Shown: positions 1-31,282 of the stretch, piece after piece
Layout: each line of letters starts with the position of its first letter
Numbering within the stretch: the stretch's first letter is position 1
Virus record (IMG/VR): IMGVR_UViG_3300043464_000798
Coordinates: 1-31,282 of that record
Source of the DNA: a virus
DNA: 31,282 nt
Strand: one strand, 5' to 3'
The notes under the pieces: model-generated
Told to the model about the DNA's origin: nothing
Databases searched by the model: none
What the model saw: the letters and a program-made list of their open reading frames with translations, nothing else
Made by a program: the position numbers and the translations under genes

Positions 1-5
1 AATCA

Positions 6-611
6 ATGGCAGAAACTTACTTATTTACGATAATTATTGTAAATGAAAAGTATGAAATTATTGATGGTCAGCATAGATTTGATGTTATTCAAGAATTAAA
101 ACTTCCTTTACATTATGTAGTTTGCAAGGGATATGGATTAAATGAAGTACACATTTTAAACCAAAACTCTAAAACTTGGACAAGTGATGACTATTTAGAT
201 GGATATTGTAAGTTAGGATATAAAGATTATCTGAAATACAGAGAATTTAAAGAAACTTATGACATTGGACATTATGAATGTATGTGGTTACTTAATGGTT
301 CTCAATTATCAAACCCTACACAGGTATTTTTTACAGGAGACTTTAAGATTAAAAACTATAATGAGGCTTGTAAAATCATTGAAAAAATAATGCTTGTTGA
401 GCCTTATTATGATGAATGGAAACGTAGGTCATTTATTTTAGCTATGCTGCAATTATTTAAAAATTCAAACTTTGAACTTACTGAATTTTTGCAAAAATTA
501 AAACTGCAACCAACTGCAATGACTAATTGTTCAACTACCAATCAGTACGTTTCCTTAATAGAAGAAATATACAATTATCGCAGACGTGAAAAGGTAAATC
601 TCAGATACTAA
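6..611 (+). CDS. DGQHR/ParB-like domain protein, probably 5'-truncated by the window edge
   Basis: Residues 20-24 read DGQHR, the signature of the ParB/Srx-like fold in phage and mobile-element proteins, preceded by a short beta-rich stretch (IIIVNEKYEIIDGQHR). The rest is helical and basic with no recognised catalytic site. The reading frame is still open at the window edge upstream of the first ATG, and the N-terminal part a ParB-like fold should have is missing. The true start is therefore probably outside the window and 201 residues is a minimum. Two other genes here (6983-7786 and 10937-11599) carry the same type of motif. The role is not known; DNA binding or a nucleotide-dependent switch is the family expectation. 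Confidence 0.75.
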   Translation: MAETYLFTIIIVNEKYEIIDGQHRFDVIQELKLPLHYVVCKGYGLNEVHILNQNSKTWTSDDYLDGYCKLGYKDYLKYREFKETYDIGHYECMWLLNGSQLSNPTQVFFTGDFKIKNYNEACKIIEKIMLVEPYYDEWKRRSFILAMLQLFKNSNFELTEFLQKLKLQPTAMTNCSTTNQYVSLIEEIYNYRRREKVNLRY

Positions 612-641
612 AAAAAATTAAACAATTTAAAAAATAAGTAT

Positions 642-649
642 TATATTTG
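642..649 (+). promoter_or_regulatory. Bacteroidota-type promoter, -7 box TATATTTG
   Basis: TATATTTG matches the TAnnTTTG -7 box and lies just after the stop of the preceding gene. No clear TTTG -33 box is visible. Transcription would begin near 653-658, directly before the structured segment at 655-760. Confidence 0.5.
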
Positions 650-654
650 CCTTC

Positions 655-760
655 ATAAACACCACAAAAAATGAAAAATCTTATTAATCAATTTAGGTAG
701 CATAAAAAGTATAGTTTCGCTATGCTGAGTATGTGGTGTGCTCATTTATGCTACCTTTAT
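655..760 (+). ncRNA. Candidate pseudoknotted RNA or structured leader
   Basis: Three complementary pairs are visible. Helix A is 659-666 (ACACCACA) with 732-739 (TGTGGTGT), 8 bp. Helix B is 695-706 (AGGTAGCATAAA) with 745-756, a perfect 12 bp. Hairpin C is 708-714 with 720-726, 7 bp including one G-U, with loop TTTCG. A and B cross, giving a pseudoknot topology. No ORF fits the segment and a -7 box lies just upstream. A 3' U-tract is weak (TTATTATAT), so it could be a leader for the gene at 800 rather than a free RNA. The family is not recognised. Confidence 0.5.
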
Positions 761-799
761 TATATACAAGTTATCGGATAGCTTTAAACCGTTATATTT

Positions 800-1018
800 A
801 TGGAAAGAATGAAAATTTTATTTTACGGCACAAACCGAAGTGATAGTCAAAATCATACTATCGAAGCATTTTTAAATATTTTTGATGAAATATTTATTGA
901 AATAAATAATGAAAATTCGTATAATGGATTAGACTCACAGTTTATTTGCCTAAATAAAGAAACTGCTATAAAGCTAGTCAAGGAGTTAAAAAAAGCTATT
1001 GGACAATTAAATAAATAG
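800..1018 (+). CDS. Small protein of unknown function
   Basis: This 72-residue protein has an alternating hydrophobic/charged N-terminus (MKILFYGTN) and a lysine-rich C-terminal helix. No known domain was recognised. A second in-frame ATG lies three codons in, so the start could be 809. It follows the candidate structured RNA and ends 2 nt before the replication initiator gene, suggesting co-transcription with the replication genes. Confidence 0.6.
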   Translation: MERMKILFYGTNRSDSQNHTIEAFLNIFDEIFIEINNENSYNGLDSQFICLNKETAIKLVKELKKAIGQLNK

Positions 1019-1020
1019 CT

Positions 1021-1827
1021 ATGGATATTTACTCACTTTCTAGAAACTTTTGGGATTATGCTTTTGAAAATCCTGAAAAAATAAGCCCTAACCACGCGGC
1101 TATTTACTTTTTTGCTATTGAACATTGCAACCGTTTAGGCTGGAAACAAAAATTTGGGTTTCCTTCGCAAATGACAATGGATGCTATTGGAATAAAAAAA
1201 CACCAAACATATATCAGATACTTTGAAGATTTATGCGAATGGGGATTCTTTAATTTGATACAAAAATCAAAAAATCAATACTCTGCAAACATAATAAGCC
1301 TTAAAACTGCTATGCCAAAAAACGGCAAAGCATTGGACAAAGCAATAATAAAGCATACGGCAAAGCAAACACAAAGCAATGGTCAAAGCAATAGTAGTAT
1401 AGATATACCAATATACCAAGATACAAATATACCAATAGACAATAATACAACATTTCTTACATTTGAATCATTTTGGGAACTGTATGATAAAAAAGTAGAC
1501 AGTAAAAAATGTAAGGATAAGTTTGAAAAGGTAAAAGAAGCAGATAGGCAAAAGATACTAGAAACTTTACCGTTGTATGTAAAAAGTACACCAGATAAAC
1601 AATATAGAAAAAATCCTATTACATACCTAAACAATGAAAGCTGGAATGATACTATCGTAATAACTGAATCAAAAGCAGAACCAATAAACCGTTTAAAGGT
1701 AAACGACTATCCGCCTGGATATGTTCATAAAACTTATATGCAACGAATGGATGAATATTTATTGGAAACACAGGAAGCTAATCGTTTGAAAGAATTAAAA
1801 ATGCAACAAAATGAGCCAGAGTATTAA
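1021..1827 (+). CDS. Replication initiator-like protein (winged-helix N-terminus, DnaD-like C-terminus)
   Basis: The 268-residue protein has the layout of phage replisome-organiser proteins. Residues about 1-95 look like a helix-turn-helix domain (FWDYAFENPEKISPNHAAIY, then a segment typical of winged helices: FPSQMTMDAIGIKKHQTYIR). A polar, Lys/Gln/Ser-rich linker covers about 98-140. A C-terminal domain at about 145-205 (FESFWELYDKK ... NPITYLNNESWND) resembles the C-terminal module of such initiators. It overlaps the primase-helicase start by 17 nt, the expected partner. The linker DNA contains the periodic repeats annotated as the candidate origin, as in lambda gene O. Family assignment is by layout and motif feel, not by database search. 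Confidence 0.7.
   Translation: MDIYSLSRNFWDYAFENPEKISPNHAAIYFFAIEHCNRLGWKQKFGFPSQMTMDAIGIKKHQTYIRYFEDLCEWGFFNLIQKSKNQYSANIISLKTAMPKNGKALDKAIIKHTAKQTQSNGQSNSSIDIPIYQDTNIPIDNNTTFLTFESFWELYDKKVDSKKCKDKFEKVKEADRQKILETLPLYVKSTPDKQYRKNPITYLNNESWNDTIVITESKAEPINRLKVNDYPPGYVHKTYMQRMDEYLLETQEANRLKELKMQQNEPEY
1324..1435 (+). other. Candidate replication origin: iterons plus AT-rich repeats inside the initiator gene
   Basis: Six copies of AAAGCA begin at 1327, 1339, 1350, 1362, 1373 and 1385, spaced 12, 11, 12, 11 and 12 bp, close to one helical turn. Five are preceded by C. They are followed by AT-rich DNA with three copies of ATATACCAA at 1403, 1411 and 1427. The array lies in the low-complexity linker of the initiator gene. 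Iterons followed by an AT-rich unwinding region inside the initiator gene is the arrangement of the lambda origin in gene O. A repetitive Lys/Gln linker could create part of the periodicity by coding alone. Confidence 0.55.
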
Positions 1828-3571
1828 GATAAAAAAAGTAGGCTCAGATAGAATCTTTGAAATAGATATTCATAAGCAAGGTGAGAATGCACAGCCTTGT
1901 CCTGACTGCGCAAATGATAGGAGAAAAAAGAGTGCAAAATCATTTAGTTACAATGCGGAAAAAGCTCAAGGATATTGTAATCACTGCCAATCTCGATTCC
2001 ATGAATACAAGCCATATTCAAAAGAGGTTATATATGAAATTCCAAAGTTTGAAAACAAAACTCAGCTATCTGAAAAAGCGGTGCAATATGCGCACTCTCG
2101 AATGATTAATAGTGAAACCATTATCAAAATGCAAATAGCCAGTGCGGAAGAGTTTATGCCGCAATCAAATAAGATAGAACGCTGTATTTGTTTTCCTTAT
2201 TTTAGGAATGGTGAACTTGTCAATGTAAAGTATCGAGACGGTAAAAAGAACTTCAAACTATCTAAGGGTGCCGAATTGATATGGTATAATTATGATGCTA
2301 TAATAAATACCAAAGAGATTATAATAGTTGAAGGTGAGTGGGATGCACTTAGCTTTATGGCTGATGGATTTGAAAATGTTATATCAGTTCCAAACGGTGC
2401 GAACGTCGGCAAAATGAGCTACTTAGATGAGACCATAAACCTATTTGACACTATTGAAAAAATCTATATTGCGGTGGATAATGATGAAAAAGGATTAGAA
2501 TTAAGAGCAGAATTAATAAGACGTTTTGGATTTGAGAAATGCTACATAGTAGAGTTTAATGAGTACAAAGACGCTAATGATTGCCTAATGAATAACGGAT
2601 ATGGAGTCTTAAAAGAGTTCATTAACAAAGCCAGAGTTCCAAAAATAGAAGGCATATTAGAAGCTGAAGACTATTTATCCGACATTATGGACTTATACGA
2701 GAAAGGAATGCAGAAGGGAAAAATTACAGGTTTAAAATGGTTAGATAGTTTAATAACTTGGGAGACTAAAAGGTTAGCAACGTGGACAGGAACGCCTTCA
2801 TCGGGCAAAAGTGAGTTTGTGGATATGGTAAATTGTAAGCTAAACTTTGAGCATAATTGGAAGGTAGCATATTGGACGCCTGAAAACTTTCCTACTCAAT
2901 ACCATTATTCAAAGATAGCTGAAAAACTAACTGGCAAAACATTCAAAAAAGACTTTTTAACCGAAGCTGAATTTTGGGAGGCTCATGAATACATAGCTAA
3001 AAACTTCTTTTGGGTTAACCTAGACAATGACTTTACACTAGATAATATATTGGATAAGTTTAAATATCTAGTCAAAACAAAAGGCGTTAAGATATGCGTT
3101 ATTGACCCATTCAATAAATTAGAATACAGGCTTGGAGCTGGTCAAACTAAATTAGACTACATATCTCAAGTGCTCGATAAAATTATATGGTTCGCAAAGG
3201 TTAATGACGTTCTAGTTCATTTGATTGCACATCCTCGCAAATTGGAAAAGGATAAGGACGGTAAATTTCCGATGCCGACAATGTATGATATAGCAGGTTC
3301 GGCAGACTTTTGGAATAAAACCGATTATGGAATTGCTATGAGCAGAAAACAAGATGGGAATAGAGTATTCATAAACAAAGGTTCTATATCAGTTCAGAAA
3401 GTAAAGTTTAAAAATCTAGGTGAGCAAGGTATAGCAGACCATTGTTATAATTTTAAAAACGGAAGGTTTGAAGAAGACTACCAACCTAATGATGCTACGG
3501 TAAATGAAAGCTCAAGCTGGGATAATCACAATTGGATTACTGCAAAAAATATTGACCCATTTAACGATTAA
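1811..3571 (+). CDS. DNA primase-helicase, T7 gp4-like
   Basis: The 586-residue protein has a zinc-binding primase domain (Cys30, Cys33, Cys56, Cys59: CPDC ... CNHC). A Toprim domain follows, with IIVEGEWDAL (Glu174) and AVDND (Asp223, Asp225). The RecA-like helicase domain has Walker A GTPSSGKS at 327-334, Walker B KICVIDPFNKLE (Asp432) and HLIAHPRK at 470-477, the region of motif H3/H4. This is the bifunctional replicative enzyme that primes lagging-strand synthesis and unwinds the fork. It starts within the end of the initiator gene, which implies translational coupling. No polymerase is present in the window. Confidence 0.93.
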   Translation: MSQSIKIKKVGSDRIFEIDIHKQGENAQPCPDCANDRRKKSAKSFSYNAEKAQGYCNHCQSRFHEYKPYSKEVIYEIPKFENKTQLSEKAVQYAHSRMINSETIIKMQIASAEEFMPQSNKIERCICFPYFRNGELVNVKYRDGKKNFKLSKGAELIWYNYDAIINTKEIIIVEGEWDALSFMADGFENVISVPNGANVGKMSYLDETINLFDTIEKIYIAVDNDEKGLELRAELIRRFGFEKCYIVEFNEYKDANDCLMNNGYGVLKEFINKARVPKIEGILEAEDYLSDIMDLYEKGMQKGKITGLKWLDSLITWETKRLATWTGTPSSGKSEFVDMVNCKLNFEHNWKVAYWTPENFPTQYHYSKIAEKLTGKTFKKDFLTEAEFWEAHEYIAKNFFWVNLDNDFTLDNILDKFKYLVKTKGVKICVIDPFNKLEYRLGAGQTKLDYISQVLDKIIWFAKVNDVLVHLIAHPRKLEKDKDGKFPMPTMYDIAGSADFWNKTDYGIAMSRKQDGNRVFINKGSISVQKVKFKNLGEQGIADHCYNFKNGRFEEDYQPNDATVNESSSWDNHNWITAKNIDPFND

Positions 3572-3590
3572 AGCATTTAGTATTTTTAAC

Positions 3591-3620
3591 TTGCACTAAA
3601 TAAAGAAAACATTAACTTTG
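3591..3620 (+). promoter_or_regulatory. Early promoter: TTG, 19 nt, TAACTTTG
   Basis: TTG at 3591-3593, within TTTTTAACTTGCA, and TAACTTTG at 3613-3620 are separated by 19 nt, the spacing known for Bacteroidota -33/-7 promoters. The same TTTTTAACTTGCA block with the same spacing recurs at 5570-5599. Transcription would start just before the TTAATCAC motif and the ATG at 3636. Confidence 0.75.
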
Positions 3621-3635
3621 CAAAAATTAATCACG

Positions 3636-3839
3636 ATGAAAGAAGTCACCGCAGTACAATGGTTAATTCATCAACTTATAACTGAAAATGAAGTTAGCTT
3701 GAAAGGCGAGAATTATAAGCTATTTGAACTAGCAAAAGAAATGGAAAGGCAACAGATTATTAATGCCTATGAATATACGGCAGCAGGAACAAGCCATTAT
3801 GGTGAGCAATATTACAACGAAACATTTAAAAAGAAATAA
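3636..3839 (+). CDS. Small protein of unknown function
   Basis: A 67-residue protein starting MKEVTAVQWL and ending YNETFKKK. The frame stays open upstream to a TTG at 3618, but that lies in the promoter -7 box, so the ATG at 3636, two bases after TTAATCAC, is the better start. The sequence is mostly helical and amphipathic. It is the first gene after the early promoter. No function recognised. Confidence 0.7.
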   Translation: MKEVTAVQWLIHQLITENEVSLKGENYKLFELAKEMERQQIINAYEYTAAGTSHYGEQYYNETFKKK

Positions 3840-3840
3840 T

Positions 3841-4098
3841 ATGAGTACAACATTCGGAATACCAAAAGAGCCTATTGATATAGAGCTAGGAGATGCAGAT
3901 GGAATATTTTACTACATCAACCCAGATATATTTGAGAAAGTATTTTTTAGAACTATGAACAATAGTAGGTGGCTAAATGATTTAGCTAAATTTTTGCCTA
4001 ATGAAACAAAAGTATATGCATTAGATAACACTCAGCAGGGAGTATATACAATCTCAGATATTAAACAACTAATGAAAGATGCCGAAAGTAACGATTGA
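3841..4098 (+). CDS. Small protein of unknown function
   Basis: The 85-residue protein starts MSTTFGIPKEPIDIEL at ATG 3841, one base after the previous stop. An in-frame ATG at 3763 would overlap the previous gene by 77 nt and is less likely. It is acidic, with a helical C-terminus (TISDIKQLMKDAE). No domain recognised. It overlaps the next gene by 20 nt. Confidence 0.65.
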   Translation: MSTTFGIPKEPIDIELGDADGIFYYINPDIFEKVFFRTMNNSRWLNDLAKFLPNETKVYALDNTQQGVYTISDIKQLMKDAESND

Positions 4099-4300
4099 AT
4101 TTAACACTATTGAAGAGCAGCATGAACTAGAGTTATGTATTAATGCTAGTAAATGGTATAGTATAGTCTGGGATTATAGCCAGTATTTACGCAATAGATT
4201 AAAGCATGAAGCATTATCAGATGACGCTTACAAAGCTATAGAAGAGGTTCGAGAAAAATTACATGAACTACTAAACGACGAAGGATTAAAACTTAATTAA
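4079..4300 (+). CDS. Conserved-looking small phage protein
   Basis: The 73-residue protein has a beta-like N-terminus (MPKVTIEFNTIEEQHELE) and a segment WDYSQYLRNRLKHE followed by helices. This WD-x-D/S-QxLRNxLK pattern is familiar from small phage proteins of unknown role next to replication genes; I recognise the look but not a function. Its start overlaps the preceding gene by 20 nt, implying coupling. Confidence 0.65.
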   Translation: MPKVTIEFNTIEEQHELELCINASKWYSIVWDYSQYLRNRLKHEALSDDAYKAIEEVREKLHELLNDEGLKLN

Positions 4301-4309
4301 AACAAAACA

Positions 4310-4510
4310 ATGGAATTAAAAATAAAAGAAATAATCGAGCAAATAAAGCTACTTAATGATAGCGACTTTGAGGCTATTAATAATATAATAGACGAACAGG
4401 ACATGAACGGAGAAACAAAGACGCTAGCGAACTCTAACAGACGTATAATGACTTTATTCACCCAGTTATATTGGCAGATAAGACAAGAAAAAAATAGGTT
4501 TATAAAATAA
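4310..4510 (+). CDS. Small helical protein of unknown function
   Basis: A 66-residue, charged, wholly helical protein (MELKIKEIIEQIKLLNDSDF at the N-terminus; basic C-terminal end RQEKNRFIK). It is preceded by the A-rich leader AAAACAAAACA typical of starts here. No domain recognised. It sits between small early genes and the HNH gene. Confidence 0.6.
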   Translation: MELKIKEIIEQIKLLNDSDFEAINNIIDEQDMNGETKTLANSNRRIMTLFTQLYWQIRQEKNRFIK

Positions 4511-4514
4511 TATT

Positions 4515-4940
4515 GTGAAAATCTGCAAAGGAACTGGAAAAGCTAAGGGCAAAGGCTGCGGAAATCAATTGCAATATGCTGAGCGCGGTGGTATGAAAGT
4601 CTATTTTTCAAAATACGGATTAGGTACAAGCGGCTGCCGATGCTTTTATTCATGGTTTGAAAGTCCTGAGCCTATTAAAAAAGTAAGTAATAAGCGAAGT
4701 AGTGAAAATAAAGAGTATTTGAAAGTTAGGAAAGTATTTTTACAATCATTAATGTTTTGTCAAGTTAATAGCTGCAAACAATTGCCAACGGAGGTACACC
4801 ACAAAAAAGGCAGAATAGGCAAACTATTGACCGATACTAGATACTTTTTAGGAGTATGCAGAGAATGCCACAATAAAATAGAATTAGAACCGCTATGGGC
4901 AAAAGAAAACGGATATTCATTAAATAGATTGGACAAATGA
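4515..4940 (+). CDS. HNH-type zinc-binding nuclease-like protein (NinG/Rap-like)
   Basis: The 141-residue protein starts at GTG 4515. Its N-terminus is Cys-rich (Cys4, Cys15, Cys41, Cys43). The C-terminal half has an HNH-like layout: Cys82 and Cys87, then EVHHKKGR (His95-His96), then VCRECHNKIE (Cys115, Cys118, His119, Asn120). This resembles phage recombination endonucleases of the NinG/Rap class, which process branched DNA, though other phage HNH proteins look similar. It overlaps the VRR-NUC gene by ATGA, placing two nucleases in one translational unit. Confidence 0.75.
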   Translation: MKICKGTGKAKGKGCGNQLQYAERGGMKVYFSKYGLGTSGCRCFYSWFESPEPIKKVSNKRSSENKEYLKVRKVFLQSLMFCQVNSCKQLPTEVHHKKGRIGKLLTDTRYFLGVCRECHNKIELEPLWAKENGYSLNRLDK

Positions 4941-5284
4941 AACATAACGAAAGTAAATTACAGATAGCCTGTGTGAATTGGTTTAAACTTCAATACCCAA
5001 TGTATATTCTTTTCTCGATTCCAAACGGAGGTCGCAGAACTTTGATAGAAGCCAAGATATTAAAAGCTGAAGGTACTATGTCAGGCGTTGCAGATTTGTT
5101 TCTAATGTATGGGAATAAAGAGCATAACGGACTATTTATTGAAATGAAATACGAGAAAGGTAGGCAGTCAGATTCCCAAAAGTTATTCGAGCGAAAGTGC
5201 AAAATATTTAACTTTAAATACACTATCTGCTATACATTTAGTGAGTTTCAAAACACTATTAACGATTATATAAATAATAAATGA
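4937..5284 (+). CDS. VRR-NUC domain nuclease
   Basis: The 115-residue protein has VRR-NUC family features: Glu5 near the N-terminus, IPNGGRR at 28-34, KAEGTMSGVADLFL with Asp53, FIEMK with Glu69 and Lys71 (the E-x-K pair) and Gln81. This is a compact PD-(D/E)XK fold. Stand-alone phage members are thought to be structure-specific nucleases such as Holliday-junction resolvases. Both ends overlap neighbours as ATGA, with the HNH gene before and the HTH gene after. Confidence 0.88.
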   Translation: MKHNESKLQIACVNWFKLQYPMYILFSIPNGGRRTLIEAKILKAEGTMSGVADLFLMYGNKEHNGLFIEMKYEKGRQSDSQKLFERKCKIFNFKYTICYTFSEFQNTINDYINNK

Positions 5285-5508
5285 TACTAGAAACAATATT
5301 AAAAGAGCGCCAAAAGCAAGGCTATACAGTAGCTCAGCTAGCTAAACTCATAGGAAAATCAGAGCCGACTACACACCGATATCTATACGGCGAAGTCAAT
5401 ATAACTTTAGAAGACACTTTGACTATTTGCGAGTTTTTAGGCATCGAAATTGACCTTAAAATCAACCCAAAAGAGCGTAAAAAGAACTTTTTTTTACTAG
5501 CTGAATAA
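5281..5508 (+). CDS. Cro/CI-type helix-turn-helix regulator
   Basis: The 75-residue protein holds a single XRE-type HTH. YTVAQLAKLIGKSEPTTHRYLYGE at about 15-38 contains the two HTH helices, and ITLEDTLTICEFLGIEIDL gives helices 4-5. Its size fits a Cro-like repressor. It starts with an ATGA overlap with the VRR-NUC gene. Inverted repeats lie just downstream over the early promoter at 5570-5599, so it may regulate that promoter (inference). Confidence 0.85.
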   Translation: MILETILKERQKQGYTVAQLAKLIGKSEPTTHRYLYGEVNITLEDTLTICEFLGIEIDLKINPKERKKNFFLLAE

Positions 5509-5541
5509 AATATTTTAAGTTTTATCTTATTATAAATCAAC

Positions 5542-5572
5542 AACTTAGATATATTTAAGTTTTTTTAACTTG
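5542..5572 (+). promoter_or_regulatory. Inverted repeats overlapping the early promoter: operator and/or weak terminator
   Basis: AACTTA (5542-5547) pairs with TAAGTT (5556-5561) and is followed by a T-run (5560-5566), a weak AT-rich terminator form. AAGTT (5557-5561) also faces AACTT (5567-5571) around T5, placing a palindrome across the -33 element. The position right after the HTH gene suits an operator. Confidence 0.4.
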
Positions 5573-5599
5573 CATATATTTAAAGTCGATGTATATTTG
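5570..5599 (+). promoter_or_regulatory. Early promoter: TTG, 19 nt, TATATTTG
   Basis: TTG 5570-5572 and TATATTTG 5592-5599, separated by 19 nt, match the Bacteroidota consensus. The block TTTTTAACTTGCA is identical to the promoter at 3591. Two TTAATCAC copies follow in the leader. Confidence 0.8.
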
Positions 5600-5633
5600 C
5601 ACTATAATTAATCACAAAATAAAAATTAATCAC

Positions 5634-5828
5634 ATGACATCAACAGAAATAATTAAAGCAGAATACAAAAGAAGAACGGATTTAGTAAATGACCTTAACT
5701 TTAGAAAACAATGTGTTAAAATGGCTAAAGCATTAGGAATAACAGCAGATGAATGGAATAAAGATAAAGTTCATATTATGCTAATATTCGCAAACAAAAT
5801 ATGTCAATTAGAAAATCAAGCGGTGTAA
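5634..5828 (+). CDS. Small protein of unknown function
   Basis: A 64-residue helical protein starting MTSTEIIKAEYKRR. The frame is open from an ATG at 5589, but that codon overlaps the promoter -7 box and cannot be on the transcript. ATG 5634, directly after the second TTAATCAC, is therefore chosen. The segment LNFRKQCVKMAKALGITADEWNK is a typical small-helix fold. No function recognised. Confidence 0.7.
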   Translation: MTSTEIIKAEYKRRTDLVNDLNFRKQCVKMAKALGITADEWNKDKVHIMLIFANKICQLENQAV

Positions 5829-5841
5829 AAGCCGCCTTTTT
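5820..5841 (+). terminator. Weak Rho-independent terminator candidate
   Basis: GCGG (5820-5823) pairs with CCGC (5832-5835), loop of 8 nt, followed by CTTTTT. The stem is short but GC-only in AT-rich DNA and overlaps the stop codon of the preceding gene. It could be partial or read through. Confidence 0.4.
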
Positions 5842-5872
5842 AATCAATTAATCACAAACTAAATAAATAATC

Positions 5873-6214
5873 ATGTTAAAAAATTTCACAAACAATTTAG
5901 AAGCGACTGCATACGGTTACGCCTTAGCAGCATTAATTACCTCAGAAACTGACTGGAAAGCAGAACCTACTATCATAGCAGTGTCCGCAGAAACTGATAG
6001 CAGAGTCAAACTTATAGTTAGTTATGTAGCTGGATTAACCAATTACGGTCATGACGAAGACGAATGCGATGACATTATCGAGCTAACTACATTCCACTTT
6101 ATAGACATCGATTCTATTGACCTAGTTACTGAACTTGATAAGTTAACTAATTTCTTTGAAGGTTTGACCTTTGACTCTGAATATAACGGAAAGGACGATA
6201 CAGATAACCTTTAA
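5873..6214 (+). CDS. Acidic protein of unknown function
   Basis: The 113-residue protein is strongly acidic toward its C-terminus (GHDEDECDDIIEL, DSEYNGKDDTDNL) and starts MLKNFTNNLEATAYGYALAAL. Acidic small early phage proteins are sometimes DNA mimics or host-protein inhibitors, but nothing here proves that. The leader contains one TTAATCAC copy 18 nt upstream of the start. Confidence 0.6.
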   Translation: MLKNFTNNLEATAYGYALAALITSETDWKAEPTIIAVSAETDSRVKLIVSYVAGLTNYGHDEDECDDIIELTTFHFIDIDSIDLVTELDKLTNFFEGLTFDSEYNGKDDTDNL

Positions 6215-6225
6215 AATTATAAGAA

Positions 6226-6444
6226 ATGAACATATTTAATCAAACATTAACCGAACTAGATAGCCTTATGGATAGCGCACAATCTATCATAGATAAGTAT
6301 AAACCAGCTGACAAGCCATGCGAGAAACTAGAACTACTAGAAGACATTCAAGAGTATTTCGAGCGCAAAGAAAATCAAAAGTCAATGCCATTATGGTTGA
6401 CAGTAAGAATCGAAAAAGTAATTAATCACAATAAAACCAATTAA
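6226..6444 (+). CDS. Small helical protein of unknown function
   Basis: A 72-residue charged helical protein (LDSLMDSAQSIIDKYKPADK, then a segment LLEDIQEYFERKENQK). It ends 2 nt before the ERF gene start, and its last codons contain a TTAATCAC copy read as INH. It is probably translationally linked to the recombination genes. No domain recognised. Confidence 0.6.
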   Translation: MNIFNQTLTELDSLMDSAQSIIDKYKPADKPCEKLELLEDIQEYFERKENQKSMPLWLTVRIEKVINHNKTN

Positions 6445-6446
6445 CA

Positions 6447-6959
6447 ATGAAAAATTTATTCAAAGCATTAAGCGACTTCCAAAACGAAGTGCCAATTATT
6501 CACAAAGGAACGCAAGGTTATGGCTATTCATATAGTGACTTGCCTACTATCTTTCCTGTCATTAATCCGCTATTAAAAAAGCATGGGTTAGGATTTACCC
6601 AACTAGGTCAGGGAACGAGCCTTAAAACGCTTATATTCCACATTGAGAGCGGTGAAACTATTGAAAGTATATTTGATATACCTCAAGGCGTGCAATTATC
6701 TAAAATGAATGACTTTCAAGTTCTAGGTTCTGCAATAACTTATATGAGACGTTATGCGCTTAGTTCGGCTTTAGGAATCATAACTGACAAAGATACTGAC
6801 GCTGGAGGTGAGCAAATAAAAGCGGATATTGATAAAAGAATATTAGCGTGCAAAACTCAAGGCGACCTAACTAAGTTATTCAGTGAGGTCAACCCAAAAG
6901 ATGCAGGTACAATAGAGAAGTTCACTAAACGTAAATTAGAACTAAGTAAAAACAATTAA
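6447..6959 (+). CDS. erf: ERF-family single-strand annealing recombinase
   Basis: The 170-residue protein matches the ERF family: GYGYSYSDLPTIFPVINPLL at about 24-43, KKHGLGFTQ, a segment TLIFHIESGETIES, then GSAITYMRRYALSSALGI and a DTDAGG end motif. ERF proteins anneal complementary single strands during phage recombination and genome circularisation. The YqaJ-type exonuclease encoded at 7786-8532 is the expected partner, as in Red-type exonuclease/annealase pairs. The family's variable C-terminal region is short here. Confidence 0.9.
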   Translation: MKNLFKALSDFQNEVPIIHKGTQGYGYSYSDLPTIFPVINPLLKKHGLGFTQLGQGTSLKTLIFHIESGETIESIFDIPQGVQLSKMNDFQVLGSAITYMRRYALSSALGIITDKDTDAGGEQIKADIDKRILACKTQGDLTKLFSEVNPKDAGTIEKFTKRKLELSKNN

Positions 6960-6982
6960 TTTAAACAATAAAATCAAACAAA

Positions 6983-7786
6983 ATGACAATAGAAAAAGTA
7001 TTAGTAAGTCCTGCAATAGCAGAAATTTTTTTATCTAAAAATGTAAAAAATAGAACCATTAGACATTATGCGGTGTCTAAGTATGCAAAACAAATGCAAT
7101 CAGGTGGATGGCGTGAAGACACTGGAGAACTTATAAAGTTTTCAGAAAATGGAAACTTAATAGATGGTCAACATAGATTGGAAGCAGTGGTATTATCTGG
7201 AGTTTCAGTTTATTTTCATGTAGCTAAAAATTTAAAAGAAAACATTACAGATGTATTAGATACTGGCTCAAATAGAAGCTCAGCCGATGTATTCAAATTA
7301 AACAATGTACAGTATTCTGGTTCAATGCCTTCAATTATTCAGCAATATTACGCTATGAAAAATAATAGAATAACTGCAAGAGGATTACATAAAGATGAAA
7401 AACTTAGCAATAGTGAACTGCTATCAAAGTATTATGAAAATAGTTTATTTTGGGATAAAACAGCTGCAAAAACAACCTATCTATATGAGCAGTTTTCTAA
7501 AATTCTATCATGCGCATTAATTGGTGGTATGTATGCGCACTTTTACGATATATGTCCAGTTTCTGCTGAATCATTTATAAATCAATTATGCACTGGTGAA
7601 AATATTAGCAATAAAACTATTTTAGTTTTGCGAAAAAAACTAACAGATGATAAATTGCAAATGAAAAAAATACCAATTGTTGCAAAGTGCGCATATATGA
7701 TAAAAGCTTGGAATCATTTTAGGTCAGGAGTTGAAGTTTCTGTATTAAAATATAATCCAGATAATGAAAATATAAAAGCTAAATAA
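6983..7786 (+). CDS. DGQHR-motif ParB-like protein
   Basis: The 267-residue protein has the family pattern of a phage DGQHR protein: GGWREDTGELIKFSENGNLI leading into DGQHR at 61-65, then DVLDTGSNRSSADVFK at about 87-102, similar to the D-T-G-x-x-R-x-x-x-D segment of this family. A long helical C-terminus follows. It lies between the ERF and exonuclease genes and overlaps the latter by one base. Its codon use looks more A/T-biased than its neighbours, so it may be a later insertion. Its biochemical role is unknown. Confidence 0.78.
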   Translation: MTIEKVLVSPAIAEIFLSKNVKNRTIRHYAVSKYAKQMQSGGWREDTGELIKFSENGNLIDGQHRLEAVVLSGVSVYFHVAKNLKENITDVLDTGSNRSSADVFKLNNVQYSGSMPSIIQQYYAMKNNRITARGLHKDEKLSNSELLSKYYENSLFWDKTAAKTTYLYEQFSKILSCALIGGMYAHFYDICPVSAESFINQLCTGENISNKTILVLRKKLTDDKLQMKKIPIVAKCAYMIKAWNHFRSGVEVSVLKYNPDNENIKAK

Positions 7787-8532
7787 TGGAAAATAAGGGC
7801 AGATTTTCAGCAAGTGGCGTTTCAAAGTTATGCGCCGAAGGAACTGGAGCTACAAGACTAGGGTATATCTATGAGATTGCTTTAGCTTTAGTAGACTGCA
7901 AACCAGATATTACGACCAGCGCTATGTATCACGGTATAAATAACGAAGCCGCAGCATTAGATATATTGATACAAGAAAAAGGCGGTCAGCATAACTTTAA
8001 TTTTGAGACTGGCAGACAGGAGTCATTCAAAGTCAATGACTATTTGAGTGCAACGCCAGACGCATACGAGCAAGGTATTTGGACAGGTGACGCCAAATGC
8101 CAATACTCAATCAAAGGATTTTTAGAGCAAAACTCCAAAATATCGAAAGCATATAACTACCAAGTTCAAACTCAGATGCTCGCATTGAAAGTTGACAAAG
8201 CCTACCTAATTAACTACCTAACTAAGCCTGAAAAATTCGGACAAGATGATTGGACTGAATATCCGTTTCCATTAGAAGACCGTTTTTATATTCACGAGAT
8301 AAGCAAAGATGAGGATATCTGCGACGAGATTTTGACTAAGGCGGAACAATACCACCCTTTAATAAATGTAGCTTATCAGCAAATGGCAAATGCTACTATT
8401 TTAGATGAGATGGAGTTTTTCTATAATCAGCTTAAAAATGGCGTTTACTATAAGTCTCTGAAAGATTACTGGGTGAACAACGATACGGAAGTATTTAGAT
8501 TTGATAACGAATTTTACATAACCAAAAAATAA
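7786..8532 (+). CDS. YqaJ-like viral exonuclease (PD-(D/E)XK)
   Basis: The 248-residue protein shows the lambda-exonuclease/YqaJ active-site order: RFSASGVSKL near the N-terminus, YHGINNEAA with Glu54, SATPDAY with Asp92, TGDAKCQ with Asp102 and Lys104, and YNYQVQTQMLAL at 123-134. It would degrade one strand of linear dsDNA 5' to 3', giving the substrate for the ERF annealase. It overlaps the stop of the DGQHR gene by one base. Confidence 0.92.
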   Translation: MENKGRFSASGVSKLCAEGTGATRLGYIYEIALALVDCKPDITTSAMYHGINNEAAALDILIQEKGGQHNFNFETGRQESFKVNDYLSATPDAYEQGIWTGDAKCQYSIKGFLEQNSKISKAYNYQVQTQMLALKVDKAYLINYLTKPEKFGQDDWTEYPFPLEDRFYIHEISKDEDICDEILTKAEQYHPLINVAYQQMANATILDEMEFFYNQLKNGVYYKSLKDYWVNNDTEVFRFDNEFYITKK

Positions 8533-8543
8533 ATTTTAATCAC

Positions 8544-8765
8544 ATGAAACATTTAAGACCATTACACTATTTACTATTGATAGGCTCACTTATGCTATCA
8601 AACCTTATTTTTATTTGCACTACTTTTGATGTAGCTCAGCAAAGAGACGAATTAAAAATATTCATAAAAGACCAAAAGGAAACCATAGACGGTCTCTATG
8701 AGATTTTAGAATACAAAGACAGTTTAATTAATAATCAATATATTTGCACAGAGTTTTGTGATTAA
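8544..8765 (+). CDS. Small N-terminally membrane-anchored protein
   Basis: The 73-residue protein has a basic start (MKHLRP), a hydrophobic segment at about 8-26 (HYLLLIGSLMLSNLIFIC), then a charged helix able to form a coiled coil (AQQRDELKIFIKDQKETIDG). This layout fits an inner-membrane protein with an outward or spanin-like helix, but no lysis neighbours are seen. TTAATCAC directly abuts the ATG. A strong terminator follows. Confidence 0.65.
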   Translation: MKHLRPLHYLLLIGSLMLSNLIFICTTFDVAQQRDELKIFIKDQKETIDGLYEILEYKDSLINNQYICTEFCD

Positions 8766-8773
8766 TTCTCTTT

Positions 8774-8815
8774 GGAGGGTCGGCTGGGTGCAAAGCCTAG
8801 CGACCTTCTTTTTTT
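8774..8815 (+). terminator. Rho-independent terminator
   Basis: A long stem pairs 8774-8788 with 8796-8809, including GGTCG/CGACC and GCT-GGG/CCTAGC, with one bulged G at 8783 and a few G-U pairs. The loop is TGCAAAG and a T-tract follows. It lies 9 nt after the stop of the membrane-protein gene, closing the recombination operon. Confidence 0.85.
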
Positions 8816-8844
8816 AATCACTTACTAAAATTAATCACAAAAAA

Positions 8845-9420
8845 ATGAACATAGACAAGTTAGAGAGATTTAGATACGTTTTAAGCCTTACAGATTGTAC
8901 GGAAGACCAAATAACAAGTCCTTCAAGAAGAAGGGAGATAGTTAATGTTAGGCAGATGCTAATGTACTTTTGCGTAAATGAATTGAGAATGGGGCTTAGG
9001 GAGACTGGCTCATTCATGGGAAACAAAGACCATAGCACAGTTATTCATGGTCGGGATAAGTTCATGCAAATATTATCACTGCCACATAAAGCCAACTATG
9101 AAGCGCAAAGGTACAAGTCAATTCTAAATAAATATCATGAAAAATATGGACAAATGCCTAAAAATCACTATATTTGTGCAGATAAAATACTAGATAAAAT
9201 GACTGCTGAGCTGGTAGAATTGAAGGCAAAACAAAATCAAACGCCGATTCATACGGTTGTAAACAATGCAAAAAAATCACAATTGGAAAAATATATCAAC
9301 TTAATAACAGACATCAAAAATGAATACGACAGACAAATGGATAAAGGAGCTACATATATTGGAACGACTGCAATCAATGTCCAATCCAAACTATATGGAC
9401 TACAAAATCAGAGCTGCTGA
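8845..9420 (+). CDS. Stand-alone DnaA domain-IV-like DNA-binding protein
   Basis: Residues about 24-75 follow the DnaA C-terminal DNA-binding domain: SRRREIVNVRQMLMYF, a helix, then the signature-like MGNKDHSTVIHGRDKF with DHSTV at 62-66. In DnaA this motif reads DHSTV and contacts the DnaA box. The AAA+ ATPase domain is absent. The 110-residue remainder is helical and basic. A phage protein that binds DnaA-box-like DNA without ATPase could act on host or phage origins (inference). Two TTAATCAC copies precede the start, and a terminator lies before those. Confidence 0.82.
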   Translation: MNIDKLERFRYVLSLTDCTEDQITSPSRRREIVNVRQMLMYFCVNELRMGLRETGSFMGNKDHSTVIHGRDKFMQILSLPHKANYEAQRYKSILNKYHEKYGQMPKNHYICADKILDKMTAELVELKAKQNQTPIHTVVNNAKKSQLEKYINLITDIKNEYDRQMDKGATYIGTTAINVQSKLYGLQNQSC

Positions 9421-9463
9421 AATTAAACTTATCAAAAAATTTATTCAATCATTAAACAAATAA
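9320..9463 (+). CDS. Small overlapping ORF, unknown function
   Basis: A 47-residue ORF beginning MNTTDKWIKE overlaps the end of the DnaA-like gene by 101 nt in another frame. An internal ATG at 9377 would give 28 residues (MSNPNYMDYKIRAAEIKLIK then FIQSLNK). It fills the gap before 9468, and the helical basic sequence looks protein-like. Such a long overlap lowers confidence in the upstream start. Confidence 0.45.
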   Translation: MNTTDKWIKELHILERLQSMSNPNYMDYKIRAAEIKLIKKFIQSLNK

Positions 9464-9467
9464 TCAA

Positions 9468-9704
9468 ATGTTAATTAATTTCTATTTAAAAGAAGAAAAA
9501 AAGTGGATTACTATTTCAGTTGACGAGAAAGTTGACAATTACGGAAACAATGTATCTGGATGGATAAGTCAAACCAAAGAGCAAAGAGAAAGTAAAGCAT
9601 CTCGCACCTATGTAGGTAACGGTAAGGTCGTATTTTCAAAAGCCAAAGAGTATCCAGTAGCACCGAAACAAGAATTTAAGTCAGACGATAAGACTCCTTT
9701 CTAA
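9468..9704 (+). CDS. Small protein with an SSB-like acidic C-terminal tail
   Basis: The 78-residue protein ends FKSDDKTPF, close to the DDxxPF tip that bacterial single-strand DNA-binding proteins use to recruit partners. Its body (WITISVDEKVDNYGNNVSGW, then VGNGKVVF) looks beta-rich, but it is shorter than an OB-fold SSB and no standard SSB motif is clear. It may be a divergent SSB or a protein that mimics the SSB tail. It overlaps the next gene by one base. Confidence 0.6.
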   Translation: MLINFYLKEEKKWITISVDEKVDNYGNNVSGWISQTKEQRESKASRTYVGNGKVVFSKAKEYPVAPKQEFKSDDKTPF

Positions 9705-9931
9705 TGGATTTAGAGCAATACCGATTTCATAAAAAAATGCCTATTGAGCCAGCTATTAAGTGCAAGGCTATGATATTAAATCCAAGTCGATTGAAGGGAG
9801 CTACAAAAGAAATTGAATCCAATGTGGAGCTATTTCACACTTCTGGATTAGCTCATGATAAGACTATAATATTTATGGCACGAGTTGGTAAAGAAATAAA
9901 ACCAGTAAATGAAAAAAAAATATGTCAATAG
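9704..9931 (+). CDS. Small protein of unknown function
   Basis: A 75-residue basic protein, MDLEQYRFHKKMPIEPAIKC at the N-terminus, with no domain recognised. It is joined to both neighbours by short overlaps (1 nt before, 10 nt after), so it belongs to the same early operon. Confidence 0.6.
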   Translation: MDLEQYRFHKKMPIEPAIKCKAMILNPSRLKGATKEIESNVELFHTSGLAHDKTIIFMARVGKEIKPVNEKKICQ

Positions 9932-10149
9932 ATAATTGTCCGGAAGGCGGTGACGGGTTGCTAGTATATCCGCTAAAAGATTTGATACCACTAGATATTG
10001 CTAGGTGTTCTAATAAAGAATGCGAAATAAGGCACGAATGCGCTCGATACGAGCAAGTAAATATAGATAAGCAATATATTAATAGGATAGTAAGTTTCGG
10101 AGCGTTTGAGCCTATCAATTCAATTTGTAACTTTAAAATAAATATATGA
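9922..10149 (+). CDS. Small cysteine-containing protein, possible zinc ribbon
   Basis: The 75-residue protein has Cys6, Cys29, Cys34, Cys40 and Cys68; the central set reads CSNKECEIRHEC. The spacing C-x4-C-x5-C could bind a metal, but no known zinc-finger class fits well. Overlaps on both sides (10 nt before, 4 nt after) show it is part of the operon. Confidence 0.6.
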   Translation: MSIDNCPEGGDGLLVYPLKDLIPLDIARCSNKECEIRHECARYEQVNIDKQYINRIVSFGAFEPINSICNFKINI

Positions 10150-10355
10150 GTAAATACATTTTATTCGGTTTGATTATCTTTGCCTTAATGATAGCCTACC
10201 TTATTCCACCAACTGACTCTACTAGGTCAACAGATAAACTATACTTTGAGTTTAAACAAAAGGATAGCTCAGTAACTGCCGACGGATTCTTAAGATACAA
10301 AGGCAAGTGGTGTCCGATAGTATTAAATGACTCAATGGCGGTCATATATGAATAA
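10146..10355 (+). CDS. Small membrane-anchored protein
   Basis: The 69-residue protein has an N-terminal hydrophobic segment at about 4-21 (YILFGLIIFALMIAYLIP) followed by a polar domain with beta character (KLYFEFKQKDSSV ... WCPIVL). An uncleaved signal anchor with the C-terminal part outside the membrane is likely. No function recognised. Confidence 0.6.
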   Translation: MSKYILFGLIIFALMIAYLIPPTDSTRSTDKLYFEFKQKDSSVTADGFLRYKGKWCPIVLNDSMAVIYE

Positions 10356-10379
10356 ATTAACCAACTAAATTATAAAAGA

Positions 10380-10646
10380 ATGAAAAAGCAATTAAATTCT
10401 ACTTACTTAGTAGCAGAGTATTTAAAGGAAAACAAAAAAAGCTACATTCATGACATGAAAAAAAAATGTAAAGCAAACAACGTAGGAGCAAGGGTAATGG
10501 CACTAAGGCGTTCATTTGAATGGAAAATAGATACTATTTTAGAGGGGTACAAAGATGGCGTTGCTATATGGTATTATAAGTTAGTAAAGGCAAAAAAAAT
10601 GCCAGAGCAGTACAATTTAAAGTCACTTAGCAAAGCAAATGGGTAA
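10380..10646 (+). CDS. Probable small winged-helix/HTH DNA-binding protein
   Basis: The 88-residue basic protein has an HTH-like pattern: LVAEYLKENKKSYIHDMKKK, then NNVGARVMALRRSFEWKIDT and a C-terminal strand pair ending AIWYYKLVK. The RVxALRR...I pattern followed by a YxL strand resembles the phage HTH_39 domain. It may regulate middle or late transcription (inference). It overlaps the next small gene by 8 nt. Confidence 0.55.
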   Translation: MKKQLNSTYLVAEYLKENKKSYIHDMKKKCKANNVGARVMALRRSFEWKIDTILEGYKDGVAIWYYKLVKAKKMPEQYNLKSLSKANG

Positions 10647-10806
10647 ATTTGAATTAGCTGAAAGGATACTAGCCATTTTAGACGAAGCAGATTTAACTGA
10701 CTTTGATAAGATGGCTATTATTGTTGAAGTGAAAAAGCGGTTGGTAAGGGAGAACAAAATGAGAATGCAGCGTGAAATCTATGAGCAATTAAGAAAAATT
10801 GATTAA
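10639..10806 (+). CDS. Small helical protein of unknown function
   Basis: A 55-residue ORF from ATG 10639 to TAA 10804-10806, starting MGKFELAERILAILDEADL and ending QLRKID. It is amphipathic and helical with a basic C-terminal half. It overlaps the HTH gene end by 8 nt and fills an otherwise empty stretch, so it is probably real. No domain recognised. Confidence 0.6.
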   Translation: MGKFELAERILAILDEADLTDFDKMAIIVEVKKRLVRENKMRMQREIYEQLRKID

Positions 10807-10811
10807 TTTTG
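10804..10811 (+). promoter_or_regulatory. Weak promoter candidate, -7 box TAATTTTG
   Basis: TAATTTTG fits TAnnTTTG and ends 5 bp before the ATG at 10816, so the transcript would be nearly leaderless. No TTG box lies at the right spacing. It would serve the modification cassette. Confidence 0.3.
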
Positions 10812-10815
10812 CTTT

Positions 10816-10947
10816 ATGAATGGAGTTCCGCTAGAGGTTTTGCATCACCAATATATGTCAAGTCCGCTAGCTAAATATAGATTAACCTATGAACAGTTCG
10901 CATACTATTACACTAAATGGATAAACGAAAAGATAAATGAAGGATAG
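10816..10947 (+). CDS. Small protein of unknown function
   Basis: A 43-residue ORF, MNGVPLEVLHHQYMSSPLAK at the N-terminus, with an aromatic-rich C-terminal half (YEQFAYYYTKWINEKINEG). It overlaps the ParB-like gene start by 11 nt, so it is likely translated as part of that unit. No domain recognised. Confidence 0.55.
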   Translation: MNGVPLEVLHHQYMSSPLAKYRLTYEQFAYYYTKWINEKINEG

Positions 10948-11599
10948 AATAAAGCAATCAATTAAGATAGACTGGCAAAAGATTAAACCGCTTCAGCCTG
11001 AAAATGTGAAGCTACCGTACAACACTCAGCATCTTAAAAAGTCCTTATTAAAGTACGGATTTTCATTACCATTTTATGTATGGGAAAGCGAGGGTGAATA
11101 TTACTGCATCGACGGACACCATAGGCTCGACGTATTGAACGAACTAATAGCAGAAGGTCATAAAGTACCAAAGGAATTAAACGCAGTAGAAATCGAAGCT
11201 AAAGACCGTAAAGAAGCTATATCAATTCTAGTATCTGTGTTTAATCAAAAATCTAATCCATTCGCAGAGGAATACCTTATTGAGTTTTTAGAGGTGGAAA
11301 ACATAGATATTCAAGAAGTCAGTATTGAAAGTGTTAATGTTGTAGTTCAAAATGTAGGTGCGCTCGGAGATTTTGAAAATGAAAATACTATAGATTATTC
11401 AATATTGGATGATGATGAAGATTTTCTAAAAAGCCAAACAGAGCAAATGTCGGCTGGAGTTAAGAAAGCAATACAGATAGAATTTGAAAATGAACACTAT
11501 GAAGAAGCCTATCAGCTTGTAAAGTTTTGGCGTGAACAAAAATTATATGTAGGTGGGTTCTTAATGGAAAAGCTAAAAGCAGAAAAGGAAAAGTTATGA
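10937..11599 (+). CDS. ParB-like protein with DGHHR motif
   Basis: The 220-residue protein has a ParB N-terminal fold: IDWQKIKPLQPENVKLPY, HLKKSLLKYGFSLPFYVW and YYCIDGHHRLDVLNEL, with DGHHR at 59-63 (box II of ParB-type CTPases has a similar G-x-R-R or G-H-R). A helical, acidic C-terminus follows. It overlaps the TAGT gene by 4 nt. ParB-like proteins are frequent companions of phage DNA-modification genes, and the overlap suggests it works with the two enzymes encoded next (inference). Confidence 0.82.
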   Translation: MKDRIKQSIKIDWQKIKPLQPENVKLPYNTQHLKKSLLKYGFSLPFYVWESEGEYYCIDGHHRLDVLNELIAEGHKVPKELNAVEIEAKDRKEAISILVSVFNQKSNPFAEEYLIEFLEVENIDIQEVSIESVNVVVQNVGALGDFENENTIDYSILDDDEDFLKSQTEQMSAGVKKAIQIEFENEHYEEAYQLVKFWREQKLYVGGFLMEKLKAEKEKL

Positions 11600-12327
11600 T
11601 TTGTTTTATACCAACAAAGGGAAGGTTAAATACTAAAACTTACAAATTGTTTCAAGACGTTGGTATTGAAGTAAAGCATTTTATCGAACCACAAGAAATT
11701 GAAAAATATGAAGTTCCAAGCAAAGTATCCATATTAGAAAACGATAAAGGGATTGGGTATGTTAGAAACTTTATGCTAAATTACGCAAGGAAAAATAATT
11801 TTGAATGGGTTTTAATTTGTGATGACGATGTAGACCATTTTGGTTTATACAGAAATGGTAATATAAAAAAAGACGCTTCAATATGGAATGAAATTTTTGA
11901 CAAAGCAAAACAATTACCCTTTGAATTGATAGGTATAAATTATAGACAATTAGCTTGGACTGAAAAAAAAACTTATTCAATAAATAAAAAATTTGCAGAA
12001 GTTTGCGTTCTAATGAATGTAAAAAAAATTAAATGGGATTATAGATGTCAATTTAATTTAAAAGAAGATAGAGATTTTGCCTTGCAAACAATTAAAAACG
12101 GAAACGGTATTTTGAGATTTAATAAATACTTTTTTAATTGTCCAGACGTAGGCAGTAATTTAGGGGGGCTGCAAAATCAATATAAGGCTAAAAAAGACGA
12201 AGAAAGCGCAAAAAAAATGTGTAAAGAATGGCATCCGTTTGTCACCTTAAAAAGAAAAGGTCAGCGTATAGATATGAAAACTGATATAAAAGCATTAGCA
12301 ACACATTATAAAAAACAAGTAAAATGA
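11596..12327 (+). CDS. TET-associated glycosyltransferase (TAGT)-like, GT-A fold
   Basis: The 243-residue protein starts MICFIPTKGRLNTKTYKLFQ, followed by KHFIEPQE at 27-34, DKGIGYVRNFML at 50-61 and WVLICDDDVDHFG at 71-83. DDD at 76-78 is the metal/nucleotide-sugar-binding triad of GT-A enzymes. This arrangement is that of the TAGT family found beside phage TET/JBP oxygenases, where it attaches sugar to hydroxymethylated bases. It overlaps both the ParB-like gene and the oxygenase gene by 4 nt. Codon use is strongly A/T-biased. The sugar donor cannot be read from sequence. Confidence 0.82.
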   Translation: MICFIPTKGRLNTKTYKLFQDVGIEVKHFIEPQEIEKYEVPSKVSILENDKGIGYVRNFMLNYARKNNFEWVLICDDDVDHFGLYRNGNIKKDASIWNEIFDKAKQLPFELIGINYRQLAWTEKKTYSINKKFAEVCVLMNVKKIKWDYRCQFNLKEDRDFALQTIKNGNGILRFNKYFFNCPDVGSNLGGLQNQYKAKKDEESAKKMCKEWHPFVTLKRKGQRIDMKTDIKALATHYKKQVK

Positions 12328-13121
12328 AAAGAATTGATTTAATAGCAATAGACCATAATCGTAAAATAGGCGAATCGTGTGAATATATTGAACCAAATGT
12401 AACAGAAGATTGTATATTTTATGCAGATGGCGAACCTGTAGGGTTTTATCTAACTAAAATGCCTGAAAAAATGTGCAAATTAGCTGATTTAGCCAATTCT
12501 GAATTAAGGACTAAAAATGTACCTAAAACAGAAATGAAAAGAGCACCTACAGATGGTATTGATGAAAAAACAGGAAAGTATAAATATAAAAATGTAGTAT
12601 TGCAATATTCTACAATAATCGGTTCTGTACCTCCAAAGCCACATATGAGAAGAAACTATGCAACTTTATCAAGTGTTCACGGAGTAAAAACAGCACAAAC
12701 ATTTATAAAAGCTATGCTATTATTAGCAAAAGAAAGTGAGCAATTAATAAAAGAATTATTGCCAAAACAATATGAGCAGCAACTTGAATTATTTAAACAA
12801 GTGCCAGAAAAATGGAAGTTTGGAAATCTGTTTACAAGTTCTATTTCAAATTATAATATTTCAGCACCATTCCACCGCGACGCTGGCAATATAGTTGGAG
12901 CAGTAAACGTAATTATTTGTAAAAAATTCAATTCAAAAGGTGGAGATTTGCACGTTCCAGATTACGGAGCTACTATTGGTCAGCAAGACAATTCAATATT
13001 AGTTTATCCAGCGTGGCGAAATGTTCATGGGGTGACTCCAATTATACCAACTTACGAAGGAGGCTATAGAAACTCACTTGTATTTTACCCATTAAAAGCA
13101 TTTGTAGGATTAGAAGATTAA
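12324..13121 (+). CDS. TET/JBP-like 2-oxoglutarate/Fe(II) dioxygenase
   Basis: The 265-residue protein carries the double-stranded beta-helix metal site: His184-x-Asp186 in NYNISAPFHRDAGN, distal His235 in WRNVHGVTP and the 2-oxoglutarate-binding Arg249 in GYRNSLVFYPL. A GGDLHVPDYG strand at about 206-215 lies between them. This is the pattern of phage TET/JBP enzymes, which hydroxylate the methyl of 5-methylcytosine (TET) or thymine (JBP). Its 4-nt overlap with the TAGT gene implies sequential action, oxidation then glycosylation. No cytosine-5 methyltransferase is in the window, so the target base is open. Confidence 0.85.
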   Translation: MKRIDLIAIDHNRKIGESCEYIEPNVTEDCIFYADGEPVGFYLTKMPEKMCKLADLANSELRTKNVPKTEMKRAPTDGIDEKTGKYKYKNVVLQYSTIIGSVPPKPHMRRNYATLSSVHGVKTAQTFIKAMLLLAKESEQLIKELLPKQYEQQLELFKQVPEKWKFGNLFTSSISNYNISAPFHRDAGNIVGAVNVIICKKFNSKGGDLHVPDYGATIGQQDNSILVYPAWRNVHGVTPIIPTYEGGYRNSLVFYPLKAFVGLED

Positions 13122-13133
13122 AAATAATAACCA

Positions 13134-13358
13134 ATGTCAGAATCAATACATCACCCTAAACATTACGGAGGGGACAATACCTACGAAGCTATAAAAGTAA
13201 TCGAACACTATAACCTAGACTTTCACTTAGGGAACGTATTAAAATACATTCTAAGGGCAGATAAGAAAGGCAAGGAGCTGGAAGATTTGAAAAAAGCACA
13301 ATGGTATCTGAATAGGAGAATAGAACAGTACGAACATAATCTAGATATAAAAAAATAA
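13134..13358 (+). CDS. DUF3310 protein
   Basis: The 74-residue protein has the DUF3310 pattern: HHPKHYGGDNTYEAIKVIE, then LGNVLKYILRADKKG and DLKKAQWYLNRRIEQ. This small domain is common in phages, sometimes fused to nucleotide-metabolism enzymes, and its function is not settled. It stands alone here between the modification cassette and the terminase genes. Confidence 0.88.
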   Translation: MSESIHHPKHYGGDNTYEAIKVIEHYNLDFHLGNVLKYILRADKKGKELEDLKKAQWYLNRRIEQYEHNLDIKK

Positions 13359-13361
13359 ACA

Positions 13362-13901
13362 ATGTCAGCTAAAACAGAAACTTATGTATCATTTATAGTA
13401 AAAGAGCTTAAGAAAGGAAATGTAAGTAGAGATGTATGTTTTAATTTACATAAAACTGCCCAAAACTGCCCAAAACCACCCTTAGGGTTAACTCAATTCA
13501 AAACATATTGGAAATTAGCTAATATAGAGTACAAATCGTGGCTAATAGAGCAAAATAAAGCAGAAGACGAGATTATAGTCGATAGCTCAAAAAAACTCCT
13601 TCAAAATGGCTTAGATTCAAGAGATGAAAGAGTGTTAAATATGCAATCATTGAAAAAGAGTATGCAAAGTATATTGGATAGCGGAGTTACTAAAGAATCT
13701 TTTTATGATTATAAAACAAACTCAGCTAAGTCATTTGAAAGACCTATAACAATTCAAGAGTCTACTAAATTAGTTGAGACTATTAAAAACTTAGATGCTG
13801 AGATTAGCAAAACTCTCGGTGAATATGCAGCTAAACAAGTCGAGCAAAAGAATACTCACGAGATGATAGGACTAGCAGCCGAGTTTGTGGATAGGTCATA
13901 A
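13362..13901 (+). CDS. Probable terminase small subunit
   Basis: The 179-residue protein lies directly upstream of, and overlaps by one base, the large terminase gene, the usual place for the small subunit. The N-terminus has a possible HTH (ELKKGNVSRDVCFNLHKTAQ ... LTQFKTYWKLA), and the middle and C-terminal parts are long helices suited to oligomerisation. It would recognise the packaging site. Identification rests on position, size and fold type. Its gene carries three tandem 10-bp repeats near the 5' end. Confidence 0.65.
   Translation: MSAKTETYVSFIVKELKKGNVSRDVCFNLHKTAQNCPKPPLGLTQFKTYWKLANIEYKSWLIEQNKAEDEIIVDSSKKLLQNGLDSRDERVLNMQSLKKSMQSILDSGVTKESFYDYKTNSAKSFERPITIQESTKLVETIKNLDAEISKTLGEYAAKQVEQKNTHEMIGLAAEFVDRS
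13452..13481 (+). repeat. Three tandem 10-bp repeats in the small-terminase gene, possible pac site
   Basis: Units 13452-13461 and 13462-13471 are identical (AAAACTGCCC), and 13472-13481 is AAAACCACCC. They are spaced exactly 10 bp, near one helical turn, and are C-rich in AT-rich surroundings. Packaging sites of headful phages often lie in this gene. Confidence 0.4.
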
Positions 13902-15298
13902 TGCATATTAATAAAGTTCAATTCGATAATAAGTGGTTTAATCCACTATTCCATATACTCTGGGATATTGAAACTAAATATCCTAATATAAAGCACGTTT
14001 ACATCTATGGAGGTAAGTCATCAACCAAAACTTATACGGTTGCACAATTCGCATTGATTAAAGCAGCGGTGTACGGTAAAAATACACTAGCATTTAGGAA
14101 AGTATCTGACCGCATGAATGAGACGCTAATAAGCACATTTAAGAAGGCAAGGCGAACAACTAAAGTAGAAGCTGCAATAAACGTAATGGATAAAGAGTTC
14201 AGAGCAGCAAAGGCACACATTAAGTTTAAAGGATTAGATAGTGAGGATAGCGCAAAGGGAGTAGAGGATTATTCTTATATGCTATTTGATGAGCTTGACC
14301 AATTCAGTCAAGAGGAATATGAAGAGACTAGATTATCATTTAGAGGTGAGGTATCTAAGATGTTTTTCTGCACATGGAATCCAGTTAGTGAGCATTTATG
14401 GATTAAGCCTTACTTAGACAGGATAGAATGGATTGATACCGAATATAAGCTACCAAGTCCAGAAAGTTTTATAAAGATGTCCGCAGACGGTGCAAGGTTG
14501 CTAATTAAAACCGACTATAACGATAACTATTGGTCAGTCGGCTCACCTTGCGGAACTTATGGATATAAAGATGATGCACTAATAAGAGACTACGAACAGT
14601 TAAAGACATACAATTATAATAAGTATAGAGTAGTGGTGCTAGGTGAATGGGGAATAACGGAAGTAAAAAGTCCAGCGGTACAAACCTTTGACGTTAGTAA
14701 GCACGTTGGCAAAGTAACTCCATTAGAACATACGCCTTTATTATTTTGGGTTGACTTTAATATTGACCCTTTAGCCTGTACTGTATGGCAGATATACCGA
14801 GAGGACGGCAAACATAAGATAAGAGGAATAAGGGAGATAACCATTAAGGCTAAGGAGGGTATTCATAACACTCAGCAGCTAATAGACCTAATCAAACTGC
14901 AATACGCAACTAAGCTACATTCAATATGCTTTACAGGTGATGCTACAGGTGCAATGGGTAGGGCAGAAGGGTTATCTAATTGGATTCAGATTAACAAAGC
15001 ATTCAATCTAGGGAGACGTTTGCAAGTTCCTAAATCAAATCCAAGTGTATTGGCATCTATTGACTTATTAAATTATGTATTTTATAATCACCCAGACATA
15101 TTACTAGATGAGAGTATGACCAATACTATCTTTGAATTGCAGCACACCGAGAAAGATGACAAAGGACTAATTAAAAAGGATAGGAAGTTGGCAGAGCAGC
15201 GAGCAGACTTTATAGATACCATTAGATATGGCATGAACTTTCACTTTATGTTACAAGATGACATCCAAAAAAACCCACAAAAGTTTGGCATAAAATAA
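13901..15298 (+). CDS. terL: Terminase large subunit
   Basis: The 465-residue protein has an N-terminal ATPase with Walker A GGKSSTKT at 37-44, Walker B YMLFDELDQ with Asp130-Glu131, and coupling motif FFCTWNP at 155-161. The C-terminal RNase H-like nuclease has WVDFNIDP (Asp285), CFTGDATG (Asp347) and RADFIDTIRYG (Asp436, Asp439). This motor packages DNA into the prohead. The length is normal for the PBSX/phage_terminase_3 group. It overlaps the preceding gene by one base. Confidence 0.95.
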   Translation: MHINKVQFDNKWFNPLFHILWDIETKYPNIKHVYIYGGKSSTKTYTVAQFALIKAAVYGKNTLAFRKVSDRMNETLISTFKKARRTTKVEAAINVMDKEFRAAKAHIKFKGLDSEDSAKGVEDYSYMLFDELDQFSQEEYEETRLSFRGEVSKMFFCTWNPVSEHLWIKPYLDRIEWIDTEYKLPSPESFIKMSADGARLLIKTDYNDNYWSVGSPCGTYGYKDDALIRDYEQLKTYNYNKYRVVVLGEWGITEVKSPAVQTFDVSKHVGKVTPLEHTPLLFWVDFNIDPLACTVWQIYREDGKHKIRGIREITIKAKEGIHNTQQLIDLIKLQYATKLHSICFTGDATGAMGRAEGLSNWIQINKAFNLGRRLQVPKSNPSVLASIDLLNYVFYNHPDILLDESMTNTIFELQHTEKDDKGLIKKDRKLAEQRADFIDTIRYGMNFHFMLQDDIQKNPQKFGIK

Positions 15299-15299
15299 A

Positions 15300-15307
15300 T
15301 ATCTTTG
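15300..15307 (+). promoter_or_regulatory. Promoter candidate, -7 box TATCTTTG
   Basis: TATCTTTGCAGT resembles the late -7 boxes at 24638 and 25109 (TATATTTGCAGT). It lies between the terminase stop and the ATG at 15312, so the transcript would be nearly leaderless. The only TTTG upstream (15284-15287) is 12 nt away, shorter than usual. Confidence 0.4.
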
Positions 15308-15311
15308 CAGT

Positions 15312-15641
15312 ATGAATAGTCAATTAACTGAAATACTCTTATACTCATTGATACTGTCTTTATACATCAATGCCTTACAAATTATGTTCCAAGCTGAAAT
15401 GGTATTGAACTGGCTTTATACATGGTTAGAATCTAAGTTTAGAAACCGAAAAATAAAAAGCAAATGGAGAAACCATGAAGGATTACTATACATAGCTAAA
15501 CCATTATTCGCTTGCGCATCGTGTATGCCTTCCATTCATAGCTTACCTTTACTATTTATACTTCCTTTCTGGAAAGTCGCTATAATAGCAGTTATAAGCA
15601 TAACCATTGCAACTTTAATTAATGATAAAATATTTGAATAA
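15312..15641 (+). CDS. Integral membrane protein with CxxC motif
   Basis: The 109-residue protein has hydrophobic segments at about 6-27 (ILLYSLILSLYINALQIMF) and about 80-104 (LPLLFILPFWKVAIIAVISI), with a basic cytoplasmic-type middle (ESKFRNRKIKSKWRNHEG) and ACASCMPS at about 71-78. Small phage membrane proteins of this layout occur beside structural genes in Bacteroidota phages. A holin is possible but nothing shows it. It overlaps the next gene by one base. Confidence 0.65.
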   Translation: MNSQLTEILLYSLILSLYINALQIMFQAEMVLNWLYTWLESKFRNRKIKSKWRNHEGLLYIAKPLFACASCMPSIHSLPLLFILPFWKVAIIAVISITIATLINDKIFE

Positions 15642-15985
15642 TGCCGACACTATGTGAACCGATAATAGAACTATCTATCTGCGACAAGAACGTCAAGATA
15701 GCTGAGAACATTCAAGACCTAACCTTAATTGTTTATAAGGGAAACCAAAGACAATGTAGCTTTGAGATACCTAGCATTGCTGGTGACATAGTGTTAACCG
15801 ATACCGAGATACTAGAGTTCGGGAGTACCGCTCATACCTTCAAACTATATTTAAAGTATGCTGACAATAGTAGAGCTAACTTTCAGTATTATAATTGTGA
15901 AGGCGATGAGATGCAAAGCGAAGTTATTAGATTAAGATTTATTGAATGCGGTGATTTAAACGATGTACTAAATGAAATTTGCTAG
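15641..15985 (+). CDS. Unknown, probably tail-associated protein
   Basis: A 114-residue, beta-rich, cysteine-containing protein starting MPTLCEPIIELSICDKN. No domain recognised. It lies immediately before the tail-assembly chaperone gene and overlaps it by 14 nt, so a structural or assembly role is likely by position only. Confidence 0.6.
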   Translation: MPTLCEPIIELSICDKNVKIAENIQDLTLIVYKGNQRQCSFEIPSIAGDIVLTDTEILEFGSTAHTFKLYLKYADNSRANFQYYNCEGDEMQSEVIRLRFIECGDLNDVLNEIC

Positions 15986-16595
15986 TATAAAAGAAAAGCT
16001 ATTCCCTAAAAAAGTAGATGTAGGAGGTAGAAGCATTCCAATGCGATATGCCTTTACAGGTGCAAGTGGTCATAATTACTATCATTATATTGACGCCGCT
16101 AATGATATGAACCCGGCTAGGTATATTGAATATTACTTACCAATGGTCAAAGAATACTTTTTAGGTATTAAGCGAACCGAGTTAGATATATTCTTTAATA
16201 AGTGTAAGGGATATGCTAATATAAAGCAATACGAAGCAGCTCACCTAGTAATGGAGGAGAGAGCAAAACTAAACCTAGATACAGGAATTATTTATGATAT
16301 AATGAGCGTTCTATATCTGAGAGGTGACGAGAAAAACGAATTTGTTGACCAATTATTCTTACAGGAAAAATCTAAGGACATTAAGAACACAATGAGAGCA
16401 AGTGGAGGGGCTGATAATGGTTTTTTTTTATGTCCCGAGTTCAGGAACTTTTTAAAGTCGGCGAATCTATCGGACATAGACTGGAGTTCATATACACGAA
16501 TAGCGGAAAGGAACATAGAGATATTGGAGGAGACGTTGAATTTAATCCGCAACTCAGACCAATTCAAGAGTATAACGAATACACCGAAAAAATAA
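15972..16595 (+). CDS. Tail assembly chaperone (gpG-like), zero-frame product
   Basis: The 207-residue helical protein lies directly before the tape measure gene, separated only by a second overlapping ORF, which is the hallmark of the lambda G/GT pair. The slippery heptamer T TTT TTA occurs at codons 152-153. A -1 shift there gives a 253-residue fusion of residues 1-153 to the 100-residue ORF beginning at 16430. The fusion recruits the tape measure during tail assembly in known systems. No sequence homology was recognised, so the call rests on architecture. Confidence 0.75.
   Translation: MKFASIKEKLFPKKVDVGGRSIPMRYAFTGASGHNYYHYIDAANDMNPARYIEYYLPMVKEYFLGIKRTELDIFFNKCKGYANIKQYEAAHLVMEERAKLNLDTGIIYDIMSVLYLRGDEKNEFVDQLFLQEKSKDIKNTMRASGGADNGFFLCPEFRNFLKSANLSDIDWSSYTRIAERNIEILEETLNLIRNSDQFKSITNTPKK
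16424..16430 (+). other. -1 programmed ribosomal frameshift site, T TTT TTA
   Basis: A run of nine T then A (16421-16430) places the heptamer T TTT TTA in the correct phase of the zero frame (GGT TTT TTT TTA). After a -1 slip the next codon is ATG at 16430, continuing in the downstream ORF. The -1 frame has a TAA at 16415-16417, just 6 nt before the T-run, so the downstream ORF opens only at the slip site. Confidence 0.82.
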
Positions 16596-16732
16596 AAGAG
16601 CAGTTGGTTTACATTTGTCAAAATGTAGACGATTATAATAGAGTATGGAACGGAACGATGCGAGACTATTACTTTGCGCTCACTAAGTTCATTCAAAGCA
16701 TACCAAAAGAAACCAAAAAATCCAATAAGTAG
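16430..16732 (+). CDS. -1 frame extension of the tail chaperone (gpT-like part of G-T fusion)
   Basis: This 100-residue frame (MSRVQELFKVGESIGHRLEF ...) overlaps the chaperone gene by 166 nt and ends 42 nt before the tape measure start. It is most likely made as the C-terminal part of a frameshift fusion. Separate initiation at ATG 16430 is possible but has no clear signal, since it lies at the end of the T-run. Contains an aromatic, charged segment NVDDYNRVWNGTMRDYYFAL. Confidence 0.7.
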   Translation: MSRVQELFKVGESIGHRLEFIYTNSGKEHRDIGGDVEFNPQLRPIQEYNEYTEKIKEQLVYICQNVDDYNRVWNGTMRDYYFALTKFIQSIPKETKKSNK

Positions 16733-16774
16733 CGAAGGCTTTAGGATATTTCATAACATTTAAAATCATTAAAT

Positions 16775-19700
16775 ATGATAGATGAAATAATAATAAAAGC
16801 CAGATTAGACACTAAACAAGCCGAACAAGAATTTGACGAACTCAAAAAAAAGGGCAATTCTACAATATCTGATATTGAAAAAAATGAAGTCAAATTAAAG
16901 GTAGACCTAGACACTAAACAAGCAGAAGCCAAAGTAAACAATCTAAATAAATCATCTGGATTACTAGGTAATATAACTCAAAAAGCAAAAGAAGGTTTTC
17001 AAGGATTAGGAAGTTCATTAGCTGGTGCTTTAAATCCTATGACTGCCATTGCTGGGGCTGGCGTTGCAATAGTAGGTACATTTTTTAAAATGATTGATGT
17101 AAATAAAAAGTTTCAACAATCATTAGCAGAGTTGCAATCTATAACAGGAGTAACTACACAAGATTTACAATTTTATAGAAATCAAGCTCAAGAAATAGCT
17201 AGGGATAAAACATTAAGCTCAAGTCTTGAAGAAACCGTAAATGCTTTTAAATTAGTAGGTAGTGCAAAACCTGACTTACTGCAAAATAAAGAAGCATTAG
17301 CTGAAGTAACTAGACAAGCTATATTATTAAGTAAAGCAAGTGGAGATACATTAGAGAGTTCTGTAAATTCTTTGACTGGTACATTAAATCAATTTAATTT
17401 TGGAGCTGAAGAAGCTGGCAGAGTTATAGATGTATTGGCAGCAGGTTCTAAGGCTGGAGCTGTAGCTATTCCAGACCTTTCAGCAGGATTAGAAAAATTT
17501 GGAGCAGTTGCAAAAGCTAATAACGTAACTGTAGAGCAAGCAGTTGCATTACAAGAAACATTAGGAGACAAACAAATACAAGGAGCAGAGGCTGGTACTC
17601 AATTAAGAAATATTATTTTAAAGCTAGCAAATGCAGGTAAAGGATATGTAAATGGTCAATTTGATATTAATGCAGCATTAGAGCAAACAAGAAACGAATT
17701 TCAAAACATACAAGACCCTGTTAAGCGTTCGCAAGAGTTAACTAAATTGTTCGGATTAGAATCAGTAACTGCTGGTCAAATATTATTAGATAGTACTGAT
17801 AAATTTAAGCAATATACTGCTGCAGTAGGTGAGCAAGGTGTAGCATTAAGTCAGGCTCAAACAAATACTAATACTTTTGATGGTGCATTAACTAGACTAT
17901 CAAATAGCTTTGAAGCGTTATTATCTGGAGGAGGTAATTTATTAAATATATTTACACCTTTAGTAGACGTTATAGCTGAAGCACTTCCAAGTATAGGTAA
18001 TTTTTTTACTCAATTAGGCACTGCAATATCTACATTTTTTAGTGAAAGTCAATACGTTCAAAAGGTAGGTGAACTATTTAGTGCTTTATTTAATACTGTA
18101 AAAGAAGTTAGTATTGGTATATATAATGCCTTAGTAGAAATAGGTTCGGCATTTGGATTAGGTCAAGATGGTGCAAGTAATTTTGCAAAGGTTTTTGACT
18201 ACTTGCTTACAAATGTTAGAATAGCAATTGATGGTTTGATTTTACTTATTACTAATTTCAAAGATGTATTAGTAGGTGCATTTCAAATTATTGCACTTCA
18301 AGTTAAATCATTTGTTAGCTTTTGGAAAGCTATTTTTGCAGGTGATTTTAGAGGTGCGCTTAATGTAGTCATATCATATTTTGATGGACTTGCAAACATT
18401 GTAACCAAGACCTTTGATAAGGTTAAGCTAAACGTAATAAATGCAATTTTAGGTATAACTGAAACTGTAAGACCTATATTAGAATCATTGGGAGTTGATG
18501 TAAATGGACTAACTAAAAACTTAAAAGCTCTTCAAGCTGAATTAGGTAAAAAACTTCAAAGCACTGCAAAAATAACTACGGTAACTGATAAAAAGAATTT
18601 ATCAACTACAGCCGCATCTACAGCTATAACTACAACTACTACAGATGTAGCAGCTACAGAAGGTGAAGAGAAAAAAGCGAATGATGCCGCTAAAAAAAGA
18701 TATGCTGAAGCTGTAAAAAATGAAAAGGATGCTAATGATAAAATAATAAAAGAGCGTAATAGATTAATAGACGCACTTGACAAACCGCAAGAAGCTAAAA
18801 AAGCAGAAATAGATACCTTAACTGCTCGAGGCGCTAGCAAAGAAGAGATAGCTAAGGCAAATGAAGAGCTTTTGCAATTAGAAATAGACTATGCTAATAA
18901 GGTAAATATTATACGTTCAAATGAAAATCAAAAATTAACTGCAAAATTCAAAGAAAATATAGATGCTAGAGATAAAGAAATAGTTGCATCATTTGAGGAA
19001 AACAAAAAAATATCAGAAAATGAATTAAAACTACAAAATGAAAAAATAAAAAATGCAATTGCAGCATCTCAGATAGTAGATGATTCTACATTAAAAGAAT
19101 TGCAAGCTAAAAAGCAATTACTATCTGAAACCGAAACATTAAACGATAAAGAAAAGGAAGATAAGGAAAAACAATTACTAGAAATTGAGGCTTTAATATT
19201 GCAAAGTCAAAATAGAATTTTACAGTCAAAGATAGATGCAGCTATAAAAGCTGGAGCTGCTGAAAACGGTGAGCTTGTAAAAGGATTGCAAGAACAGTTA
19301 AAGGCAAATGAGGAACTAATAGATAAGAATCAAAAAGATATAAATAAAAACACAAAGAAAAATCAAGATAAGGCAGATAAAGAGCGTCAAGATAGATTAA
19401 AAGAAGCGGTTAATGAATTAATAGATTTTGCTCAGAACGGAATACTTTTACAAATAGGAATAAACCCTGCTGATGTAAACAAAGTAAAGGGTACTCTTGA
19501 AAATTTAAAAAAGACCTTAGAAAAAGAAGGTGCAACTCCTGGAGAAAAAGCAGCAGCCGCAGCACAAGCCGCTGGAGCTGTAGCTCAAACCGTTTCAAAT
19601 ACTTTATTTGCTGCCGACACTAAACGTAGAGAAGAAGAATTAGCAGCCTTACAAGTTCAGCAAGAAGAAGAACTAAGGTTAGCAGGTGATAACGAGCAGA

Positions 19701-20308
19701 AAAAGGATTTGATTAGACAAAAGTATGCTTTAAAGGAAAAGGATATTAAACGTAAACAAGCCGAAGCGGATAAGCGTAAAGCTATATTTGATGCGATAAT
19801 TAATACAGCGGTTGCGGTTGTAACTGGATTTGTTAAAGGTGGACCTATACTTGCAGCAATAGCAGCAGCATTAGGAGCGGCACAGATAGCACTAATATCA
19901 GCGCAGCCAATACCAAAGTTTGCAAAGGGTGGAGCAGTTCCAAGTTCAGATATAAATGGAATGATTAGCGGTAAGCCTCACGCTGCAGGTGGTGTATTAA
20001 TAGAAGCCGAAGGGAACGAGTTTATAACTAGACGCTCACAAGCTATGAAAGGAGACAATCTAGGCTTATTAGAGGCTATAAATATGTCAGATAGTGAGAG
20101 AGACGCATATATCAACAGACACTATGTAATGCCAGCACTACAGGCTAAGGAAAGTGAAGCGGCTAAAAGCTATAGGAGTTCAATAATAGAAGCGGAAAAC
20201 AATTTAATAGCAAGGGTTTCTAGTTCTACATTAAAGTCAATAGATAGAAGGCTAGTTGAAACCAACCAAAGCATAAAAGGACTAGCGAAAAAGGATTACA
20301 CTTGGTAA
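16775..20308 (+). CDS. Tail tape measure protein
   Basis: The 1177-residue protein has two copies of LDTKQAE near the N-terminus (about 10-50), then a TMP-core region at about 100-310 (QQSLAELQSITGVTTQDLQF; DTLESSVNSLTGTLNQFNFG; QGAEAGTQLRNIILKLANAG) typical of phage tape-measure minor tail proteins. Hydrophobic segments lie near 480-550 and 1010-1050, with long Lys/Glu coiled coils at about 640-900. It sets tail length. With the usual rule of about 1.5 angstrom per residue this predicts a tail near 175 nm (inference). It follows the frameshifted chaperones, and its end overlaps the minus-strand gene by 13 nt. Confidence 0.93.
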   Translation: MIDEIIIKARLDTKQAEQEFDELKKKGNSTISDIEKNEVKLKVDLDTKQAEAKVNNLNKSSGLLGNITQKAKEGFQGLGSSLAGALNPMTAIAGAGVAIVGTFFKMIDVNKKFQQSLAELQSITGVTTQDLQFYRNQAQEIARDKTLSSSLEETVNAFKLVGSAKPDLLQNKEALAEVTRQAILLSKASGDTLESSVNSLTGTLNQFNFGAEEAGRVIDVLAAGSKAGAVAIPDLSAGLEKFGAVAKANNVTVEQAVALQETLGDKQIQGAEAGTQLRNIILKLANAGKGYVNGQFDINAALEQTRNEFQNIQDPVKRSQELTKLFGLESVTAGQILLDSTDKFKQYTAAVGEQGVALSQAQTNTNTFDGALTRLSNSFEALLSGGGNLLNIFTPLVDVIAEALPSIGNFFTQLGTAISTFFSESQYVQKVGELFSALFNTVKEVSIGIYNALVEIGSAFGLGQDGASNFAKVFDYLLTNVRIAIDGLILLITNFKDVLVGAFQIIALQVKSFVSFWKAIFAGDFRGALNVVISYFDGLANIVTKTFDKVKLNVINAILGITETVRPILESLGVDVNGLTKNLKALQAELGKKLQSTAKITTVTDKKNLSTTAASTAITTTTTDVAATEGEEKKANDAAKKRYAEAVKNEKDANDKIIKERNRLIDALDKPQEAKKAEIDTLTARGASKEEIAKANEELLQLEIDYANKVNIIRSNENQKLTAKFKENIDARDKEIVASFEENKKISENELKLQNEKIKNAIAASQIVDDSTLKELQAKKQLLSETETLNDKEKEDKEKQLLEIEALILQSQNRILQSKIDAAIKAGAAENGELVKGLQEQLKANEELIDKNQKDINKNTKKNQDKADKERQDRLKEAVNELIDFAQNGILLQIGINPADVNKVKGTLENLKKTLEKEGATPGEKAAAAAQAAGAVAQTVSNTLFAADTKRREEELAALQVQQEEELRLAGDNEQKKDLIRQKYALKEKDIKRKQAEADKRKAIFDAIINTAVAVVTGFVKGGPILAAIAAALGAAQIALISAQPIPKFAKGGAVPSSDINGMISGKPHAAGGVLIEAEGNEFITRRSQAMKGDNLGLLEAINMSDSERDAYINRHYVMPALQAKESEAAKSYRSSIIEAENNLIARVSSSTLKSIDRRLVETNQSIKGLAKKDYTW

Positions 20309-20763
20309 AAGGTTTTCTGATTGCATAACTCTAAACACTTATACACGTGGTCGATGTCTTCTTGGACTTCCATTTTAGCCTTTTTGCTGAACTTAGAATA
20401 CTTCAGCATTAGCTTTTGGTCACGTGGATTAAGATGTTCTAGTTCGTTGCATAGCTCCATACACTTTTTAAGTTTAGATAGTTCCTTCTTTGCGACCTGA
20501 GCTATCAGCATTTTGTTTGCCTTATACTCATAGATAACTCCCAGCTCACCTTTGTCTATTTCATAGTATTTGGACTTGTCTATGCGCCTAAATTCAGATT
20601 GACTAAGTATTTCAGTTTTCAAATTATCAATCTCGGTCAGGCTCGAATAATCATCGTATAGGTTATAGACCTTAGACCCAGTTATTTTATCATAAACTTT
20701 TGATTCGACTCCAAAAGAATAGCAGTTATAGACTGCGAGTATATGAGGTGTGATTGTGTACAT
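20296..20763 (-). CDS. Minus-strand insertion gene of unknown function
   Basis: This 155-residue protein is the only convincing minus-strand gene in the window. It is lysine-rich, soluble and helical, with a repeated KCxELCN motif (LKKCMELCNEL and YKCLELCNQK) about 45 residues apart. Its 3' end overlaps the tape measure stop by 13 nt. A minus-strand box TACATTTG lies just upstream, so it has its own promoter. It interrupts the tail operon between tape measure and tail tip, as accessory morons do. Superinfection exclusion or host modulation are guesses; no homologue recognised. Confidence 0.75.
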   Translation of the reverse strand: MYTITPHILAVYNCYSFGVESKVYDKITGSKVYNLYDDYSSLTEIDNLKTEILSQSEFRRIDKSKYYEIDKGELGVIYEYKANKMLIAQVAKKELSKLKKCMELCNELEHLNPRDQKLMLKYSKFSKKAKMEVQEDIDHVYKCLELCNQKTFYQV

Positions 20764-20778
20764 TTATTATATTTTTTT

Positions 20779-20786
20779 CAAATGTA
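20779..20786 (-). promoter_or_regulatory. Minus-strand promoter, -7 box TACATTTG
   Basis: The minus strand reads TACATTTG at 20786-20779, followed by an A-rich leader of about 15 nt and the ATG of the minus-strand gene. A convincing TTTG -33 box is not seen. Confidence 0.55.
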
Positions 20787-20851
20787 GCATAATAACTTTT
20801 TAACCATTGTTAAATATACTAAAATTGTTTAGCGTCTTATTGATGTAATAA

Positions 20852-20903
20852 AGTTGCAACTATATAAAAAGTTTAGTATTATGTTTAAATTTTCGTATTT
20901 TTG
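20852..20903 (+). promoter_or_regulatory. Plus-strand promoter TATTTTTG with upstream palindrome
   Basis: TATTTTTG at 20896-20903 fits TAnnTTTG and ends 5 nt before the ATG at 20909, predicting an almost leaderless mRNA. A perfect 10-bp palindrome AGTTGCAACT lies at 20852-20861 in the divergent intergenic region and could be an operator. Confidence 0.5.
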
Positions 20904-20908
20904 CACCT

Positions 20909-23152
20909 ATGGAAGTTACAGAAATAGTTATTAATGGCATTATAATAACCACTATAGACAAGCCAATAGGCTTAGAAGTGATTAAGTTATCATTAGATAG
21001 AGACTTTCAATACAGTTGTGTAGACACAAAGATAGAAGCAGAACTAAAATTCTATTGTGCGAGTGGCAAAACAGAACTAGATGCCGAATATGAGAGCAAA
21101 GGCGTGGAAGGCTCAGGTTATATAAAAATAACTGATAGCTGCGGAACTAATGCAGAAACTTACCAATTTGATTTAGACTTTAAGAAGTATAATAATCAAG
21201 GTGAGTTCACTACAATAGGACTTATTGATGTGAATAGCTTATGGAAAAAAGACTTAGACAAGGAATTTAACTTAGACACTTATGCAAATGGAACGCCAAC
21301 TAACTTCGCCACTGATTTTTATGTAAGAAATTTACAGATAGATTATGATTATAGTAGTGAAAATGTATATGCTTTACAAGACTATGACACAACAAATACA
21401 GAACATAGATTTCAAGGTCAATGGATAATGCCAAAAGTAAATACAATTAAAAACGAATTAGAGGATAGTGATGGATTAAATATGAATTACTTTGTAGTAG
21501 GACAAACTGCATTAAGGAATGTCTATGTTAATGATTTAGCTGGTGTAACTACATTTATATCAGGAATTGGATTTAGTGCAACAGAACCTCAAGAAGTATT
21601 TCACAATAAAATAGATAGTGGAATTTTTGATATAACAACGGTAAACACAAAGGCTACATTAGATTTTATAGATATATCAAACATTGATACAAGAATAGCA
21701 TTTATAAAAGAGTATATTTGTGTTGGTAAAAAATATTTGGAGGCAAGGTATATAGTCCAAAATATAGTCGCAAATCCTAATATATCAATAGTTTCCACAA
21801 CTCCTACTACAGTAGTAACTACTTATAATAAAACATATACAGATAGTTTTTTTATAGATTACGATGAAAAAGTTTGGATTTTTTATAGCTTAGACTATCG
21901 AAGCATAACTCCAAGTGGTCCAAATGAAATGGATTTTAAAAAAATACAATATACATTAGAGAATACAGTAACGGCTAAATATACAGTTACAAAGGACACT
22001 ATTTCAACTATAACTAGTTCTGCGGATGTAGTGCCATATCATACACTTATAAAGGCTTACTATGGTCAAACAATATTAAGTACAATATTTAATTGCGCTC
22101 AAAGTTTTGCACAATTCCAATGTTATAATGACTTATGGTTTAGTAGGGGAGATTTAGTAAGAAACAAAAAAAATAGAGCAGATACTATAGTAAAGGCTAG
22201 CGATTTCTTTAGGGAACTTGAAAAAGTTGTATGCTGCGGACTTGGATATTTTTATGACACGCCAACTCCACAAAAAAAACTAATGACTGTATATGATTTC
22301 TATTCCGATACATTGGTTCCAAGTCAATATCAATTCTCGGATAGTGATTTGATAGATGGCATAATCGAAATAGCTCCATTCTTAGCACCGTATTACAAAG
22401 AAATTCAAATAGGTTATAGCAATTCAAAAGACACTCCTAGAGACTTTTGTAAACAAAATAGCTATTCAATAGACAATGATAGTGATTCAAACTATTCAAA
22501 GGTAAGTGAATTTATAGCATCTCAATATATAATAACAAAAGCACTAAGATTAGGAAGTCAAGAAGAAACATTGGAGTTTGATGACAATATATTTATTTTA
22601 TCAGGTGGTCAATTAGGAACATATAATGCAACTTTAAGTCAAACATCTGGAGTTTTAGCAGATACAGTACTTGCTACACCTATTAATGGTCAAGGAATAA
22701 ACAGACGCTATGCAACCGTATTCAATCTATTTAGACACCTTTACAAATGGGGGTTTAGTTTATTCGCAGATAAAGATACGCTAAATGCTAAAAAGTACGA
22801 AGGCAATAGTATTTATGATTATGCAATACAATACTTATTAGGAAGCCCAACGCCTCCATATACAGCTCTAAACGTCTGCAAACTTCCTGTATCTGAATTG
22901 GTAAAAGTAGATAGGACAATCGATAATATAAATGATTTGATAGAGAAAAATATCTACGTACCTAGTCAGATAACATTCAAGACTGCAAAACTATCTAGTT
23001 TGGATTTAATAGCTATGAGAGCGCACCAATACGATTTATTTAGCGTTAGTGACGGAGTGAATACATACTATGGTAATTTAATAAGCGCAAACCTAGAAGA
23101 CGACGTAACAGAAATAAAATTATTAAGAAGATTTAAAGACGGAATAATATGA
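20909..23152 (+). CDS. Large tail-tip/baseplate candidate
   Basis: A 747-residue, mostly beta-rich protein with no motif I can assign. It follows the tape measure (and the inserted minus-strand gene), the usual place of distal-tail and tail-associated proteins, and overlaps the next large gene by ATGA. Features include a Cys pair VVCCGLGYFYD at about 435-445 and a C-terminal stretch LRRFKDGII. It has its own promoter. Tail-tip or adhesion-platform protein is inferred from position and size. Confidence 0.65.
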   Translation: MEVTEIVINGIIITTIDKPIGLEVIKLSLDRDFQYSCVDTKIEAELKFYCASGKTELDAEYESKGVEGSGYIKITDSCGTNAETYQFDLDFKKYNNQGEFTTIGLIDVNSLWKKDLDKEFNLDTYANGTPTNFATDFYVRNLQIDYDYSSENVYALQDYDTTNTEHRFQGQWIMPKVNTIKNELEDSDGLNMNYFVVGQTALRNVYVNDLAGVTTFISGIGFSATEPQEVFHNKIDSGIFDITTVNTKATLDFIDISNIDTRIAFIKEYICVGKKYLEARYIVQNIVANPNISIVSTTPTTVVTTYNKTYTDSFFIDYDEKVWIFYSLDYRSITPSGPNEMDFKKIQYTLENTVTAKYTVTKDTISTITSSADVVPYHTLIKAYYGQTILSTIFNCAQSFAQFQCYNDLWFSRGDLVRNKKNRADTIVKASDFFRELEKVVCCGLGYFYDTPTPQKKLMTVYDFYSDTLVPSQYQFSDSDLIDGIIEIAPFLAPYYKEIQIGYSNSKDTPRDFCKQNSYSIDNDSDSNYSKVSEFIASQYIITKALRLGSQEETLEFDDNIFILSGGQLGTYNATLSQTSGVLADTVLATPINGQGINRRYATVFNLFRHLYKWGFSLFADKDTLNAKKYEGNSIYDYAIQYLLGSPTPPYTALNVCKLPVSELVKVDRTIDNINDLIEKNIYVPSQITFKTAKLSSLDLIAMRAHQYDLFSVSDGVNTYYGNLISANLEDDVTEIKLLRRFKDGII

Positions 23153-24606
23153 GTATAACATTAGGAGGTTACACAGTAGAAACCAAAAAGACAGTAGGTG
23201 AATTACCAGCAGGCTCTGATAATATAATAGCAGAAACGCCATGCGAGGAGACTATTAGTTTAGCAACGGTGCAACCTAAATGGAAAAAGATACATGAATA
23301 TACTAGGACAATAGCTTCAACTGCTAAACCTTTGGGAGGTTGGGAAATTGTACCTACATTTAGAACGATTCCAGATGACGTATTTGCAGACGGATATGAC
23401 TATGAGGTGTCTTTTAATTTTACATATATAGGCTCAAGTCCTTCATTAAATGTTCAATTGCAAAGATTTTCATATACAGTTGGGGTCAATAATTGGTTTC
23501 AAAATGTGATAACTGGCACATCAATAAATATGAACGAATCCAATTGTGGAGGTAGTTATGCTAATACTGCGAGAGCATTAATAGTAAGTGCTGATGACGT
23601 AGTTCAATTTGGATTGCAGGTTACATTTTATATAAGACAATTGATACCAGCCAGTATAGAAATAGAACTTTGTGGCGGTGGCAACGTAATACATTTAACG
23701 GAATTAGAAGAGACTAGCGAAGTTATAAATGTATTTATAGGAAGTGGTGAAGACCCATTAAGCGAGAGCGTAAATTCGACTAAAAGAAATACTACATATG
23801 ACCCATACGATTTAGGAGCAGGTGAAATAGCTAAAATGCCTCAAACGTGTTTAGGTTATGGCGTTAATTATGTAGCCTCTCTATTCTCAAGTCCATATAC
23901 TTCACCTCTTGATAAAACATATTGGATAGCGTCAGGAGTTTATGAAGCTAAGATTAATATTCCAAAAGTACCGCCACAGTCCTTAGATTTCAAACTTTAT
24001 AACGGTGTTAGCTACATATTTAATGAAGATAGTGATGCTAATGGATTAGTAGACTGGACACCATTTACTTTAGGCGTGAGCGGTGTTAATACTTCACTAC
24101 AAATATGGGACGGAGGAATCCAAGAAACTTCAAGTGCAGAGCAATTTCTATACCTTAAATATGATTTAGCTTCTTATGATTGCCCATGCGACGAGTGCGG
24201 AGATAGTTGTGGTGGTATTACAATTATATTTCACCAAAGCTGCGGTAATGCCTATCCATTGAAGTTTAATTTAATGATTCAAGAAGGTAACTATACTATA
24301 GAAGGTGAAACATTCACTCAAGGCGGTGCTATAATAAGACCAGTTACTAAGGTGAAAGCTACATACGACTTAGTGCTTAGTGAGTATTCAGATGAGACAT
24401 ATTTGTTATTAATGGAATTGCTAGCAGATAATGTTTTGATAGAAGTAGTGGACAATATAGATACTTCAAATCCTACAACTGAATACTATATCGATACTGA
24501 TTCTTTGACTCCGACTTGGAATTTCAACTCTAAACTAGGTACGATAGTTATTCCTGTAATTAGAAAGGATACGATAAGAACTAGCCGACGAAATTGCTGC
24601 GGATAA
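23149..24606 (+). CDS. Tail protein candidate with cysteine cluster
   Basis: A 485-residue beta-rich protein. Around residues 345-365 it carries a cluster reading CPCDECGDSCGG, then a C-terminal domain (QGNAYPLKF-like strand, QEGNYTIEGETFTQGGAIIR) and an end RRNCCG. The cluster could bind metal or form disulfides in an extracellular virion part. It overlaps the preceding tail gene by 4 nt. Receptor binding or baseplate function is inferred from position. The downstream 560 nt hold no gene of usual size. Confidence 0.6.
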   Translation: MSITLGGYTVETKKTVGELPAGSDNIIAETPCEETISLATVQPKWKKIHEYTRTIASTAKPLGGWEIVPTFRTIPDDVFADGYDYEVSFNFTYIGSSPSLNVQLQRFSYTVGVNNWFQNVITGTSINMNESNCGGSYANTARALIVSADDVVQFGLQVTFYIRQLIPASIEIELCGGGNVIHLTELEETSEVINVFIGSGEDPLSESVNSTKRNTTYDPYDLGAGEIAKMPQTCLGYGVNYVASLFSSPYTSPLDKTYWIASGVYEAKINIPKVPPQSLDFKLYNGVSYIFNEDSDANGLVDWTPFTLGVSGVNTSLQIWDGGIQETSSAEQFLYLKYDLASYDCPCDECGDSCGGITIIFHQSCGNAYPLKFNLMIQEGNYTIEGETFTQGGAIIRPVTKVKATYDLVLSEYSDETYLLLMELLADNVLIEVVDNIDTSNPTTEYYIDTDSLTPTWNFNSKLGTIVIPVIRKDTIRTSRRNCCG

Positions 24607-24626
24607 AAAAATATTATTCAAATTAA

Positions 24627-24647
24627 AAAATAGTTTGTATATTTGCA
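24627..24647 (+). promoter_or_regulatory. Late promoter, -7 box TATATTTG (24638-24645)
   Basis: The -7 box sits in a 21-bp block (core AATAGTTTGTATATTTGCA) repeated exactly at 28566-28586. It lies just upstream of the candidate RNA at 24651-24760 and after the tail gene stop. Confidence 0.65.
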
Positions 24648-24650
24648 GTC

Positions 24651-24760
24651 ATATTGTACTTTGGTAGGTCCAGTATTAAGATATTCAGCGTTAAAATTTT
24701 AAAAGAATAAGACGCCCTAAGCCTTGCAGGACCTACCCTTTGTGCAAGGCTTTTTTCTTT
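24651..24760 (+). ncRNA. Candidate pseudoknotted small RNA ending in a terminator
   Basis: Helix A pairs 24663-24671 (GGTAGGTCC) with 24729-24737 (GGACCTACC), a perfect 9 bp. Helix B pairs 24719-24728 (AAGCCTTGCA) with 24743-24752, a perfect 10 bp. B's loop holds A's 3' strand, so the two cross. A minor helix GCGTT/GACGC lies between them. B is followed by TTTTCTTTT, giving a complete unit: promoter, pseudoknot, terminator, with no ORF. Helix A may instead act as an antiterminator. The topology resembles the RNA at 655-760. Family not recognised. Confidence 0.65.
24719..24760 (+). terminator. Rho-independent terminator of the small RNA
   Basis: A perfect 10-bp stem (24719-24728/24743-24752) with a 14-nt loop is followed by T6CT3. 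It forms the 3' end of the candidate RNA. Confidence 0.8.
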
Positions 24761-25087
24761 TATATCAGTATGGGTTGTATAGTCGAACCAATCAAAATCA
24801 GACTTAAATAGCTGAGTAAATTAAAATAAAAAGTAGTGTAAAACATTGATATAAGACTAGCAAATGTCCACTCCTGACAACTAGCAACTACAAACCGAAA
24901 GGGAAAAATCAATGAACGAATAGATGGTTAAAATCCATGCCACCTTTAAAGTGGAAGAGAGCGGAAGTGTTTACATTGCTTATTACTTGCCATAATAGAA
25001 ACTAACTATAATTATTCAGTCAGTGTCTAATTGTAGAGAGTAAAGGAGAAACTATGTTTAATTAAGATTAAGATTAAAAAAAATAAA
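24761..25087 (+). other. Gene-free stretch with hairpins and tiny ORFs
   Basis: No gene of usual size is seen on the + strand. A 9-bp hairpin pairs 25006-25014 with 25028-25036 (one G-U). Smaller ones are ATGG/CCAT, CCAC/GTGG and TGTC/GACA, each with a 7-nt loop. AGCAAATGT and ACATTGCT could close them. Tiny ORFs read MGCIVEPIKIRLK (24769-24810) and, at 24924-24995, a 23-residue peptide MVKIHATFKVEESGSVYIAY plus YLP. A structured RNA or gene remnant are both possible. Confidence 0.35.
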
Positions 25088-25116
25088 TTTGTATAAATAA
25101 AAATGCACTATATTTG
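25088..25116 (+). promoter_or_regulatory. Late promoter: TTTG, 17 nt, TATATTTG
   Basis: TTTG 25088-25091 and TATATTTG 25109-25116 have near-consensus spacing. It drives the probable major tail protein. GCAGTC follows the -7 box as at 24646. Confidence 0.8.
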
Positions 25117-25123
25117 CAGTCAA

Positions 25124-25140
25124 GACATAGCGAAGATGTC
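25124..25140 (+). promoter_or_regulatory. 5' leader hairpin of the major tail mRNA
   Basis: GACAT (25124-25128) pairs with ATGTC (25136-25140), 7-nt loop, at the predicted 5' end of the transcript. 5' hairpins commonly stabilise abundant mRNAs; that role is inferred. Confidence 0.45.
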
Positions 25141-25170
25141 GGATATTTTTAACTTTAAAATTTAATTAAT

Positions 25171-25746
25171 ATGGCACTTTGCACAACTACTTGCGACGGT
25201 AAAACAATGGTCGCATACACAGAACCAGATTGCAATAACTTCTATGCACTCGGTAATTCAACTTCGGTAGCTTACATTCTATGTGAAGATACCAACGACC
25301 TATTAAAAGTAAACTATACAGCTTCAGGCGCATGGAATACAGCTTTAGCTGGCGTTGATTCATTCAAAGATTTGAACGTAATTGACAACGTATTAGTAGC
25401 ACTTCCAGAAGGTGAGAACTTGACTATTGAGAATCCAATGAAAAACGGTATTCCTAACTTAAAGACAGGCGAATCTCACACAGTAACAATCACTGACCCG
25501 AAAGTTAGCTCTGACAATCATGATTTCTATAACATGATAGACGGAAAAACTGCATGGGTGGTTATAGCTTACAATGACGGCAGAATGCAAATAAGTCCTA
25601 GACCTATGATGCTAATGGTTAAGTCTCCAGGCATTGAGTATGGAACTTCACAGAAATTCACAGTTGAAGCTCAAGTTAACTTCGATAGAAATGAGTATTG
25701 GTTAGTCTTTGACACTCAACCAGCAGGTATCTTTAAATTCCAATAG
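25171..25746 (+). CDS. Probable major tail (tube) protein
   Basis: The 191-residue protein starts MALCTTTCDGKTMVAYTEPD and ends with a beta pattern (EYWLVFDTQPAGIFKF). It has its own strong promoter and structured leader, and like the capsid gene shows more C-ending codons than its neighbours, which points to high expression. Its size fits a tail-tube subunit. It is placed after tail-tip genes and before the portal. Homology was not recognised, so another abundant virion protein (decoration, major tail) is possible. Confidence 0.6.
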   Translation: MALCTTTCDGKTMVAYTEPDCNNFYALGNSTSVAYILCEDTNDLLKVNYTASGAWNTALAGVDSFKDLNVIDNVLVALPEGENLTIENPMKNGIPNLKTGESHTVTITDPKVSSDNHDFYNMIDGKTAWVVIAYNDGRMQISPRPMMLMVKSPGIEYGTSQKFTVEAQVNFDRNEYWLVFDTQPAGIFKFQ

Positions 25747-25751
25747 TAGTT

Positions 25752-25811
25752 ATGTGTTGCGGTAAACCAAAGAATCCAAACCCAAAACCTAAACCTATTA
25801 AGTGGAATTAA
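25752..25811 (+). CDS. Tiny Cys/Lys/Pro ORF
   Basis: A 19-residue ORF, MCCGKPKNPNPKPKPIKWN, lies 5 nt after the major tail gene and overlaps the GTG start of the portal frame. The KPKNPNPKPKP composition is ordered enough to be real, and translation through it would couple to the portal start. It may serve only as a leader. Confidence 0.4.
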   Translation: MCCGKPKNPNPKPKPIKWN

Positions 25812-27778
25812 AAAAATTATTAAGTATTGCTAGAAAAAAACCTCAAAAGGCTGAACGGTCTTTTGGGGTTTTTTATAGTAGTAAGTTTCCTACCGAGATT
25901 TACAAAATGAGACACCCGGGCTTAGATGCTAAGGAGTACGAATACATTGAAGAGAATTGGGTTAATCCTGTTCAAAAATTAGTTGGCGATGCTATCTTTG
26001 AAACTCAAAAGATATTCAATGATGACAACTATTCAGTGCAAACTAAAAATGAAACTGTAAGAGACTTCATAGACAACTATGAGATAATGAGTTTCTTTAA
26101 AAATATCTATTGGCAAAATATAATACTAGATTCCAATAGCGTGTTAACTTACCATATAAAGTATAGTGAGTTCATAGAAAAGCAAAGAGGTATTGAATTA
26201 GGGAATGAGTATTTACCACTGCACCCTTACTTAGTAACCTCTGAAAACATATTACATAAAGATAAAACTACTCTAGTATATAGAGTCAAAGGCGATAAGA
26301 GAAATAACTTTGTAGCCTTATATTATAATGAAGAAGGTCTGTTGACTTACGAACATTATTCGTATGATATAGCAGATGAAAGCACCGAGCCAATTCTATT
26401 TTGGCAGTTCAATAATAATCTAAACAAAAAGTATTACAGGCACGCTGACGGTCTTAAAATCGTTAATGATAATGAGCTAGTAATTAAATCATATTTTAGC
26501 CCTAGTGAGTCTATTTTGAGTACTATTATAATAGATTCAGTTAACGTAGGTGTAACCAAAACTAGAAGCACTTATCCTATTCCAGTTATTGTAGGCGAAC
26601 CGTGCGAAGGCGTTGGCTGTAGAGGTGGTTTAGTCGATACGTTAGATAAGAATGGTAACTATTGTACTGAATCGTGCGAGACTTGTAAAGGCACAGGAAG
26701 CAAAAATCTATTCACTCCGTTTAATGCAGTTCACGTTGTAAGGGGTACGAATGCGGTTGAAAATAGTACGCCTCCAGCACCTCACGTTTATTGGGTTGAC
26801 CCTCCACAGGGTGCGCTTGATTCTACACGTGCAGAAATAAGAGAAAATAGAGACATTGCTTTTGATTATATCGGTTTAAAATATTCCAATAGTGAAGTCA
26901 AAGGAAGCGAAACCGCTCTCGGTAAAATGATAGATAGGGAAAAAACCTACTCTACATATAAAATGTACAGTCAAGATGTTGAAATGACTATGCAATGGTG
27001 GTTTAATAACTGGACTGAGCTAATGTTTCCACTTGAAAAAGAAAGCGAAGTATCTGTATATGCATTTAATAATTTCAGAACTACATCAACTGCTGAGGTA
27101 AATGAAATATTCACAGCATTACAGAATAGCAATGCACCTCAATACATATTGATAAATTTACTTAGAGAGTACTATAATTCAATAGGTGAAACGGAGAAGT
27201 TTAAGATAGTCAATAAGTATTATCTATACAAGTCAGATGACATGACAATTAAAAAAGGAAGTTTAGGTTACTATGATAAGATTCATATCGTTATTTCTGA
27301 CAACATAATGAAGTGGGTAGATGATGAGGGTATTATGGATATGAATGATTTTCAATTAGATGCTTATTTGCGAGAAAAAGCAAAGTCATTAATGGCTATG
27401 CCTGTAGATAGTAATGGAAATATAATAGATATTAATTATAACCTTTACGAACAATTGAAAGAGCAAACTGAATCAGCTGGAATGGAAGTTGAAGAGGTTG
27501 ACGGTAAAGTTATAGTCACAGGAAGTCCTAGCGAATTAGGTGAAGTGAATATTGCTAACTTACCAAGCGCAAATAAACTTAGAGAAACTGTTGGAGGTCT
27601 TCAAGGTATTATCGAAATAGCTAAGGCTGTAGCAAGTGGATTGTATGACTTAGAAGCTGGTATTGCTTTGATAAGTTCACTCTACGGAATTAGCATTGAA
27701 GAAGCTAAACAATGGTTAGGAACTCCAAATATTAAAAATCAAGAAGTATTAGATAATGTCCAAGCCATAGTTACTTAA
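25802..27778 (+). CDS. Portal protein
   Basis: The 658-residue protein has portal-like character: helical, with a stretch IRENRDIAFDYIGLKY and GSETALGKMIDREKTYSTYK near 355-395, and a tryptophan-rich helix MQWWFNNWTELMFPLE. It is followed by the MuF-like gene, scaffold and capsid, the normal head-gene set. Residues about 265-300 hold a DnaJ-like cysteine pattern (C-EGVG-CRGG ... C-TES-C-ET-C-KGTG). The start is GTG 25802, inside which a terminator-like hairpin lies at 25835-25874. ATG 25907 would give 623 residues. Confidence 0.75.
   Translation: MELKKLLSIARKKPQKAERSFGVFYSSKFPTEIYKMRHPGLDAKEYEYIEENWVNPVQKLVGDAIFETQKIFNDDNYSVQTKNETVRDFIDNYEIMSFFKNIYWQNIILDSNSVLTYHIKYSEFIEKQRGIELGNEYLPLHPYLVTSENILHKDKTTLVYRVKGDKRNNFVALYYNEEGLLTYEHYSYDIADESTEPILFWQFNNNLNKKYYRHADGLKIVNDNELVIKSYFSPSESILSTIIIDSVNVGVTKTRSTYPIPVIVGEPCEGVGCRGGLVDTLDKNGNYCTESCETCKGTGSKNLFTPFNAVHVVRGTNAVENSTPPAPHVYWVDPPQGALDSTRAEIRENRDIAFDYIGLKYSNSEVKGSETALGKMIDREKTYSTYKMYSQDVEMTMQWWFNNWTELMFPLEKESEVSVYAFNNFRTTSTAEVNEIFTALQNSNAPQYILINLLREYYNSIGETEKFKIVNKYYLYKSDDMTIKKGSLGYYDKIHIVISDNIMKWVDDEGIMDMNDFQLDAYLREKAKSLMAMPVDSNGNIIDINYNLYEQLKEQTESAGMEVEEVDGKVIVTGSPSELGEVNIANLPSANKLRETVGGLQGIIEIAKAVASGLYDLEAGIALISSLYGISIEEAKQWLGTPNIKNQEVLDNVQAIVT
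25835..25874 (+). terminator. Strong terminator-like hairpin in the first codons of the portal gene
   Basis: 25835-25851 pairs with 25858-25874 (17 bp, two G-U), loop TGAACG, and the 3' arm ends in TTTTTT. It is 89 nt after the major tail gene stop. It can end that transcript or attenuate readthrough into the portal gene. Confidence 0.75.
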
Positions 27779-28545
27779 TGGACTTTGAAAAAATATTAGA
27801 TAAAATTCTTAACAAATTAAACGAGTATCAAGTCAGAGGCTCGTTTGTATTTGATATTGATAATCTTGAAAACATAGACAAGGTTAATGATATTATAGAA
27901 GAAGTCCTAAAAGAAGAGGGATACTATGATAAAATTAAGGACTATAGAAAGGTATTTGACGACAATTTAGCGGACATAATAAGCCAATATAAGTCATTTG
28001 GAACTATAAACACAAGGAGTTTAAAGGCATTCAATAACGTAGCCTTTGACAATTTCTACAATAATTTAGCAGTAAACGTAACCGACACCAATATAAAGCA
28101 ACCTATTAAAGATGCTTTATTGCAATACGTTGCAGGCGGTGGAAAGTATAATGACTTTAAGTCAACCGTAAAGGATATACTCACCACTAAAAAGATAGAA
28201 GGGAATATAGACATAGTAGCTCGTGAATATTCGACTCAGTACAAGCGTGCGCAAGGTCAGATACTAGCAAATAAATTTAATATACAGTATTTTCGTTATT
28301 CCGGAACTGAAATAGAAACTAGCCGATGCTTTTGCGATCAGAGAATAGGGAATATTTACACCAAAAAAGAAATTGAAAGTTGGGCGGACTTAGAATGGAG
28401 CGGAAAAATAAAGGGAACTAATAGCACAAATATATTTCAAGTTGCAGGCGGTTGGAATTGTAGACATAATATTAGACCAGTGAGTGAAAAATTAGCTTTG
28501 TCTTATGGATTGAATAAATACAACAATACAGATTGCACTTTATAA
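27778..28545 (+). CDS. MuF-like minor head protein
   Basis: The 255-residue protein has a helical N-terminal part and a C-terminal Mu F/SPP1 gp7-type motif: YSGTEIETSRCFCDQRIGNI, then GGWNCRHNIRPVSEK. The paired cysteines (RCFC ... NCRH) and the final Trp/Asn/Cys block are the family signature. Such proteins sit inside the head near the portal and aid DNA ejection or head assembly. It overlaps the portal stop by one base. Confidence 0.85.
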   Translation: MDFEKILDKILNKLNEYQVRGSFVFDIDNLENIDKVNDIIEEVLKEEGYYDKIKDYRKVFDDNLADIISQYKSFGTINTRSLKAFNNVAFDNFYNNLAVNVTDTNIKQPIKDALLQYVAGGGKYNDFKSTVKDILTTKKIEGNIDIVAREYSTQYKRAQGQILANKFNIQYFRYSGTEIETSRCFCDQRIGNIYTKKEIESWADLEWSGKIKGTNSTNIFQVAGGWNCRHNIRPVSEKLALSYGLNKYNNTDCTL

Positions 28546-28554
28546 AAAAAGCAA

Positions 28555-28584
28555 TTTGCATTTTTAAAATAGTTTGTATATTTG
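28555..28584 (+). promoter_or_regulatory. Late promoter: TTTG, 18 nt, TATATTTG
   Basis: TTTG 28555-28558 and TATATTTG 28577-28584 drive the head genes. The 21-bp block 28566-28586 is identical to 24627-24647. Confidence 0.8.
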
Positions 28585-28599
28585 CATAAAAATACGTTA

Positions 28600-28986
28600 A
28601 TGGCAAAATTCTTAATACTAACAAGTCCTAATAAATCAAACATAGGAACTATAGCTGAGAGAAGTGAAGATTTTTACAAGCCTAGTTTTTATAAGATTTC
28701 AGATGAGGAGTTAAATAAGTTTATGGAAATGAGTGTTCATGCTAAATCTGCATTCATAGCTGAGAAAATAGAGGCTCAAACTATTACAGAGGTTAAAAAA
28801 AAAATAGTAGCACCTGCAGTAGTTGTGGAAAGTCAGGCAGAAAGCGTATCGGTTGAAACTCCAACTATAGAAGAGCAAACAATTCAAGTCGATTTAATCG
28901 ATTTAACAGAAATAAAAGAAGAGGTTGATGCGGTTGCAGAAGTAGAAAAGCCAAAAGCAAAAGGAAGACCAAAAAAAACCAACTAA
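28600..28986 (+). CDS. Small head-module protein with acidic tail and AT-hook-like end
   Basis: The 128-residue protein starts at ATG 28600; an upstream in-frame TTG at 28582 overlaps the promoter -7 box and is unlikely. The N-terminal part (MAKFLILTSPNKSNIGTIAE) is globular, the middle is rich in Val/Glu, and the end reads EKPKAKGRPKKTN, with an AT-hook-like GRPKK. It is the first gene of the scaffold-capsid transcript. Role unknown; a head-completion or DNA-binding role is speculation. Confidence 0.65.
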   Translation: MAKFLILTSPNKSNIGTIAERSEDFYKPSFYKISDEELNKFMEMSVHAKSAFIAEKIEAQTITEVKKKIVAPAVVVESQAESVSVETPTIEEQTIQVDLIDLTEIKEEVDAVAEVEKPKAKGRPKKTN

Positions 28987-28996
28987 AATAATATAA

Positions 28997-29800
28997 ATGA
29001 GCAAATTTCAAATAGTACCTAGCGAAGAGGGAATCAGTCCAGAAGATGCAATGCTTGAATTTAACAGCGTATACATACCGATTGGTAGTGTAGCAGAAAG
29101 ATTTAGCGACCTTCCGGAGAGTGAAAGAAATAAATTGTACGGTAAGGCTGCAACTGCGGTTGATAGTCGTATAAACAAAGAAGCAAAAGAATTAGGATTG
29201 ACATTAGAAGGCAAGTTGCATGACAATGTTGAAACTGTTCTATCAAATTTAAAGTCTAAGATAGCAGAATTGACCGAGTCTAATGCAAATCTAAAAGACA
29301 ATACGGACAAAGCTACAAAGAATGAGATTGAGAAACTAAATCAAAAGATTGAAGACTTAATGCGAGTAAATGACAAGCTAAAAGGTGATTTAGATATAGT
29401 TTCAAATGAGAAGCAAAATATCGAAAAAGAGTTCACTCAAAAGGAACTGCAAATCATAATAAGCTCTAAGCTATCAGCTGCTAAAAATGAATTTGTATTG
29501 GTTGAGGATATGAATATAAGAGACGTTTGTTTGTTTGACGAGTCAAAGTATAGCTTTAAATTAGATGAAAATCAAAACGAAGTAGTGTACGATTCTAACG
29601 GACAAATAGTTTTATCTAGTACAAAGGCAGGAGCATTCGCAAACTATAAAGAAGTATTAGAATCTATTTATGTTAAGCGTGGAGCGTTCAAAAAAGTAAC
29701 TGGCACAGGAACTATGAACGTGGATAGAAGTCAAAACAGTGCGCCTGTAATAGCAAATAGAATAGACCTATCTAGCAAAGTAACGCTAGGTAAAAAATAA
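28997..29800 (+). CDS. Probable capsid scaffolding protein
   Basis: The 267-residue protein has a long coiled coil at about 80-155 (NLKSKIAELTESNANLKDNT ... LNQKIEDLMRVNDKLKGDLD) and a C-terminal basic end (KVTLGKK). It lies directly upstream of the major capsid gene, the standard place of scaffold. Scaffold proteins shape the prohead and leave before packaging. The assignment is by position and coiled coil. Confidence 0.75.
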   Translation: MSKFQIVPSEEGISPEDAMLEFNSVYIPIGSVAERFSDLPESERNKLYGKAATAVDSRINKEAKELGLTLEGKLHDNVETVLSNLKSKIAELTESNANLKDNTDKATKNEIEKLNQKIEDLMRVNDKLKGDLDIVSNEKQNIEKEFTQKELQIIISSKLSAAKNEFVLVEDMNIRDVCLFDESKYSFKLDENQNEVVYDSNGQIVLSSTKAGAFANYKEVLESIYVKRGAFKKVTGTGTMNVDRSQNSAPVIANRIDLSSKVTLGKK

Positions 29801-29943
29801 ATTTTCCGCCTACTTATATTAGTAGGTTAAAAATGCGGTTTAGAAAGCCTTAAATTTCTGATGCGGTCGTGATACCTTAACCTCACATAAAGCAAAAGAA
29901 TAAATAAGCATAAACCAATTTTTTAACCAATTAATTATATAAA
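29801..29943 (+). promoter_or_regulatory. Structured leader of the major capsid gene
   Basis: CCTACT (29809-29814) pairs with AGTAGG (29821-29826). AGGTTAA (29824-29830) can instead pair with TTAACCT (29877-29883). Two imperfect 28-bp repeats start with ATGCGGT at 29833 and 29861 and share CCTTAA further on. No ORF or TAnnTTTG is seen. An A/T-rich stretch precedes the ATG. Confidence 0.5.
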
Positions 29944-31098
29944 ATGGCATTAGTATTAAAAAATAGTCTTCAAGATAGACTATCAAGTGTGTTTCAAACA
30001 CAATCAGCATTAGGTGTTATCACCGCAAATCCTCAATTAGACGTTCCACTTTCAATAGCTATGAACGGTGAGGTAAATTCTTCAAGATTAGAAGGTAAAT
30101 TACTAGCAGAAAACGGTCAGAAAATGTCTGTTGAATTGATATGGAATTTGCCAGAGTGCGGAGCTGCCGTTACAGGTTGTCCCACTGATTATTGTGCTGA
30201 AGGTGCTTCACCTGCAACTCAAGATTCAGAGACTTACACAATCACTTGCGATAGCACCAACACTTATTCTAAGACAGTTACTTTCGAGTATGCTGACTTC
30301 AAAGCTATGACAGCTTTAATGGATACGCTTCCAGTATTGGACGCTCCATTATCTGAGACTACAGTTAGAGGTACTTCTATTGAAAGCAAATTGTTTGAAT
30401 TGATTTCTCTAGTTGACAAAGGTCATGAAGCTCGAATAGCTCAGTTCTTATTTGATTCAGTTCCTGCATCTACTTTCGGATTCTCTCCAAAAGAATTGGC
30501 TGACATTCCAAACAGAGCTACTGACAAGGGTAAGGCTGTTAAAACATTCGGTCAAGTATCTTCAACTGCATTCAATGAATTGTATAGCGAAGTTATTTAC
30601 TCTGCTCAAACTGCAAGATACGGAAGCAATCCAATCCTTATTGGTGGTTTCTTATTGAATCAGTATCAGCAATTAAATCAGGCTTCTTGTTGTGCATCTA
30701 CAGGATATGACTTGTCTTCAATCTTTGAAACTAATAGACTTCCGGTAATTAAATCTGACGCTTTAGCGAATGTATTCAATGCGGAATATTCTACTACTTC
30801 TTTGAAAAATATGCCTTGGTTCTTATCTTACGAAGCAGGTGCTGTACAAGTTGTAAACTATGCTCAATACAGAGGAATGTTTGAAGTATCAAATCCAATG
30901 TTCAGCAGAACTACAATCGTATCTCCTTTCACAGGTAGAGCAATGGACGTAGCATTCAGCTTAACTGCTTGCGGTACTAAAATCAATATGACTGTATCTG
31001 CAACAGAGGAGCTTTACACTAGACCAAATGCATTCTGCGAAAACGATTATGGATTCGGAGTGAATGGTATTCAGCAATTCGTAATCAAGAATTCATAG
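29944..31098 (+). CDS. Major capsid protein
   Basis: The 384-residue protein follows the scaffold and shows high-expression codon use (more ttc, aac and gct than neighbours). It starts MALVLKNSLQDRLSSVFQTQ, with a long helix region at about 115-155 (FEYADFKAMTALMDTLPVLD) and cysteine-containing loops (PECGAAVTGCPTDYCAEG; ASCCAS). Size is typical for an HK97-fold capsid of siphophages. Family identity was not verified; the call uses context, size and codon use. Confidence 0.8.
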   Translation: MALVLKNSLQDRLSSVFQTQSALGVITANPQLDVPLSIAMNGEVNSSRLEGKLLAENGQKMSVELIWNLPECGAAVTGCPTDYCAEGASPATQDSETYTITCDSTNTYSKTVTFEYADFKAMTALMDTLPVLDAPLSETTVRGTSIESKLFELISLVDKGHEARIAQFLFDSVPASTFGFSPKELADIPNRATDKGKAVKTFGQVSSTAFNELYSEVIYSAQTARYGSNPILIGGFLLNQYQQLNQASCCASTGYDLSSIFETNRLPVIKSDALANVFNAEYSTTSLKNMPWFLSYEAGAVQVVNYAQYRGMFEVSNPMFSRTTIVSPFTGRAMDVAFSLTACGTKINMTVSATEELYTRPNAFCENDYGFGVNGIQQFVIKNS

Positions 31099-31282
31099 TG
31101 AACAATTGCTTTAGTTATTCTTTTATAAAGTGTGGGACACCAGCGTCAGGGGAAATAACCCTTGACGCGGTGTTTAACACCCTTAGCAAACTAGATTTAT
31201 ATTCTATGTTTGACAATCCACAGGAGGCAATAGATAAGGCTACAGAGTTAGCATATAACTCAATGGTAAGTGCTTTGCTTAG
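31098..31282 (+). CDS. Partial gene after the capsid gene, truncated at the window end
   Basis: A frame opens with GTG 31098, overlapping the capsid TAG by one base, and stays open to the window end (at least 61 residues, MNNCFSYSFIKCGTPASGEI at the start, then helical NPQEAIDKATELAYNSMVSA). Head-completion or connector proteins are common at this place. No function recognised. The start is inferred from the stop/start overlap. Confidence 0.6.
   Translation, partial: MNNCFSYSFIKCGTPASGEITLDAVFNTLSKLDLYSMFDNPQEAIDKATELAYNSMVSALL
31137..31173 (+). terminator. Stem-loop after the capsid gene, weak terminator or attenuator
   Basis: 31137-31152 pairs with 31159-31173, 15 bp with one bulged A and one G-U, loop AAATAA. 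Only TTT follows, so termination would be partial. It lies 39 nt after the capsid stop, inside the next frame. Confidence 0.55.

Follow-up and report, generated by a model that had tools for sequence, protein, structure and literature searches.

Organization of the locus and architecture of the RNA

The 31,282 bases analysed here, referred to below as the window, make up one virus record. A 485-aa gene ends at position 24606 and a 191-aa gene starts at 25171, and between them lies an accessory cassette that begins with a candidate promoter and a small structured RNA, designated class B (Table 1). Two crossing helices can be read directly off the sequence, P1 with 9 and P2 with 10 perfect base pairs, and the 3′ strands are separated by CTTTG (L3, 24738–24742), exactly as described in the original prediction; L1 is 47 nt and L2 is 0 nt. 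The U-tract TTTTTTCTTTT lies 3′ of P2 and overlaps it. P2 is an intrinsic terminator whose 14-nt loop holds the 3′ strand of P1, a loop that exceeds the reach of a simple terminator scanner, and the stem followed by a U-tract was found in all relatives.

The window was scanned with a descriptor consisting of two crossing helices, an L2 of at most 3 nt and a T-tract. The class B RNA scored 49, and 60 dinucleotide-shuffled versions of the window, 1.88 Mb in all, yielded no match scoring 48 or more. The nested minimum free energy (MFE) of the RNA was −27.9 kcal/mol (z = −2.8).

Table 1. Features of the locus, related RNAs and class B relatives (window positions unless stated otherwise)
Feature	Position	Strand	Sequence or remark
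Candidate promoter	24628–24647	+	AAATAGTTTGTATATTTGCA, contains Bacteroidota −7 box TATATTTG; unchanged in every class B relative
Class B pseudoknot RNA	24651–24758	+	Predicted transcript with predicted ends
P1 5′ strand (a)	24663–24671	+	GGTAGGTCC
L1, 5′ part	24672–24690	+	AGUnnUAAAGAUAU-like motif
P2 5′ strand (b)	24719–24728	+	AAGCCTTGCA; intrinsic terminator stem
P1 3′ strand (a′)	24729–24737	+	GGACCTACC; within terminator loop
P2 3′ strand (b′)	24743–24752	+	TGCAAGGCTT; then U-tract
Accessory cassette	24607–25108	+	Class B RNA and about 300 nt of noncoding DNA
Downstream structured RNA domain	24832–24980	+	Same layout, different letters in G010 and G008
Sister pseudoknot RNA, class A	642–768 (655–760)		
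Class C crossing-helix terminator leader	L245 35960–36060		Tenacibaculum phage JQ
Class C crossing-helix terminator leader	L206 about 6640–6800	−	
Class C crossing-helix terminator leader	L046 3993–4120		Reverse complement
Class B relative G001 (3300044655_000992)			Helix letters GACGAGGTC/GACCTCGTC, identical to G003
Class B relative G003 (3300042330_000214)			Helix letters identical to G001
Class B relative G002 (3300027956_000326)			P1 GAGTAGGTC/GACCTACTC
Class B relative G010 (3300041016_000725)			P1 GGAGCGGTC/GACCGCTCC
Class B relative G008 (3300008105_000029)			P1 GGAGAGGTC/GACCTCTCC

Since the −7 box is located at 24638–24645, the transcript would run from about 24651 to about 24758. 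The 20-nt promoter sequence recurs exactly at 28567, ahead of a different gene of the window, and is present without change in 25 stretches of IMG/VR DNA. Bacteroidota −7 boxes of the form TANNTTTG are enriched in the window (71 versus 47.6 expected), and none is found on the plus strand between 24646 and 25083. No clear −33 box was seen upstream of the class B RNA, and it is the −7 box and the exact 20-nt repeat that point to a promoter here. The box and the terminator delimit a discrete stretch of about 105 nt, in agreement with the original prediction, and suggest that the class B RNA may be a self-contained small-RNA gene.

Both helices covary in a narrow, phage-borne family

Relatives were gathered from IMG/VR by scans with the neighbouring proteins and with the common 20-nt promoter. 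The result showed that the class B RNA occurs in five further contigs, representing four further distinct sequences, with an L2 of 0–1 nt and an L3 of 4–6 nt. The P2 stems vary among the relatives as strongly as P1. Across the five distinct sequences, 13 of the 18 pairs were changed on both sides and 98.9% of cells were paired, in an alignment whose helix columns were registered by hand with artificial spacers and with one bulged base removed in each of G002 and G010; none of 500 shuffles or slid registers came near the observed covariation. Both of the helices that had been predicted thus covary, and two crossing helices kept by compensatory change make up an H-type pseudoknot. The last four pairs of P1 (GGUC/GACC) are invariant, and G–U pairs occur in G008 and in the family of the RNA at 655–760. 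The AGUnnUAAAGAUAU-like motif in L1 is kept in G002, G010 and G008, is partly present in the window and is weak in G001 and G003. Taken together, these results confirm the class B observation of two crossing helices.

A search of 2.9 million viral contigs (IMG/VR) with the pattern of promoter plus P1 returned the five known contigs and two false matches, L218 and L219, which were rejected as members because they lie in coding DNA. The same descriptor gave zero matches in 395 genomes of the phylum and 399 genomes of the family of G026 (Muriicola, Bacteroidota). The exact P1 pattern was found in two IMG/VR contigs, both of them chance matches, and further matches to GGTCAGT..TAAAGATAT in the viral and genome collections, beyond the known members, were without a credible pseudoknot, many of them in apparent coding DNA. 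Blast of the class B RNA against named phages gave short weak matches only, none of which spanned the RNA. Class B is a narrow, phage-borne family. No Rfam match above the gathering threshold was obtained for the window, L009, L026, L033 or sub-regions, and at relaxed thresholds the window, three relatives and the cassettes matched two animal microRNA models only, far below the cut-offs; on this comparison the undescribed character suggested in the original prediction is supported.

Helix letters are replaced in blocks

When the window was compared with G001, identity was 96.9% in the 1500 nt upstream of the class B RNA and 98.4% in the 320 nt downstream, but only 82% within the RNA itself. 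The differences lie in the two helices and the neighbouring 5′ portion of L1; the remainder of L1 is identical. This contrast between the RNA and its flanks implies that the helix letters change as matched sets and faster than their surroundings, which may reflect recombination or selection for new pairing specificity. Helix blocks swapped within near-constant DNA would point to allele-specific pairing under selection, if recombination is not the cause, and they make RNA-based immunity or control of selfish elements directly testable.

The RNA lies in an accessory cassette with a second structured RNA

The cassette is missing between the 485-aa and 191-aa genes in G004, G005 and G007. In G010 it is flanked by the endolysin and DUF3310-type genes (names from reading of the ORFs), and in G008 it is found slightly farther downstream of the endolysin gene. 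The G010-type site is empty in G005 and in G004 holds an ORF with HNH-type homing endonuclease motifs, recognised by motif and not by Pfam. The class B RNA is accessory and part of a mobile cassette, which is present or absent at one conserved site and occupies two sites in all. A homing endonuclease cassette would combine such presence or absence with a nuclease gene, and an HNH gene stands beside the RNA in G002 alone, one of the six contigs.

No conserved ORF was found in the approximately 300 nt that come after the RNA in the window, G001, G003, G010 and G008; this stretch gave no Rfam match as a known RNA, and its folding z-score as a whole was not significant. Within it lies a second structured domain, so that the cassette carries two structured RNAs, of which class B is the first. 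The closing helix of the domain is AGUAGU/AUUGCU in the window and AGUARU/AUUGCU across two sequence clades, its inner helix is CAUUGAU/AUCAAUG in the window versus CGCAGA/UCUGUG in G010, and there are also two neighbouring hairpins whose letters are unrelated between the clades. These helices were compared by eye and are unscored, and the inner helix of the window is absent from the free MFE structure. The approximately 60 nt preceding the domain are near-identical in all five phages. In G002, the stretch between the class B RNA and the HNH gene (L214 8791–9111) is unrelated in sequence, folds strongly and more stably than shuffled versions (z = −2.9) and is followed by a gene for a 150-aa HNH protein (Pfam HNH E value 0.0015, below the cut-off). 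The G002 sequence also carries, at L214 8826, an 8-nt copy TAGGTCGG complementary to a′.

Because of the lack of a plus-strand TANNTTTG box between 24646 and 25083, the downstream material probably relies on read-through of P2; alternatively, it might use an unrecognised promoter or transcription through the upstream genes.

Class A and class C RNAs of similar topology

The original prediction had regarded the class B RNA as having the same topology as the RNA at 655–760, here class A, and had suggested that the two may define a single class. The crossing helices and the promoter type are indeed common to both. However, L2 is 25–30 nt in class A (about 25 nt in the window) versus 0–1 nt in class B (0 nt in the window), conserved loop sequence differs and no loop motif common to the two was found, and their settings are different, class B lying in a mobile cassette and class A at the start of the replication module. 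These comparisons suggest that class A is a separate family of similar topology and at most a putative homologue of class B.

Class A orthologues were identified in G003 (L202), G004 (L206), G005 (L208) and G010 (L216), and both class A helices covary (16 of 16 pairs). In these four orthologues, and not in the window, a third copy of a is located 2–3 nt before the ATG of the next gene. The genes that follow are different, all of them at the head of the replication module. A uORF considered in the class A orthologues is open in four phages, in differing frames and with no conserved peptide, and was rejected.

Crossing helices of yet another type, class C (GGTCTCAC/GTGAGACC), stand ahead of HNH-type or DUF723-like ORFs, assigned by motif, in G004 and L046; Tenacibaculum phage JQ has a version with different letters at 35967. 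Class C L3 contains a conserved ...CTCAATGAT... in JQ and G004. Two of the three class C leaders precede ORFs resembling homing endonucleases (NUMOD4/HNH-like and DUF723-like, by motif). Classes A, B and C have topology and promoter type in common, and a shared descent would be conjectural.

A possible attenuator acting at its own terminator

Our leading reading, which we hold tentatively, is that this structured phage RNA of about 105 nt leads a small mobile cassette from its promoter-proximal end and works as a conditional transcription terminator. P1 would close before the 3′ strand of P2 is transcribed, and P1 as antiterminator would compete with P2 as terminator. Since b and a′ directly adjoin, P1 and P2 would stack coaxially, leaving L3 to span the shallow groove of P1. 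If an ideal A-form helix is assumed, this span takes about 6 nt for 9 bp and about 4 nt for 7 bp, and class B has 4–6 nt. A full P1 and a full P2, with zero nucleotides between the helices and 4–6 nt across the 9-bp P1, would therefore strain each other. Folding of the growing transcript showed that P1 is the MFE structure of the prefix from 24735–24738 on, before b′ exists, and the full-length folds with P1 and with P2 are near equal (−27.9 versus −26.4, 1.5 kcal/mol apart). The geometry, the prefix folding and the near-equal energies together suggest competition between P1 and P2. Some transcripts would then terminate and yield a stable sRNA, others would read through into the downstream RNA or nuclease, and a binder of strand a or of the conserved L1 motif would shift the balance. 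The antiterminator raised in the original prediction is retained as the preferred mechanism, since complete P1 and complete P2 can hardly form at once and the conserved downstream material has no recognisable promoter of its own. What speaks against an attenuator is the presence of the HNH gene in only one of the six contigs. In addition, fraying of P1 to 6–7 bp could let both helices coexist in this model, giving an ordinary stable pseudoknot with complete termination.

Complete termination leads to the main rival of the attenuator, a free-standing, fully terminated sRNA whose 3′ end is locked or protected by the pseudoknot and whose 5′ end or L1 acts in trans on a host or phage RNA or protein. 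This reading, possible but rather doubtful, is consistent with the promoter box, the strong terminator and a conserved L1 motif that adjoins the conserved GGUC of P1, and pseudoknotted sRNAs such as RydC are known (PMC4337610). However, G001 shows the L1 motif only weakly, further copies of a outside the RNA in the same contigs did not exceed 7–8 nt, and the promoterless structured domain or HNH gene downstream would be left unexplained. A search of the same contigs for a trans target of a′ likewise gave no 9-nt match and only matches of 7–8 nt. Pairing between phages forms the core of another reading, in which a′ would bind a of another phage's transcript and the P1 alleles would set the specificity of immunity or incompatibility, as in P4 CI or P1/P7 c4 RNA. 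The replacement of P1 as a block between near-identical flanks argues for it, as do the class A orthologues, which in four phages hold a, a′ and, ahead of the following start codon, a third copy, like seqA, seqB (CI) and seqC of P4 (PMC4825925). Class B itself has no downstream copy of a of at least 7 nt within the cassette in five of the six contigs, with an 8-nt match in G002, and its place is that of an accessory element within a late or structural region, away from the replication genes, which makes this reading unlikely.

A combined scheme for Bacteroidota phages, still a shade more speculative than immunity and likewise unlikely, would be an RNA-led mobile cassette of a sort not yet described, a pseudoknot terminator with swappable helices plus a second structured RNA, with or without HNH, in which the P1 allele sets who represses whom and so provides an RNA-only superinfection or element immunity. 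That the inverted repeats act as DNA, as binding or cleavage sites of a cassette endonuclease or recombinase with incidental RNA structure, would fit a mobile cassette that is once linked to HNH. This is very improbable given the fixed order promoter–a–b–a′–b′–U-tract, the fixed spacings of 0–1 and 4–6 nt, and the G–U pairs in G008 and the sister family, which preserve RNA but not DNA pairing. The view from a single sequence, and nothing more, would allow that a terminator and an unrelated inverted repeat overlap by chance; this reading is refuted by the covariation in five sequences and the zero matches in 1.88 Mb of shuffles, and its probability is practically nil.

Comparison with known systems

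Early formation of a pseudoknot helix interferes with the terminator in pseudoknot riboswitches such as ZTP and preQ1-I. The attenuator proposed for class B would resemble them in this respect, whereas no conserved ligand pocket, metabolic gene or Rfam match was found for class B and its helices are hypervariable. Alleles of c4 RNA differ between P1 and P7. Like P4 CI and P1/P7 c4, class B is a small RNA of phage origin, on a leader transcript, whose complementary segments would decide termination and whose alleles differ between relatives, but it lacks the downstream target copy, and the loop of an intrinsic terminator, not a processed RNA, contains its 3′ strand. The covariance model of c4 antisense RNA (RF01695) gave no match in the Rfam scans of the window, L009, L026, L033 and sub-regions. 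The replication operon of P4 is controlled by pairing of CI RNA with seqA upstream and seqC downstream (PMC4825925), and the three-copy layout of the class A family ahead of replication genes may be compared with this immunity system, which it resembles on paper.

T4-like phages restrain freestanding homing endonucleases through terminators and RBS-hiding hairpins (PMC2988022). The leaders of mobE, segB and I-TevI are the nearest functional precedent for G002 with its HNH gene; in T4 these are plain hairpins, either hiding the RBS or situated inside the ORF, whereas class B is a covarying pseudoknot with its own candidate promoter and lacks HNH in most copies. RydC is likewise a short pseudoknotted sRNA, but is enterobacterial and Hfq-dependent (PMC4337610). 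HEARO or omega RNA of IscB gave no Rfam match, and the G002 nuclease is a 150-aa protein with an HNH domain only, in contrast to IscB with RuvC and HNH. Unlike the ToxI RNA of type III toxin–antitoxin systems, class B is a single copy with no tandem repeats in the sequence, and the window genes after it showed no convincing Pfam or PHROG family that would suggest a ToxN-like toxin.

On present evidence, class B represents a new RNA family and a variant form of leader-RNA control, and is not categorically new. To our knowledge, the structured RNAs of Bacteroidota phages are little known, and class B adds a family absent from Rfam, with strong covariation and a mechanistic prediction that sets an early helix against a terminator.

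Other structured elements

In the window at 8735–8815, another promoter box and, no more than about 70 nt after it, a strong hairpin with a U-tract precede a 191-aa ORF at 8845 and may mark a short leader RNA; a third pseudoknot considered at 8743–8809 was dropped because its pairing uses promoter letters. A long inverted repeat, GGACACCAGCGTCAGGG ... CCCTTGACGCGGTGTT, which is terminator- or structure-like, lies at 31130–31183 directly 3′ of a 384-aa ORF (29944–31098). In two phages (L033 4560–4690 and L229 about 4060–4180), inverted repeat units of the form ATAACG...GGCTTGGCG...CGCCAAACCCGTGTTAT occur after genes and possibly represent a dispersed repeat.
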